NCBI GenBank assembly: GCA_015232405.1
Contig: JADFZS010000006.1
Location: 1 to 64,000, forward strand
DNA from: Magnetococcales bacterium
GTDB lineage: Bacteria > Pseudomonadota > Magnetococcia > Magnetococcales > JADFYX01
Direction of reading: 5' to 3'
Length of the DNA: 64,000 bases
This document shows positions 1-64,000 of this stretch, piece by piece. The notes beneath the pieces were generated by a model, which made no database searches, was not told the DNA's origin, and saw only the letters and a program-made list of their open reading frames with translations. The position numbers were made by a program, and so were the translations under genes. Numbering within the stretch: position 1 is the stretch's first letter; the number at the start of each line of letters is the position of its first letter.

Positions 1-1239
1 GAATTTATCGGCTCCTCTTCTTCGCTCATGTTTTATCCGTTCGTTTTCCGGGACGTACTCTCCTTGCGGCCAAGCGGGGCCGTTTACCGGCTCGCCCAGG
101 TCGGCCCGCCGCAGCCGCTCGCGCACATCAAGCAGCCGCCCCACCAGGCCCGGCTCGGCCTCGGCGTAGGCTTTTGGATCTTCCACGCGGGTTACGACAA
201 TTCCCAACAGCTCGGTAATGGCGTTACCAACTGAATTTTGTGATATGGTAACAATAAGGCGACCTTTGCAATCTCTATATATCAACTGTTTATAGGCCGG
301 ATGCCAGCGTACCTCATTGGCAAACTGGGGGTCGTTTATCACCTCTAGTCGTACCTCACGGGCCACTCTGTGGAAATCGTTGTTAAACAGTAGGACATTT
401 TCCACCTGATCAGGAAAATAACACTCCTTGGGTATGCTGATATCCCTGCTGGCTACAAGTTTGAAAAAAGTGCGATAAAAATCCAAAAACCCTTTGAGAA
501 TAAGGTCGTATTCTTTCCAAAAAATGGGGTTTTTCAAACTTTCGCTACCACCTGTAATCTCCCAACTTGGCAGCCCTTGGGGGTAGCCGGTTATTAGTAG
601 TCGTGAGGTGTCCGAAGATATGGGTTTTAGTATTTCAAGCTGCAGTACCTCAAGAAACCTATGATATACATCGCTTAAATGTTTAAGAAAAAGACCATGA
701 TGACCGCCATCTGTTAAATTTGGATTGTTGGGGTCTGCCTTTTTGGCATCTTTGAGTAGTTTTTGTGGATATACGATAAAATGGTTGTGGATCATACGGA
801 TACTGGGAACACCGGGTTTGTTTATGGGCCATGTCGGGTCGAGGCTGGCCTCACCACAAAACACCAGATGTTTCTCTGGGTCGGGATAGGTTTCCAACAT
901 ATAATCAAAGATGGTTTGTGACATTCTGCTCCAGGTGAGAGCCTCCTTTTTTGTCAGTTGATCACGGCGCACAGGTCGTCCCAGGGGGTCTAGAATATGT
1001 TGCGATGTATCAAAAATAATGGATGTATCAAACTCCAGACTGTGACCTATGGCTTTGCGATACAAAAGAAAATTCTCAGGTGTTCGCAGCAGTCCATTTT
1101 CTTCAGTTAGGTTTCTGAGATTATTGGCACTATTGAAAAATTCATTTTTTCCCATACCTTCGGGAACAGAAAGGGGAATTGGGCGAAAAGGTGTTACTAC
1201 TTCTCGGGGCATACTTGGCATTGTTATCTCCATATCCAT
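1..1239 (-). CDS. Hypothetical protein, truncated by window start (absent from ORF track because it has no stop in the window)
   Basis: Reverse strand reads open from ATG at 1239 (MDMEITMPSMPREVVTPFRPIPLSVPEGMGKNEFFNSANNLRNL...) to base 1 with no stop; no family recognised. Confidence 0.75.
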   Translation of the reverse strand, partial: MDMEITMPSMPREVVTPFRPIPLSVPEGMGKNEFFNSANNLRNLTEENGLLRTPENFLLYRKAIGHSLEFDTSIIFDTSQHILDPLGRPVRRDQLTKKEALTWSRMSQTIFDYMLETYPDPEKHLVFCGEASLDPTWPINKPGVPSIRMIHNHFIVYPQKLLKDAKKADPNNPNLTDGGHHGLFLKHLSDVYHRFLEVLQLEILKPISSDTSRLLITGYPQGLPSWEITGGSESLKNPIFWKEYDLILKGFLDFYRTFFKLVASRDISIPKECYFPDQVENVLLFNNDFHRVAREVRLEVINDPQFANEVRWHPAYKQLIYRDCKGRLIVTISQNSVGNAITELLGIVVTRVEDPKAYAEAEPGLVGRLLDVRERLRRADLGEPVNGPAWPQGEYVPENERIKHERRRGADKF

Positions 1240-1405
1240 AGCCTAACTTATTAACTAAAAAATTATTTTATAGCAAATGCAGCGACTATTCAATAGCTTT
1301 AGTATAAAAGGCAAAAATAGCATTTTTAGATGACATTGCATTTTTTGCTAAATTACCCTATAATTCATTTGTAATTGAAAACAAGTTTTGCGGAGTCGAT
1401 AACAT

Positions 1406-3274
1406 ATGCCTCCACCAGTTTCATCCCAGAAATCAACAACTGATGAACCACAAATAATGGCAACTAAGAGCAGCACACTTCTACCGTTTATAAAGCGGTT
1501 GAGCCTGCCCAATTGGTTCAAAATAGTTAACCGTAAAAATGTAAGCAAGGATTTTCTGGCAGGGTTGACAGGGGCGGTGGTGGTTCTTCCTCAGGGGGTG
1601 GCTTTTTCTGCAATTGCTGGCCTGCCTCCCCAGTACGGTCTCTATACCGCTATGGTTCCCCCCATAGTTGCCGCACTTTTTGGTTCATCATTTCACCTGA
1701 TATCCGGTCCAACAACAGCTATTTCAATTGTTGTCTTCTCCACCCTGGCTCCTCTGGTTGCTCCCGGCAGTCCTGAGTTTGTCGCCATGGCTATAACTCT
1801 AGCTTTTTTGGTTGGTTTTTTTCAGCTAGCCATGGGGTTGGCCCGTATGGGTGGTGTTATAAACTTTGTCTCTCACTCTGTGGTGGTGGGTTTTACCTGT
1901 GGTGCTGCAATTCTTATTGCCACCAGCCAACTAAAACATCTTTTTGGTCTTGAGCTGCCCCGAGGTGCAGCATTTCTCCACACCTGGATAACCCTGTTTA
2001 AATCATTTATGGATATCAACCCCTATGTCTTGACGGTGGGATTGATAACATTGCTTAGCTCAATTATAATAAGGAGGTTTTGGCCCTTTCTACCCAACAT
2101 GTTATTGGGCATGGTGGCAGGAAGTCTGTTGGCAGCCTGGTTTGGGGTTGAAGAGCACAACATTGCCCTGGTAGGTGAAATACCGGCTGGTCTTCCACCT
2201 ATATCAATGCCGGATCTCTCCTTTTATATGATTAGGGAGCTTTCGTCAGGAGCTTTGGCTATAGCCCTTCTGGGTCTGGTGGAGGCTGTCTCCATTGCCC
2301 GTTCGGTTAGCCTGCAATCTGGGCAGCGAATTAAAGGCAGCCGAGAGTTTGTCGGGCAGGGGTTGGCAAATATCACAGGCAGTTTTTTTTCCGCTTATCC
2401 ATCATCGGGATCATTCACCAGAACCGGGGTGAACTATAAAGCTGGAGCGCAAACCCCATTGGCGGCGGTATTTGCGGCATTTTTTTTGGTGGTTATCATA
2501 CTCCTTGTCGCCCCTTATGCAGCCTATTTGCCCATGGCTGCAATGGCTGGGGTTATTCTGCAAGTTGCCTATAATCTCATTGATGTTAAACATATTCGTA
2601 AAATTATAAAATCCACAACCCCTGGTACAGCGGTAATGACGGTAACATTTTTGTCTACCCTGTTTTTGGAGTTGGAGTTTGCCATTTATGTGGGGGTTAT
2701 GCTCTCACTCTCACTCTATCTAAACCGTACTTCACAACCCAAGGTGGTAAGTATAGTCCCGGACCCGAACTCTCCATGGCGACGATTTGTCACCGATAAA
2801 AGTTTGCAAGAGTGCCCCCAGTTAAAGATAGTCCGTATTGATGGCTCCCTCTATTTTGGCTCTGTAGGTCATGTTGAGACACTCCTAAGAAAGATAAGAG
2901 AGAAAGAGCCAGAGCGTAAAAACCTGTTGATTGTTGGCAGTGGGGTTAATTTTATCGATCTTGCCGGGGCAGAGATGTTACGCCATGAATCGGACCAACG
3001 GCGAAAACTTGGAGGCAATCTTTTTTTATTTGATATCAAAGATCAGGTTTGCCAGATGTTCCAACGCAGCGGTATTATCGACCGCATTGGTCAGGACCAT
3101 GTGTTCCAATCCAAAAGGTTTGCCGTTAAGACCATTTTAAGGGAGTATCACGACAAAAAACAGTGCGATGTCTGTCTCCACAAGGTGTTTTTAGAGTGCA
3201 ACAAACACCAAGAGCCAAAGGTTAAAAACAGGGATGAACTAGAGGAAGACTGGAAAAAAATTCTTTTGGAATAA
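1406..3274 (+). CDS. SulP-family anion/sulfate permease with C-terminal STAS domain
   Basis: 622 aa; N-term GLTGAVVVLPQGVAFSAIAGLPPQYGLYTAMVPPI signature; STAS-like C-terminus. Confidence 0.93.
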   Translation: MPPPVSSQKSTTDEPQIMATKSSTLLPFIKRLSLPNWFKIVNRKNVSKDFLAGLTGAVVVLPQGVAFSAIAGLPPQYGLYTAMVPPIVAALFGSSFHLISGPTTAISIVVFSTLAPLVAPGSPEFVAMAITLAFLVGFFQLAMGLARMGGVINFVSHSVVVGFTCGAAILIATSQLKHLFGLELPRGAAFLHTWITLFKSFMDINPYVLTVGLITLLSSIIIRRFWPFLPNMLLGMVAGSLLAAWFGVEEHNIALVGEIPAGLPPISMPDLSFYMIRELSSGALAIALLGLVEAVSIARSVSLQSGQRIKGSREFVGQGLANITGSFFSAYPSSGSFTRTGVNYKAGAQTPLAAVFAAFFLVVIILLVAPYAAYLPMAAMAGVILQVAYNLIDVKHIRKIIKSTTPGTAVMTVTFLSTLFLELEFAIYVGVMLSLSLYLNRTSQPKVVSIVPDPNSPWRRFVTDKSLQECPQLKIVRIDGSLYFGSVGHVETLLRKIREKEPERKNLLIVGSGVNFIDLAGAEMLRHESDQRRKLGGNLFLFDIKDQVCQMFQRSGIIDRIGQDHVFQSKRFAVKTILREYHDKKQCDVCLHKVFLECNKHQEPKVKNRDELEEDWKKILLE

Positions 3275-3291
3275 CCGTCAAGCCTGTTTTT

Positions 3292-3711
3292 CTACAGTCT
3301 ATCTGCAAGACTACGGTGTACCACCGCTAAACATTGATCCTCTACCGCTATAAGTCCACCTTTTTGGGCAATTTCCATGGCGGTTTGGTTGCTTATTCCA
3401 CTTTGTAGCCAGAGACATTTGGCTTTAATGGCTACGGCATTACTGGCTATGGGTGGGGTGTTTTCTGAGGCGCGGAAGACATTGACAATATCCACCTTGA
3501 TATCTGCGGGAATCTCCTTTAGTGAGGGGTAGCTTTGCTCTCCCAATACTGAAACCCCACCGGGGCGAACAGGTATAATCCGGTACCCGGCCTCCTGCAT
3601 GTATGATGCGATTCTAAATGATGCCCGGTTGGGTTTTGGTGACAGCCCTACAACAGCAATGGTTTTGCTCTCTTTTAACAGGGAGATTATTTCATCTTCA
3701 CTGGTGTTCAT
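3292..3711 (-). CDS. CoA-binding (YccU-like) protein
   Basis: 139 aa; TIAVVGLSPKPNRASFRIASYMQEAGYRIIPVRP typical of the CoA-binding domain family. Confidence 0.85.
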   Translation of the reverse strand: MNTSEDEIISLLKESKTIAVVGLSPKPNRASFRIASYMQEAGYRIIPVRPGGVSVLGEQSYPSLKEIPADIKVDIVNVFRASENTPPIASNAVAIKAKCLWLQSGISNQTAMEIAQKGGLIAVEDQCLAVVHRSLADRL

Positions 3712-3794
3712 AATAAAATCAACTCCTTTTGTAAACCGACTAAATCACAAGGTAGATAATCCTCCTTGCTCCCCAATGATAAATATTTTTTCCT

Positions 3795-4925
3795 TTAGTT
3801 ACAACTCTTTCTGCCCGGCTCCATCATGCCAATGGTCCAAAAAATTCTGTCGTCTCCGGTTGGGGTATGGATCAAGCTGAAACGGCAGGCGACACAGAGG
3901 CTGTTTCCCTCGCCAGTTAAAAGGGGCAGGTTGATTCCCTCTATGGTTCCACAGCTTAAAAGTAGGGTGCTAATGGCGGACCAGACAGGCTTGTCTACAG
4001 CCAGAGGAGCAACAGATTGTCCAACCCATTTTTCCGGGTCCAGCTCCAGTGCTCTGGCCCCTTTTTCATTCATTGCCAGTATTTTATGGTCATCATCGGG
4101 GCTAAACCATATTGCCGGGTCAGTGATATCTTCTGGGTTTAATACCGCTTGATGGGAACGGGCGGAGTCTGCCACCTGTCGTAACAGGTCTGTCTGGGTT
4201 AAAAGGCCGATAACCTGACCTTTTTGGTTTACCACAGGCATACGACGGTGTTTGGTCAAAACAAAAAGATCACGGGCCTGCAAAAGATCGGCCTGTTGGG
4301 ATATGGTGGTGGCATTTTTTGATGCCATTTCAGAAGCCAGGAGATTTGGTCGCCAGTTTGGGTCTACCCGGTAGCGGAGCATATCACCCTCTGTTATCAA
4401 GCCGAGATATTGATCCCCATCCATAACCAATACACAACCCCTATGTAGAGATACCATCTGTTTGGCAACCTCCATATATGGAATATCAGGTTTTACAGCA
4501 GGGGGGGCGGAAACCACCATATCATCCACTAGATAGTGTGCCATGAGGTTGGAACGGGGCAGGGCAGCCAATATCTGTTTTTCGGTGATACCACCTGAAA
4601 GCACCTCATCTTCGTTTAACACAGGAAAACGGCGAAAACGGCGTTGGTAATAGATTTTCAGGAGATCCTGACAGTGGGTATCTTCATGGACGGTCTGGGG
4701 TGGAGAGCTTGGCAGATCTCTTATTTTAATCTTCTCCGGGTCATGTCCAGCTACGATCCATTTAATAAAATCATAATCAGTAAGCAGGCCAATCAACGCC
4801 ATATTATCCAAAATTATGGCAAATCCCGGAGCCTGTCTAACCATACGCTGCCCTGCTTCTAGCAGAGTAGTGTCAGGTGATAAGGTGGCAATATTGGGGA
4901 ACATGCAGTCACGGACTAGGCTCAT
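3795..4925 (-). CDS. Multi-CBS-domain protein with C-terminal PAS-like region
   Basis: 376 aa; repeated CBS motifs (GLLTDYDFIKWI, GLITEGDMLRYR, GLLTQTDLLRQV); C-terminal segment IWFSPDDDHKILAMNEKGARALELDPEKWVGQ is PAS-like. Confidence 0.8.
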   Translation of the reverse strand: MSLVRDCMFPNIATLSPDTTLLEAGQRMVRQAPGFAIILDNMALIGLLTDYDFIKWIVAGHDPEKIKIRDLPSSPPQTVHEDTHCQDLLKIYYQRRFRRFPVLNEDEVLSGGITEKQILAALPRSNLMAHYLVDDMVVSAPPAVKPDIPYMEVAKQMVSLHRGCVLVMDGDQYLGLITEGDMLRYRVDPNWRPNLLASEMASKNATTISQQADLLQARDLFVLTKHRRMPVVNQKGQVIGLLTQTDLLRQVADSARSHQAVLNPEDITDPAIWFSPDDDHKILAMNEKGARALELDPEKWVGQSVAPLAVDKPVWSAISTLLLSCGTIEGINLPLLTGEGNSLCVACRFSLIHTPTGDDRIFWTIGMMEPGRKSCN

Positions 4926-5101
4926 TATTTTATACCTTGTTTTTTTCTGATGGTGGCTTCCTGGGTTAAATCAGTTACTATGTCTCAATAATACGGTTAT
5001 TCGTCCCATGTTTTTTTGACCTTAACACCATAATATCTTAATATCTAGCCTGGATATTTTATCAATTATGGTCATTATCTCATAAAATGTGGTTTGCAAA
5101 T

Positions 5102-5156
5102 AAATTTATCTTGGCTGTTGATTGTCTAATTAATAAACAACAGCCAAGATAAATTT
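5102..5156 (+). promoter_or_regulatory. Perfect 19-bp inverted repeat followed by T-tract (terminator/attenuator-like)
   Basis: AAATTTATCTTGGCTGTTG ... CAACAGCCAAGATAAATTT then TTT, ~87 bp upstream of kdsD. Confidence 0.7.
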
Positions 5157-5242
5157 TTTCAAGCATCGTATGGAATGGGATAATAGAGAAATTTTTAATT
5201 AATATCCCAGCAAGATTTCTAGTAAATAGCAAAAGGGATTTC

Positions 5243-6199
5243 ATGTTAGAAAAAGCTAAAGAGACACTACATTTGGAGGCGTTGGCAATTGAAAAGTTGG
5301 CTGAACGGTTGGACTCCACTTTTGAAGATGCGGTAAAATTGATGTTATCCTGTAAGGGTCGGGTAGTTGTTACAGGAATGGGAAAATCGGGTCTGGTTGG
5401 TCATAAAATTGCTGCTACATTGGCAAGCACTGGAACCCCTGCTTTTTTTCTTCATCCCGCCGAAGGCAGCCATGGTGATCTTGGTATGGTGGTCTCCAAT
5501 GATGTTATGATTGCTCTGTCCAACAGTGGCGAAACAAGTGAGGTTATCTCCCTTCTACCAGTTATAAAACGCATGGATGTTCCCCTTATTGCCATGGTGG
5601 GTGAGTCGGAATCAACCCTGGGTAAAATGAGCGATGTAATTCTTGATGTCTCTGTCGAACGCGAGGCGTGTCCCATGGGGCTGGCTCCTACATGTTCAAC
5701 AACCACAGCCATGGCAATGGGTGATGCTCTAGCGGTAGCTCTGCTGGAACAGCGAGGTTTTGGCCCGGAACAGTTTGCCTTTTTCCATCCTGGAGGTGCC
5801 CTTGGTAGAAGGTTGTTGTTAAAGGTTTATGATCAGATGCACACAGGGGATAAAATCCCCTTGGTCAAAGAGGATGATCTGGTAAAAGATGCCATGGTCG
5901 AAATGACCGATAAAAAATTTGGTATGACAGGTGTGCTTGATAAAAATGGAAAACTTAGCGGTATTCTCACCGATGGTGATTTGCGCCGTAGTATGGTAGG
6001 GGCAAGGGGTCTGCTCTATCTACAAGTATACGAGATAATGACTCGCAACCCCAAAACCATCAGTGATGATGCCCTGGCGGTGGAGGCGGTCAAAATCATG
6101 GAAAAATCTAAAATCACCTCACTGTTTGTAATGGATGAAAATGATGAGTTGCTGGGACTTATCCATCTCCACGATCTTTTGGAAGCGGGGCTGATGTGA
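5243..6199 (+). CDS. kdsD: Arabinose-5-phosphate isomerase (SIS + CBS)
   Basis: 318 aa KpsF/GutQ family; GMGKSGLVGHKIAATLASTGTPAFFLHPAEGSHGDLGM; paired CBS at C-term; followed by kdsC. Confidence 0.93.
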   Translation: MLEKAKETLHLEALAIEKLAERLDSTFEDAVKLMLSCKGRVVVTGMGKSGLVGHKIAATLASTGTPAFFLHPAEGSHGDLGMVVSNDVMIALSNSGETSEVISLLPVIKRMDVPLIAMVGESESTLGKMSDVILDVSVEREACPMGLAPTCSTTTAMAMGDALAVALLEQRGFGPEQFAFFHPGGALGRRLLLKVYDQMHTGDKIPLVKEDDLVKDAMVEMTDKKFGMTGVLDKNGKLSGILTDGDLRRSMVGARGLLYLQVYEIMTRNPKTISDDALAVEAVKIMEKSKITSLFVMDENDELLGLIHLHDLLEAGLM

Positions 6200-6723
6200 G
6201 TAAATTCACTGACAAAGCCAGCAATATCAAAATGGTGGCGTTGGATGTTGATGGCGTTCTCACCGATGGTGGAATTATTTATGATAATGATGGTATCGAG
6301 TCCAAGCGGTTTTCGGTACGAGATGGCCTAGGTATAAGGCTACTGCTGGATTCAGGTATAAAAGTTGGTCTTATTACTGCCAGAAAATCAGCTATCGTTG
6401 AAAAAAGGGCTAAAGAGCTATCTCTATCTTTTGTTCATCAGGGGATAAAGAAAAAATGGCCCTGCCTTTTGGCAGAGTTGGAAAAAGAGCAGATCACTTC
6501 TGCTCAGTGCGCCTTTATGGGGGATGATCTCCTTGATCTACCAATTTTAACCAAGGTTGGTTTAGCGGCTGCCCCTGATGATGCTGCACATGAGGTGTTG
6601 GAGCAGGTCCATTGGGTGGCTGATAAAGCGGGTGGTCAAGGAGCAGTTAGGGATCTGGCAGAGATGATATTAAAATCTCAAGGTAAATGGTCCGATATTG
6701 TCTCTGGGTTGGTTGCTAAATGA
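6196..6723 (+). CDS. kdsC: 3-deoxy-D-manno-octulosonate-8-phosphate phosphatase
   Basis: 175 aa HAD family; VALDVDGVLTDGGIIYDNDG; overlaps kdsD stop, GTG start. Confidence 0.93.
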   Translation: MSKFTDKASNIKMVALDVDGVLTDGGIIYDNDGIESKRFSVRDGLGIRLLLDSGIKVGLITARKSAIVEKRAKELSLSFVHQGIKKKWPCLLAELEKEQITSAQCAFMGDDLLDLPILTKVGLAAAPDDAAHEVLEQVHWVADKAGGQGAVRDLAEMILKSQGKWSDIVSGLVAK

Positions 6724-7403
6724 GCTACTCTGTAAATCGACGTATGGCCCGTTCCATGGGCTGGAGTCAACTTCGTCGTTCAGAGATAGCAAAAAGATCA
6801 AGCCTGACTGCCTGGATTACTCCTTTAAAGTTTTTTTTTCTGGCGATAGTCGTTATTATGTTAGCAGCGATAATATGGTATCTCAGAATACCAGTTGGGC
6901 TGGTTGTAGACCTGGATGATAGCGTACACCTCAAACCAGACAGCGCTCCTGTTAATCTAGCCACCAAGATCCATCTAGAGCAGTTTGACGGGTCTCGTAC
7001 CCAATGGACATTAGATGGCGTCAGTGCCAGGTGGGAAAGTGAAAAGGTGGTTGTTGTGGAAAATCCCGCTCTTGTTGTGTTTCGTTTGAGTGGTGAGAAG
7101 ATTAAAATAACAGCAAATCGGGGCACAGTTGATAAAAACAGCCGTTCAATGACATTTCATGGTGCGGTACGGGCCCAAGGTGATGGTCAGTTTGGGTTGT
7201 TAACAGCGGAGTGGTTGCAGTATAACCCGGGAAAAGGAATACTGTTTACAGATGAAAGGTTCTATTTAGAGAATAAAACTGCGCAACTAAAGGGAGTTGG
7301 GCTGACTCTGTTTCAAAAGATTGGAAAATTTCATGTTCACAAAAATGTGGAAATGAAATTTATTGGTAGTGTCCCTACACTATCTGGTGAGTGGGGTTCT
7401 TGA
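6720..7403 (+). CDS. lptC: LPS export periplasmic/inner-membrane protein LptC
   Basis: 227 aa, N-terminal TM, position between kdsC and lptA. Confidence 0.8.
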   Translation: MSYSVNRRMARSMGWSQLRRSEIAKRSSLTAWITPLKFFFLAIVVIMLAAIIWYLRIPVGLVVDLDDSVHLKPDSAPVNLATKIHLEQFDGSRTQWTLDGVSARWESEKVVVVENPALVVFRLSGEKIKITANRGTVDKNSRSMTFHGAVRAQGDGQFGLLTAEWLQYNPGKGILFTDERFYLENKTAQLKGVGLTLFQKIGKFHVHKNVEMKFIGSVPTLSGEWGS

Positions 7404-8194
7404 TGACTGAAGTAGCGAAAATAGGTTTGTGGTATAAAATCCCTTTTTGGGTTGTGGTTCTTTTTGTGCTGTTGGTTAGCTTGACAAATGGATTGTTAGC
7501 CGAAGAGCAAACAGAAGGTCTTGTTATTACCTCTGACCGCCTGGAGATGGATGAAAAAAAGGCGACAGCAACTTTTAGTGGTGCAGTTATAGCCCGTGAA
7601 GGTGAGATGGTCATCTCTGCTGATAGGATGGAGGTCTACTACTATAAAAATAACAAGGCCAGTAAGATTCCCGGTGGTGGGGTAAAGCAGGTGCTGGCTT
7701 TTGGTCAGGTTATACTCGAACAGTCGGCAAGCAAGGGTAGTGCTGATAAGGCTGAATATGTTGTCGGTAAAAGGCAGTTAACCTTAATTGGCAAAGATAA
7801 GATTGCCACAATTGATCATGCTGGCGACAAGCTATCTGGTAAACTTATTCTGCTGGTATTAAACAACGATGGTAGCATCGATAAGGTCTCTGTTCTTGGT
7901 GGAGGTCGTCAACGGGTGTCAGCCAGCATTATGCCATCTAGCTCTAAAGAGAAGGTTGAAAAGAAAAACAGGCAGAGAGTCAAAGCCAGCATCAGACCAA
8001 AAAGCGATAAATTCTCAGCTAAAGGTGATGGAAAATCGGCAACAACAGCTCAGGGTTCTGGTTCTCAAGCAGTCTCCAAAAAACGTGTTACAACATCTCT
8101 GCCCCAGCTAAAACAGCTCTATAGCGATACAAACAAAGATTCCTCTGCGGATAAAAGCCTCCCATTGATAGCACCAAAGCCGAGGGTTGATTGA
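7403..8194 (+). CDS. lptA: LptA-like LPS transport protein with ~100-aa Ser/Lys-rich tail
   Basis: [39 protein letters not shown] OstA/LptA motif; TGATG coupling to lptC; start moved from 7391 to ATG 7403. Confidence 0.87.
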
Positions 8195-8976
8195 TGGTTG
8201 ATGATAGGCGCAAAAAGCAGCGCGAAGGGGATGACAGACGGAAAAAGAAGAGAGTTACCGGCCTCAAAGCGGTTGGGCTGGGTAAGGGTTATGGCGGTCG
8301 GACAGTAGTTAGTGAGGTTGATATCTCATTAAATAAGGGTGAGGTAGTCGGCCTTCTTGGCCCCAATGGAGCAGGAAAGACAACAACTTTTTATATGTTT
8401 GTTGGTCTTGTAGCCCCGGATCATGGGTCAATTTGGCTTGATGGCAGGGATATAACCGAAGACCCAATGTATCTAAGGGCTAGATCCGGGATCTCCTATC
8501 TGCCCCAAGAGCCATCAGTATTTCGCAAAATGACGGTTTTTGATAATATACTGGCGATATTGGAGACATTGCCCTATACCCGTGGTGAACGTCTTGAGCG
8601 CTTGGAGCAGCTTTTAGAGGATTTACATATATCCCATATTTCGCGATCATACGGTTATGCTCTGTCTGGTGGGGAGCGACGTAGGGTAGAGGTGGCCCGT
8701 GCTTTGGCTATTCAGCCCCGTTTTATTTTGCTGGATGAACCATTTGCTGGTGTTGATCCATTGGCAGTTGAAGATATTCAGTCTATTATACGCCATCTCA
8801 AGGAACGTAAAATTGGTGTATTAATAACAGACCATAATGTACGTGAAACCTTGGGAATTTGCGACAGAGCCTTTATATTGTCGGAAGGTAGAGTTCTGGC
8901 CCATGGTAATCCCGATGAGGTGGTGGGTGATGACAGGGTTAAACAGATGTATTTAGGCCAGGATTTTAAACTATAA
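8194..8976 (+). CDS. lptB: LPS export ABC transporter ATP-binding protein
   Basis: Walker [28 protein letters not shown] signature; TGATG coupling to lptA; basic N-terminal extension [18 protein letters not shown]. Confidence 0.93.
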
Positions 8977-9062
8977 AAACACACATAATATTTGGTATGT
9001 TACAAGTGTTGGACATGGGTCTGATTTTTAGCGGTTAATGAAAAACGTATAGGAATGGTTAA

Positions 9063-10559
9063 ATGGTTGGACTTGAACTGAAACTGCGGATGGGAATGCA
9101 ACTGGTGATGACGCCACAGTTGCAGATGGCCATCAAGCTGTTACAGATGTCCACTCTGGATCTTTCGGACTATCTGCAAGAGGAGTTGGAAAAAAATCCT
9201 CTTCTTGAAAAGACCGACGGACCTGACGTGGAGAACGGTGGAGTTTCTGAGTCTGCAACAGCTACACAGGGTAGTTCAGCCGATAAAGATCTAGCAGCAC
9301 CAGAGCCTCCCCCTGAGCGGCCTGAGAAGGTAAAGGAGTCTGATGTCCCTGAGTCTGCTCTCAATGAAGAGCTATCTGCTGATACCTCTTGGGATGATGT
9401 CTATGGCGATAGTTATGGGGCTGTCCCATTTGAAAACTCCCCCGGCTCTACAGAGGCCCCACCCATTGAGAACACCCTAGCTAGTGGACAGTCATTACAG
9501 GACCATCTTATCTGGCAGTTGGGTGTATCCGCGGTCAATGAAAAAGAGCGTACCTTGGGCTTGGCAATCATCGATGCAGTTGATGAAAATGGCTATCTGG
9601 GTACCGATCTGCAATCCATTGCCGATATGGCAAACACCACCTTGGATGATGTTGAAGATGCGCTGATTTTGGTTCAATCTTTTGAGCCGGCAGGCGTTGC
9701 TGCCCAAAATCTGTCAGAATGTCTTAAAATGCAGCTTAAAAGTCAGGATATGGCAATCTCGCCATATACTGATCTTCTCGACTACTTGGAAGATCTGGCA
9801 AGGCGAGATTTCCGCAAGTTACGCCGTGTATTGAAAATCTCTGAAGAGGAGTTGGCAGACGCTGTTTCGGTAATCCAGTCGCTCAACCCCAAGCCGGGTC
9901 TGGCTTTTGGTAGTGACCAGACCAACTATGTTGTACCGGATGTTTTTGTCCGTAAACATGAGGGGGAGTGGGTTGTTGAAATAAATCCCGAAACTGTACC
10001 TAACCTCCGGGTCAACCGCTCTTATGAAAACTCATTTAGTAGTCGTATGTCTTCAAAGGACAAACAGTTTTTAACCGATAATGTACGTTCTGCCCAGTGG
10101 TTGATAAAAAGTCTTGAGCAGCGTTCCAGTACAATTTTCAGGGTGGCTGAGAGTATTGTCAGCTTTCAAAAAGATTTTCTTGAACATGGCCCTGAACATA
10201 TCAAGCCTCTTATTCTCAAAGATGTTGCTGACGATATCGGGGTGCATGAATCCACAACCTCACGGGTAACCAGCAACAAATATATGCACACCCCAAGAGG
10301 TATATTTGAACTCAAATTTTTCTTCTCCTCCTCTTTGGGTTCCGGTACTGGAGAGACCCACTCCTCAGAGGCTGTTAAATTTAAAATTAAAAAACTGGTG
10401 GAGGCTGAGTCTCCACGCAGACCGTTATCCGATGAGAAACTTGCCAAGCTATTGAGTGAACAGGGTATTGAAGTAGCAAGGCGTACAGTAGCAAAATATC
10501 GTGATGCTCTTAATATTCCCTCTTCTTCCCGGCGAAAGCAGCTCTCATCAGATAATTGA
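9063..10559 (+). CDS. rpoN: RNA polymerase sigma-54 factor
   Basis: 498 aa; N-term LQMAIKLLQMSTLDLSDYLQEELEKNPLLE; RpoN box ARRTVAKYRDALNIPSSSRRK. Confidence 0.97.
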   Translation: MVGLELKLRMGMQLVMTPQLQMAIKLLQMSTLDLSDYLQEELEKNPLLEKTDGPDVENGGVSESATATQGSSADKDLAAPEPPPERPEKVKESDVPESALNEELSADTSWDDVYGDSYGAVPFENSPGSTEAPPIENTLASGQSLQDHLIWQLGVSAVNEKERTLGLAIIDAVDENGYLGTDLQSIADMANTTLDDVEDALILVQSFEPAGVAAQNLSECLKMQLKSQDMAISPYTDLLDYLEDLARRDFRKLRRVLKISEEELADAVSVIQSLNPKPGLAFGSDQTNYVVPDVFVRKHEGEWVVEINPETVPNLRVNRSYENSFSSRMSSKDKQFLTDNVRSAQWLIKSLEQRSSTIFRVAESIVSFQKDFLEHGPEHIKPLILKDVADDIGVHESTTSRVTSNKYMHTPRGIFELKFFFSSSLGSGTGETHSSEAVKFKIKKLVEAESPRRPLSDEKLAKLLSEQGIEVARRTVAKYRDALNIPSSSRRKQLSSDN

Positions 10560-10593
10560 ATTGTTAAAAAAAACAGCAAACAAAGTAATTTAA

Positions 10594-11049
10594 ATGCAAA
10601 TTTCCCATTTAATTTCAGAATCCTGTGTTGTACCAAATCTTGTTGGTGAAAATAAAAAAGAGGTGCTGTTATCTCTATCGGCGGTCTTTCTAAATGTGAT
10701 GCCCAACGCTGATGTTCAACATATTTTGGAGCTGTTTTTAGAGCGGGAGAAGTTGGGCACTACCGGAATAGGCAACGGTATCGCCATTCCCCATGGTCGT
10801 ATCAAGGGGTTGAAAAATCCTATTGCAGTTTTTGGTCGTTCGGTTGCTGGGGTTCCTTTTGAAGCCAACGATGGAAAACCGGTGCACATAGTGGTTGCTC
10901 TACTTTCACCTGCCAGCTCAGGCAGACCCCATTTGCAGGCATTATCGGCTATTTCGCAAACGTTGAATAACAGCTTTCTGCGAGAAAAAATTTTACAGGC
11001 TAAAGATAAAAAAACTCTTTATAATGCTGTTATAAAAGGGGAAAAATAG
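10594..11049 (+). CDS. ptsN: PTS IIA-like nitrogen regulatory protein
   Basis: 151 aa; LEREKLGTTGIGNGIAIPHGRI active-site motif. Confidence 0.95.
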   Translation: MQISHLISESCVVPNLVGENKKEVLLSLSAVFLNVMPNADVQHILELFLEREKLGTTGIGNGIAIPHGRIKGLKNPIAVFGRSVAGVPFEANDGKPVHIVVALLSPASSGRPHLQALSAISQTLNNSFLREKILQAKDKKTLYNAVIKGEK

Positions 11050-11051
11050 GC

Positions 11052-11954
11052 GTGGCACATAAGTCTGGCCAGATAGATCATCTCATTCTTCTTACGGGAA
11101 TTTCTGGTGCTGGTAAGTCTAGTGCGCTTAAATATCTGGAAGATATAGGATTTCTCTGGGTTGACAATCTACCTATTCAGCTTATTCCCCAATTTATAGA
11201 CCAGATAATAACAGAAGGGTTGGGCAGGTCTTGGGTGGCTATTGGTCTGCATATGCGCAACCAGGAGAGTCTAGCTCTGTTCCATAGCTTTTATCAGGGT
11301 ATTGCGCAAAAGGCGGCCCGTTTTGAGATGGTCTTTTTTGAGGCGGACTTCTCAGTTTTGACCTCACGTTTTCAGGAGACCCGTAGAAGACATCCCCTTG
11401 TGCGTGATCATACAGTACAAGAGGCCATCACCATGGAGATGGCAGATTTGGAGCCAATCAGGGCCATGGCAGATATTGTCATTGATACCTCACGGATGAC
11501 CATTCCCAATTTAAAAGAGTATCTCAACCAATTTTTTCTTCCTAGTTCCGGTTCTGATCTTTTAGTTTTTATAAGATCCTTCGGTTTTAAATTTGGTTCA
11601 AACTCAGATGCAGATATGGTGCTTGATGCCCGTTTTCTACCCAACCCATTTTATGACACAACATTAAGACCTTTTAGTGGTCGTGATCCTCAAATAATCA
11701 AATTTTTGGAAGATGATGGTGAGGCGTTGGCCTTTTTAAACCATTTAAAAGCCCTTTTTGATTATCTTCTACCCCGTTATCAACGGGAGAAAAAACGTTA
11801 TTTTACACTTGATATTGGCTGTACTGGTGGTAGACACAGATCTGTCTATCTGGTTGAGAGTCTAACAAAAGAGTTGAAAAATTCAGGGTACAACGTGGTT
11901 ATACGGCATAGAGATATTGAAAAGGAATCTCCCCGTCTTGCAGGTGAGAAATAA
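11052..11954 (+). CDS. rapZ: RNase adapter protein RapZ
   Basis: 300 aa; TGISGAGKSSALKYLEDIGF; C-term FTLDIGCTGGRHRSVYLVE. Confidence 0.95.
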   Translation: MAHKSGQIDHLILLTGISGAGKSSALKYLEDIGFLWVDNLPIQLIPQFIDQIITEGLGRSWVAIGLHMRNQESLALFHSFYQGIAQKAARFEMVFFEADFSVLTSRFQETRRRHPLVRDHTVQEAITMEMADLEPIRAMADIVIDTSRMTIPNLKEYLNQFFLPSSGSDLLVFIRSFGFKFGSNSDADMVLDARFLPNPFYDTTLRPFSGRDPQIIKFLEDDGEALAFLNHLKALFDYLLPRYQREKKRYFTLDIGCTGGRHRSVYLVESLTKELKNSGYNVVIRHRDIEKESPRLAGEK

Positions 11955-12235
11955 TGCCCGAGGTAAAGGTAACAATAATCAACAGGTTGGGTATGCATGC
12001 CAGGGCATCGGCAAAATTTGTAATGGCTGCAACTGCTTATGAGGCGAAAATTTGGCTACGCAAAGTTGATGGTGAAACAGATGTCGATGGTAAAAGCATA
12101 ATGGGGATAATGATGCTGGCAGCAGCCAAAGGGGATCAGGTTATCATCGGGGCCGAGGGGTCTGATGAACAGCAAGCTTTGGATGAGCTTTCAGCACTTA
12201 TTGGGACCAAGTTTGGTGAAGAGAGGGATGGTTAA
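11954..12235 (+). CDS. ptsH: HPr family phosphocarrier
   Basis: 93 aa; NRLGMHARASAKFVMAA; KSIMGIMMLAAAKG. Confidence 0.94.
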   Translation: MPEVKVTIINRLGMHARASAKFVMAATAYEAKIWLRKVDGETDVDGKSIMGIMMLAAAKGDQVIIGAEGSDEQQALDELSALIGTKFGEERDG

Positions 12236-14005
12236 GTGGGGGATGTGGTTAAGCTGCAAGGTGTGGGAGTTTCTCCAGGGATAATAATCGGTCCGGCCCA
12301 TCTGGTTGCCCGTTGTATGCCTGATGCTCCCCATTACTGTATAACACCTGACCATCGCCAAGAAGAAGAAGAGCGTCTATTGGCTGCTTTGGAGGAGTCT
12401 CGCCTCCAGTTGATTAATATCCAGCAGGAGTTGACCAAAAACAAAAACAACCCCGAACTGCTCTATATTTTAGATGCCCATCGACTGATTTTAGAAGACA
12501 CCATGCTACGTGATGGTACGGTCAACTATGTGAGAAAGGGCTACAACGCAGAATGGGCAGTTGTTCGTTATCTGTCTGAAATTATAGCTGTATTTCAGCA
12601 GATGGATGATGCCTATTTGCGAGAAAAACGGGCCGATATAGAACAAGTCGGTAAACGGTTGCTAAACAACCTGTTGGGGCATAGTGAGGAGTCTGTAGCC
12701 GGGTTTCCTGAGCCGGTAGTATTAGTAGCGGAGGAGTTTACCCCTTCTGATACATTGCAGATGAAACATGAAACCGTACTGGGTTTTGTTGCCCAAAGGG
12801 GTGGACGAACATCCCACACGGCTATTTTGGCAAAATCTTTAGATATTCCAGCAGTTGTGGGTGTTCCTCGAGCCACGGGAAAAATAACCCAGGGGGATAT
12901 GTTGGTTGTTGATGGTCTTACTGGCCTTATCCATGTAAACCCCAACACACAGACACTTGCCCAGTTAAAAGATAAGCAGCAGAGATATATTCTGTTTCAG
13001 CAACGTCTCATGGACTCCACCATCCAGCCAGCAGTAACCACAGACGGACGCAAAATATTGCTCAAGGCCAATATTGAGATCTATAGCGATGCTTTTAAAG
13101 CCAGAAGATTGGGAGCCGACGGTATCGGTCTCTATCGAACTGAACATCTCTATATGAACCGTAGTATCCTTCCTGATGAAGAGGAGTTGTGTAGAACCTT
13201 CAAGCAGGTCATCACCACAATGAAGGATCTTCCGGTTACCATTCGCACTATGGATCTTAGTGGAGAAAAAAAGTCCAAGCTATTTTACAGAGATAGCGAA
13301 CATGCCGGGATTAATCCGGCTATGGGTATGCAAGGTATACGTTTTTGTCTCCGTGAAGAGAGGCAGGTCTTTTTGTCACAACTGCGAGCCTTATTGCGGA
13401 TAGGTAGTGAGGGGGATGTCCGTATCTTGTTGCCCATGATTTCTGGGGTTACAGAGCTAGAAGAGGTGTTGCAGCTTTTGGGTGAGGCTAAAGAGAGTCT
13501 CATCAAGGATGGTTTGAATTTCAACCCAAATGTTCCTGTTGGGGTGATGGTTGAGGTTCCGGCTGCTGCACTCTGTGCCAAGGAGTTGGCTAATAAGGTC
13601 GATTTTTTAAGTATCGGAACCAACGATTTAATTCAATTCACTTTAGCGGTGGACCGTCAGGATGAATCGGTGGCCTACCTATATGAATCTGGACATCCGG
13701 CTGTGTTACGTCTTATCGCAATGGCAATGGCAGGGGGGGTAGCTGGCGGAGTTCCTGTTTCTGTTTGTGGAGAAATGGCTGGTGATCCACGTTTTGCGGC
13801 ACTGTTCATGGGCATGGGTATCGATGAGCTATCCATGACTTCGGGGTGTCTACCATTAATCAGACGCATAACCCGCACCATTGATTTTACTCAATATCAG
13901 GAGATGGCAAGTTCGGTATTGGAGGGGCATTCAACCGCAGAGGTTATGGGTTTGTTGGATGATATGTTACGTTCAAGCTGTGGTGATGAGTATATCTTCC
14001 ATTAA
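12236..14005 (+). CDS. ptsI: Phosphoenolpyruvate-protein phosphotransferase (EI)
   Basis: 589 aa; GGRTSHTAILAKSLDIPAVVG; DFLSIGTNDLIQFTLAVDR. Confidence 0.96.
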   Translation: MGDVVKLQGVGVSPGIIIGPAHLVARCMPDAPHYCITPDHRQEEEERLLAALEESRLQLINIQQELTKNKNNPELLYILDAHRLILEDTMLRDGTVNYVRKGYNAEWAVVRYLSEIIAVFQQMDDAYLREKRADIEQVGKRLLNNLLGHSEESVAGFPEPVVLVAEEFTPSDTLQMKHETVLGFVAQRGGRTSHTAILAKSLDIPAVVGVPRATGKITQGDMLVVDGLTGLIHVNPNTQTLAQLKDKQQRYILFQQRLMDSTIQPAVTTDGRKILLKANIEIYSDAFKARRLGADGIGLYRTEHLYMNRSILPDEEELCRTFKQVITTMKDLPVTIRTMDLSGEKKSKLFYRDSEHAGINPAMGMQGIRFCLREERQVFLSQLRALLRIGSEGDVRILLPMISGVTELEEVLQLLGEAKESLIKDGLNFNPNVPVGVMVEVPAAALCAKELANKVDFLSIGTNDLIQFTLAVDRQDESVAYLYESGHPAVLRLIAMAMAGGVAGGVPVSVCGEMAGDPRFAALFMGMGIDELSMTSGCLPLIRRITRTIDFTQYQEMASSVLEGHSTAEVMGLLDDMLRSSCGDEYIFH

Positions 14006-14092
14006 ATATAGCTTTTTGTTGGTTTATAGTTTACCATTGCAAGGTTTTTTTTAGTTCTTTTTTGTTCGTTCCATAACATGGAGTAAGTACTT

Positions 14093-15259
14093 ATGTCGCA
14101 GAACTATCTTTTCACTTCGGAATCGGTATCCGAAGGTCACCCCGATAAAGTAGCAGATCAAATTTCTGATGGGGTTTTAGATGCACTTTTAGCCCAGGAC
14201 CCGGTTAGTCGTGTTGCTTGTGAAACAATGATTACCACTGGAATGGCAGTGATTGCAGGTGAGATCACCACAAAAGCGGTCATTGATTATCCTCAGGTGG
14301 TTCGTAATGTCTTGCAAGACATCGGTTATAACTCATCTGAAATGGGCTTTGACTATAATTCCTGTGCGGTTTTGGTCTCTATAGATCAACAATCAACAGA
14401 TATTGCCCAAGGTGTTAACGAGGGTGAGGGGCTTGATTTTAATCAGGGAGCTGGTGATCAAGGTCTGATGTTTGGTTATGCCTGTAACGAGACACCAACA
14501 TTAATGCCAGCACCAATCCACTATGCCCACCGTCTGGTGGAACAGCAAGCTAAAGTTCGTAAGTCTGGTAAGCTGCCTTGGTTACGCCCCGATGCAAAAT
14601 CCCAGGTGACTATCCGCTACGAAAATGATGTTCCCAAAGATATAGACGCGGTGGTTTTGTCTACCCAACACGATCCTGACATATCTCATGGCGACCTGCG
14701 AGAGGCGGTAATCGAAGAGATTATCCGTCCTATTCTGCCCCAGGAGCTAATGAAACATCAGATCAAATTTCATGTTAATCCCACAGGACGTTTTGTTATT
14801 GGTGGTCCAGTTGGTGATTGTGGTCTTACCGGGCGTAAAATCATTGTTGATACATATGGCGGTACAGGACATCACGGTGGTGGTGCTTTCTCCGGTAAAG
14901 ATCCTTCAAAGGTGGATCGTTCCTCTGCTTACATGGGCCGTTATGTTGCCAAAAACATAGTTGCCGCAGGGTTGGCCGACCGTTGCGAAGTGCAGATTGC
15001 CTATGCTATCGGAATTGCCGAGCCTGTCTCCATGATGGTTGAGACCTTTGGTACTGGTAAGGTTGATGATAGTAAAATTGAAGAGCTGGTCTCAGAACAT
15101 TTTGATCTTCGCCCCAAGGCTATCATTGAAACCCTTGATCTCCTAAGACCGATCTATTTGAAATCTGCTGCATATGGTCATTTTGGTCGTGAACTTCCTG
15201 AGTTCAACTGGGAAAAAACTGATAAAGCTGACTCTCTAAAAAGTGCCGCAGGATTATAA
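14093..15259 (+). CDS. metK: S-adenosylmethionine synthase
   Basis: 388 aa; [34 protein letters not shown]. Confidence 0.98.
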
Positions 15260-15289
15260 GTAACATATGAAAAATAATAGTGGTTCTGC

Positions 15290-15329
15290 CTTCATCCCAA
15301 TATAGTTGAAAATTTATATTGGGGTGGGG
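15290..15329 (+). promoter_or_regulatory. 15-bp stem-loop (with G.U pairs) between metK and ahcY
   Basis: CTTCATCCCAATATA-gttgaaaatt-TATATTGGGGTGGGG; mismatches are all G.U on the + strand. Confidence 0.6.
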
Positions 15330-15381
15330 CAAAGTTGCTGTTTACATACTACTATCTAGTTTTAATAAAAGGAAAAATACA

Positions 15382-16683
15382 ATGAGTGGCGATGCTGGGG
15401 ATTATAAAGTTGCAGATATAAATTTGGCTGCTTGGGGGCGCAAGGAGATTCTGATTGCTGAGACAGAGATGCCAGGTTTGATGGCTTTACGCAAAGAGTA
15501 TGGCGCAGCAAAACCGTTGGCAGGAGCCAGAATTGCTGGTTGCTTGCATATGACAATCCAGACAGCTGTTTTGATTGAGACATTGGTGGAGCTTGGTGCA
15601 GAAATCCGTTGGTCATCTTGCAATATCTTCTCTACTCAAGATCAGGCAGCTGCGGCTATTGCTGCTGCTGATATTCCGGTATTTGCCTGGAAGGGTGAGA
15701 CCGAAGAGGAGGCCGAATGGTGTATCGAGCAGACAATCAAAGGTCCAGATGGTTGGACACCAAATATGATTTTGGATGATGGTGGTGATCTCACCCTCAT
15801 GATGCACCGTCCTGAGTATGCCCATATAATGGATGATGTTCGTGGTATATCAGAGGAGACCACAACTGGTGTTCTGCGTTTGAATGAAATGATGGAGGCT
15901 GGCACTCTTAAAGTTCCTGCTTTTAACGTCAACGACTCTGTTACCAAATCTAAATTTGACAACCTGTATGGCTGTCGTGAATCTTTGGTTGATGGCATTA
16001 AGCGTGCAACTGATGTGATGATTGCTGGTAAAGTCGCTGTTGTCTGTGGATATGGTGATGTAGGCAAGGGTTGTGCGCAATCTTTCCGGGGTTTAGGGGC
16101 GATAGTCTGGGTCACAGAAATTGATCCTATCTGCGCACTACAAGCAACCATGGAAGGCTATAGGGTTGTAACCATGGAGGAGGCAGCACCCTTGGGTGAT
16201 ATTTTTGTTACCACCACAGGTAACGTCGATGTAATTACCCGCGCCCATATGGAAAAAATGAAAGACCAATCAATTGTCTGTAATATTGGTCATTTTGATT
16301 CAGAAATTGACATTGCAGGTATTCGTGATCTGGAGTGGGAGAACATCAAGCCCCAGGTGGATCATGTGATTTTTCCTGATGGCAAGCGGTTGATTATTTT
16401 GGCTGAAGGTCGACTGGTAAATCTTGGTTGTGCCACAGGACATCCCAGCTTTGTTATGTCCAACTCATTTACCAATCAGGTAATGGCCCAGATAGAGTTG
16501 TGGTGTAATCCAGGTAAATATAAGGTAGGGGTATATTTTCTACCTAAAATACTTGATGAAAAAGTGGCAAGTCTCCATCTCGGAAAACTGGGAGCCAACT
16601 TAACCAAGTTGACTGAAAAACAGGCAAAATACATTAACGTTCCCATTGATGGACCGTTCAAGCAGGAGCACTATCGTTATTAG
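15382..16683 (+). CDS. ahcY: Adenosylhomocysteinase
   Basis: [33 protein letters not shown]-term [13 protein letters not shown]; start taken at ATGAGTGGC with RBS AAAAGG rather than 15319. Confidence 0.97.
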
Positions 16684-16699
16684 TAACTCCTTTTAGATA

Positions 16700-16903
16700 T
16701 AATTAATTCAAGTCAAAGTTGGACAAAAAAAATGTTTTTATTATTATGGGTCCAGGGAAATTATTTCCCTGGTGGGTTTGGGCAAAGCCCAAGGTTTTGC
16801 CTTTGTTTTTAAGCCTTTATATTTAAAAGCGTGGGGGTTTGGGGGCCTGCAAGGCCACCCAAGGTTTTGCTTTTGGCTGTATATTTTTGATTTGAAATTA
16901 CTA
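16700..16903 (+). repeat. Dispersed ~200-bp repeat family 1, copy A
   Basis: CCAGGGAAATTATTTCCCTGG / TTTGGGCAAAGCCCAAGG / GTGGGGGTTTGGGGGCCTGCAAGGCCACCC core; imperfect terminal inverted repeats. Confidence 0.85.
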
Positions 16904-16995
16904 TAATAGAAACAAAAAAGGGACCACATTGTGTCGATGTGGTCCCTTTTTTTGTCTTGCTACAGATCTTGATATTGGCAAAAGCAATATGATTG

Positions 16996-17577
16996 TTAAA
17001 TATTTTTGATACCTTTTTCTGTAAAATATTTGGAATATTCTTGGTCTGTAACAGTGATATGGTTGACCAGCCAGTCCTGCAGATATTGCAACGCTTCTGA
17101 AGAGACCTGATTGGTGTTGGTTGCAATGTTTGCTCTAAACTCTTTGATTTTCGCTCTCATACTATTATGTTCGCTGATATGTTTTTCGATATCGGGATAT
17201 CCATTTTTTTTCATTAGAGCCTCTTCCCGATCAAAATGGGTCACCGTATAATCAATCAACTCATCAAGAATCTCTGCTGCTCTTTCATCTTTTTTGGCTT
17301 TGTTGAGTGCTTTAAACATCTCCATAATGAGGCCTAGCAGTTTTTTATGGTCTTGATCAATAATATCAATACCTACGCTATACTCATCTTTCCAGGCCAC
17401 TTTGCTCTCTAAAAATTGATTTTTTAACAATAGCATAAATGGCAACGCCAGAACCAATACCAAGAGGCTCTCTTTAATACCAATTACAAAAGCCACTATA
17501 ATGAGGATTGGAGCTATGACAAATAACCATATTTTCTGGTCTGTTTTTTCAATATTCATCTTTTCCACCGTAGCCAA
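16996..17577 (-). CDS. Membrane-anchored bacteriohemerythrin
   Basis: Hemerythrin motif DEYSVGIDIIDQDHKKLL...HFDREEALMKKNGYPDIEKHISEH; N-terminal TM segments. Confidence 0.9.
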   Translation of the reverse strand: MATVEKMNIEKTDQKIWLFVIAPILIIVAFVIGIKESLLVLVLALPFMLLLKNQFLESKVAWKDEYSVGIDIIDQDHKKLLGLIMEMFKALNKAKKDERAAEILDELIDYTVTHFDREEALMKKNGYPDIEKHISEHNSMRAKIKEFRANIATNTNQVSSEALQYLQDWLVNHITVTDQEYSKYFTEKGIKNI

Positions 17578-17922
17578 TATGACCTTAAGAAAAAGGTCTG
17601 TTAAAATTTTAACTACTACAAAAAGACCCTGGATATCTGTAGGGCCAGTTTAAGGGGTATCTCCACAATCTACATCGAATTATTCCTAAAGTCTACTCTC
17701 CCTTGAAATTGAGGGGTATTCTACTTTGCATGGTTAGGGGAACATTTGTTTATGAGGGTAAAAGTTCTATTGTCTTTTTAATCCTTTGATAAAATGTTAG
17801 CATTAGCTCAATGTAAATCGCAATTGGTTTTTCATGTTATTGAGTGGCCTGTGGGATGATTTGCGGGCTTTCTAACTAATAGATTATTGGCGATACCAGA
17901 TATCAGGTGAGGTAGTGAATTA

Positions 17923-18915
17923 ATGGGGGTGGTGATGAGGTTATTATATCCGCTGTTGCTCAGTTTTGCTGTTAGTTTGTGGTCTGGAGTAGCTTTTGCT
18001 GACCACTTCAAGATCGGTCCGGCTTTTTCCGATCCGGCAATAACAGTTCCCATGCCGGACTCTTGGGTTAAACAGCCTATAGAGCGCGGGAAAGTAGATT
18101 TAAAGGTGATGCTTGATCAGCAGATGTATCGTGTGTTGGCTCCATTCATACGCCGATATGCCAATGTCAGAGGGCTTAACATTTCATTGAGTGATGGTAC
18201 TTGTGGTAATTCTGCTGGTACTTTATTAAAAAAACAGGCCGATATTGGTGGGTTTTGTTGTCCTCCCAGAAATTCAGATCGTCTACCGGGCTTACGTTTT
18301 TACACTCTGGGTATAACTCCCATTTCCCTAATTATCCATCCAGATAATCCAATTTCAGATGTCACTGTTGATGAGGCGAGAGGTATCTTTTCCGGGTCAA
18401 TTACCCGCTGGTCTCAACTCAAGAGAGCAGACGGTCGCCCTGGACCAAATAAACCCATTCAACAGGTAGCTAGACTCCACTGTAAACCTCGCCCCGGTCA
18501 CTGGCGGCTCATTTTAGATAATGAAGATCAATTTAGTATAAACCTTAAAGAGGTGGGTACAATTCCTGATATGTTATCTTCTGCTGCTAATAATATCCGC
18601 TCTATCGGTCATGTTTCTGCCTGGCTCGCCATCAACGATCCGAAAAAAAAGGTGAATGTAAAATCACTGAAAATTGATGGTATACCACCCACAGATATTA
18701 AAGCGTTAGTTGAAGGTCGTTATCCATTTTATAAGACATTTTCCATCACCATATGGGAGGGGGCAAATGTTGAGAACAGCCACGCAAAAGATCTGCAAAA
18801 ATTTTTATTAAAACAGGTTGAGAGGCTAGACGAAAAATATCTAATAGCCACTCCGAACATGCTGCGTAAAGCCGGGTGGCAGTTTAATGGTTATGAGTTG
18901 ATCGGTTCACAATAA
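17923..18915 (+). CDS. PstS-like phosphate/anion-binding periplasmic protein
   Basis: 330 aa, signal peptide; ITPISLIIHPDNPISDVTVDEARGIFSGSITRWSQL typical of PBP-like PstS fold. Confidence 0.75.
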   Translation: MGVVMRLLYPLLLSFAVSLWSGVAFADHFKIGPAFSDPAITVPMPDSWVKQPIERGKVDLKVMLDQQMYRVLAPFIRRYANVRGLNISLSDGTCGNSAGTLLKKQADIGGFCCPPRNSDRLPGLRFYTLGITPISLIIHPDNPISDVTVDEARGIFSGSITRWSQLKRADGRPGPNKPIQQVARLHCKPRPGHWRLILDNEDQFSINLKEVGTIPDMLSSAANNIRSIGHVSAWLAINDPKKKVNVKSLKIDGIPPTDIKALVEGRYPFYKTFSITIWEGANVENSHAKDLQKFLLKQVERLDEKYLIATPNMLRKAGWQFNGYELIGSQ

Positions 18916-18941
18916 AGCAGATAGATAACAGACAGATAAAA

Positions 18942-20783
18942 GTGTTTATAAACCTACCATTTTTCTGGCGGATCATCCTCATAACCCTACTTTTAGGAAG
19001 TGGCTTGACCACTTTTTGGAGTAGTGTTCATGTGAAAGGGGACCATGATGAGTTAGAAAAACAGTTTTTAGATGATATGAATAACCGTGCCAGAGCCAGC
19101 CGTATCCGTTTGGATAACTATGTCAAACAGCACCACTATTCCGCAGAACTTTTTATCATTCAAAAAAGGTTTCTCAACTATCTGGAAAACAACCAACCCA
19201 TAACAGATGGGGATAGAATTCTTAATCATAAAAATACCCCATCTTGGTTTCCTGACCGTTCTGTACAGCGTATATATATTAAATCCCACCATTTTTTGCT
19301 TCTGGATTCAGCCGGAGATGTTAGGGAGAGCTATAGCAGAAGAGGGAAGATAATACCCCATGAGTTGATTGTGCGCATAAAACAGCATTCCACCATGATG
19401 CTACCAACAGAGAGTTGGTTTATTAAACAGGATGAGTCTCTGTTTTTAATCACCAGTCAATCTCTGGAAAAAGGTGGTAATCCCCTGTGGCAAAGATTGT
19501 TGCTGATTACCGAGGTGGATGATGAGTTTATACAGGCTTCCCAGGGATTGTTGGAAATAACCGATCTTTTTGCACTTTTAGATAATGAGACCCAAAAAGT
19601 AATAGTTAGCAGTGATCTTGAATATATCACAATTGGTAGCTCAATTACAGAATTGAGAAAGGACTATTTAATAGGTTCGGAAGCCTTTTTTGACTATGGT
19701 AATTCCGATGTAATTCTAAAAATGGTTCTGCTAATACCCCGCCACGATTTAGAGAAACTATTGGATCAGGTTGATAATAAATCCATGAAACAGGTGGTGC
19801 TAATTAGTGCAACGTTTATTGTAACTTTTATTCTGGTGTTTTATTGGTTTATCAAAAATCTCGATATATTTACCAAAAAAATGGTCACTTTTTCCAAAAT
19901 CAAGTTGGGAATTGATGCTCCCATCGCTGCCCCAGGTGGCCCCATGGAGCGGGTGCAAAATCAGTTTAAAATATTATCTGAGGCAATATTACAAGCAAGA
20001 GAGCGGGAAAAATTCTCTCAGATTCAACTGGCTAAATCAGAGATGATGGCAGCTCTTGGTGATCTTGTGGCAGGTGTTGCACACGAAATCAACACCCCTC
20101 TAGGCACGGGTTTTACCTCATCTAGCTTTTTAAATGGACAGACAAAAACAGTAAAAACCGCATTTGAAGAGCAAAAACTGACCCGTTCGGAGCTTGAAGC
20201 CTATTTTGAAATGGCGACTGAATCAACAATGTTGATAGAAAAAAATCTAGCACGGGCCAGCGATCTCATCCGTAGCTTTAAGATGGTTGCAGTTGATCAA
20301 GGACGCAATGACCAAAGAGTCTTTGATATGAAGAGCTATGTTGAAGAGGTATTGGTCAATTTACGTCCTAAATGGAAACGTACCAAACACACCATAAATG
20401 TCCAGTGTCCAGAAGATATATCGGTCAATAGCTATCCTGGGGCCATTTCTCAAATTATCACCAACCTTATTGTCAACTCCTTAAAACATGCCTTTAAAGA
20501 TAAAAGCGAGGGTAATATCAATATTGAAGTGAGTAAAAAGGGTGATATGGTGCTTATGCGCTATCGGGATGATGGTTGTGGTATGAGTAAAGAGAGTGTT
20601 AACAAGGTGTTTGAACCATTTTTTACTACCGCAAGAGATCAAGGTGGTAGTGGGCTGGGTATGCACATAGTGTTTAATCTTGTCACTCAAGCATTAAACG
20701 GTAATATCGAGTGTTTAAGTACTCCGGGAGAGGGAGTTTTGTTTGAGATTTTATTTCCTGCCACCATATCAAATCAAGAGTGA
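18942..20783 (+). CDS. Membrane sensor histidine kinase
   Basis: 613 aa; two TM; GDLVAGVAHEINTPLG H-box; GGSGLGMHIVFNLV ATPase. Confidence 0.88.
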   Translation: MFINLPFFWRIILITLLLGSGLTTFWSSVHVKGDHDELEKQFLDDMNNRARASRIRLDNYVKQHHYSAELFIIQKRFLNYLENNQPITDGDRILNHKNTPSWFPDRSVQRIYIKSHHFLLLDSAGDVRESYSRRGKIIPHELIVRIKQHSTMMLPTESWFIKQDESLFLITSQSLEKGGNPLWQRLLLITEVDDEFIQASQGLLEITDLFALLDNETQKVIVSSDLEYITIGSSITELRKDYLIGSEAFFDYGNSDVILKMVLLIPRHDLEKLLDQVDNKSMKQVVLISATFIVTFILVFYWFIKNLDIFTKKMVTFSKIKLGIDAPIAAPGGPMERVQNQFKILSEAILQAREREKFSQIQLAKSEMMAALGDLVAGVAHEINTPLGTGFTSSSFLNGQTKTVKTAFEEQKLTRSELEAYFEMATESTMLIEKNLARASDLIRSFKMVAVDQGRNDQRVFDMKSYVEEVLVNLRPKWKRTKHTINVQCPEDISVNSYPGAISQIITNLIVNSLKHAFKDKSEGNINIEVSKKGDMVLMRYRDDGCGMSKESVNKVFEPFFTTARDQGGSGLGMHIVFNLVTQALNGNIECLSTPGEGVLFEILFPATISNQE

Positions 20784-20796
20784 CAACTTTTACACG

Positions 20797-23700
20797 CTAT
20801 TTTTCAATATTGGCAATAATATCGTTTACGGTTTTTTTGGCTATGGGTTTATTAATATGACCATCACAGCCTGCAGCAATAGATTTTGCCTCATCTTCAA
20901 TTCTGGCGTGTGCACTTAGAGCATAAATTACATTTTTTTGTCTGCCTTGCTCTTTTTCCCACTCTCTAATCTGCCTTGTTGCCTCATGTCCATCCATACC
21001 CTCCATCTGAATATCCATTAAAATCAGATCGTAGGTGTTGCCTGTTTTAATTTTTTCAAGAGCCTGTTTTCCATCAAATACAACCTCCAACAGGTGTGGT
21101 GTGTCCTGGAGGTAAGCCTCAATAACCATGACATTTGCCTGGACATCCTCTACCAGCAATATGGAGACACCGGTAGCTGGTTCAACTCCATTTTTGTCTT
21201 TGGGGTTGTCAGCTCTGCTTGGTTGTTCATTGGTTTTATTCTGGTTGGTGTTTTGGCTGTTCAATGGTATGGAAAAATTAAAAATACTCCCTTTTCCAAG
21301 CTCACTCTCCACCCAGATATCGCCCCCCATAACCTCCACAAGTCGTTTGCTAAGGGCTAGTCCCAAACCAACACCACCATGGCGACGGGTGGATGATGAA
21401 TCGGCCTGGGTAAATGGTTTGAAGATCAATTCAACCTGTTCCTGGGAGATGCCAATTCCGCTATCCTTGACTGAAAAAAGTAGATGACCACTGTCCATTG
21501 TAGATACCCGTAGTGTTATCTCTCCACTATCGGTAAATTTGACCGCATTGCCTAAAAGGTTGAGCAAAACCTGTCTTATCCGGTTGGGATCACCTTTAAA
21601 AAAGCCAGGGGCGTTGGCATTTATGCTGAAATTCAACAAAAGCCCCTTTTTTGATGCGTTCTGGGCATTTATTTCCAAGGCATTTTTGTTGAATTCATAA
21701 AGATCAATATCTTTGTGCTCCAGTACCACCCGTCCAGACTCAACCTGTGCAAGGTTAAGGATATCATCAACAAGACTGAGCATATTCTTGCCAGCACGAT
21801 GGAGTACATTCAAACACCGCAACTGTCTCTCATCTAGATTACTCTCCAGAACCACATCAGCCATACCGAGTATGGCATTTAGAGGGGTGCGTAGTTCATG
21901 GCTCATGACAGCTAAAAATTCACTCTTGGCCCGGTTTGCACTCTCCGCTTGATCTTTTGCCTCTCTTAGTGAATTTTCAATCAGTTTGCGATCAGTTAAA
22001 TATTGGGCATTGGCAAGGGAAATAGCAGCTTGGGAACCCAATACCTTGGTCATCTCTGTTCTTTCAAAGGTAAATGCATGGGTCGCTAAATTGTTTTCCA
22101 GATATATGGCTCGGGTTACCTTGCCACCTTGGATCAATGGGGTGCAGAGTATTGATTTAGCACGGTTTTGTAAAAGATAAGGGGATTCAGAAAATCTGTG
22201 GTCCATCGTGGCATCATCAATGACAATGCTCTGGGCTGTACGGGCCACATAGTGGATTATCTCTTGGGAAACAGGAAATGTTTCAACACTCTCTATAGTG
22301 ATTTGATCTTCTGAGTAGATGTTGGCTACATCATTGCTGTTAGAAGAAAGTTCAGCAATTAGGGAGAGTTTTTCCCCATCTACAGCAATGATATAACAGC
22401 TCTCTGCCCCGGTGTTTTCAAGTATGACCCGCAGTAGTTTTTTTAATAAACTGTTGTAGTCTATCTCTTGGGAGATCGCCTGTGTTGCTTTGATAACACT
22501 TGGCAGATCTAAAGAAGCTGTAATAGGGCCGGTAGTCGAATGGATGCCATTGGTTAAATTGTCCCTTGATTTGTTCTCCACTTTTTCATCATGGGCAAGA
22601 AGGTTGGGGTAGTTTTTTTCCAGATCTTTGGTTTTGCTAACTGCCCCCCAACGCAGGTAGAGATAGCTAGCGTTACGAATGTGATAATATCCCAAATTAG
22701 AGGAGCCTTGCTGTAGATAATAACGACCAGCTAACTCAAGAGCTATAGCCTCTTCATGGATATATTGATTTTTATGGGCCTCATTGATAGCTAACTCATA
22801 ACTGTCTCTGGCGTCTCGTCCTTGACCTAGCAGTGCAAAATACTCTGCCTCAACAAGGTGTAGCTTATGTGAGTAGTTCATGGGGGCTAGTTTAGACCAG
22901 CGACGAAGTTTTTCTAAATTAAGCTCTACTTTTGCAATATGTTCGGACCTTGCTTCTGTTTCTGATTGTTGGCAGATTGCAATACGACATAGTGATTCGT
23001 AAAAAACATATAGGGCATAATAGGCAAGAGATCTGTAACTAAGAGATTTTTCATCAAACTCTGTTACTGCCTCTAAAGCTAGCTCATATTTGGCAAATAA
23101 AAATCGTAATAAAAGTTGAACTATAGCCCGTTCACAATATGTGGCTTGGGAGTCTGCCAACAGGGGTTTTTCCTCATATTCATCATAATATTCTCCCACC
23201 AAAATATAAGGTTTGGATGAGCCTCTCATGAGGTTTACCGCTGCTTGCCGGATAAATTTCGGGTTATCTTGGATAAATGTAATCTTGTGTTTTATGAATA
23301 TATTTAAGGCACACTTGGCCTCCTGTTCAACTTCGCCAAGATCTGAGCCAAATAGAAAATTGTTGAAACAGAAATGCTCCAGAGAGTAGCACATACCCTC
23401 AAAATCCCCAGTCTCTTCACTGGTTTTAAAAGCATTGTATAGGGCAGGGAGGTTCTCTTTTTTGTGATGCTCCTTCCAGTGGGCCGTTGTAACATTGTGG
23501 ACAAATAGTGCTCGTCCTTTAAGATGGGCGGTGGGAAATCTTTGCAGATAATCCATCGCCAAACGGCTAAACTTATAGGCCTCTTCTATATCATCTCTTT
23601 TGGAGCATAAATACAACCCAGCATAATCTGCCAAAGCGATAGCCGAGCCGGGGGATACACCGTGTTGAAAAATTATCTGGGCAGATTTCATCATAAAAAG

Positions 23701-26454
23701 GTAAGCCCAATTTGAACCGAGAATATTGGCAGCAGGGATAATTCTGGAAATCAGCTTTTCAATTGCCTGTTGCAGTTCATCAACCATATCCGGTAGATTA
23801 TAAAGCTCCTCAACTGAGCGCGATGCCAACAAATGTTGAGTTTTATCCCACTCCTGCTTTAAAACATCTTCATTTGGCTCCTCTTGTGGAAGTTCAACCT
23901 CCAACTCCTTTAGCATAGCTAAACCTGTTGCAAGCACCTCTGCCAAACGGAACTCAACAATATCTGCCTGTATACGAATCTCTTTGGTGTTGATACGATC
24001 TTTGGCAGATCTGGCATTGCTCTGTACACTCTGTGATAGCTGATCTAAAAGATCCGTCTCTCCAGTAAGACTGGCAGCTTGGGCTGCCATTTCATGGAGG
24101 GTCAGCATTGTTCTGTAGTGATCTTGCCATCCATTTTGGGTCAGAAAATCTATACCAATTTGAAAATAGTGTAGAGCAGGGGAGTGGGCCGATGTCAGCA
24201 TGGCTTTTTTGCCAGCTTTTAGGTTTAATTTTGCCATCTGGGGCCACTCATCCTGAGGAATCAAGGTGCGGCCATAATTTAAATGGTTAACGATGTCAAA
24301 ATAATTATCTACATTATCGTTATCGCCAACATCATCCAACAATAACCTGCCGACCTGAAGGTGAATTTGCTCTTGTCTATCTTCTGAAATGAGAGAGATA
24401 GCGGCCTGTTGAACCCGGTCGTGGACAAAGCGAAAAACCAGATCAGGATCATTGAGATATTTTGCCAGACGATATTCACCCCTCAAAGGTTGTATCAAAC
24501 CCTCTATGTGTGCAGCGATAATATGGATTGTTACATCATGGATGGTCTGGTCAGCAACAATACTCAAGGTTTTTAGATTAAATGTGTTACCTATACAGGC
24601 AGCAAGCTGTAGTATCTCTGCCACATTATGGGGTAGGGAGGTTATCTTATTTGCCATCAACTCCACAACATTGTCGGTTATCTCTTTGTTTTTTATCTCT
24701 GCTAAATCCCAAGACCATCGCTGATTTTTGTGTGAAATCAGACCCTCGCTATGTAATGTAGTGAGAAATTGGGTAAGGAAAAATGGATTTCCCTGGGTTT
24801 TGTCCTGACACAATTTAGCCAACTCGCCAACTTCATCTACTTCACAACGCAGAGTATCTGCAACCAGCTGTTCCACATCTTCCTGTTTTAGTGGCTGCAG
24901 TTTAATTGCATTTAGCTCACCCTTGATCTGACTGATAATTTTGATTGAGCGGTTAAGGGGGTGGGTCTCATCAACCTCATTATCACGATAGGCCCCTAGC
25001 AACATGAGATGTCCAATATCAGAGTCGGTTATCAGCTGCTCAATAAGACTCAGTGAAGAGAGATCCGCCCACTGTAGATCATCTATAAAAAGGGTTAATG
25101 GATGGTCATGGTGACAGAAAGTTTGGATAAGCTTTAGTAGAGTCTGGTTAAAACGGTTTTTGCTCTGTTGTGGCGGTAACTCTTGAACCTCTTGTTGTGG
25201 CCCGATTATCGCCTCAATTTCTGGGATGATATCAACGACAAGTTGACCGCTATTTCCTAAAGCCAATTGCAGACGTTTTTTTAAGATATTCAGTTTATCA
25301 GGGCTTTCAGCCAACAGTTGCAACACTAATTCATGGAAAGCTTGAATCAATGCGCTATAGGGAATATCCCTTTTGAATTGATCAAATTTACCACTTATAA
25401 ATATGCCTTGTTTATCGGTAACAGGGCGATGAATCTCCTGTATCAAAGCACTTTTGCCAACACCTGAATAGCCACAAACCAGTAAAAATTCACTGCTTCC
25501 GGCACACACCTTTGCAAAGGTCTCTAACAGTTGAGTGGTCTGCTGTTGTCGACCATAGATTTTTTTTGCTATGAGAAATCTGTCGGAAAAATCCTGCTTA
25601 CCAATTGGAAAAGAGCTAAACCCATGGCTGGTTTGCCACTGTTTTTGGCAATGTTCCAGGTCGGCCAACAATCCATGGCATGATTGATAACGCTGATCAG
25701 CCTCTTTTTGGAGCAATTTAAGGATTATTTCAGATATTGGTGCTGAAATATCAGTACGATGCTCAAGAGGAGGTTTGGGTTTTTTTGCTAAATGGGAGTG
25801 AACCAGCTCAAGGGCATCTACTCCGGCAAAAGGTGGGGTGTTGGTTAATAGATGATAGAAGGTTGCACCCAAAGAGTACAGGTCGGTGCGGTAATCCATG
25901 GGGCGATTCATCCGCCCTGTCTGTTCTGGCGAGATATACGCCAGAGTTCCCTCTAGATATTTGGGGTTACTAAATTTTGGTGTCTCCCTCGGTAACATTG
26001 TTGAGATACCAAAGTCGATAATTTTGGCGACACCGGTTTTTTTGTTCCATATTATATTGGAGGGGTTGATATCTTTATGCATAATGCAACATTCGTGAAT
26101 ATTGATTATGGCTTTACATAGTTGCAGTGCTACATTTAAAAAATCATCAATTGATAACTGACCCAAAGTCAGATGTTCCTTGAGAGAGGAGCCACCAAAA
26201 TCCTCCATCACTATCATCAAACTGTTCTGTTTTTCTTGTAGTGCGTAGGTTTGAATTATCCCTGTAATATCACGAAATTTACAGCTAGTTTCATACTCTT
26301 GTTTAAACTTGGCAAGCTCATGTGGGGTTGGAAAAACATTGTTCAGAATTTTAATAACTACTAAACGTTCACTTTCATCCAAAGCCCGATAAATTATGCT
26401 CTGGCGACTCTCATACAGTTTTTCGCGAATAGTGTAGCCAGGTATAGTTTGCAT
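20797..26454 (-). CDS. Hybrid Ser/Thr kinase - AAA ATPase - TPR-like - GAF - histidine kinase - receiver protein
   Basis: 1885 aa; HKDINPSNIIW kinase loop; GYSGVGKSALIQEI; MSHELRTPLNAILGMAD; LILMDIQMEGMDGHEATRQIR. Confidence 0.92.
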   Translation of the reverse strand: MQTIPGYTIREKLYESRQSIIYRALDESERLVVIKILNNVFPTPHELAKFKQEYETSCKFRDITGIIQTYALQEKQNSLMIVMEDFGGSSLKEHLTLGQLSIDDFLNVALQLCKAIINIHECCIMHKDINPSNIIWNKKTGVAKIIDFGISTMLPRETPKFSNPKYLEGTLAYISPEQTGRMNRPMDYRTDLYSLGATFYHLLTNTPPFAGVDALELVHSHLAKKPKPPLEHRTDISAPISEIILKLLQKEADQRYQSCHGLLADLEHCQKQWQTSHGFSSFPIGKQDFSDRFLIAKKIYGRQQQTTQLLETFAKVCAGSSEFLLVCGYSGVGKSALIQEIHRPVTDKQGIFISGKFDQFKRDIPYSALIQAFHELVLQLLAESPDKLNILKKRLQLALGNSGQLVVDIIPEIEAIIGPQQEVQELPPQQSKNRFNQTLLKLIQTFCHHDHPLTLFIDDLQWADLSSLSLIEQLITDSDIGHLMLLGAYRDNEVDETHPLNRSIKIISQIKGELNAIKLQPLKQEDVEQLVADTLRCEVDEVGELAKLCQDKTQGNPFFLTQFLTTLHSEGLISHKNQRWSWDLAEIKNKEITDNVVELMANKITSLPHNVAEILQLAACIGNTFNLKTLSIVADQTIHDVTIHIIAAHIEGLIQPLRGEYRLAKYLNDPDLVFRFVHDRVQQAAISLISEDRQEQIHLQVGRLLLDDVGDNDNVDNYFDIVNHLNYGRTLIPQDEWPQMAKLNLKAGKKAMLTSAHSPALHYFQIGIDFLTQNGWQDHYRTMLTLHEMAAQAASLTGETDLLDQLSQSVQSNARSAKDRINTKEIRIQADIVEFRLAEVLATGLAMLKELEVELPQEEPNEDVLKQEWDKTQHLLASRSVEELYNLPDMVDELQQAIEKLISRIIPAANILGSNWAYLFMMKSAQIIFQHGVSPGSAIALADYAGLYLCSKRDDIEEAYKFSRLAMDYLQRFPTAHLKGRALFVHNVTTAHWKEHHKKENLPALYNAFKTSEETGDFEGMCYSLEHFCFNNFLFGSDLGEVEQEAKCALNIFIKHKITFIQDNPKFIRQAAVNLMRGSSKPYILVGEYYDEYEEKPLLADSQATYCERAIVQLLLRFLFAKYELALEAVTEFDEKSLSYRSLAYYALYVFYESLCRIAICQQSETEARSEHIAKVELNLEKLRRWSKLAPMNYSHKLHLVEAEYFALLGQGRDARDSYELAINEAHKNQYIHEEAIALELAGRYYLQQGSSNLGYYHIRNASYLYLRWGAVSKTKDLEKNYPNLLAHDEKVENKSRDNLTNGIHSTTGPITASLDLPSVIKATQAISQEIDYNSLLKKLLRVILENTGAESCYIIAVDGEKLSLIAELSSNSNDVANIYSEDQITIESVETFPVSQEIIHYVARTAQSIVIDDATMDHRFSESPYLLQNRAKSILCTPLIQGGKVTRAIYLENNLATHAFTFERTEMTKVLGSQAAISLANAQYLTDRKLIENSLREAKDQAESANRAKSEFLAVMSHELRTPLNAILGMADVVLESNLDERQLRCLNVLHRAGKNMLSLVDDILNLAQVESGRVVLEHKDIDLYEFNKNALEINAQNASKKGLLLNFSINANAPGFFKGDPNRIRQVLLNLLGNAVKFTDSGEITLRVSTMDSGHLLFSVKDSGIGISQEQVELIFKPFTQADSSSTRRHGGVGLGLALSKRLVEVMGGDIWVESELGKGSIFNFSIPLNSQNTNQNKTNEQPSRADNPKDKNGVEPATGVSILLVEDVQANVMVIEAYLQDTPHLLEVVFDGKQALEKIKTGNTYDLILMDIQMEGMDGHEATRQIREWEKEQGRQKNVIYALSAHARIEDEAKSIAAGCDGHINKPIAKKTVNDIIANIEK

Positions 26455-26551
26455 TGGATATAAACCCTAATAAAATAGCTGCTTATAAGGATGTTAAAAT
26501 ATTGCCAAGCAGAAAGTCGTAATCTCCCCAAAACCACGACGTTTAAATATT

Positions 26552-26718
26552 ATCCTAGAAACGGCAGTTGTCAGCACGCACCTGACGCAACCTATTGATT
26601 CATCTGGCATAACAGAGCAAAGTCTCATCACCAATAAGGTGACTTCGATTTGCTCTGTTACACCAGCTAAACCAATATGTTACGCCATGTACGCACCGCC
26701 AACCGCCGTTTCTAGGAT
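26552..26718 (-). repeat. Long imperfect inverted repeat element, family 2 copy 1
   Basis: ~80-bp arms ATCCTAGAAACGGC[A/G]GTT...AACAGAGCAAA with tip TCACC-AATAA-GGTGA. Confidence 0.85.
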
Positions 26719-26849
26719 TACACCAACGAAATTGCAAAACAGGAGGTCTAGCTCTTCTACTTAAAATAGTAACTAATTAAATTTAAAGCAATTTAATAGG
26801 GAGAGCCTAACCTAAGTGTTAATAATAACATTGTACTCTAAAATTTGCT

Positions 26850-26893
26850 ATAAATCCCCTATTTTTTCCCAATGAAAAAAAATAGGGGATTTA
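26850..26893 (-). terminator. Intrinsic terminator-like hairpin
   Basis: ATAAATCCCCTATTTTTT ... AAAAAATAGGGGATTTAT, ~100 bp downstream of the minus gene ending at 26991. Confidence 0.7.
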
Positions 26894-26990
26894 TCACAGC
26901 TTTAGGTGGTAATGAATGGAAATTATCAAGGCTATCGGTGTTGTGTAAATATCTATGTACACTCTTAGAGCTAATTGTCTGAAAAAACGC

Positions 26991-27593
26991 CTAATATACC
27001 TCAAGCTCATCAAACTGCTGGATATTTTCCAAAAGCTCAATGGTTGCAGCAGAGATGGCTTTTTGGTTGGTAGATTCACGAATAATTCGACAATCTCGTA
27101 AAATTGCCCCCCATACCTCAATGTGTATGTGGTCAATCTGAGCTACCAAAACAGTGAGAGCCTCCATTGAGTTGATCTGCTCTTGGGCGATTTTTTTCAG
27201 CTCTGCGACAATATGTTCGTCTAACTCTTTATTACGCAGCTTCTCAGTGGCATCAGCTAGCATGTTGGGTGAAGGTAGCCAGCCTGTGTCTATTTGTTTG
27301 TTTCCCATACATGGGTTGACAAAATTGGAAAGAACAGTGCGCAGTGCAAACTTATTACTGCGTTTGCTGGTAATGGTTGAACGTCTTTCATAAATTGAAA
27401 AAACCACAACCAAAAAAGCACCCTGCAGACAGAAACCGATGAGTTGTGGTAACAGGCTAAGGCTAAGGTCGGTCTCGGCATAGAGGGTAAGTGTTAAAAA
27501 AGGTGCAACGGCAAAAAATATTGCCAAAAAGATTAGATATAGGGTTATGATACCTTTGAAAATTGACCTTGGCTTTTGATCTGGTATGTCCAT
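26991..27593 (-). CDS. Hypothetical two-TM protein with cytoplasmic helical C-terminus
   Basis: 200 aa; two hydrophobic segments near the N-terminus; no family recognised. Confidence 0.75.
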   Translation of the reverse strand: MDIPDQKPRSIFKGIITLYLIFLAIFFAVAPFLTLTLYAETDLSLSLLPQLIGFCLQGAFLVVVFSIYERRSTITSKRSNKFALRTVLSNFVNPCMGNKQIDTGWLPSPNMLADATEKLRNKELDEHIVAELKKIAQEQINSMEALTVLVAQIDHIHIEVWGAILRDCRIIRESTNQKAISAATIELLENIQQFDELEVY

Positions 27594-27818
27594 TTGGTTT
27601 CAAATCCTTCTGCTAAGACAATATACCGTTTAGCGGCTACCCGCTGTTTTTTTAAGAGTTAAGCCCAAAAGATAATATTTGATCTTTCAGGTCAAAGGTG
27701 TCTCTTAACTTAGTAGATAATACAAATCTTTAACAGTTATGCATAAATAAACGTCCCTACACTAGCATAAATTTTACTTGGTTGTCGGCGTTTTTTTTCT
27801 CTAAACTTATTTTTTTTA

Positions 27819-28109
27819 TCAGGTATCCAGCAGTAGAGACTCTTGCTCTTGTCCCAATAGAATTAGAGTGCCTTCATGGATGTTGCTCTCTAAATCAATA
27901 TACCTGAATGTGTAGATTCGCCTGACCTGATATTTATCTTGTTTATCCTTTTTTAAGCTGGTATGGGAGAGAAAAATAGTATCATCAATCAGCTTAGTTC
28001 CAATTTCACTACAGACCTGTTTGGCAATGACAATACCCCTCTCTCTTGCTTGCATGGTCGAATGCCAGAAGATACCAATAGCCAACAGTATTATGAGTGT
28101 AATCTCCAC
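27819..28109 (-). CDS. DUF3301-like small membrane-anchored protein
   Basis: 96 aa; ARERGIVIAKQVCSEIGTKLIDDTIFL... RRIYTFRYIDLESNIHEGTLILLG. Confidence 0.65.
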   Translation of the reverse strand: MEITLIILLAIGIFWHSTMQARERGIVIAKQVCSEIGTKLIDDTIFLSHTSLKKDKQDKYQVRRIYTFRYIDLESNIHEGTLILLGQEQESLLLDT

Positions 28110-28116
28110 AGCGAAT

Positions 28117-28743
28117 CTATTTATTACGCTCCCAATCTCTTAAAGCCAGACGGTTCTCTATCATGGTGATAATCTGGGTAACACATTCCTGGGCAGTTTT
28201 GCTTCCTGTATCGATAACAAGTTCAGGATTTTTAGGAATTTCATATGGGGATGAGATACCCGTAAACTCACGAATTTCACCAAGACGGGCTTTTTTATAA
28301 AGACCCTTTACATCACGCTCCTCACACTTTTCAAGGGAGCTATTACAATAGATTTCTATAAAATCTCCCGGAGCCATTAAGTTGCGTACTTTCTGCCTGT
28401 CACTGGCAAAAGGGGATATAAAAGCAGCAAGGGTGATGATACCAGCATCCACCATAAGTTTGGCAACCTCGCCAGTACGGCGAATATTTTCAATGCGGTC
28501 TCGGTCGGAAAAACCCAAATCGCCACACAGACCGTGGCGAACATTGTCCCCATCCAGGGCGTAAGTGTATAGTTTTCTTTTGTGTAGCTCCTCTTCAACA
28601 CCGTGTACAAGGGTCGATTTTCCCGAACCAGACAGACCTGTGAACCAGAGCAGAAAACTTCTATGATTATGGAGCTTCTCCCGATCTTTACGGGTAACGG
28701 TAACATTATGCCAGACAGTGTTTGAACTTTTTTTGTCGCTCAT
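28117..28743 (-). CDS. cysC: Adenylylsulfate kinase
   Basis: 208 aa; [45 protein letters not shown]. Confidence 0.96.
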
Positions 28744-28845
28744 TAAAAAAATGATCCTTTTTTATCGGATACTGTTTTGAATAACAGGATTATTATCTTT
28801 ATGGTCTAAGTAGTTTATTTTAAAATAGGTTATGCTTTAGCATAT

Positions 28846-29055
28846 ATTAAGTGATTTCTGATCGAAAAATATAGTCAAAAGCAAAACCTTGGGAGGCCTT
28901 GCAGGCCCCCAAACCCCCACGCTTTTTAAATGTAAAAGCTTAAAAACAAAGGCAAAACCTTGGGCTTTGCCCAAACCCACAAGGGAGATAATCCCCCTTG
29001 ACCCCTAACAATAAAAACAATTTTTTTTATTCCAACTTTGGCTTGAATTTACCAT
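28846..29055 (-). repeat. Dispersed repeat family 1, copy B (inverted)
   Basis: Reverse complement carries CAAGGGGGATTATCTCCCTTG / TTTGGGCAAAGCCCAAGG / GGGGGCCTGCAAGGCCTCCC. Confidence 0.85.
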
Positions 29056-29127
29056 AGAGCATATTGTTTTTAGCTTAATTTGACCAGTGGTTTAAAGTTT
29101 AGGTGGCTGCTATCATAAATATCCGTT

Positions 29128-32100
29128 TTAAAGTTGTGGATGCAGTATCAATTCGTGCAGTTTACGCACTAATACCGCAAGAGGCAAATGGTCTGGTTTT
29201 TCATTTAGCTTTAGCTCTTCAAGCAGCTCTTGATAGTGGATGTTTGTGGTGGATACCTCTTGTAGATAACTTTGGAACGCCTCTGCAACCGATTCGTTAT
29301 GGCGTTTAAAAGATATGATTCCCTCAACAAGTCTGGTACGGGTCTCCAAAAGCTCTTTGCGCAGGTTTTCAATGTTCATTCGGCCCCAGTTATCACGGGT
29401 CTGCACCGATTTTAGTTTGTTGTCTATCCATGAAAGGCCAAAAAAATCATCAACCTGAATGTAGAGATGACCAACAGATTCAAACTGGGTATGGAGGGAC
29501 TCCTTGATGTGCAAGATAGCCATTACATCTCTTAAAAATGGCAGCAGAACAGTATCGGTAGATAGCTGCTCTGGCAGACCTTTATCGGTCAGCTCTTTTT
29601 TCTGTTTTTCCAGGGTTTTCATCTGATCCTTGGAGACAAGATCCGGCAGGGAGTCCCATAGATTATTATGAAACGCCTTAATAATTTTGCCATATAGGTT
29701 GATGATATCAATGGAGATGCGATCGGAGTCCAAATGGACCAGCATCCATTTGGCAAGGTGCAAAATGACCCTCTCCATCTGATCCAGGGTTTTATATTTA
29801 ACCGTAGTTGGTATTGCCGGGCCTAAATCGTGAATCTGACTGCGAAAGCTTGGGGCATCTATGAGATTTTCAATTATCAGATAGGCTTTGGTCAATAGTG
29901 CCAGGGGTTTCTCAACTGTGCGGATTTCCCGTACTTTGTTAAACACAGCAAAAAGATGACCAACCCCTGTTTGATTTATAATGCGGTTGGTAATACGGCT
30001 GGCAATGATCTCCCGTTTCAAAAAATGGCTGGAGAGATGTGAGTCAAACTCTCTTCCTATACTGACAGGAAAATAGTCAGATAGATGATGCTCAAAAAAG
30101 GGCATATCAACAATATCGGAAGAGAGGAGCTTTTTTTGTAAATATAACTTGGCATACCCCAACATGATAGCTAGAAGCGGCCTTGGTAGACCTTTTTCAT
30201 CCTGTAGCCACACTGCAAGTCTTTTTAACTTTGGTATATCTTCAGCAGCAAAGTCCAACCCGGCTTTATCCTTTAGAAGATCAAGTGCATCAAGGTATAC
30301 ATCCCCATATTCAATGGAGTTTAACATATCCCGACTGACAGCTTGATGTTGCATAAAGCTATCTTCTAAAACACTGTTTGCCACCTCATCACTCAAGCTG
30401 GCAAGCATTTCGTTGCGGTCTTCTTGGCTTTTTATCTCACCATTTGCCAACAGTAGGTTAAGGAGAATTTTTAAATTGACCTCATGGTCACTTAAATCAA
30501 CACCGCCGGAGTTGTCCAGGGCATCGGTATTTATGCGTCCACCATCCTTACGGGTTGCCATCCGGCTGAACTCAAGCCGTCCCTTTTGGGTAATACCTAG
30601 GTTGCCACCTTCGCCAACAATCAATGCTCGCACTTCACAGCCATTCACACGGACAGAATCGTTACTTTTATCTGAGACATCCTGGTGGCTCTCATCACTG
30701 CTTTTGATGTAGGTTCCAATACCACCGTTGTATAAAAGGTCAACTTTCAACCTTAATAGGTTTTTAATTACATCCTCACCAGAGAGTGACTCCGCCTTGG
30801 TATCCAACAGTTTTTTCAAATGGCTGTTTAGTGGTATCCCTTTTGAAGCTCTTTCAAATATACCACCACCTGTTGAGATTATTTTTTCTGAATAATCACT
30901 CCAAGAGGAGCGGGGCAGGGCGAAAAGTCTCTGGCGTTCAGCATAGCTTTTTTCCGGGTCTGGGTTGGGATCAAGAAAAATATGTTGATGGTTGAAAGCA
31001 CCAACCAGATGGATCTGTTTTGAGGCAAGCATACCGTTGCCAAAAACATCACCAGCCATATCCCCAATAGCCACCACACTAAATGGATCTTTGTGAATAT
31101 CCCGGCCTATCTCAGCAAAATGGAGGGCTATGCACTCCCAGGCTCCCCGGGCGGTTATACCAACTTTTTTATGGTCGTAACCGTTGGAACCACCAGAGGC
31201 AAATGCATCACCTAGCCAAAACTGATACTCATTTTCAGCAATATTATTGGCTAAATCAGAAAAGGAGGCGGTCCCCTTATCGGCTGCAACCACTAGATAA
31301 GGGTCATTATCATCATAAATAACAACATTTTGGGGATGGACTATCTCCTCACCCTCAATGTTGTCGGTGACATCCAACAGTGCTCTGATAAACACCTCAT
31401 ACTGGCTGGCAATCCAATCTTTTTGGCGGTTTTTGGGTTTTTGTTTCAGGTTGGGTATTACAAACCCTCCCTTGGCCCCAAGGGGCACAATTATGGCATT
31501 TTTCACCATTTGGGTTTTCATGAGGCCCAACACCTCTGTACGATAATCTTCCAGACGGTCGGAAAAACGTAAACCGCCACGGGCTACCTCTCCACCCCGC
31601 AAATGGATACCTTCAACGTTGGGTGAGAAGACAAATATCTCTCGCCAAGGTCGGGGTGTGGGCATTTTATCAATTAGGTAACAGTCAATTTTAAAAGATA
31701 TGGCAACCGGAGCAGGGGTTTGAAAATAGTTGGTACGAATGGTCGAGTTAACCACATTAACCAAACCACGGAGCACCTGATCATCTTGCAGGTTAACAAC
31801 CTGGGCCAAGGCATCTTCAATAAGGTTGCTCAACTCTTTACAGGATTTGGTGCGACCTTTGAGTTGAGGGTCAAACCTCGCCAAAAACTGTTTAAGGATG
31901 AGACCCGCAAGCTGATGGTGTTGCAACAATACCCGGTTGATTTGAGTACCGGACAACTCAGGGTTGATCTGTAGTTGATACTGTCGCAACCCTTGTAAAA
32001 GAGACATCTCACGATGGCTCAACCCCTCTAGAAGCACCAGTCTGTTTAGTTCATTGTCCAGTAACGTCTCTGTCCTAAGAGCTTCCAGGGCGCTGCGGAA

Positions 32101-33978
32101 ATTATCAGATTGATTATAGATTTTCAGGCGTTCTTCATTGCTGCCACCAACCTCAAAACGTTGGATGATGATGGGTGGACCATCGCCATTTGCAACAGTA
32201 GATGAAAGCTCATGGAGACAGGTTATGCCAAAATGGTCGAATGTTTGAATCATCTTGGTCAGCTCCACTGCCTTTGTGGAGTATAGTTTTACATAGGTTC
32301 TACCAGATTTATGACGTAACAATCGCGAGGCAAAAGGATCTTTTCCTGTCATGGATTCAATGATCTTGATATCTTTTGCTGCCTGTTCCGGTAGGGTCGC
32401 CTCTTTGTAAATTTGCTCAAAGCGTTTGCTATATTGGCTAAAATAATAAAGTGCCTGTTTTTGGTTATGGGCGGCTAACAGTATCTTTTTGAGACCATCA
32501 TCCCAGGTCATAACCAGCTTTTCTATCTCATCTTGGACCAATTCAGGATCAAAGCTTGCAGGTTTTTTGGGATTGTGGTTGGCATAACAGACAATAAAAA
32601 ATAGGGAACCGCTCTCTGAAACATTTATGGAGGTGATGGGGTTTTTTAGATGTTTGGAGATGGTTGCCGCCACTCGCTCCTCAAGATGGGCCTTATAGCG
32701 GTTACGAGAGATGGTGGTCAATATGGAGACATAGTTTCCATGCTGCCCCAAACGACTGCTGATACAGATATCTGTATCACTCTGCATCTTCAATATATTG
32801 CGAATTTGATCGGTTAAAATTTCTGGTTCCGAGTAAAATAGCTCCCGCAGTGGCATACGGTCAAACAGACTGCGAAACTCGTGGCGAAGATAGGAACCTG
32901 TAGCATAACCTGAGAGTGCGAGGGTTTTATTCAACTTCTCAGAGAGAATTGGCACCATGGAGGCGCGACTACTGTGGGCAGTGCGAGAAAAACGGCCCAA
33001 CACCAATATCACATCCCAGCTATCGGGTTCGCTTCCAGGATGGCGAATGGTAAAAAAGTCCACCCCTTCAGAGTCATAAATGATTGATTGACCATGCTGA
33101 CAATACTCCATAGCCACCCCAACATACTGGGAAGATTGGGGGTTGTTGATTATGGACTCAATCTCTTGACGCAGGCCGGGAGTAATCTGTTCCAGGAGGG
33201 CGTCTGGGTTTTTGCCGCGAAATATACCTAAGGCGAGCTGCTCTTGGTTATAGATTATGTTGGACTGCTTCTGGGTAAAACCCTGTAGACCCATAAAAAC
33301 AAAATTGTTATCAAGGGTCCAATGGAGGAAATTACTATCCATGGTACGACTTGATTTAGTCAGTGTCATGGCCTCTTTATTTATAATTTCAATAACTTCA
33401 GGAAAATCATCCACAGAGTGTTTGACAGAGGTGAGGGTTGCTACCAGATCTGAACGCATCTTGTTTAAAGCTTTTTTGTCTGGCAACACCTCCAACAGAA
33501 TAAAGAGAATCATCTCTTGTTGAAAGCCATTCTCATTTTTTCCCCCTGATGATTCGCTTTCAGCCTTTATCTTTTTGATTTTGCCGCTTTTATCCCGCTG
33601 TACACAAAAAGTTGAGTGGGTTTTGGCATAAATTGTATAGCCACATTTTTTCAGATAATTGGTAAGTGTACCCAGAATAAAAGGGGTATCTGTTAAATGG
33701 ACTATGGCCTGTGTCTCATCATTCTCTTTAACAGAGTTAACTTGAACCTTTACCTCTTCATTATAGCTGCTAGGTGGTTTTGAGAAAAAATTGAAAAGAT
33801 TTGTCAAAACCGCTTTGCTATGCCAGTTATGGGTCTCATCAATTGGGGAACACTGCATATCTGTTAGGATAATCTGCAAAAAGCTTTTTAAAATCGGTTT
33901 GTCAGCATCGGCAACAAGAGTATCTGTCTCTTTGATGAGGGCCTCAATGACTGAATTGGACTCAATGCATGATCTCAT
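29128..33978 (-). CDS. gdhB: NAD-specific glutamate dehydrogenase (large type)
   Basis: ~1616 aa from internal start [52 protein letters not shown]; ORF-track start 34086 looks too far upstream. Confidence 0.92.
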   Translation of the reverse strand: [1616 protein letters not shown]

Positions 33979-34023
33979 GGTTAGACCCTTAATTTGATTT
34001 TTAATCGGATAAAAGCGAAGGAT

Positions 34024-34049
34024 TACCGGGTCGCAAAAACGACCCGGTA
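34024..34049. promoter_or_regulatory. Perfect 10-bp hairpin in gdh leader
   Basis: TACCGGGTCG-CAAAAA-CGACCCGGTA. Confidence 0.6.
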
Positions 34050-34221
34050 TATTGTATAGAGAATTTAAACAACCTGAACATTCCACTCTATCTTTTTAAA
34101 AATGCGTTTTATAAAAAGATATTTAAATAGTATGAACATCTGCTCTCTTAAACTTTAAAGGAAAATATGACCGTTCTTTTCATATATCCATATCATATTG
34201 GTGTTGCTATCTACGGTATAA

Positions 34222-34428
34222 TTATGCTGTGTGTTGGTTGAGAATCGTAGCCATTTTATCTTTGAGTAAGAGCTTCTCTTTTTTGAGTTTATCCAGGTTG
34301 AATTTATCTAAGGTTCGGCCCGACGTATCGACTTTGGTTTTGATGGTTTGATATTTATCGTGTAAGTCCCGGAACTGCTCATCTGTTTCCAGAAGCTCTT
34401 TTACTGCTTGCAGTTGATCCTCGAACAT
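34222..34428 (-). CDS. YdcH/DUF465-family small helical protein
   Basis: 68 aa; DLHDKYQTIKTKVDTSGRTLDKFNLDKLKKEKLLLKDKMATIL. Confidence 0.8.
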   Translation of the reverse strand: MFEDQLQAVKELLETDEQFRDLHDKYQTIKTKVDTSGRTLDKFNLDKLKKEKLLLKDKMATILNQHTA

Positions 34429-34471
34429 ATATTTCTCCTCATTATTAGAACTACTACTTCATTAATAATCG

Positions 34472-34987
34472 CTAGGGTTGATCTGTTGGATCAATCTCTT
34501 CCCCAGCAGGGTCTATTGGTAATTCTCCCGCCTGGCCCAATTTAACTGCGCCTTGGGCCAATTGGTCAACTGTTTCATTGTCTATGTTACCAGAGTGGCC
34601 TCTCACCCATCTCCATTCTACATCATGTTTAACACAAATCGTATCTAATCTTTTCCAAAGATCAGCATTTTTTACCGGTTTTTTGTCAGCTTTGCGCCAG
34701 CCACGTTTTTTCCAGTTGAAAATCCATTTGGTAATACCATCTTTTACATAGTTGGAATCTGTCGTCAAAACAACCTTACACGGCCTTTTCAATGTCTCCA
34801 AAGCGTGTATGGCAGCTAACATCTCCATGCGATTGTTGGTGGTATTGGGGGCATATCCAGAAATTTCGCGCCTGTTGTCTCCGTAGCGAAGAAGCACTCC
34901 CCAACCTCCAGGGCCGGGATTGCCAGAACAGGCTCCGTCAGTAAAAATTTCTACTGTTTGTGTTGTAGTAGATGTTGCAGTGTCCAA
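34472..34987 (-). CDS. rnhA: Ribonuclease HI
   Basis: 171 aa; [50 protein letters not shown]. Confidence 0.96.
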
Positions 34988-35244
34988 GTCTATCCAATCT
35001 GCCCATTTTGTATATGGGCTTTAAAGCCTTATTTACCTGATCAAAGAAAAAATGTCGGCCTATGTAATTAGTATGATACTCTTACAAAAAGTTCCAGTGT
35101 CAAATATAATATACAGGGGATAAAAGCCCCTTTAAAGACTAATATGGGTCAAAAAAATAAAAAATCAATGATTGTGCTTTAGATTTGCTTTCCAGTACCA
35201 TTATTTTTAATCATTATGACCCTTGATGCAAGAAAGGAATAAAA

Positions 35245-36255
35245 ATGGCCAAGGTATTAGTTACAGGAGCTGCTGGATTTATCGGTTCAAACCTCTCAGG
35301 TAGGCTATTGGATAAGGGGGATGTTGTAATAGGTTTAGATAATTTAAACCCCTATTATGATGTTAACCTGAAAAAAGCTCGTCTCCAAAGGCTGCTAAAC
35401 CGTGATGGTTTTGTCCATGTCAATTTGGATCTAGAAGATAGAGCAGGCATTGAGAATCTATTTAAAAATGAGAAATTTGACAAAGTTGTCAATTTAGCTG
35501 CCCAAGCTGGCGTTCGATACTCCTTGGAGAATCCCCTGGCCTATGTAGATACCAATATGGTTGGTTTTGCCCATCTGCTAGAGGGGTGTCGCCACAACGG
35601 TGTAGAACATTTTGTCTTTGCCTCATCATCCTCAGTCTACGGGGCCAACACCAACATGCCTTTTTCGGTCCATAATAATGTTGACCATCCACTCTCTCTC
35701 TACGCAGCATCAAAAAAAGCCAATGAGTTAATGGCCCACACCTACGCCCATCTATTCCGATTACCAGTTACGGGACTGCGCTTTTTTACAGTTTATGGTC
35801 CTTGGGGAAGGCCGGATATGGCACTCTATCTCTTTACCAAGGCAATTTTGGCCGGTGAGCAGATAAATGTGTTCAACAACGGTAAAATGCGCAGAGACTT
35901 TACCTATATTGATGATATCGTCGAGGGTATTGTCAGGGTATTGGACCGCATTCCCACCCCCAACCCCCAGTGGGACAGCGACAACCCTGACCCTGCTACC
36001 AGTAACGCCCCTTATAAAATTTACAATATAGGCAATAACAATCAGGTAGAACTTATGAGTTATATCAGAGCGTTGGAAGAGTCTCTGGGGATCTCTGCCA
36101 AGATGAATATGATGGGAATGCAGCCTGGAGATGTTCCTGCTACCTGGGCCAATGTTGATGATTTAATCGAAGATGTTGGGTTTAGACCACAGACCACAGT
36201 ACAGGAGGGCATAAGCCGTTTTGTCGAGTGGTATCGGCAGTATCATAAAATATAA
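35245..36255 (+). CDS. NAD-dependent epimerase, UDP-glucuronate 4-epimerase type
   Basis: 336 aa; VTGAAGFIGSNLSGRLL; YAASKKANELMAHTYAHLF; FTVYGPWGRPDMALY. Confidence 0.9.
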   Translation: MAKVLVTGAAGFIGSNLSGRLLDKGDVVIGLDNLNPYYDVNLKKARLQRLLNRDGFVHVNLDLEDRAGIENLFKNEKFDKVVNLAAQAGVRYSLENPLAYVDTNMVGFAHLLEGCRHNGVEHFVFASSSSVYGANTNMPFSVHNNVDHPLSLYAASKKANELMAHTYAHLFRLPVTGLRFFTVYGPWGRPDMALYLFTKAILAGEQINVFNNGKMRRDFTYIDDIVEGIVRVLDRIPTPNPQWDSDNPDPATSNAPYKIYNIGNNNQVELMSYIRALEESLGISAKMNMMGMQPGDVPATWANVDDLIEDVGFRPQTTVQEGISRFVEWYRQYHKI

Positions 36256-36282
36256 TACAGTAAGTATTTTAGGGGGCTGAAT

Positions 36283-37455
36283 GTGGGTAGTAAGAAAAAG
36301 CGCAAGAAAAAGGCTTATGTAGGAAAAAAAAAGCAAGATAATAGCCGCACCTGGCAGTTTGAAAATACCCCTGATGTTATATATACGGTGGATAGCAGTC
36401 GTCAGATACTGTTGATGAATCGAGATATGTCCGGGTATAGCCCCAAACAGTTGTTGGGCAAGGATTCCGCTGTGCTCTTTCCCTCTCGCATCAAGGGTTG
36501 GTATCAAAAAAGGCTCAAACGGGCGTTTGCTACAGGCAATGTGGTTAACTTTCAATTTTCCACCGAAGATTCTATTTGGTGGGAGATTAGAATAGTACCG
36601 GTACGCCACGACAAGGAGATAGAAGAGGCCATTGTAATATGTTCTGATGTGACCGAAAGACGTATTCGACAGGCCCAGGCTATACGTCATGCTCGCTTGG
36701 CTACCATAGGAGTTCTATCTGCTGGGGTTGCCCACGAAATCAACAACCCAAATGGCGCCAATCTTTTTAACGCCACACTCCTTGGGCGAGCTTGGGAGGA
36801 GATGTTACCAATTCTTGAGGATTATCACGCTGAAAATGGTGATTTTTCTTTGGCAGGACTTCCCTATAGCGAGGCTATAAAGACCATACCCACCATTATA
36901 AAAGAGGTGACGAACAATACTGAGCGCATTAGTAACATTGTTGATAGTTTGAAACATTTTGCTGGACAAGATGATGAAAAACTGGACGAATATGTAAATA
37001 TCAACAGTACGTTGCGCGCAACCATGATGATTCTCAACCATAAGGTTCGCAAACATACCGATAATCTTAAACTCTCACTGGGAAAATCCTTGCCAAAAAT
37101 ATTGGGCAACTCCCGGCAGTTGGAGCAGGTATTTATCAATGTAATATTAAATGCCATGCAATCTCTTGCTTCCAGAGATAGAGGGGTTACGGTATCTACC
37201 AGCTATAATAAAAAAAATGCCAAGGTTATCATTGTAGTAGAAGATGAAGGGTGTGGTGTAGAAGCGCAAAATATTTCACGACTTACAGAACCATTCTATT
37301 CCACCAAGACAAATCTTGGGGGTACTGGTTTGGGACTTTCAATCTCCAACTTAATCATAATAAAACACGGTGGTACAATTCATTTTGAGCAGCGCACAAA
37401 GGGTGGAACCAGGGTCACCATTAACTTTCCTGTAACCAGAACTGGGGGTAAATAA
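36283..37455 (+). CDS. PAS-domain sensor histidine kinase (soluble)
   Basis: 390 aa; LATIGVLSAGVAHEINNPNG; GGTGLGLSISNLIIIKHGG; GTG start. Confidence 0.9.
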   Translation: MGSKKKRKKKAYVGKKKQDNSRTWQFENTPDVIYTVDSSRQILLMNRDMSGYSPKQLLGKDSAVLFPSRIKGWYQKRLKRAFATGNVVNFQFSTEDSIWWEIRIVPVRHDKEIEEAIVICSDVTERRIRQAQAIRHARLATIGVLSAGVAHEINNPNGANLFNATLLGRAWEEMLPILEDYHAENGDFSLAGLPYSEAIKTIPTIIKEVTNNTERISNIVDSLKHFAGQDDEKLDEYVNINSTLRATMMILNHKVRKHTDNLKLSLGKSLPKILGNSRQLEQVFINVILNAMQSLASRDRGVTVSTSYNKKNAKVIIVVEDEGCGVEAQNISRLTEPFYSTKTNLGGTGLGLSISNLIIIKHGGTIHFEQRTKGGTRVTINFPVTRTGGK

Positions 37456-37457
37456 TA

Positions 37458-38882
37458 GTGGCTGATTCCCAATATGGAGCACCCAATATTTTATTGATTG
37501 ATGATGATGCCTCTGTTGTTTTCAGCACCTCTACCATACTGCGCGGTGCTGGTTTTACTGATATAGATACTCTGACCGATAGTCGAGAGGTGATGAAGTT
37601 TTTGGCGGTCAACAAGGTTGGAGTTTTGGTTCTTGATCTTTTCATGCCCCATATATCAGGTGAAAAGCTAATTCCCCAAATCCGCATGCAACACCCCGAT
37701 CTACCAATTATTGTCATGACCGCATCCAATGAGGTGGAAAAGGCGGTCTTCTGTATGAAGCATGGTGCATTTGATTTTTTGGTTAAACCTATTGATGAAA
37801 ATCGTTTTTTGACCACAGTTAAAAAAGCGTTGGAGTTAAGAAGCTTAAGACAGCAGGTAGATGATCTCAAACGGTCATTGCTAACAGGACGTTTAGAGAA
37901 TGAATCGGCTTTTTCTGCCATTGTCACCAAAAGTCAAAAAATGCGAGCCTTGTTTCAGTATATGACCTCTGTGGCCTCATCTTCTGAACCGGTGATGATT
38001 ACTGGGGAGACTGGGGTTGGTAAAGAGTTGATCGCCCGAGCACTGCATCTGGCGAGTGGTCGTACAGGGGATATGATCGCAATCAACATAGCTGGTCTGG
38101 ATGATGCTCTTTTTTCCGATACACTTTTTGGTCATAAAAAGGGGGCTTTTTCCGGTGCAAATCAAAAACGCCAAGGTATGATATCCCGGGCCAAGGGTGG
38201 CACTCTGTTTCTCGATGAGGTTGGCGACCTCGATCCCCAATCACAGGTAAAACTGTTGCGACTTTTACAAGAGCGTATCTATTATCAGCTTGGTGGTGAT
38301 GTTCCAATGCTCTCAGATGCCCATATTTTGTGTGCAACAAATCAAAACCTACGAAAATTGATGGAAGCAGGGCGGTTTCGGGCTGATCTCTATTTTCGTT
38401 TGAGTGTCCATGAGGTTGAGGTGCTGCCTTTACGTGAACGTTCTGAGGATATCCCTTTATTGACAAACCATTTTTTGGAGATGGCAGCAAATTCACTGGA
38501 TAAACCCATACCAACTCCACCACCTGAACTATATACCCTGCTGGCATCATATCATTTTCCTGGCAATATTCGGGAGTTACGTTCCATGATATTTGATGCG
38601 GTAGCTCGACATAAATCTGGCATGTTATCCATGGAGCGGTTTAAAACATTGATCCACGACCGCAGTGGTAACACAACAGACCATGGTGGTGTAACTAAAG
38701 AGGGTGTATCAGAGGGGTTTGACAGTTTTTCCAGTACACTGCCAACATTAAAAGAGGTTGAGGAGCGTCTCATTAAAGAGGCCCTACAACGAGCCAAAGG
38801 CAACCAAGGTATAGCGGCAGGATTTTTGGGGATATCCCGTCAGGCTCTCAACCAACGTTTAAAAAAGAAGAGACAGGAATAG
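37458..38882 (+). CDS. NtrC-type sigma-54-dependent response regulator
   Basis: 474 aa; receiver domain; ITGETGVGKELIARALH; central AAA+; Fis-type HTH at C-term. Confidence 0.93.
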   Translation: MADSQYGAPNILLIDDDASVVFSTSTILRGAGFTDIDTLTDSREVMKFLAVNKVGVLVLDLFMPHISGEKLIPQIRMQHPDLPIIVMTASNEVEKAVFCMKHGAFDFLVKPIDENRFLTTVKKALELRSLRQQVDDLKRSLLTGRLENESAFSAIVTKSQKMRALFQYMTSVASSSEPVMITGETGVGKELIARALHLASGRTGDMIAINIAGLDDALFSDTLFGHKKGAFSGANQKRQGMISRAKGGTLFLDEVGDLDPQSQVKLLRLLQERIYYQLGGDVPMLSDAHILCATNQNLRKLMEAGRFRADLYFRLSVHEVEVLPLRERSEDIPLLTNHFLEMAANSLDKPIPTPPPELYTLLASYHFPGNIRELRSMIFDAVARHKSGMLSMERFKTLIHDRSGNTTDHGGVTKEGVSEGFDSFSSTLPTLKEVEERLIKEALQRAKGNQGIAAGFLGISRQALNQRLKKKRQE

Positions 38883-39194
38883 TTTGTCATAAATAAAATT
38901 ATTTTTTTCCAACCCTTTGCCCCTTTTACGAAGGGTGCAATAAAAGTTGCAGTAGATGAAATTTATTCATGCAATGTATATAGTTGAAAATATTACTAAA
39001 AAGATCTGTTTTTCAAGTTTTCTGAAATATTTCAATCACCTCTTTGCCGTATCATGACATATTCAATAAACTATTCATCCCGCTGAAAATAAAAGAAAAT
39101 TCCTAATAAGCAAATAATGGTCTTATTATTGCGTTATGGATATTGTATGCAAGAAACACATCTTAACCTAATTTCATTATAAGGGGTGGATTAA

Positions 39195-39605
39195 GTGTTG
39201 CAGACATATAAAAACAGAGACAGTTCTGACAATGGGCAGTTTGGCATATTTACTTGTCCTGTTTTTGTTGCTTATGGGCTGGTTTTTTTGGATGATTTTG
39301 AGCAGACACTTTTATCTTTACAGCACCATGATGCTGATGAAGATGTCTGGAAATGGCTATCTGAATCAATGGTTGTGTTCCATAAACGCTCGGTGCAATT
39401 AGATCTAAAAGATGTCTCATGCCTTGCTTATGAGGTGGCACAAATATTTTGTAAAAGGTATGAAAATAATAGAGATATGAGGGGGCTTAATCTCAATTTA
39501 ATCAATGCAGCATTGAGCCAGATGCGTTTTTTACTGGACCCTGATGCTTGCAACAGAGAAGAGAACTCACTGCGTATATTGACGGGCTTAATGAAAGATT
39601 TTTAA
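39195..39605 (+). CDS. Hypothetical protein upstream of CheX-like gene
   Basis: 136 aa intact ORF with coding-like composition; no family recognised. Confidence 0.6.
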   Translation: MLQTYKNRDSSDNGQFGIFTCPVFVAYGLVFLDDFEQTLLSLQHHDADEDVWKWLSESMVVFHKRSVQLDLKDVSCLAYEVAQIFCKRYENNRDMRGLNLNLINAALSQMRFLLDPDACNREENSLRILTGLMKDF

Positions 39606-39690
39606 TGGTTGTGGTCAACCTTTAAAAAGAGCTTTTAACCTGAATATTGATAAAACAATAACTACTTCTTTCTACCAAGTAGAATTAATA

Positions 39691-40155
39691 ATGCAAGATA
39701 AATTACCTGAAATATTGATTACATCAGTGCATGATGTATTTCTTACTTTTTTGTCTATGGAGGTGTTTCCTGGTCAGATAATGGACAGTGTTACCATAGA
39801 TTCCAGCCATCCCCATAATTATGTGACGGCAGTTATAGATCTATCTGGAGATTTTGAGGGTAGTCTGCATCTCTATTGTCCTGTACTTTTTGCCATTCGC
39901 CTCTCCAACTCCATGGCTAATAAAAGCTTTAACAGTATGACCGGTGAGGCTAGTGATGTTTTGGGAGAGCTTATCACCCTGGTGGCAAAATGGTTTCAGA
40001 TAAACAGTGCCGAAATTACCAATATCACTATAAGCCCTGCGATTGTGGTCTCAGGAAATCAGATCGACCTTACTGATAAAGAGCATACATCCTGCTTTAG
40101 ACAAGCTTTCAAGGTGGATGAGGATACCTTCATGGTGGAGTGTATCCTGAATTAG
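39691..40155 (+). CDS. CheX-like (CheC/CheX/FliY family) phosphatase-type protein
   Basis: 154 aa; AVIDLSGDFEGSLHLYCPVLFAIRLSNSM...DVLGELITLVAKWFQ. Confidence 0.7.
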   Translation: MQDKLPEILITSVHDVFLTFLSMEVFPGQIMDSVTIDSSHPHNYVTAVIDLSGDFEGSLHLYCPVLFAIRLSNSMANKSFNSMTGEASDVLGELITLVAKWFQINSAEITNITISPAIVVSGNQIDLTDKEHTSCFRQAFKVDEDTFMVECILN

Positions 40156-40270
40156 TGTGACATACCCCCTAGCTTGAAATATCTACTTCTCCCCTTATAT
40201 CTCAAACCAGTTGAAAAATCTTCCCTTTGTTTGTTATACAAATATTTAGTACAATTTTTTGATAGGATTA

Positions 40271-40473
40271 TAGTAAATTCAAACCAGATATGGACAAAAT
40301 AATATTTTTAGTATTAGGGGTGCAGGGGGATTATCTCCCTGCTGGGTTTGGGCAACGCCCAAGGTTTTGCCTTTGTTTTTAAGTCTTTACATTTAAAAGC
40401 GTGGGGGTTTGGGGGCCTGCAAGGCCGCCCAAGGTTTTGCTTTTGACTGTATATTTTTGATTTAAAATTACTA
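40271..40473 (+). repeat. Dispersed repeat family 1, copy C (best-preserved termini)
   Basis: TA|TAGTAAATTCAAACCAGATA ... TTTTTGATTTAAAATTACTA|TA; internal GCAGGGGGATTATCTCCCTGC. Confidence 0.88.
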
Positions 40474-40527
40474 TAAATAAAATTCTGCTATCTATTTAAT
40501 TGTTGTTTTTTTTTAAGGGGTTGCGTC

Positions 40528-41658
40528 ATTAACGGTATTGATAATAATTTACGAGCCGATATTGCTAATGCAATCAAGGGTCACGGCTCAGCCTCTTTTG
40601 CTCTTGATTTTTTCTCCTTTTTGGCTCCTGCTGGAATTCCTCTATGCTATATCAACTCCTGTAAAGAGTTTTTTCCATCCCCTCTTGCTGCTCTTGGTGA
40701 CTCTGAATGGCAAAGTTTGCTTGCTGTGCTAAACGAGAATAACCTTGTCATCTTAAGCAAGTCAGAGCTATGCCTTTTACCGGATGTACAGGCAATAACA
40801 AGAGATAATCTTGCGGAAGCAACAGCAAAAAAAATGGTTGAAGCAGGGGTATTGTTTGTTACTTCAATAGCCAATAAACCCCAAAATGAAAGAGTTGATG
40901 AGCAAAACCGTTTAGCTTGGCATACAGCTGTTTTAGCCCGTTGGGTCATAAAATACTCTTTAAAAGAGCAGATGGGTAAGCTTCTTAAACTTCTCGATAT
41001 AGCAGGAAGAAGAACGATAGATATCTGGCCTGACCGAGCCATCATTAGCCATCTTCAAAATATCCAGATGAGTGAAATTATCTTTGGAAAAGATGATCCG
41101 GGAGTTGCAATACGTATCAATAATTTAGGTCAGGCATGGCATCGGTTGGGAGAGTTTAAACTAGCCCATATCCAGCTCAACAAAGCGTTAGCCATGCTGG
41201 AGAAAAATCCAGACACCCAACAGCAGTTAATTGCCAACCTTCATGGCAATCTCGCTCTTTTATATCGCGACCAGAAACAGATGGACAAAGCGGTAGAATT
41301 TTTTCAAAAAGCCCTCTCCATGGTGGAGCATAAACACGGTTTGGAGCATCCCCTGGTCAATATTTGTGTCAACGGTTTGGGACGCATCATAAAAGCCAGT
41401 CAGGGACCAAAAGTGGCAATAGATTTTATCGGTGGTGTTTTAGCCAAGAGTGTCAAAGCCAGTGGAGTTAAAGAACACCCAAATATCGCGGTAACTTTCT
41501 GTAATCTAGGTGTTATCCAGGCCGAAATCGGAGATAAAGCCCTGGCCGCAAGAAGTCTACTAATAGCCAAAAAAATGGCCCAAAAAATCCTACCCAAAGA
41601 GCACCCCCTCCATGAACAGATTTTAAAACATCTAAGGCCGTTAGCTAAAAAAACATAA
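40528..41658 (+). CDS. TPR-repeat protein; probable ATT start
   Basis: ORF track starts at TTG 40621, but the frame is open upstream with AAGGGG seven nt before ATT 40528; TPR units AIRINNLGQAWHRLGEFKLAHIQLNKAL and GNLALLYRDQKQMDKAVEFFQKAL. Confidence 0.7.
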   Translation: MNGIDNNLRADIANAIKGHGSASFALDFFSFLAPAGIPLCYINSCKEFFPSPLAALGDSEWQSLLAVLNENNLVILSKSELCLLPDVQAITRDNLAEATAKKMVEAGVLFVTSIANKPQNERVDEQNRLAWHTAVLARWVIKYSLKEQMGKLLKLLDIAGRRTIDIWPDRAIISHLQNIQMSEIIFGKDDPGVAIRINNLGQAWHRLGEFKLAHIQLNKALAMLEKNPDTQQQLIANLHGNLALLYRDQKQMDKAVEFFQKALSMVEHKHGLEHPLVNICVNGLGRIIKASQGPKVAIDFIGGVLAKSVKASGVKEHPNIAVTFCNLGVIQAEIGDKALAARSLLIAKKMAQKILPKEHPLHEQILKHLRPLAKKT

Positions 41659-41690
41659 CCAAAATCAGCAGTTTTGATCTTTCGTTAGGT

Positions 41691-42533
41691 TTAAAAACCA
41701 CTGTTCAAGTTGTTTAAAATTGAGTCTAATGGTTTACGGGCCTGGTGTGGGGTCATTGTGTATTGCTGTAGCCAGTAGAAAATATGGGGCCAGAGAAGAA
41801 TATCAAAACAGCCTGTAAAATATGATTGGCTCAAAGTGCGAAGAATATGCATTTCATAGTCTTTGGGCATCTCTAAATTTTTTAGAGATTTAACCATTTT
41901 CAATGAGCTGCCGATTGCTGCTATCTCGTCTAACCGCTCTTTAGATGTTGCAGGATTATCCACATCATCAGGTGATATATTTTCAGATGCGACTCTTGAT
42001 CTGTAGCGCATCTCAGTGAGTGATATACCGCATCCCACTCTGAAAGCTAGTAACTCATTTGCATACTTAGCACCAACAGTAATTTTTATGTTTTTAGATG
42101 CCGCTCTTCTTGTGTCACGAAGGGTTGCTCTTGCTTCAATATCATCCTTTTGCTTTAACAGCTCCTCTTTCTCAACCATGGCAAGAGCAAAGGGTCCTAA
42201 GTATAGTGTTGCAAAAAGACCAGCCCCAGATAGTTTGTGCATATCCACCACAATGGGGCTATCTTTTTTAGTTGGTTCCATCCTGCTTCTAATAACATTA
42301 TAGACATAGCGGAAAAGAACATAAAAATTATCTTTCATAGGGTCAACATGCTGGCGTAAGCAGACATGTTGACCATATTCACCCAGAATACTGTTTAATC
42401 CAGGTATAAAACTATGCTTCCATACGCGATCCAAAAAAGAGTCCCATTCTTCGTTTAGTTCATTTTTTAGAATAACAGGGTCAAATTTGACAGACTCATC
42501 GTCTAGACCACACACATGGTCAAGTTGGGGCAT
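41691..42533 (-). CDS. Hypothetical cytoplasmic protein
   Basis: 280 aa, intact, no recognised family. Confidence 0.7.
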   Translation of the reverse strand: MPQLDHVCGLDDESVKFDPVILKNELNEEWDSFLDRVWKHSFIPGLNSILGEYGQHVCLRQHVDPMKDNFYVLFRYVYNVIRSRMEPTKKDSPIVVDMHKLSGAGLFATLYLGPFALAMVEKEELLKQKDDIEARATLRDTRRAASKNIKITVGAKYANELLAFRVGCGISLTEMRYRSRVASENISPDDVDNPATSKERLDEIAAIGSSLKMVKSLKNLEMPKDYEMHILRTLSQSYFTGCFDILLWPHIFYWLQQYTMTPHQARKPLDSILNNLNSGF

Positions 42534-42773
42534 GTTTTTTTTCCTTACATTGTTAAGTGATGTAATTTAGAAAATAGGAAGGAAATTAATATATATCATT
42601 ATTGGTACAACCAAAAAACAATACACCTATTATAGTGCAGAAGTCAACCATCTTTTGTTTGGCAAGATATGCCTATCATGTAGCACGGTAACAATACCTG
42701 GAAACTTAGGTATAGTTTTAAGTGTTGAGCAAACCTTTTTTTTGTAAGTGGTACTAAGTTGGTGGGATGTCTA

Positions 42774-42992
42774 CTACGGGTCAGGCATAAAAACCCCATG
42801 AGGCAAAATAAGTTTCATATTATCTGCCTCTGGAAAGTCAATATCCAGGAACTCACCAACGGAAGGTGAGCTGTTGCGGTTGCATGATAGATGATCGGCT
42901 TTGTGACATGAGACATAGGTCTTCAACCATTGGGTATCTGTATTCACAGATATCCTATTTTTGTCGCTTAAGCTATTAATGGCATCTGACAT
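42774..42992 (-). CDS. Small hypothetical protein
   Basis: 72 aa; isolated in a ~1.1-kb AT-rich gap. Confidence 0.35.
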   Translation of the reverse strand: MSDAINSLSDKNRISVNTDTQWLKTYVSCHKADHLSCNRNSSPSVGEFLDIDFPEADNMKLILPHGVFMPDP

Positions 42993-43622
42993 AACTATTA
43001 TGCCTCTTTGATGAGTAGTGGGTTAATGGTTTAAGCCTGGAAGGAAGTAATTTGCCCCATCCAAGCCAAAAAATATATATCATCTATAATGAATAGAATC
43101 TTGAGTTCATTATGACATTAAAACAATAAAAAATAAAGTGATAAGGTTAATTAGAAATTGGTTTTTTACCACTGTAGACGTTTATTGAAAAGAGATAAAT
43201 ATAAATTTTCCAGGTGCTAATTGAACGTTGCTTCATCATAGTTAATATTATAGAAAGCCAACCTATATTATGGTAAAAACCCTCCACGTGATATAAAATC
43301 ACATGTTATATCTATCGGCTGCTACAAATATGGCATAAATAGTATTTATACACAATATATATTAAACTTTTTTTTACCATTTGGTAAACAGACTTATTTG
43401 GTTTTGATTGTTAAAGTAATATATTGATCCGTAGGCTTTAATGTGAATAGTTGCAAATGGACATTTATATTTTTAGATTGGTGTTTTGTTGCCATATTTT
43501 GGAGGAGATTATCTATTATCTTAATAGTTACAATCTTGTTGTCTTTTTAAGATTCTTTTATGTCAGGTTGTTTGATGTTGTAGGCTAGCTTGAGCGTTTC
43601 GTCATAACAGGCAGTGCTGTTT

Positions 43623-43670
43623 GCAGCAACAAAAAAAACGCCTGTAAAAAGGCGTTTTTTTTGTTGCTGC
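43623..43670. terminator. Perfect 20-bp bidirectional terminator hairpin
   Basis: GCAGCAACAAAAAAAACGCC-tgtaaaaa-GGCGTTTTTTTTGTTGCTGC. Confidence 0.85.
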
Positions 43671-43694
43671 TACTTAGGGAAAAACCGTGTTTAC

Positions 43695-44432
43695 CTACCA
43701 AGGCATAAATCTGTTTATCTGGCTCATGGGGCGAATGGCTCCGTTTAAGTCATAGCTAATTGCGGTAACTGCGTTGGTCATGGCGTTCATGGCCTTGGTC
43801 ATGTTGCCAACGTTAGCACTAATTGGATGTAGAGAGTCAAGCTTGACAGATATATCATCCATATTTTTATTCATTGTAAATATGTTACCGCTCATGGAGT
43901 CAACGCTGCTGGCCATTGCACTTACATTTTTATCCATTCCGCTAATGGAATCTGTCATATGCTCCATATTTTCTGCCATGCTCTGCATATCCACAGACAT
44001 GGTCTCCATGTTGTCACTGATATACTCTAAATGGGTAGACATCAGAGCGACATTATCAGAAAGGTGGGAGATGCTGACAGATAGATTGCCCATATTCAAT
44101 CCCATTTGGGGATCAATAGAGGAGGCCATGGTACGAATATCCTGGGTTAAGCTGTAAATGAGGAAAAAACCGTACATAGCCAGGATGATAAAGGCGAAAA
44201 GAGATGGATATACTATAAGCTCCCAACGACGAGCGCTTTTGTCGAAGCTTTTCGCAAAGTCCGATATGATAGTACTAGAACAGGCTGCGCACTCAGGGGA
44301 GTTGCCAGGAACAGGAATAGCTGTATTGCCTTTTCTTCGGGTAAACTGAACAGTAGCCTCATGACCTATTGGCTTTTGCTCGGTCTCCTTTTTAATTTCA
44401 GGCTCTTCTTCTTTATTATTCTCATCTGTCAT
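43695..44432 (-). CDS. Single-TM protein with Met-rich heptad-repeat C-terminus
   Basis: 245 aa; CAAC motif, one TM, then 7-residue repeats (METMSVD/MQSMAEN/MEHMTDS/ISGMDKN/VSAMASS/VDSMSGN/IFTMNKN). Confidence 0.8.
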   Translation of the reverse strand: MTDENNKEEEPEIKKETEQKPIGHEATVQFTRRKGNTAIPVPGNSPECAACSSTIISDFAKSFDKSARRWELIVYPSLFAFIILAMYGFFLIYSLTQDIRTMASSIDPQMGLNMGNLSVSISHLSDNVALMSTHLEYISDNMETMSVDMQSMAENMEHMTDSISGMDKNVSAMASSVDSMSGNIFTMNKNMDDISVKLDSLHPISANVGNMTKAMNAMTNAVTAISYDLNGAIRPMSQINRFMPW

Positions 44433-44611
44433 GAGACAAAAACTCCTGATTATATTAAAACTGACAAATACGCATCACAACTTAGTTTGCTATAACCTGT
44501 ATGCGGAATATCCATGTCAATTTTATCTGGTCTGTTGAAGAACCAGGTTAACTTTTATTTCAATCAATTGATCTAATCAGTACACCATTGGCTGCAATAT
44601 TTTTATAGAAG

Positions 44612-45256
44612 CTATTTTAAGTCTACACCAGGGTAGAGCTGTTTGGCTAACTCTAAAAATTCGATTGAAGCTTTACTGGTTAAAGATTGTTCAAAAACTG
44701 CTCGACCTTCACTGAATGAGCGACGGTAAGCTGTTCTTTGATGAATACGGGTATCTAATACTCGAACTCCTCTTAGAGTTTGAATAGCTTCAAGAGTTTC
44801 TGCTGATTCTCTAACTCCGGGATGGGTATCTGCTCGGTTAACAAACATCACTATCTCAGGTTTTTTTTCCTTCTGTGCGACAGTCTCTTCAATTATATCC
44901 TTGAAACGAGCCGTTGACCACACATCTGCTTGACTGGGGGGAATTGGAACCAACACCCGGTCTGCCATGGCAATAGCCTGACGCATCGCCCATAGATTTG
45001 CTGCTCCTACATCAACGATCATCTCCCCTTTATGATTTTTCATCAATTTATTGGGGTTGCTTTCCGGCCGGAAAACCCTGATTTCCGGCTGGATCTCTTC
45101 TTCTGCTCGGACCTCAGCGACATCACTGAGTGTGGCCTGTGGGTCCAGATCAAATGCAACCACATCAACACCAGCAGTTGCCAACCAAACTGACAAGTTA
45201 AAGGAGATGGTACTTTTACCACATCCACCCTTCAAATTTCCGACTACAGTGATCAT
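44612..45256 (-). CDS. ParA/MinD-family ATPase
   Basis: 214 aa; deviant Walker A NLKGGCGKSTISFNLSVWLA; FDLDPQATLSDV. Confidence 0.9.
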   Translation of the reverse strand: MITVVGNLKGGCGKSTISFNLSVWLATAGVDVVAFDLDPQATLSDVAEVRAEEEIQPEIRVFRPESNPNKLMKNHKGEMIVDVGAANLWAMRQAIAMADRVLVPIPPSQADVWSTARFKDIIEETVAQKEKKPEIVMFVNRADTHPGVRESAETLEAIQTLRGVRVLDTRIHQRTAYRRSFSEGRAVFEQSLTSKASIEFLELAKQLYPGVDLK

Positions 45257-45354
45257 ATCTTGTTTCCGGTAGGGTTGAAGTTTCTTTAATCAAATCCATT
45301 GAACATGATATATCAAAGGTCTGCAATAGCAAGTGTTCTTAATAAAGATTTGCT

Positions 45355-45392
45355 AACAAAAAAGGGCGACGGAATATAACCCCGCCGCCCTT
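45355..45392 (-). terminator. Intrinsic terminator downstream of the sulfur-globule-like gene
   Basis: Minus strand: AAGGGCGGCGG...CCGTCGCCCTT followed by TTTTTT. Confidence 0.75.
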
Positions 45393-45419
45393 AATTCTGC
45401 TCAGTTCTTGTCTAAGAAC

Positions 45420-45935
45420 TTATTGGGCTGCTGGAGCCGCTGCTGCAGGAGCTGGAGCTGCAGGAGCTGGAGCTACTGGTGGTGGTCCGTATGGGCCAGG
45501 ACCGTAACCATATGGGTTGTTGTTGTAGCCGTTGTTCCAGCCGTTGTTGTTGCGCCAGTTGTTGTTCCAGTTGTTTGTGTTGTTGTTGCGCCAGTCATTG
45601 CTGTTGCGCCAATCGTTGGACCAATCGTTGTTGCCATCACCGGAACCTTCAGCATCGCCACTCATGTTGAAACCAAAGTTACCTTTAGCTCTGCCGTTAC
45701 CACGACCGTTGTTACGCCAGTTGTTTTTGTTGTTCCAGTTGTTGGCGTTGTTCCAGTTGTTGTTGTTGTCCCAGTTGTTGCCGTTGTTCCAGTTGTTGCC
45801 GCCCCAGCCATTATTGTTGTTGTTGTTCCATGGGTTCCAGTTGTTGCCGCCCCATGCAGATGCGTCACCAGCAGAAATCATAGCAGCACCGCCAATAAGA
45901 GCAGCAATAGCTAAAGCACGAATTGTTTTTTTCAT
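45420..45935 (-). CDS. Secreted Asn/Trp/Gly-rich protein, sulfur-globule-protein (CV1/CV2) like
   Basis: Signal peptide; NNWNN repeats; RGNGRAKGNFGFNMSGDAEGSGDG core; NPYGYGPGPYGPPPVAPAPAAPAPA tail. Confidence 0.7.
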   Translation of the reverse strand: MKKTIRALAIAALIGGAAMISAGDASAWGGNNWNPWNNNNNNGWGGNNWNNGNNWDNNNNWNNANNWNNKNNWRNNGRGNGRAKGNFGFNMSGDAEGSGDGNNDWSNDWRNSNDWRNNNTNNWNNNWRNNNGWNNGYNNNPYGYGPGPYGPPPVAPAPAAPAPAAAAPAAQ

Positions 45936-45990
45936 GATTGTTTCACTCCATTTTAAAAGATGAATAAACTAAATTAATTAATAAAAAAAA

Positions 45991-46485
45991 TTACCACCCC
46001 CAAGGGCCAGGACCTCCCCGGCCACCGGGTCCCCAACCGCCGGGACCACCCCGATAGCCAGGTCCAAAACGGTTGGGACCACCCCAACCATTATTTGCTC
46101 TATTATTGAAAAAATTACCGGATCGGTTGTTGTTCATCCAACCGTTATCCATAAAATTACCCCAATCACCATCTGTTATGGCATCCATATCAACATCGCC
46201 ATAAACTTCAACCTTCACCCGACCATTACCACGAACAATTCCTTCTGCCAAGTTGCTCCAGTTGTTGCCGTTGTTCCAGCCATTGGTCCAGTTATTATTG
46301 TTGCCGTTATTCCAGCCATTATTTCCGAAGTTGCCATTATTCCAGCCCCCTGGTCCTCCCCCCCAAGCTTCTGCTGATTGTGGAGAATTGGTAAGTCCAA
46401 AGCCAACTACTACGGTGGCGATGGCCAAAAACTTAATGGTTGTTCTACGCATTAACAATATAATCCTCTTTATAGTGCCAGACAA
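45991..46485 (-). CDS. Secreted Asn/Trp/Gly-rich protein, paralogous to 45420..45935
   Basis: NNGWNNGNNNNWTNGWNNGNNW repeats; core RGNGRVKVEVYGDVDMDAITDGDW; Gly/Pro-rich tail; start possibly internal. Confidence 0.65.
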   Translation of the reverse strand: MSGTIKRIILLMRRTTIKFLAIATVVVGFGLTNSPQSAEAWGGGPGGWNNGNFGNNGWNNGNNNNWTNGWNNGNNWSNLAEGIVRGNGRVKVEVYGDVDMDAITDGDWGNFMDNGWMNNNRSGNFFNNRANNGWGGPNRFGPGYRGGPGGWGPGGRGGPGPWGW

Positions 46486-46493
46486 AAATTAAA

Positions 46494-47108
46494 CTACCAT
46501 CTTAAGTCTGATTCACTGCGCCCATAGCCATCATAAGGATAACCGTATGATGATTCAGGCCAATTTGATTCATATCTACGATCCCAATTTTGGTAACCTG
46601 GATCATAGTAGGGGTTGTAATAACCTCTGGAGCCTCTGCCATTACGCCAAGGCTCTGAACCAACCCCGTAATATTCTCTACTCAAAGCCCAGTCTCGATC
46701 AGCAAATCTTCCTAAACCACGGGTATCTTTTGTGGCTCCCCATGGATCATAACGATAGGCTCTGTTGTATCTATTGCCCCTTGCTCCCCATGGATCATAA
46801 ACATTGCGACGACTGTTCAGGCTTCTGTTTTTTGCTACACCTTTGGGTTTTTGTGGACCCTCTGGTTTTGCATTTTGCTGTTCGTCCAGACCTTCCATAA
46901 AGGAGTTCATGAAACTACCCATCTGCTTACCTAGCTTTTGGGTCCCGTTCTCCTTCGTTTTTGAGGAGTCGGCATGAAGGTCGTTAGCTACAATAACAGT
47001 TGCTGCCACTAGTGGAATCATGATCAAAATGGCAGTTGATGAACTTGACCATGTTGAAAATCGCAAAAGACTATCTTGCTGTATCATGACTCTTTGTGAT
47101 CTATTCAC
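46494..47108 (-). CDS. Tyr/Arg/Asp-rich protein with N-terminal hydrophobic segment, DPWG repeats
   Basis: 204 aa; YDPWGARGNRYNRAYRYDPWGATKD; YNPYYDPGYQNWDRRYESNWPESSYGYPYDGYG. Confidence 0.65.
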   Translation of the reverse strand: MNRSQRVMIQQDSLLRFSTWSSSSTAILIMIPLVAATVIVANDLHADSSKTKENGTQKLGKQMGSFMNSFMEGLDEQQNAKPEGPQKPKGVAKNRSLNSRRNVYDPWGARGNRYNRAYRYDPWGATKDTRGLGRFADRDWALSREYYGVGSEPWRNGRGSRGYYNPYYDPGYQNWDRRYESNWPESSYGYPYDGYGRSESDLRW

Positions 47109-47412
47109 ACCCCCAAATTAAGTGACCAATATTTCCAAGGCCAAGTCCCTATTATGGCTCTGAACTAAAACGAAAGCTAGGTCTAAATTAAAAAGCAGCT
47201 CTCTTTAAACAAATATTCAAGCAACTATCGAGTGAATTATTTCTTCATTCGAATATTATTAAATGCTAATATGATGCTCTTATTTTTAAATTGCAACAAA
47301 AAAATTCAATTTATATGAATTTAATATGCACAACGCTGAAAATACGAGAAAATTTAAAGCAAAAAAGGTTGCTAAGGTTTCTTGATCTTAGTCAATTAAG
47401 CAATTTTCCCCC

Positions 47413-48261
47413 CTATTTTTGCGATCTCTCCTCTATAACCCGGTTCATGGTTTCGGCTAAAAGTGGAAAACGCAACTCAAACATTTTATATGCACAATCG
47501 GCAAACTGGCGTATCTCATTTTGAGCATCAGATTTGCGTCTTAAGGCAAAAAAGTTCATTAGCGAACGGAAATTGATCGTCCAATAAAGGTCAGAATATG
47601 TAGAGACTGGCATTGCATTACGCAACAGTTCCCTGGCTCTAGCACGATAGGGGTTGCGACCCCCGGCAATCTTTTTTATCTCTCCACTGGCTTCGGCAGC
47701 ATCCAATCTTTGGCAGACCTCGGCATACTCGGTCTGATAAAACTCATGAAGAGAGTTCATCAACTTTTCATAACGTTGGGACTGCTCATCAGTTATAACC
47801 TTGAAACCGTCTACTGTTCTGGCCTCTGCATCGGGGATGAAAAAGGCGGTTATGGGCATACGGTAACGTTGGGAAAACTCGTTGAATGAGCAGATTCTGT
47901 GGCGCATCCACTGTCTTAATACAAATATCGGGGCGATAATCCGCCAACGGAAATGGACCGTCTCAAATGGGGTTCCATGGTTGTGGGAGAGCAGATGGTA
48001 GAGAAGATTGCGATCTTTATCACCAAAATCGGCTAGATTTTCCAAACGATGGTTGGTGGTAGAGATACGGGCCGTATTGATTATAGTTGCCTCATCACCC
48101 CAGCTGTCCTCCAGCTCAATAAAGCCAAAATTACCTATACGTTTGGCAAAATCAGGATTCAATTCACAGCGAGTGTTAATCTCATCTTGAATCTGTTTGG
48201 TAGCATCGGTTTGAAAATCAGGCTCTTCTTGATTTGATTTCTGTGCCATTGAGTCGCTCAC
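47413..48261 (-). CDS. thyX: Flavin-dependent thymidylate synthase
   Basis: 282 aa; RHRICSFNEFSQRYRMP ThyX motif. Confidence 0.95.
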   Translation of the reverse strand: MSDSMAQKSNQEEPDFQTDATKQIQDEINTRCELNPDFAKRIGNFGFIELEDSWGDEATIINTARISTTNHRLENLADFGDKDRNLLYHLLSHNHGTPFETVHFRWRIIAPIFVLRQWMRHRICSFNEFSQRYRMPITAFFIPDAEARTVDGFKVITDEQSQRYEKLMNSLHEFYQTEYAEVCQRLDAAEASGEIKKIAGGRNPYRARARELLRNAMPVSTYSDLYWTINFRSLMNFFALRRKSDAQNEIRQFADCAYKMFELRFPLLAETMNRVIEERSQK

Positions 48262-48494
48262 TTTGAAACATAATAGAGATGGAAATAGAAAATAAAAAAT
48301 CTAATGCTATTTAAACTGTGCTGCTATTGTAACAATATGAAAATATTAAAAATATATTTAAATTTTATCGCGAAATATAAGAACCAACACCCCCTCTAGA
48401 GTGTAGATGTTATAGCTTAAAAGGTGTATGACACAATGAAACTTTTTACCCGTTTTTGCCTTGCATTATGGTGAATCAAGATAAATTTTCTTTA

Positions 48495-50063
48495 TTAACC
48501 GTTCATTAGATCACTCTGAAGTTTTATTATATAGGGGAGGAGATCTTGGGCTAATAGTCCCGATTCACTATTTCCATCAACAACGGCGGCATCAGCTGCT
48601 GCTCCATGGAGCCAGACACCACAGCGAACCCCGGTTTCTGGAGACCAACCTTGGGTCAATAATCCAGCAATTATCCCGGTTAGCAGATCACCACTACCAC
48701 CTGAAGCCAACCCTGAATTGCCGTTGTCATTAATCCAGGCTCTGCCATCGGGTGCTGCTATTATGGTATCCGCCCCTTTTAATACCAGCCATATCTGCCA
48801 CTCTTTAGCTGTTTTTACTGCGATTCCCAAACGATCTTTTTGAATCTCCGGTACTGTGAGCTGTAAAAGTCGGGCTAACTCCCCTGGATGGGGAGTGAGG
48901 ATAAGTGGAGCACTGCGTTGTTGGGTAACAAGCTGTATCTCGCCACCAGTTATTGCCAGCAAATTTAGTGCATCGGCATCAAGCACAATGGGTATATCTT
49001 TCCATTGCAGGGTCAAGGCCTGTACACAGATATTAAGGTTTGTTTGGGTTCCCAGCCCCGGTCCTATTGCCATGGCGCTGGGTTTGATTGCGGAATCCAG
49101 GATCTTGTTCAACCAGTTGGTTGCCAAATCTTGTTGATTACCCTCGACGGGTAGGGGGATGGTCATGGCCTCTGTAAGTTTGCTTGCAATAATCTGGCGT
49201 GATGGCTCTGGAGTGGCAACTGTTACCAATCCTGGGCCAGTTCGCAATGCTCCCATGGCGGTTAGAGATGCTGCCCCCTCTTTGCCAACACCTCCTGCAA
49301 CTATCAATAGATGACCAAAACTTCCCTTATGACCATCACTTTTACGGCTGGGAATGGTCAGATCCTCAAGTTGATTTCTGGCTACGGTATGTTGTTCAAT
49401 ATCTATAAACTGATCAGGTATACCAATCGGCACAGTGATAATCTCACCACACAATCCAGCACCGGGATATATGCGATGACCAATTTTTTCCACCCCAAAG
49501 GTTACGGTCCAGCGAGCTTTTAGGGCGCAACCCAAAATTCTGCCACTGTTGGCACAGACACCAGATGGTAGATCCACTGCCAACACAGGGATATCCAACT
49601 GGTTGATTATGGCAAACGATTGGGCTATCACACCGCTAACAGGACGGATCAAACCTGTACCGAAAACAGCATCGACAACTATACATGAGTGGGCAGCCAT
49701 GGACTGGATTTTGCTTAACTGTTGTGGCGAGTCAATCTCTCTTATGCTACCACCAATATTTTTAAAAACATTGAAGTGGAGGAGGGCATCACCTTGTAGT
49801 TTAGCGGTTTTGCCGAACAGAATCAGGCTAACTTTAGCTTCACTCTGTAACAAGCGACGGGCGATGACAAAACCATCTCCACCATTATTTCCCCCACCTG
49901 CAAGAATTAATATCTGTTTGGTTCTCCATTGGGAACAGCGATTTTTTAAAATTCTAGTGACACCAGCACCAGCATTCTCCATAAGTACAGCCCCAGGCAG
50001 ACCAACCTCCTCTATGGTTCTATGGTCGGCCCTCTGCATCTGTTCGCTGTTTAATAATTTCAT
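48495..50063 (-). CDS. nnr: Bifunctional NAD(P)H-hydrate epimerase / ADP-dependent dehydratase
   Basis: 522 aa; GGGNNGGDGFVIARRLL; LTPHPGELARLL; GSGDLLTGIIAGLL. Confidence 0.95.
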   Translation of the reverse strand: MKLLNSEQMQRADHRTIEEVGLPGAVLMENAGAGVTRILKNRCSQWRTKQILILAGGGNNGGDGFVIARRLLQSEAKVSLILFGKTAKLQGDALLHFNVFKNIGGSIREIDSPQQLSKIQSMAAHSCIVVDAVFGTGLIRPVSGVIAQSFAIINQLDIPVLAVDLPSGVCANSGRILGCALKARWTVTFGVEKIGHRIYPGAGLCGEIITVPIGIPDQFIDIEQHTVARNQLEDLTIPSRKSDGHKGSFGHLLIVAGGVGKEGAASLTAMGALRTGPGLVTVATPEPSRQIIASKLTEAMTIPLPVEGNQQDLATNWLNKILDSAIKPSAMAIGPGLGTQTNLNICVQALTLQWKDIPIVLDADALNLLAITGGEIQLVTQQRSAPLILTPHPGELARLLQLTVPEIQKDRLGIAVKTAKEWQIWLVLKGADTIIAAPDGRAWINDNGNSGLASGGSGDLLTGIIAGLLTQGWSPETGVRCGVWLHGAAADAAVVDGNSESGLLAQDLLPYIIKLQSDLMNG

Positions 50064-50104
50064 TTTTCACCCCTCAATAAATATTTATGGGTTTTAGATG
50101 GTTG

Positions 50105-50268
50105 AAACTAGATCTGGTAATCGTCACCACCCACCTAGCATATCACGGGAAATATATATCACAAATAAGGTGGCAGCGATTTTTTTTGATGATACAACAG
50201 ATAAACCAATATTTTACGCTATTCAACCAACGCCAGTTGCCGAATCTAGGTTGATTAATCCAGTCTTT
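50105..50268 (-). repeat. Family 2 inverted-repeat element, copy 2 (degenerate)
   Basis: AATAAGGTGGCAGCGATTT...TAAACCAATATTTTACGC matches copy 1 right arm; CTAGATCTGG...CGAATCTAG termini. Confidence 0.7.
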
Positions 50269-50327
50269 AGTAACAAGATACCGGAGATATTTTTTAACTA
50301 CAAATCTTAAGATCAGTTGGGGGTTGT

Positions 50328-51239
50328 ATGACGGCGGTAGTTTTGGCAGAAGGGTTGAAAAAAGAGTATCCCGGTCATAAAGCTGTTGATGGGATTGATT
50401 TTGAGATTCGCCAGGGGGAGTGTTTCGGAATTCTAGGACCCAATGGAGCTGGAAAATCCACCACCTTGAGAATGGTAATCGGTTTGACCGACCTTGATGG
50501 CGGTAGCTTGGAGCTGTTTGGTCAACCCATGTATCCAGAGCATCCAACTCTAGCAAAAAAAATTGGTGTTGTTCCCCAGGAAGATAATTTAGACCCTGAC
50601 CTTTCAGTTGGGGAGAACCTTCTGGTTTATGGTCGTTATTTTGGTCTCGCCGATAGAGAGGTCAAGGCCAAGATGGATGAGCTGTTGCTCTTTGCCCAGC
50701 TGGAAGACCGTAAAGATGCCATGGTTCGTGAGCTATCCGGGGGGATGATGCGACGTTTAATGATAGCTCGCTCTTTGGTGGCCTCTCCCGATCTTATCGT
50801 TCTTGATGAACCCACAACCGGTTTGGACCCCCAGGCTCGCCATCTGATTTGGCAACGGTTGCGAGCACTGCGTGAAAAGGGGGTGACTCTGCTTTTGACT
50901 ACCCACTATATGGAGGAGGCGGCCCAACTATGTGACCGTCTGTTGATCCTCAACCGTGGACAGATACTTGACCAGGGTTCGCCAACCGCTCTGATTTCCC
51001 GTCATGTGGAACCTGAGGTGGTTGAGGTACGTGGTGACGGGGAGCTGGAAATTCTACAGGAGTCATCACACCTTCCTGGTCGAGTGGAACGGGTGGGGGA
51101 TACCACCTTTTTTTATTCCAACGATGCCCATGTAATACTTGATTTTTTTCGTGATCGTCATGACCTTACCTGTCTTTTACGTCCAGCTAATTTGGAGGAT
51201 GTCTTTCTAAAACTAACGGGGCGGGAGTTGAAGGATTGA
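50328..51239 (+). CDS. ABC-2 type exporter ATP-binding protein (NodI-like)
   Basis: 303 aa; GPNGAGKSTTLRMVIGL; LSGGMMRRLMIARSL. Confidence 0.92.
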   Translation: MTAVVLAEGLKKEYPGHKAVDGIDFEIRQGECFGILGPNGAGKSTTLRMVIGLTDLDGGSLELFGQPMYPEHPTLAKKIGVVPQEDNLDPDLSVGENLLVYGRYFGLADREVKAKMDELLLFAQLEDRKDAMVRELSGGMMRRLMIARSLVASPDLIVLDEPTTGLDPQARHLIWQRLRALREKGVTLLLTTHYMEEAAQLCDRLLILNRGQILDQGSPTALISRHVEPEVVEVRGDGELEILQESSHLPGRVERVGDTTFFYSNDAHVILDFFRDRHDLTCLLRPANLEDVFLKLTGRELKD

Positions 51240-52030
51240 TTAACAATATTGGTAAGTTGCTTGGTAGATATCTGCCAAAAAAAGGTTTTGTGCAGGTGTG
51301 GCGCAGACATTTTTTGGTTTGGAGTAAGAGTGCTGTTACATCATTGATGGGTACTTTGGGGGAGCCTTTCCTATATCTGTTGGGTATGGGGTACGGTTTG
51401 GGACGTTTTGTCGGAGAGATAGAAAATGTCGATTATCTGGTCTATCTCACATCGGGAATATTGGCTGCTAGCAGTATGAATACCGCCACTTTTGAGGCTC
51501 TTTATGGTGGTTTTACCCGGATGACCAGACAGAATACCTTCAATGCCATGTTGGCAACGCCACTTAGAGTTGTCGATGTAGTGGCAGGTGAGGTGGCATG
51601 GGGGGCGACAAAAGCCCTTATCTCAGGTATTGCAATATATCTGGTGGGCAATATTCTAGGCTCCATTCCATCACCTGGCGCATTTTTAGTCCTTCCTGTG
51701 GTATTTCTCTCAGGGGTTGTATTTACCTCCATGGCGTTGGTTGTGGTAGCAATTGCTCCAAATTACGACTTTTTTCTCTACTATTTTACTCTGTTTACTA
51801 CACCGATGTTTCTTTTTTGCGGTGTGTTTTATCCGGTAGATTCTCTGCCCCAGGCGGTACAGTTGGTAGCCAACATGTTACCCCTTGCCCATGTGGTTGC
51901 CATAATTCGTCCTCTGACTATCGGTCTGCCACTGGATGATCTGTTTTTTCACCTGAGTGCATTGTGCGCTTATGCTGCTTTAACATTTTTTATAGCTGTC
52001 CAATTGCTTAAAAAACGTCTTATTGTCTAG
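51236..52030 (+). CDS. ABC-2 type exporter permease (NodJ-like)
   Basis: 264 aa; six TM; coupled to ATPase gene. Confidence 0.9.
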   Translation: MINNIGKLLGRYLPKKGFVQVWRRHFLVWSKSAVTSLMGTLGEPFLYLLGMGYGLGRFVGEIENVDYLVYLTSGILAASSMNTATFEALYGGFTRMTRQNTFNAMLATPLRVVDVVAGEVAWGATKALISGIAIYLVGNILGSIPSPGAFLVLPVVFLSGVVFTSMALVVVAIAPNYDFFLYYFTLFTTPMFLFCGVFYPVDSLPQAVQLVANMLPLAHVVAIIRPLTIGLPLDDLFFHLSALCAYAALTFFIAVQLLKKRLIV

Positions 52031-52228
52031 TGATTTGCTCTCTTATCTAAACTGCAAAGCAAAAAAAAACCATAACCACTCTTTGCCAAGACGGAGCGAT
52101 TGTATTAATGTAGGCAGGATTTGTTTGGTGGGGTCAAAGAATAAATATAATTTAAAAGTGCATTGTAAATCTGTAATTTTACGTTAACGAAACTTATAAA
52201 TAGAACTTATTAAAAGGATACTTATACC

Positions 52229-52624
52229 ATGGCCGATCTATTCTCAGCTGAGTGGATGACCCGTTATCAAGAGGAGTGGAACAATGAGCCTGAGCTGGCA
52301 GATGCTTTGGCAAAGATCAACTTCACTTCTACTATAGCCTATGGCATAGAGGGAGAGGAGCAACCTCGTGGTGTCTTGGTTGTACAAGATGGTAAAGCAG
52401 TTAATGCAGGAGCTTATAGCGGTGAGGAGCTTAGTTGGGATTTGCGAGCATCTGAAGATAATTGGAACAAATGGATCGCCAAAGGTCTTGGTATGATGGG
52501 CTTGGGGATGGCTTATACATCCCGTAAGTTAAAGTTTAAAGTTGGTGATTATGGCGCAATGATCAAAGATCCTCGCATGGCAAAACCGTTCATAAAATCC
52601 TTCTCCGTGATGGGAAGAGTATAA
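52229..52624 (+). CDS. SCP-2 sterol-transfer-like small protein
   Basis: 131 aa; ALAKINFTSTIAYGIEGEEQPRGVLVVQDGKAVNAGAYSGEELSWDLRASEDNWNKWIAKG. Confidence 0.55.
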   Translation: MADLFSAEWMTRYQEEWNNEPELADALAKINFTSTIAYGIEGEEQPRGVLVVQDGKAVNAGAYSGEELSWDLRASEDNWNKWIAKGLGMMGLGMAYTSRKLKFKVGDYGAMIKDPRMAKPFIKSFSVMGRV

Positions 52625-52655
52625 TTTACTACTAAATTTGAAGGATACAGGATCC

Positions 52656-53834
52656 ATGAGGAATAAGATTTTTTCTCCTGCCCTGCTGGCTTTGATGGTT
52701 GGTTGGGTAGTTAGTGGTGGCTACAGTGCCTCTGCTGCTGATGATCGCCAGATCATAACCGTCAAATCATCTCCAGTTGGTGCGTCCACTACATTGGGTG
52801 GCACGGTTGTTCCTTTCCGGGAGGTGGCTTTTTCAGCCCAGATGCCGGGTCGCATTGAACATATTGCCGGGGTTGAGGGGGACTGGTTCCGAAAGGGGGC
52901 CGTATTGGTTGCCCTTGATACTGAGAATCTGCTCGCCAAAAGACAGGCTGCCAAAGCTTCTCTTTCCAAGGCCAAAGCAGCACTTCGCAACGCAAGGGTA
53001 CAGTATACAAGACAGGTCTATTCTGGCTCCCAGATGGCTTCTGACAATATGGGTATGGATATGCCGCGCCTGTTTGACAGGGTGCTAACAAGACCCATGG
53101 CAGATATGGTCGGTGTTGATAACCCTGAAATAACTCGTAGAGCGCAGATTTATGCCCAGGGCACACAGATTGATCAGGCCCGTTACGGCATGGTGCAAGC
53201 TGAGGCCCAGCTTCGTGAGTTGGACTCATCCATCCGGGACACTCGCTCTATAGCCCCATTTTCCGGTGTATTGGTTGCCAAACATGTTGAGGTTGGTGAC
53301 ACAGTACAACCGGGTATGCCTTTGGTGAGTTTTGCTGATACCAGACATTTGCAAATCAAGGTAGATATTCCTGCTCGTCTGATGCCGGGTGTGAAAAAGG
53401 GGATGATCTTATCGGCTAAGTTGGATGTTGGCAAATCACGGGTTGATACTCGTGTTGCACAGATTTTTCCAATGGCCGATCCCCAACGTCATACTGTAAC
53501 AGTCAAGCTGGATCTGCCAAAAAGCTCTCCAGGTGGACCGGGAATGTATGCGGAAGTGATCATTCCCGATGTTACTTCACCAGAGAGAAATATCCCAACT
53601 ATTCCCAAAACATCAGTAATTTGGCGTGGTAGTCTACCTGCGGTCTCAATTGTCTCTCAAGATGGATCAATTGAACAGCGTCTTGTGCGTCTTGGTGGTT
53701 TGGTTGGAGAAGATATGGTTGGTATCCTCTCTGGTTTAAATGTTGGCGAGCGGATTCTTCTTGTGGGAGCAAGCGGTACAATATCCTCAACGGGTGATTC
53801 CAATGCCATTGAGAGCGGTAACGGTAATAATTAA
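52656..53834 (+). CDS. RND efflux periplasmic adaptor
   Basis: HlyD/MFP architecture; GRIEHIAGVEGDWFRKGAVLVALDTENL; APFSGVLVAKHVEVGDTVQPGMPL; start taken at ATG 52656. Confidence 0.9.
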   Translation: MRNKIFSPALLALMVGWVVSGGYSASAADDRQIITVKSSPVGASTTLGGTVVPFREVAFSAQMPGRIEHIAGVEGDWFRKGAVLVALDTENLLAKRQAAKASLSKAKAALRNARVQYTRQVYSGSQMASDNMGMDMPRLFDRVLTRPMADMVGVDNPEITRRAQIYAQGTQIDQARYGMVQAEAQLRELDSSIRDTRSIAPFSGVLVAKHVEVGDTVQPGMPLVSFADTRHLQIKVDIPARLMPGVKKGMILSAKLDVGKSRVDTRVAQIFPMADPQRHTVTVKLDLPKSSPGGPGMYAEVIIPDVTSPERNIPTIPKTSVIWRGSLPAVSIVSQDGSIEQRLVRLGGLVGEDMVGILSGLNVGERILLVGASGTISSTGDSNAIESGNGNN

Positions 53835-53892
53835 GGCAGCCTCTTATTAGATACCTCACCGTTTTTCTAGTTTTTTGTTTGGGAAAAACAAT

Positions 53893-56800
53893 ATGAGCAC
53901 ATCAAATGACCTGACGCCACCACCTAAACCAACTCTGGAGCACCCCGACGCACAGAGTCTAGGTGCAGCAGGGATGATGGCAAAGGCCTTTATCCACTCT
54001 CCATTATCTCCTCTATTTCTCTTTGCCTGTCTGGCAATGGGGCTTATGGGTTTGATGTTGACACCACGTCAGGAAGACCCACAAATATCTGTACCCATGG
54101 TGGATATTTTTGTCCAGTATGGCGGAGCCTCCTCTGAGCAGGTTACCTCTTTGGTGACATCTCCTCTTGAGCGGATAATGAGTGAAATACCGGGTGTGAA
54201 GCATGTCTACTCTGCCTCTATGCGGGGCCAGGGCATGATCACTGTGGAGTTTGACGTGGGTGAGGATATGGAAGCATCCTTGGTCAAACTGTATGATAAA
54301 ATTCAGTCCAATATGGATCTGATGCCCCCAGATGTGAAGCCACCGTTGGTTAAACCAAAATCGGTGGATGATGTGCCCATTGTCACCCTTACTTTGTGGT
54401 CAAATGAGATCAACGACAGTGTTTTAAGGGTGCTGTCCTTAGATGTTTTGCAAAAATTAAACGAGGTTAAAAACAGCTCCCAGGGTTTCATTGTTGGTGG
54501 TCGTTCTCAACAGATACGGGTTGAGGTATTTCCTGAGAGACTATCGGGCTTTGGTATTAGTTTGGACCATATCGCCCAGACCATTAAAACTGCCAACAGT
54601 GAAAAAGATATCGGTAGTGTGGAGTCAGAAGATACTGGCTATCGGGTGATTACCGGTACTTATATCAAAAATGCCTATGATCTATCCCAGCTTATGGTTG
54701 GTACTAGATTTGGTTCACCTATTTATGTCCGTGATGTAGCTCAGGTTTTCTCTGGACCGGAGGAGACCAAACAGATGGTCACCTATACCACTGGTCCTGC
54801 TTATCAAGGGGATACTGGTCCGGCCTCTGCTGCGGCTGCGGTTACGATTGCCGTTGCTAAAAAAATGGGTTCCAACGGTGTTACCGTTGCCAATGATATT
54901 TTAAGCCGTGTTGAAGAGTTGAAGGGGTCATTAATTCCAAGCAATGTCAATGTTGCTGTTACCCGTAACTATGGTGAAACTGCTGATGAGAAGGTTAATG
55001 AGCTTCTCTTCAAACTAGTTGTTGCCACCTCTGCCGTTACCTTTTTGGTTTGGTGGGCACTTGGCTTTAAACCAGCTATTGTTACCTTGGTGGTTATCCC
55101 CGTTGTTATCTTGATGACGGTTTTTTCCGCTTGGATACTTGGTCTAACCATCGACAGGGTTAGTCTGTTTGCCCTTATCTTCTCCATCGGTATTTTGGTT
55201 GATGATGCCATTGTGGTGGTTGAGAATATCTACCGCCGTTGGCTGCTGGAGGATAACTGTTGCCATCTGATCTCCATTGATGCGGTACGTGAGGTGGGCA
55301 ACCCGACGATTTTGGCAACATTTACTGTTATCGCTGCCTTGATGCCCATGGCTGCTGTTAGGGGTATGATGGGACCATACATGATGCCAATTGCGGTTTT
55401 GGGATCTGTGGCAATGCTCTTTTCGCTATTTGCTGCTTTTGTCTTTACCCCTTGGCTGGCTCAGTTGATCAAACCCAGCATGCGCTCTTTGCATCACCAT
55501 TCTGAAAAAGAGCATAGATCTACAGAAAAGCTGGAGACAATGTACCGTGCGATTATTCCGGCACTACTTGATAGCAAAATCAAAGGATACGGTTTTCTTC
55601 TAGCTTTGATAGCTGGCTTTGCCGGGTCTTGTCTGCTGTTTTATACCACAGATGTGACAGTTAAAATCATGCCTCTGGATAATAAGCCGGAGTTTAATGT
55701 GGTCATAAACATGACCGAGGGAACTGCACTGCCCAAGACAGCCAATCTGGCAAATAAACTGACCGAAAAAATCAAGGCGGAGGTTCCTGAAGTTACCGCC
55801 TTGCAAACCTATGTCGGTACGGCATCGCCATTTAACTTTAACGGCATGGTGCGTCACTATTATCTAAGGAGAAACTCTTGGGAGGCAGATATTCAGGTTC
55901 AACTTCTGCACAAGAGTAAACGTGAAAGAACCAGCCATGATATAGCCGAGGCGGTACGTTTGATATTAACGCCAATTGCCCATGAGGCGGGGGCGAAAAT
56001 TCAGGTGGTTGAGATGCCTCCTGGTCCACCAGTTTTACAATCGGTTGTTGCCGAGGTGACAGGGCCGACATCTGAGATTCGCCATGAAGTAGCCAACCAT
56101 ATTACCGAGCTATTTGAAGAAGCTGAGGGTATTGTCGATGTTGACAACTACATGCAGCAAGATTTTGATCTATGGCGTTTTGAGGTAGATACTGAAAAAG
56201 CGGTGCGGAGGGGTATTTCAGTTGATGCTATCAACCGTAACCTTGGTATGGCTATGGGTGGTGCAAGGTTGGGTGACGTAAAACGGGGCAATGTACTGGA
56301 ACCAACCTATATTGTTCTTCAGGTTCCAATGGCGATCCGTTCCAAAATTACCAGCTTGGCCGATCTGCCGATCTCCTCTCCTTCGGGAAGCATAGTACCT
56401 TTGGGTGAGTTGGGTCATTTTGTAAAAGGCAAGCAGGACCCGATTATCTATCATAAAGATCTACGCCCTGTGGAGTATATCACGGGTGAGGTGACTGGAG
56501 TATTGGATGCTCCTATCTATAGTATGTTGGAGGTGGATAAAAAACTGCAGGATTATACCACTCCTGATGGTCATGTAATTTCAGGTGAATTCCTTGGTGC
56601 ACCAGAGACCTATGCCAAAAGTGGATTTGAGTGGACTGGGGAGTGGACAGTCACCTTTGAGACATTCAGGGATATGGGCATGGCTTTTGGCGTTGCTCTT
56701 ATCTTGATATATATGTTGGTGGTTTGGGAATTTGGTAACTTTACCCTTCCGGCAATTATTATGGCTCCTATTCCTTTGACCTTGTTGGGTATTGTTCCTG

Positions 56801-57609
56801 GTCACTATATTATGGATGCCAAGTTTACCGCCACCTCAATGATCGGATTTATCGCCTTGGCTGGTATCATTGTGCGTAACTCCATTCTTCTTGTGGATTT
56901 TGCCCAGCAGGAGATCTACAACGGTGTAAATGTGCGTGATGCGGTTATTCTTTCCTGTAAAGCTAGAACCAGACCCATCATAATTACTGCTCTGGCCTTG
57001 GTGGCTGGATCCAGTGTTATCATGAGTGACTTTATCTTCCGGGGTATGGCTGTATCGTTACTGTTTGGTGTCTTGGTATCAACGGTATTGACCCTGTTGG
57101 TTATTCCTCTTGGTTGTGTGACTTTTTCCAGCGCATTTAAAACTCGGGATAGCTTGAGTGACGATGAGCCTTCACAGCAGAGTGGTCCTGCATTTACAAC
57201 TGCTAGCATAGGTATGGCGACTGCTGCAGCAACAGTAACAGCTAAAGCTGAGGCGGTTACGGCTGTTGCGAGTAAAAGTGACAAGGTTATAGAACCAAAT
57301 ACACCGAGGGTTACAACAAAGCCAGTAGTTGGTGAAAAAGGGGCAGAGGCAAAGCCAGCAGCCAAAGCTACAGCGGCTAAAAAACCAGCGGCCAAAACAA
57401 CTACGGCTAAAACAACAGCAGCTAAAAAACCTGCAGCCAAACCAATAACGGCTAAAAAACCAGCAGCTAAAAGTACTGTAACTGCGAAGGCTTCCACAAC
57501 AGCAGCCAAAAAGCCTACGGCCAAGAAACCAGCAGCAAAAAGTGCTGAAAAAACCTCTAGCTCACGGCGGGGTATTCGTATGAAACCGACAAAAAGCGAC
57601 CAAGGATAA
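53893..57609 (+). CDS. RND-family efflux permease with C-terminal Ala/Lys-rich histone-H1/AlgP-like tail
   Basis: ~1238 aa; GILVDDAIVVVENIYRR; tail AAKPAAKATAAKKPAAKTTTAKTTAAKKPAAK. Confidence 0.92.
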   Translation: MSTSNDLTPPPKPTLEHPDAQSLGAAGMMAKAFIHSPLSPLFLFACLAMGLMGLMLTPRQEDPQISVPMVDIFVQYGGASSEQVTSLVTSPLERIMSEIPGVKHVYSASMRGQGMITVEFDVGEDMEASLVKLYDKIQSNMDLMPPDVKPPLVKPKSVDDVPIVTLTLWSNEINDSVLRVLSLDVLQKLNEVKNSSQGFIVGGRSQQIRVEVFPERLSGFGISLDHIAQTIKTANSEKDIGSVESEDTGYRVITGTYIKNAYDLSQLMVGTRFGSPIYVRDVAQVFSGPEETKQMVTYTTGPAYQGDTGPASAAAAVTIAVAKKMGSNGVTVANDILSRVEELKGSLIPSNVNVAVTRNYGETADEKVNELLFKLVVATSAVTFLVWWALGFKPAIVTLVVIPVVILMTVFSAWILGLTIDRVSLFALIFSIGILVDDAIVVVENIYRRWLLEDNCCHLISIDAVREVGNPTILATFTVIAALMPMAAVRGMMGPYMMPIAVLGSVAMLFSLFAAFVFTPWLAQLIKPSMRSLHHHSEKEHRSTEKLETMYRAIIPALLDSKIKGYGFLLALIAGFAGSCLLFYTTDVTVKIMPLDNKPEFNVVINMTEGTALPKTANLANKLTEKIKAEVPEVTALQTYVGTASPFNFNGMVRHYYLRRNSWEADIQVQLLHKSKRERTSHDIAEAVRLILTPIAHEAGAKIQVVEMPPGPPVLQSVVAEVTGPTSEIRHEVANHITELFEEAEGIVDVDNYMQQDFDLWRFEVDTEKAVRRGISVDAINRNLGMAMGGARLGDVKRGNVLEPTYIVLQVPMAIRSKITSLADLPISSPSGSIVPLGELGHFVKGKQDPIIYHKDLRPVEYITGEVTGVLDAPIYSMLEVDKKLQDYTTPDGHVISGEFLGAPETYAKSGFEWTGEWTVTFETFRDMGMAFGVALILIYMLVVWEFGNFTLPAIIMAPIPLTLLGIVPGHYIMDAKFTATSMIGFIALAGIIVRNSILLVDFAQQEIYNGVNVRDAVILSCKARTRPIIITALALVAGSSVIMSDFIFRGMAVSLLFGVLVSTVLTLLVIPLGCVTFSSAFKTRDSLSDDEPSQQSGPAFTTASIGMATAAATVTAKAEAVTAVASKSDKVIEPNTPRVTTKPVVGEKGAEAKPAAKATAAKKPAAKTTTAKTTAAKKPAAKPITAKKPAAKSTVTAKASTTAAKKPTAKKPAAKSAEKTSSSRRGIRMKPTKSDQG

Positions 57610-57616
57610 CCATTCA

Positions 57617-58456
57617 ATGCCACAGTTCAAAAAAGTTTTTGGACCGTTGGTTTTTGTTTTGACCTTTTCAATTGCTAATGGTTGGGGTTCTGATTTAAAA
57701 AAAGATAGTGGGGCTTATGCAAGCCCCGGTCTATCTGGAGAATCGGTATTTATACCTCTTTCCAACCGCAACCCAACGGTTCTGCAACCCGGATCGAGCT
57801 ATGGTGCTCTCGATAGCCCCTCTATTCCATCATCTATACAAGGTGGTAATCCTCCTGCTGCATCCGGTTTATATCAGAAAAATCCTCCTTCAGCTTCCAG
57901 TTTCTATCCAAAAACAGAAGGGAGCAAAACTCCAGTAACAAACAACCGTTTTTGGGATCCGCCCCCTGAGTTTCGTAATGAAGGTGGTACAACAATCACC
58001 AATGACCCTGAGTTTAGCTATGAGGGTGGTACAACCACTGGTGGCGGTGAGTGGAGTTCCACACCACCACCCAGCATTGAATGGGGTGATGTGGGTATAA
58101 CTAAACCTCGTATGGCAAAAGAAAATGACCCTCGTTTTGATTATTCGGAACCTGAAGATAGTCGCAACGGTCTGAGTATTTACGAAGATCCACAAGGGTA
58201 TAAAAAACAGTTTTCAGAGGGTTCCCGTGGTTATGAAATAAACCGTTGGCAGGATGGCGGCTATGACAGGCCAAAAGCTGGCAGCTCGGTGTGGGGTGGG
58301 GAGCCTATGGCAAACCCCAACGCAAAAATTGATGATCAGTTTGATTATAGTGATGTTGACGATTATGAACCGCCGCAAAAAAAGCGTTCTTATAAAAACT
58401 TCTACAATACTCTTGAGCCTCCACCACAAGGAACATATGGTAATCAATGGCGGTAG
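57617..58456 (+). CDS. Secreted Pro/Tyr/Gly/Ser-rich protein
   Basis: 279 aa, signal peptide; PPEFRNEGGTTITNDPEFSYEGGTTTGGGEW internal repeat. Confidence 0.7.
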   Translation: MPQFKKVFGPLVFVLTFSIANGWGSDLKKDSGAYASPGLSGESVFIPLSNRNPTVLQPGSSYGALDSPSIPSSIQGGNPPAASGLYQKNPPSASSFYPKTEGSKTPVTNNRFWDPPPEFRNEGGTTITNDPEFSYEGGTTTGGGEWSSTPPPSIEWGDVGITKPRMAKENDPRFDYSEPEDSRNGLSIYEDPQGYKKQFSEGSRGYEINRWQDGGYDRPKAGSSVWGGEPMANPNAKIDDQFDYSDVDDYEPPQKKRSYKNFYNTLEPPPQGTYGNQWR

Positions 58457-58487
58457 GGGCTGTTAATAGATAAACCTTACTCTGGTA

Positions 58488-58698
58488 TACAGTTATTTCA
58501 AACCAAAATTGCACATATAGGAATAAAATAAACTATTATGGGTGCAGGGAAGTTACTTCCCTGCTGGGTTTGGGCAAAGCCCAAGGTTTTGTCTTTGTTT
58601 TTTAAGCTTTTACATTTAAAAAGCGTGGGGGTTTGGGGGCCTGCAAGGCCACCCAAGGTTTTGCTTTTGACTGTATATTTTTATTTGAATTCAATATA
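58488..58698 (+). repeat. Dispersed repeat family 1, copy D
   Basis: GCAGGGAAGTTACTTCCCTGC / GGGCAAAGCCC / GGGGGCCTGCAAGGCCACCC. Confidence 0.83.
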
Positions 58699-58715
58699 TA
58701 TGTCTCCTTAGGTAA

Positions 58716-59402
58716 ATGGATATGATTAAAATATATAAAATACATGGGATTTTTCTCAGTTTTTTGCTCTCATTTTTGCTTTTGTCAACTGCTGGAGCAG
58801 GTGATGGTTCTAAATGGTCTTATGATGACAATGGACAGGACGGTTATGTCGGTGAGAAGAGAAATAGAAACCCATGGACTGGGGAGCGTAGTGGACCCCT
58901 AGCAACAAATAAAGCAGAGCAGTTTAATTATGGTGATGAGAGAAGAGTAGAACCTCCACCATCGTTAGAAGATCTCTATCCAAAGCAGGGTGGAGCAAAT
59001 AGTGGAAAACGACCATGGGGAGATGTTCCCAAGGAGTTTCAGGATAGCCAAAGCAACACCTACTATGATGAGCCAGCTAGCGAGAGAAAGTATGGCAGTG
59101 GTGGATATTCCCAAGATGGTTATCAATGGCCCGAAAGAGAAACCAGCAGGGGTGGTTATGACTCTTTGCGAGGGGAGGCTCTTGAGCGACCCAACATGGG
59201 TTATTTATATCCTGAATATGGACGACCCAGGGCCAGACCATACTTGGACCCATCACCTGGCTATGGTGACTATTATAGGCGACCCCATTATCGACCACTA
59301 TATAATGATTCTGATATTGGTTATGGTAGTTGGCAGGGGTCAGACTACTTGGGCAGGGGTCGTGGTCTTTATAGAAATTATAATTTAATACCCAGATATT
59401 AG
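58716..59402 (+). CDS. Secreted Tyr/Gly/Arg/Pro-rich protein
   Basis: 228 aa, signal peptide; PSPGYGDYYRRPHYRPLYNDSDIGYGSWQGSDYLGRGRGLYRNYN. Confidence 0.7.
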   Translation: MDMIKIYKIHGIFLSFLLSFLLLSTAGAGDGSKWSYDDNGQDGYVGEKRNRNPWTGERSGPLATNKAEQFNYGDERRVEPPPSLEDLYPKQGGANSGKRPWGDVPKEFQDSQSNTYYDEPASERKYGSGGYSQDGYQWPERETSRGGYDSLRGEALERPNMGYLYPEYGRPRARPYLDPSPGYGDYYRRPHYRPLYNDSDIGYGSWQGSDYLGRGRGLYRNYNLIPRY

Positions 59403-59501
59403 ATCAAAATTACCTTTGCATAGCATTTTTTTATCTTCTTTTGTTGCTAGCCTTCACTGTTGAGTGATGGCATAAGATACTTGTGCTGATCTTAAAAAAT
59501 A

Positions 59502-59702
59502 TTGTTAATGCAAGCCAAAGTTGGACATAAAACGCTTTTATTATTATGGGTCCAGGGAAATTATTTCCCTGGTGGGTTTGGGCGAAGTCCAAGGTTTTGT
59601 TTTTTTTTAAGCCTTTACATTTAAAAGCGTGGGGGTTTGGGGGCCTGCAAGGCCTCCCAAGGTTTGCTTTTGAATTTATGTTTTTGATTTGAAATCACAA
59701 TA
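59502..59702 (+). repeat. Dispersed repeat family 1, copy E
   Basis: CCAGGGAAATTATTTCCCTGG / TTGGGCGAAGTCCAA / GGGGGCCTGCAAGGCCTCCC. Confidence 0.83.
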
Positions 59703-59724
59703 GTTTTGGAGTCTCAATAGTTCC

Positions 59725-60345
59725 ATGGGACAATTTCTGACTTTATTATTCATATTTATCATCTCTTTTCCTGGCGAAATTATTGCTGCGGAGCGTAAGG
59801 CGGTTGTTGAATTTTCTGCGGATGTTGTAAGGACCATTCCTGGTAAAAAAGATAAAGTTTCTCGTGGGCGGATGTTTGTCAGCCGTTATGGGATCAGAAC
59901 CGAGGGCAAGAAAAACTCCAAGCCAGTTGTTTTTATATTTCGTCCCAAAAAAAAGATCGTCTGGACGCTATTTCCAGAGGAAAAGTTATATGAAGAGCGT
60001 TTGGATTTTGTAGTAAAAAGACCACCATTACCTATGGACCATGATAGTCCTTGTAAAACAGACAAGGGTGTTGTTTGTCAGTTATTGGGCAGTATTGTGT
60101 TAAACGAGCGTAATGTTGAGCATTGGCTTATATCACGTCGGGGTCCACAAAAGTTTACTCCTATTGTTCAGCTTTGGATTGATAGAAAGTTGAATGTGGC
60201 GTTACGGGAGACTTTTTTGGATGGTATGACCATAGAGTTGCAAAATTTGCAGGAAAAGGCGCAGAATATAAAGCTATTTGTGGTTCCGGGAGAATATAAG
60301 AAAAAGCCGCTGGTAAAAAAAGCAGCAAAAGCAATAAAAAAATAA
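59725..60345 (+). CDS. Secreted LolA-like/outer-membrane lipoprotein-carrier-like protein
   Basis: 206 aa, signal peptide; GRMFVSRYGIRTEGKKNSKPVVFIFRPKKKIVWTLFPEEKLYEE. Confidence 0.55.
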   Translation: MGQFLTLLFIFIISFPGEIIAAERKAVVEFSADVVRTIPGKKDKVSRGRMFVSRYGIRTEGKKNSKPVVFIFRPKKKIVWTLFPEEKLYEERLDFVVKRPPLPMDHDSPCKTDKGVVCQLLGSIVLNERNVEHWLISRRGPQKFTPIVQLWIDRKLNVALRETFLDGMTIELQNLQEKAQNIKLFVVPGEYKKKPLVKKAAKAIKK

Positions 60346-60351
60346 AAAAAA

Positions 60352-60590
60352 CTATTATTGGGGTCTGGGGACAATTATTGTCCCCAGCGGAGGTTTGGAG
60401 GCAGAGCCTCCAAGGTTTTAAGTTGTAAATTATGTAGTCATTTATAATTAAAACAACAATAAAAACAAAACCTTGGGCGGCCTTGCAGGCCCCCAAACCC
60501 CCACGCTTTTTAAATTTAAAAGCAAAACCTTGGGCTTCGCCCAAACCCACCAGGGAGATAATCCCCCTGGACCCCTATTAGTACAAACTT
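60352..60590 (-). repeat. Dispersed repeat family 1, copy F (inverted) fused to a variant subfamily unit
   Basis: CTGGGGACAATTATTGTCCCCAG / TTTGGAGGCAGAGCCTCCAAGG next to inverted GGGCGGCCTTGCAGGCCCCC ... CCAGGGAGATAATCCCCCTGG. Confidence 0.78.
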
Positions 60591-60642
60591 TTCAAAGAGA
60601 TAAACAGTATCAGATAACCCCACCTAACTGCGGAGATATCAT

Positions 60643-61347
60643 TTGCCCATCACCCTAACTCCAGAAGAACGGCGACGTTTTAAAACCCACGGTAGAAAAA
60701 AAGGTTTTTTAAAAGCCAAAGATGCCGAGCATCTATCAGAAAACCTACCTGGATTAACCGTTAAACAGAGTGCTAATCGTATTGAGTTGTTAAAACAGTT
60801 TGAGAAGGTTTCTACAACAACAAAGTTATGGCTAGAGATAGGTTTTGGCAATGGTGAGTATCTCGCCCATTTGGCAGCCTTAAACCCTGATGACTGCTTT
60901 ATCGGTGTAGATGTATTTCAAGAAGGTGTTTCTGCCCTTTTACGTAGATTAGAACGGCAGAATAGCAGTAATGTACGGGTAGGGGTGGACAATGCAAATA
61001 TAGTGTTGCTGGAGAAAATACCGTTTAACTCGTTAGACCGAGTGGTGATAAATTTTCCCGATCCCTGGCCCAAAAAAAGGCATCATAAAAGACGGTTGAT
61101 ACAAAGCGAATTTCTAGATCTATTAGCCCAACGTATGATAAGTGGCGGAAAGATATCACTAGCAACCGATTGGGCCGAATATTCCGAATGGATGCTGGAG
61201 CATCTTGAGGTCCATAAAGAGTTTAAAAACACCATCGCAAATGGTGGCTTTGCCCCACAACCAGACAACTGGCTGATAACCAGCTTTCAAAAAAAAGGCC
61301 AAAAAGCAGGCCGCCCCGCCCGTCATCTACTGTTTGATAGGAGGTAA
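60643..61347 (+). CDS. trmB: tRNA (guanine-N7)-methyltransferase
   Basis: 234 aa; LEIGFGNGEYLAHLAALNP; VINFPDPWPKKRHHKRRL. Confidence 0.95.
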   Translation: MPITLTPEERRRFKTHGRKKGFLKAKDAEHLSENLPGLTVKQSANRIELLKQFEKVSTTTKLWLEIGFGNGEYLAHLAALNPDDCFIGVDVFQEGVSALLRRLERQNSSNVRVGVDNANIVLLEKIPFNSLDRVVINFPDPWPKKRHHKRRLIQSEFLDLLAQRMISGGKISLATDWAEYSEWMLEHLEVHKEFKNTIANGGFAPQPDNWLITSFQKKGQKAGRPARHLLFDRR

Positions 61348-61541
61348 TATCTCAGTGATGTTCAATCAAATTTTACATTGAAAAATTGATATAAGATTAT
61401 GTCAGTTCTGTAGCTTGTCAGTAAATCAAGATATTAACCTGAGATGAGAAATGAAGGAGAGTTCCATATATTAAAGAAATTATTTTTAAATTCTGATAGT
61501 ATGTAAGCAGGTAGACTAGTTTTCACAGTTATTTTGAGATT

Positions 61542-62282
61542 GTGGTTATGGACGGTATAAACAAGTTTTTGTTTCGTATGGATCAGTTTTCTAAAGAAAC
61601 TATCCCAATGTCTCGCCTATCTGAGTATATGGCGCAGTTGTCCAAGTTGCTAGGATCACAAGAAAAAGTACATTTTGGCGGACTTTTAAAGGGAAGTACT
61701 ATACTTAGAGTCTGTGTAGAGGATGAAGTAGAAAAATGTGTTGTTAAACGTCTTCAAGCTGCAAACAGTCCCGGTGATGATAGTGATGCTCGTAAACATT
61801 ATATAACTCTGAATGGTATGCTTCAGTTTGATAAAGCTGTTGGTACTATTCGTCGTGAAAAAGGCGAATCTTTGTTGATTTTTCCTGGTCGCAAGACAGT
61901 AGACTTGCAACCTATTGGCCCTATTAAGCAACCAAGTGCCGTTGAGGGAGTTTTGATTCGTATCGGGGGAAAAGATAGCACTATACCTGCTTATATTGAG
62001 AGTATTGATGGAATTAGTTACATTTTAGAGTTGAGAAGCCGAGAACTTGCTAAAAAGATGAGTAAGCATCTTTTTGAGAATATTCGGGTTTCTGGAGAGG
62101 GGCAGTGGGAGAGAAAAATTGAAACAGGATGGACTCTCAAAAAACTAGTTGTGCAGGATTTTGAGTTATTAGAAGAGGCTTCTCTTTTGGATTCAGTTGC
62201 AGCACTGCGGATGGCACCAAAAAGTGATTGGCAAAAATTAGACGATCCAATGTCTACTTGGAAAGACATGAGAGAGAGCTAA
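61542..62282 (+). CDS. Hypothetical protein, partner of PIN-domain gene
   Basis: 246 aa; 6-nt gap to PIN gene. Confidence 0.75.
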   Translation: MVMDGINKFLFRMDQFSKETIPMSRLSEYMAQLSKLLGSQEKVHFGGLLKGSTILRVCVEDEVEKCVVKRLQAANSPGDDSDARKHYITLNGMLQFDKAVGTIRREKGESLLIFPGRKTVDLQPIGPIKQPSAVEGVLIRIGGKDSTIPAYIESIDGISYILELRSRELAKKMSKHLFENIRVSGEGQWERKIETGWTLKKLVVQDFELLEEASLLDSVAALRMAPKSDWQKLDDPMSTWKDMRES

Positions 62283-62288
62283 TAAACA

Positions 62289-62807
62289 ATGGTCCTATTT
62301 GATACAAGTATTTTGATTTTTTTAACTCAGCCATACGCAAAAGTCCTTAATGATCCAGTTACAGGAGAACCAGTTTCAAACCCTGGTGAGCGAGTAGATT
62401 ATTTGATCAAGAGGCTTAATAAAAGTAAAGAGAGAATTATAATACCAACCCCTGCTCTTACAGAATATTTGGTCAAGGCTGGAGAAGCCATGCAAGAGCA
62501 GCTTAAAGTTTTTGAAAAACCACCATTTCAGATTGTTCCTTTTGATACTAGGGCAGCAATTGAGTGTGCTTTTGCTTTAAACCAGAACAAATTTAAAAAC
62601 AAAAAAGAAAAAGAAGAAGCTGTAAGTAGGGCTAAAATTAAGTTTGATTGGCAAATTGTTTCTATTGCCATAGTTGAAAAGGTTTCAGCGATATATTCTG
62701 ATGATCTGCAAATCAAGAGGTTTGCCGAGAAATACGATATATCTGTTATTTCAATTGCTTCGCTTGATTTAGATCCTGGAAAAGATCAGTTAGAGCTTGT
62801 TTTATAA
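62289..62807 (+). CDS. PIN-domain protein (VapC-like RNase fold)
   Basis: 172 aa; MVLFDTSILIFL start, acidic residues TPALTEYL and YSDDLQIKRFAEKYDISV. Confidence 0.75.
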   Translation: MVLFDTSILIFLTQPYAKVLNDPVTGEPVSNPGERVDYLIKRLNKSKERIIIPTPALTEYLVKAGEAMQEQLKVFEKPPFQIVPFDTRAAIECAFALNQNKFKNKKEKEEAVSRAKIKFDWQIVSIAIVEKVSAIYSDDLQIKRFAEKYDISVISIASLDLDPGKDQLELVL

Positions 62808-62959
62808 ATAATAAAGTTGTTTTAACCTAAATCAAAATCTATCATACTGAAAGAAGTCTTGCTAATAAGATGAGTTGCGTCAATAACAGGAGTTTCCTCA
62901 AGAATGGATGCCATCTCAAGAGATTAAACAAACCTTGAAAATGAAAAGAAATTGAGCCT

Positions 62960-64000
62960 CTATGGCTCTCTTAACAGACGCACTCCTAAATAGCCGTTGT
63001 TGAAGCCGGGGGTGTCTTTGTCTCTGTTGGCTGAACGAACACCTGATGGTTTTACTTTCCAGTCGCCACCACGAATTACCCGGTATTGGCTTAACGATGG
63101 TCCTAGAGGGTCGTTTCTTGGGCTATCTTCGTAGAAATTTTTACGGTATTTATCGTGGACCCACTCCCAGACGTTGCCCATCATATCGTGGAGGCCAAAC
63201 TGGTTGGGACGGAACGATCCCACCGGAGCGGTTACTTTGTAGTTATCGTTACAGGGGAAGGTAACAGGATCTGGGATAAAAAATGAGGATGATTTTTGTG
63301 GGTTGGAGACGTTGCCAAATCTACACGCCTCTTTTTCTCCATCACCCCAATATCGCTCTGAAGTTGTCCCTGCTCTAGCGGCATATTCCCACTCTGCCTC
63401 GGTTGGTAGCCTGAACTTGCCATTGCCATGGGATGAGAGCCACTGGGCAAATGATGTAGCCTTATTCCAACTAACCTGTACTGCTGGCAGATTGTCGCCA
63501 TTAAGGGAGGCCCCACCCAAAACCTTGCTATCATGGTCGGGTTTATACTTGCGGAACTGTTTATTGGTCACCTCATATTTACTCATCCAGAAACCTTTTG
63601 TAATGCAGACTTCATGGACGGGTCTTTCATCGCTATTACCGGTGTTGCTACCCATTTTAAAACAGCCATTGGGAACCCAGACAAAAAGCATTCCTGTGAC
63701 TGGCTCTTGCCAATCAAGCTTACCTCCCTCCGCCACACTTTTTACCTTAAAACTGTTCTGTTCGCTAAAAAGAAACAGACCGTGGAGAAGATTGGCGCTA
63801 TCCAACTTTGCATAGACTTTATGTCTTGTGCCTCTTTTAAATAACTTTCGAGCTTCATCTCTTGAAAGAACAAAATATGGTTTGTTGACCTCTTTTAGAA
63901 GATCAACAGCCCATGGCTTTGCATCCAATTTAATGGGGAACACACCTTTTTCCGGGTCGTACAGTCTGGAGTCTAAAACCACATCGGCAACTTCATAGCC
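62960..64000 (-). CDS. SUMF1/FGE-sulfatase-domain protein, truncated at window end
   Basis: GCFKMGSNTGNSDERPVHEVCITKGFWMSKYEVTNKQF; RLPTEAEWEYAARAG; MGNVWEWV; RVIRGGDW; frame open to base 64000. Confidence 0.9.
   Translation of the reverse strand, partial: GYEVADVVLDSRLYDPEKGVFPIKLDAKPWAVDLLKEVNKPYFVLSRDEARKLFKRGTRHKVYAKLDSANLLHGLFLFSEQNSFKVKSVAEGGKLDWQEPVTGMLFVWVPNGCFKMGSNTGNSDERPVHEVCITKGFWMSKYEVTNKQFRKYKPDHDSKVLGGASLNGDNLPAVQVSWNKATSFAQWLSSHGNGKFRLPTEAEWEYAARAGTTSERYWGDGEKEACRFGNVSNPQKSSSFFIPDPVTFPCNDNYKVTAPVGSFRPNQFGLHDMMGNVWEWVHDKYRKNFYEDSPRNDPLGPSLSQYRVIRGGDWKVKPSGVRSANRDKDTPGFNNGYLGVRLLREP

Follow-up and report, generated by a model that had tools for sequence, protein, structure and literature searches.

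A dispersed hairpin element of Magnetococcales, probably a MITE family with IS1380-like ends, that keeps its fold on one strand

ERIC, NEMIS and the Rickettsia palindromic elements (RPE) are known palindromic repeats of bacteria, and transcripts of MITEs that form long hairpins are also known (PMC2229807, PMC10969869). In Neisseria and Yersinia, MITEs that are transcribed serve as cis-acting elements in host mRNAs and control stability or RNase III cleavage (PMC2229807, PMC10969869). Among IS1380-type elements, ISEcp1 has the left inverted repeat (IRL) CCTAGATTCTACGT and 5-bp flanking repeats (PMC7864471). Bacterial MITEs are usually seen as leftovers of insertion sequences with an unimportant interior, whereas in the family described here the interior appears to be the oldest and best-kept part.

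The window analysed here is a stretch of 64,000 nucleotides from a Magnetococcales bacterium (contig JADFZS010000006.1, positions 1 to 64,000), in which a first-pass annotation had singled out a long hairpin and read it as the leader of a giant kinase gene. The hairpin is real and lies where it was placed, with 70-nt arms (26552-26621 and 26649-26718) that are 79% complementary and separated by a 27-nt spacer. Folding of both strands of 26540-26730 gave the lower energy that had been expected on the minus strand (-117.4 kcal/mol, z -16.6), compared to the plus strand (-70.8 kcal/mol, z -9.6), and 0 of 200 shuffles matched the native energy on either strand. With the R1 covariance model, which scores 178.9 bits on the minus and 94.5 bits on the plus strand, the element occupies 163 bp with CC...GG ends (26554-26716, minus strand as RNA sense). 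Its terminal inverted repeats are CCTAGAAACGGCGGTTG at the 5' end of the RNA sense (26700-26716, minus) and CCTAGAAACGGCAGTTG at the opposite end (26554-26570, plus). It is bordered by the target duplications ATTAT on the left (26549-26553) and ATTAC on the right (26717-26721), four of whose five bases are still equal. Of the inner blocks, the apical stem-loop, GUCACC-UUAUU-GGUGAU (26627-26643, minus), is conserved best across the hosts, from Magnetococcales to Lysobacterales. With position i of the 163-nt unit facing position 164-i, the 67 outer pairs of the minus strand comprise 52 Watson-Crick pairs, 11 G.U, no A.C and 4 other mismatches. The annotation had counted about 11 transitions between the arms, all in one sense, which agrees with these figures, but it overlooked the four non-transition mismatches, which are features of the family.

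The element recurs with a constant length and characteristic flanks. Exactly 163 bp were found in 98 of 118 matches, and 50 of 68 copies carry an exact 5-bp flanking direct repeat of the form WTNAW, compared to 11.7 in shuffled pairings; in a second sequence set, target duplications were seen in at least 21 of 36. A description of the duplication as 3-bp TNA was dropped in favor of 5 bp. The terminal-repeat pattern gave 225 genome matches and its reversed control none. Like type II MITEs, the element is shorter than 500 bp, is present in many copies, has terminal inverted repeats and target-site duplications, and lacks a transposase gene. No DDE transposase gene is contained in the 163 bp, where the antisense open frame spans only 54 codons, so that the element is non-autonomous at best. 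From these sequence features we infer that the copy at 26554-26716 is an insertion belonging to a type II MITE family moved in trans by a transposase. Short derivatives of 44-64 bp (L066, L067, L069, L077-L082 and others) retain both ends and 5-bp target duplications. In the window's own genus, a single longer unit, L065 (1398 bp; G000:C277, 3121-4518), is bounded on each side by close matches to the ends; it was considered as an autonomous form and rejected, since it consists of one hairpin copy interrupted by an IS110-family element with a DEDD transposase. The IS110-family element sits at the apical loop, which recalls the targeting of palindromes by IS110/IS1111 elements.

An initial genome search returned about 40 close copies in the window's own genome (G000). 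A covariance model trained on 27 diverse copies gave at least 60 in this genome, and at least 57, 60, 56 and 51 in G001, G004, G015 and G045, respectively. The window itself holds a second, decayed copy (50107-50250, minus; 32 bits, E 1.9e-5), located upstream of an ABC-transporter-like ATPase gene. The covariance model identified carriers in 12 of 48 Magnetococcales genomes, and a phylum-wide sample added 17 carriers outside the order, all from one family. This family takes in the contig of the zetaproteobacterial locus L117, and locus L230 of the same family gave the same match; the family is evidently Mariprofundia. Named GTDB contigs with the element belong to Magnetococcales, to Zetaproteobacteria/Mariprofundus and, in a few MAG contigs, to gammaproteobacterial Lysobacterales. 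One contig binned as Nitrospinota (L091, JADGAW010000244.1) carries a copy very near those of Magnetococcales and is probably mis-binned or the result of a recent transfer. Pattern matches in three viral contigs were dismissed as chance, as were those in Bacilli (L103) and Bacteroidetes (L122), which fold poorly. Searches with blastn for carriage of the element by plasmids and phages gave no match. In Rfam the window had no match at the gathering score, with only sub-threshold matches to hairpin models, mostly miRNA.

The giant kinase gene (20797-26454, minus) encodes 1885 aa with Pkinase, AAA_16, GAF, HisKA, HATPase and Response_reg domains; its start at 26454 was correctly annotated. That the hairpin is a leader or riboregulator of this gene, as had been proposed, is extremely unlikely, even though the kinase start is 99 nt downstream of it. 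The kinase-side edge of the hairpin shares sequence with a weak promoter-like site (CTGACA-16-TAATAT, 9/12), so that the hairpin could at most supply a promoter, but four such sites were found where 2.1 are expected. The genome-wide homologue search that the annotation had suggested returned the dispersed copies counted above, which argues against a role as leader of the kinase. Moreover, the kinase is absent from the syntenic site of two congeners, G001 and G002, where the histidine kinase gene that ends at 20783 lies near the 200-aa gene at 26991-27593; the flanking genes enclose a hairpin from a different subfamily in G002 and no hairpin in G001. The kinase was either gained in the window's genome or lost in the two congeners, and is a bystander. 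An inverted repeat with 27-nt arms (AAATCCCCTATTTTTT ... AAAAAATAGGGGATTT, 26841-26903) lies between the 200-aa gene and the hairpin; it is possibly a two-way terminator, which would part the hairpin from the upstream transcript.

The orientation of copies was scored relative to genes called crudely as ORFs of at least 100 aa. In co-directional spacers, 29 copies point in the same direction as the genes and 24 in the opposite one, with no significant bias; none was seen upstream or downstream of genes either, which also speaks against a leader of the kinase. Divergent spacers hold 8 copies and convergent spacers 21. Inside ORFs, antisense copies seem to be in excess (11:1), which is explained in part by a stop-free frame of the antisense strand, found in 10 of 19 sequences. 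Element and target duplication together make 163 + 5 = 168 bp, or 56 codons. As with Rickettsia palindromic elements, copies are found in frame within conserved genes, here on the antisense strand: L011 (G000:C111:28390-28552) in a nitrite/sulfite-reductase-like (NIR/SIR) gene, and L111 (JADFYX010000004.1, 5838-6000) in a glutamyl-tRNA-synthetase-like (GluQ-type) gene, whose protein has family matches flanking the insert on both sides. Copies from Mariprofundia are mostly 160-163 bp long, so the 56-codon frame is no general explanation of the length.

Comparison of 27 sequences showed that the fold is maintained across the family. Cells of the alignment were paired in 95.4% of cases, compared to 85.5% in shuffled alignments and 34-42% when partners were slid by one to three columns. 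Changes on both sides occurred at 30 of 64 pairs, double-change cells numbered 171 against 53 in shuffles, and the covariation score was 0.383, compared to 0.193 for shuffled and at most 0.103 for slid alignments. Covariation thus exceeds both the shuffled and the shifted controls, as in structured RNAs. Among 19 sequences of less than 90% identity, G.U pairs outnumbered A.C pairs 204 to 18, and in the outer 28 pairs of a second sequence set 78 to 15. In the two sets, all 19 and all 37 sequences, respectively, fold better on one and the same homologous strand. Purine-purine mismatches are conserved at columns 18, 29 and 39/41, and more weakly at 50-52, with a spacing of about 11 bp, near one turn of an A-form helix. 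These data support selection for a one-strand fold as the source of the wobble asymmetry. The annotation had gone further and read the asymmetry as selection for a minus-strand RNA; its one-strand part is borne out in every intact relative examined and by covariation, but single-stranded DNA competes with RNA as the folded molecule. It had also named, as a pattern that would count against selection, copies in random orientation combined with wobble pairs free of strand bias. Orientation to genes is random, but the strand bias is uniform.

Could such a pattern arise with no selection at all? Template switching can produce compensated changes, and quasipalindrome correction of this kind might keep the arms alike, with the wobble bias descending from a few ancestral changes. 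Many wobble columns are indeed shared (22, 23, 27, 45, 48, 55 and 56). Correction would, however, remove G.T and A.C equally, because a G.T on one strand reads as A.C on its complement, whereas well-paired copies contain about 11 G.U and only about 0.4 A.C per element. The wobble columns also interconvert via G.U (AT, GT, GC) across subfamilies. We therefore regard an origin free of selection as very unlikely and retain selection for the fold.

To locate the level at which this selection acts, we compared the majority sequences of subfamilies with private mutations, defined as those carried by no more than two copies of a subfamily. Private changes turned Watson-Crick pairs into G.U in 25 cases (27.7 expected), into A.C in 14 (22.3) and into other mismatches in 45 (39.7). 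Structure-preserving and structure-breaking changes stood at 108:37 between subfamilies and at 40:55 among private mutations (Fisher p = 8e-7). This contrast is carried by compensated and broken pairs; on its own, the GU:AC ratio shows no difference (58:10 between and 38:11 within subfamilies, p = 0.33). In copies that have lost Watson-Crick pairs, A.C and mismatches rise and G.U stays constant. Since private mutations are structure-neutral and subfamily differences structure-preserving, selection would act on the propagating copies and not on each insertion. The comparison indicates that single insertions decay freely, and that the lineages founding new subfamilies keep the fold. It points to selection on spreading and not on use by the host.

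The same data bear on a role of the hairpin as a cis-acting RNA in host mRNAs, selected by the host at many loci for ERIC- or NEMIS-like effects on stability or RNase III control. The Neisseria and Yersinia MITEs provide a precedent, and purine-purine mismatches every 11 bp or so would limit RNase III. Host selection on insertions is nevertheless hard to reconcile with structure-neutral private mutations, with the free gain of A.C and mismatches in decaying copies, and with orientations that show no significant bias (29:24 in co-directional spacers, and likewise upstream or downstream of genes). We consider such a role quite unlikely, and selection on spreading copies the better reading.

The folded molecule is more likely RNA than single-stranded DNA, because G.U makes up about 18% of the standard pairs and 37 of 44 tandem wobbles are of the 5'-UG-3'/3'-GU-5' type, both typical of RNA; these tandem motifs occupy inherited columns and are not independent of each other. 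Alternatively, the sense strand might fold as single-stranded DNA during transposition or replication. The DNA fold would then be under selection, for example as a means of pairing up ends that looping could not bring together over so short a distance, or as a target recognized like attC or IS200/IS605 hairpins. G.T is the best-tolerated mismatch in DNA too, and DNA folding gives -56.5 kcal/mol for the sense strand compared to -35.9 kcal/mol for the other, the same strand preference as for RNA. Selection on propagating copies would also fit a transposition step. IS1380 enzymes, on the other hand, are taken to act on duplex DNA, and together with the RNA-like wobbles this makes the DNA fold unlikely, though a serious competitor.

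The family ends, CCTAGA[AT]NCGGC, and the 5-bp duplication are as in IS1380-family elements, which have ends starting with CC and an AT-rich duplication of 4-5 bp (the ISEcp1 repeat is TCATA). In G161, the ends of a multi-copy IS1380 (CCTAAATCCTGCAAGTG) and of the local hairpin type (CCTAGATCCTGCAAGTG) agree at 16 of 17 positions, with no convincing homology between this IS1380 and the hairpin interior. Such a co-resident insertion sequence, matching the hairpin at its ends only, was found in G161 only. With 52 IS1380-profile matches in 2.4 Mb, many of them near-identical copies and some arranged in tandem, that genome has seen a recent burst of IS1380 alongside the hairpin family. In other genomes, an IS1380 element of G140 has ends CCCAAATCTCGAAATA and a TTTAA duplication, and one of G045 has an ATGAA duplication. 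A direct search for IS1380 transposases found no element with matching ends in the window's own genus, whose sole near-complete IS1380 differs in its ends (CCCGGATATTTCATGAA), made a 4-bp duplication and is interrupted by an in-frame stop, and none in G001, G003, G032, G072, G116 or G229. A mobilizer in the window's host can thus only be inferred; perhaps it was lost or is unassembled.

The ends of the element vary between host groups (CCTAGAAACGGC, CCTAGATCCTGC, CCAAGAACCGAC, CCCAAATCCCGA). Inner blocks such as TATTGGTT, GTCACCTTRTTGGTGAT and GAATCAAGAGGTTG can be recognized in both Magnetococcales and Mariprofundia, and the apical block as far as Lysobacterales. Judged by this distribution, the core appears older than the ends, a pattern opposite to that of an ordinary MITE: the interior is common to bacterial classes and kept as a one-strand fold while the ends change.

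Our favored explanation, which we hold to be probable, is an ancient family of short, non-autonomous type II MITEs that are moved in trans by IS1380-family transposases and whose fold aids their spread. The outer ends of about 17 bp would be transposase sites that change by host with the local IS1380, and the inner core of about 130 nt would be the lineage's own, conserved as a long one-strand hairpin. An IS1380-type transposase would move the element by its ends, as suggested by the end match and the target duplications; the sense strand would be transcribed or otherwise become single-stranded, and the core would fold. The fold may then help source copies to spread, with fold-keeping lineages alone continuing to found subfamilies. 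Our data suggest a role of a folded RNA, or of a single DNA strand, in the spread of the element and not one for the kinase gene. A stronger version, in which the element is a mobile non-coding RNA whose conserved core swaps its outer 17 bp to suit the IS1380 of the host and whose fold is required for propagation, is possible but doubtful. If the 48-64-bp derivatives with intact target duplications moved by themselves, the core would not be needed for transposition. At the hairpin base lie two almost identical repeats of 7-8 bp, and the 48-bp form has its junction there; deletion between them could have generated this form repeatedly in place, so that the short derivatives are equivocal on the need for the core.

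These results raise the question of whether the movement of a cut-and-paste element involves a folded RNA or a single DNA strand, and the covariance model of the family can be used directly to annotate genomes of Magnetococcales and Mariprofundia. In the literature searched we found no IS1380 MITE with a conserved structured core, no structured core spanning classes with host-matched IS1380 ends, and no evidence for selection on a MITE fold acting via propagation.

Among the described systems, ERIC (IRU) of enterobacteria and Vibrio are likewise short, full-length imperfect palindromes in tens to hundreds of copies in related genera; their transcripts fold as long stem-loops and some lie inside genes (PMC2229807, PMC10969869). 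They differ in sequence, host group and target duplication, TA termini being tabulated for ERIC compared to the 5-bp WTNAW of this family, which adds IS1380-matching ends and a measured one-strand wobble bias and level of selection. Correia/NEMIS elements of Neisseria are also hairpin MITEs of similar size, whose RNA is cleaved by RNase III (PMC10969869), but they have TA termini and other ends, whereas the stem described here has conserved purine mismatches every 11 bp or so. Rickettsia palindromic elements are likewise palindromes of about 150 bp in frame within conserved genes (PMC10969869); in our family most copies are intergenic and the in-frame cases are on the antisense strand. The IS1380 type II MITEs of the ISEcp1 group share with it CC[TC][AG]GAT ends, a 5-bp AT-rich duplication, the lack of a transposase gene and similarity to an insertion sequence at the ends only.
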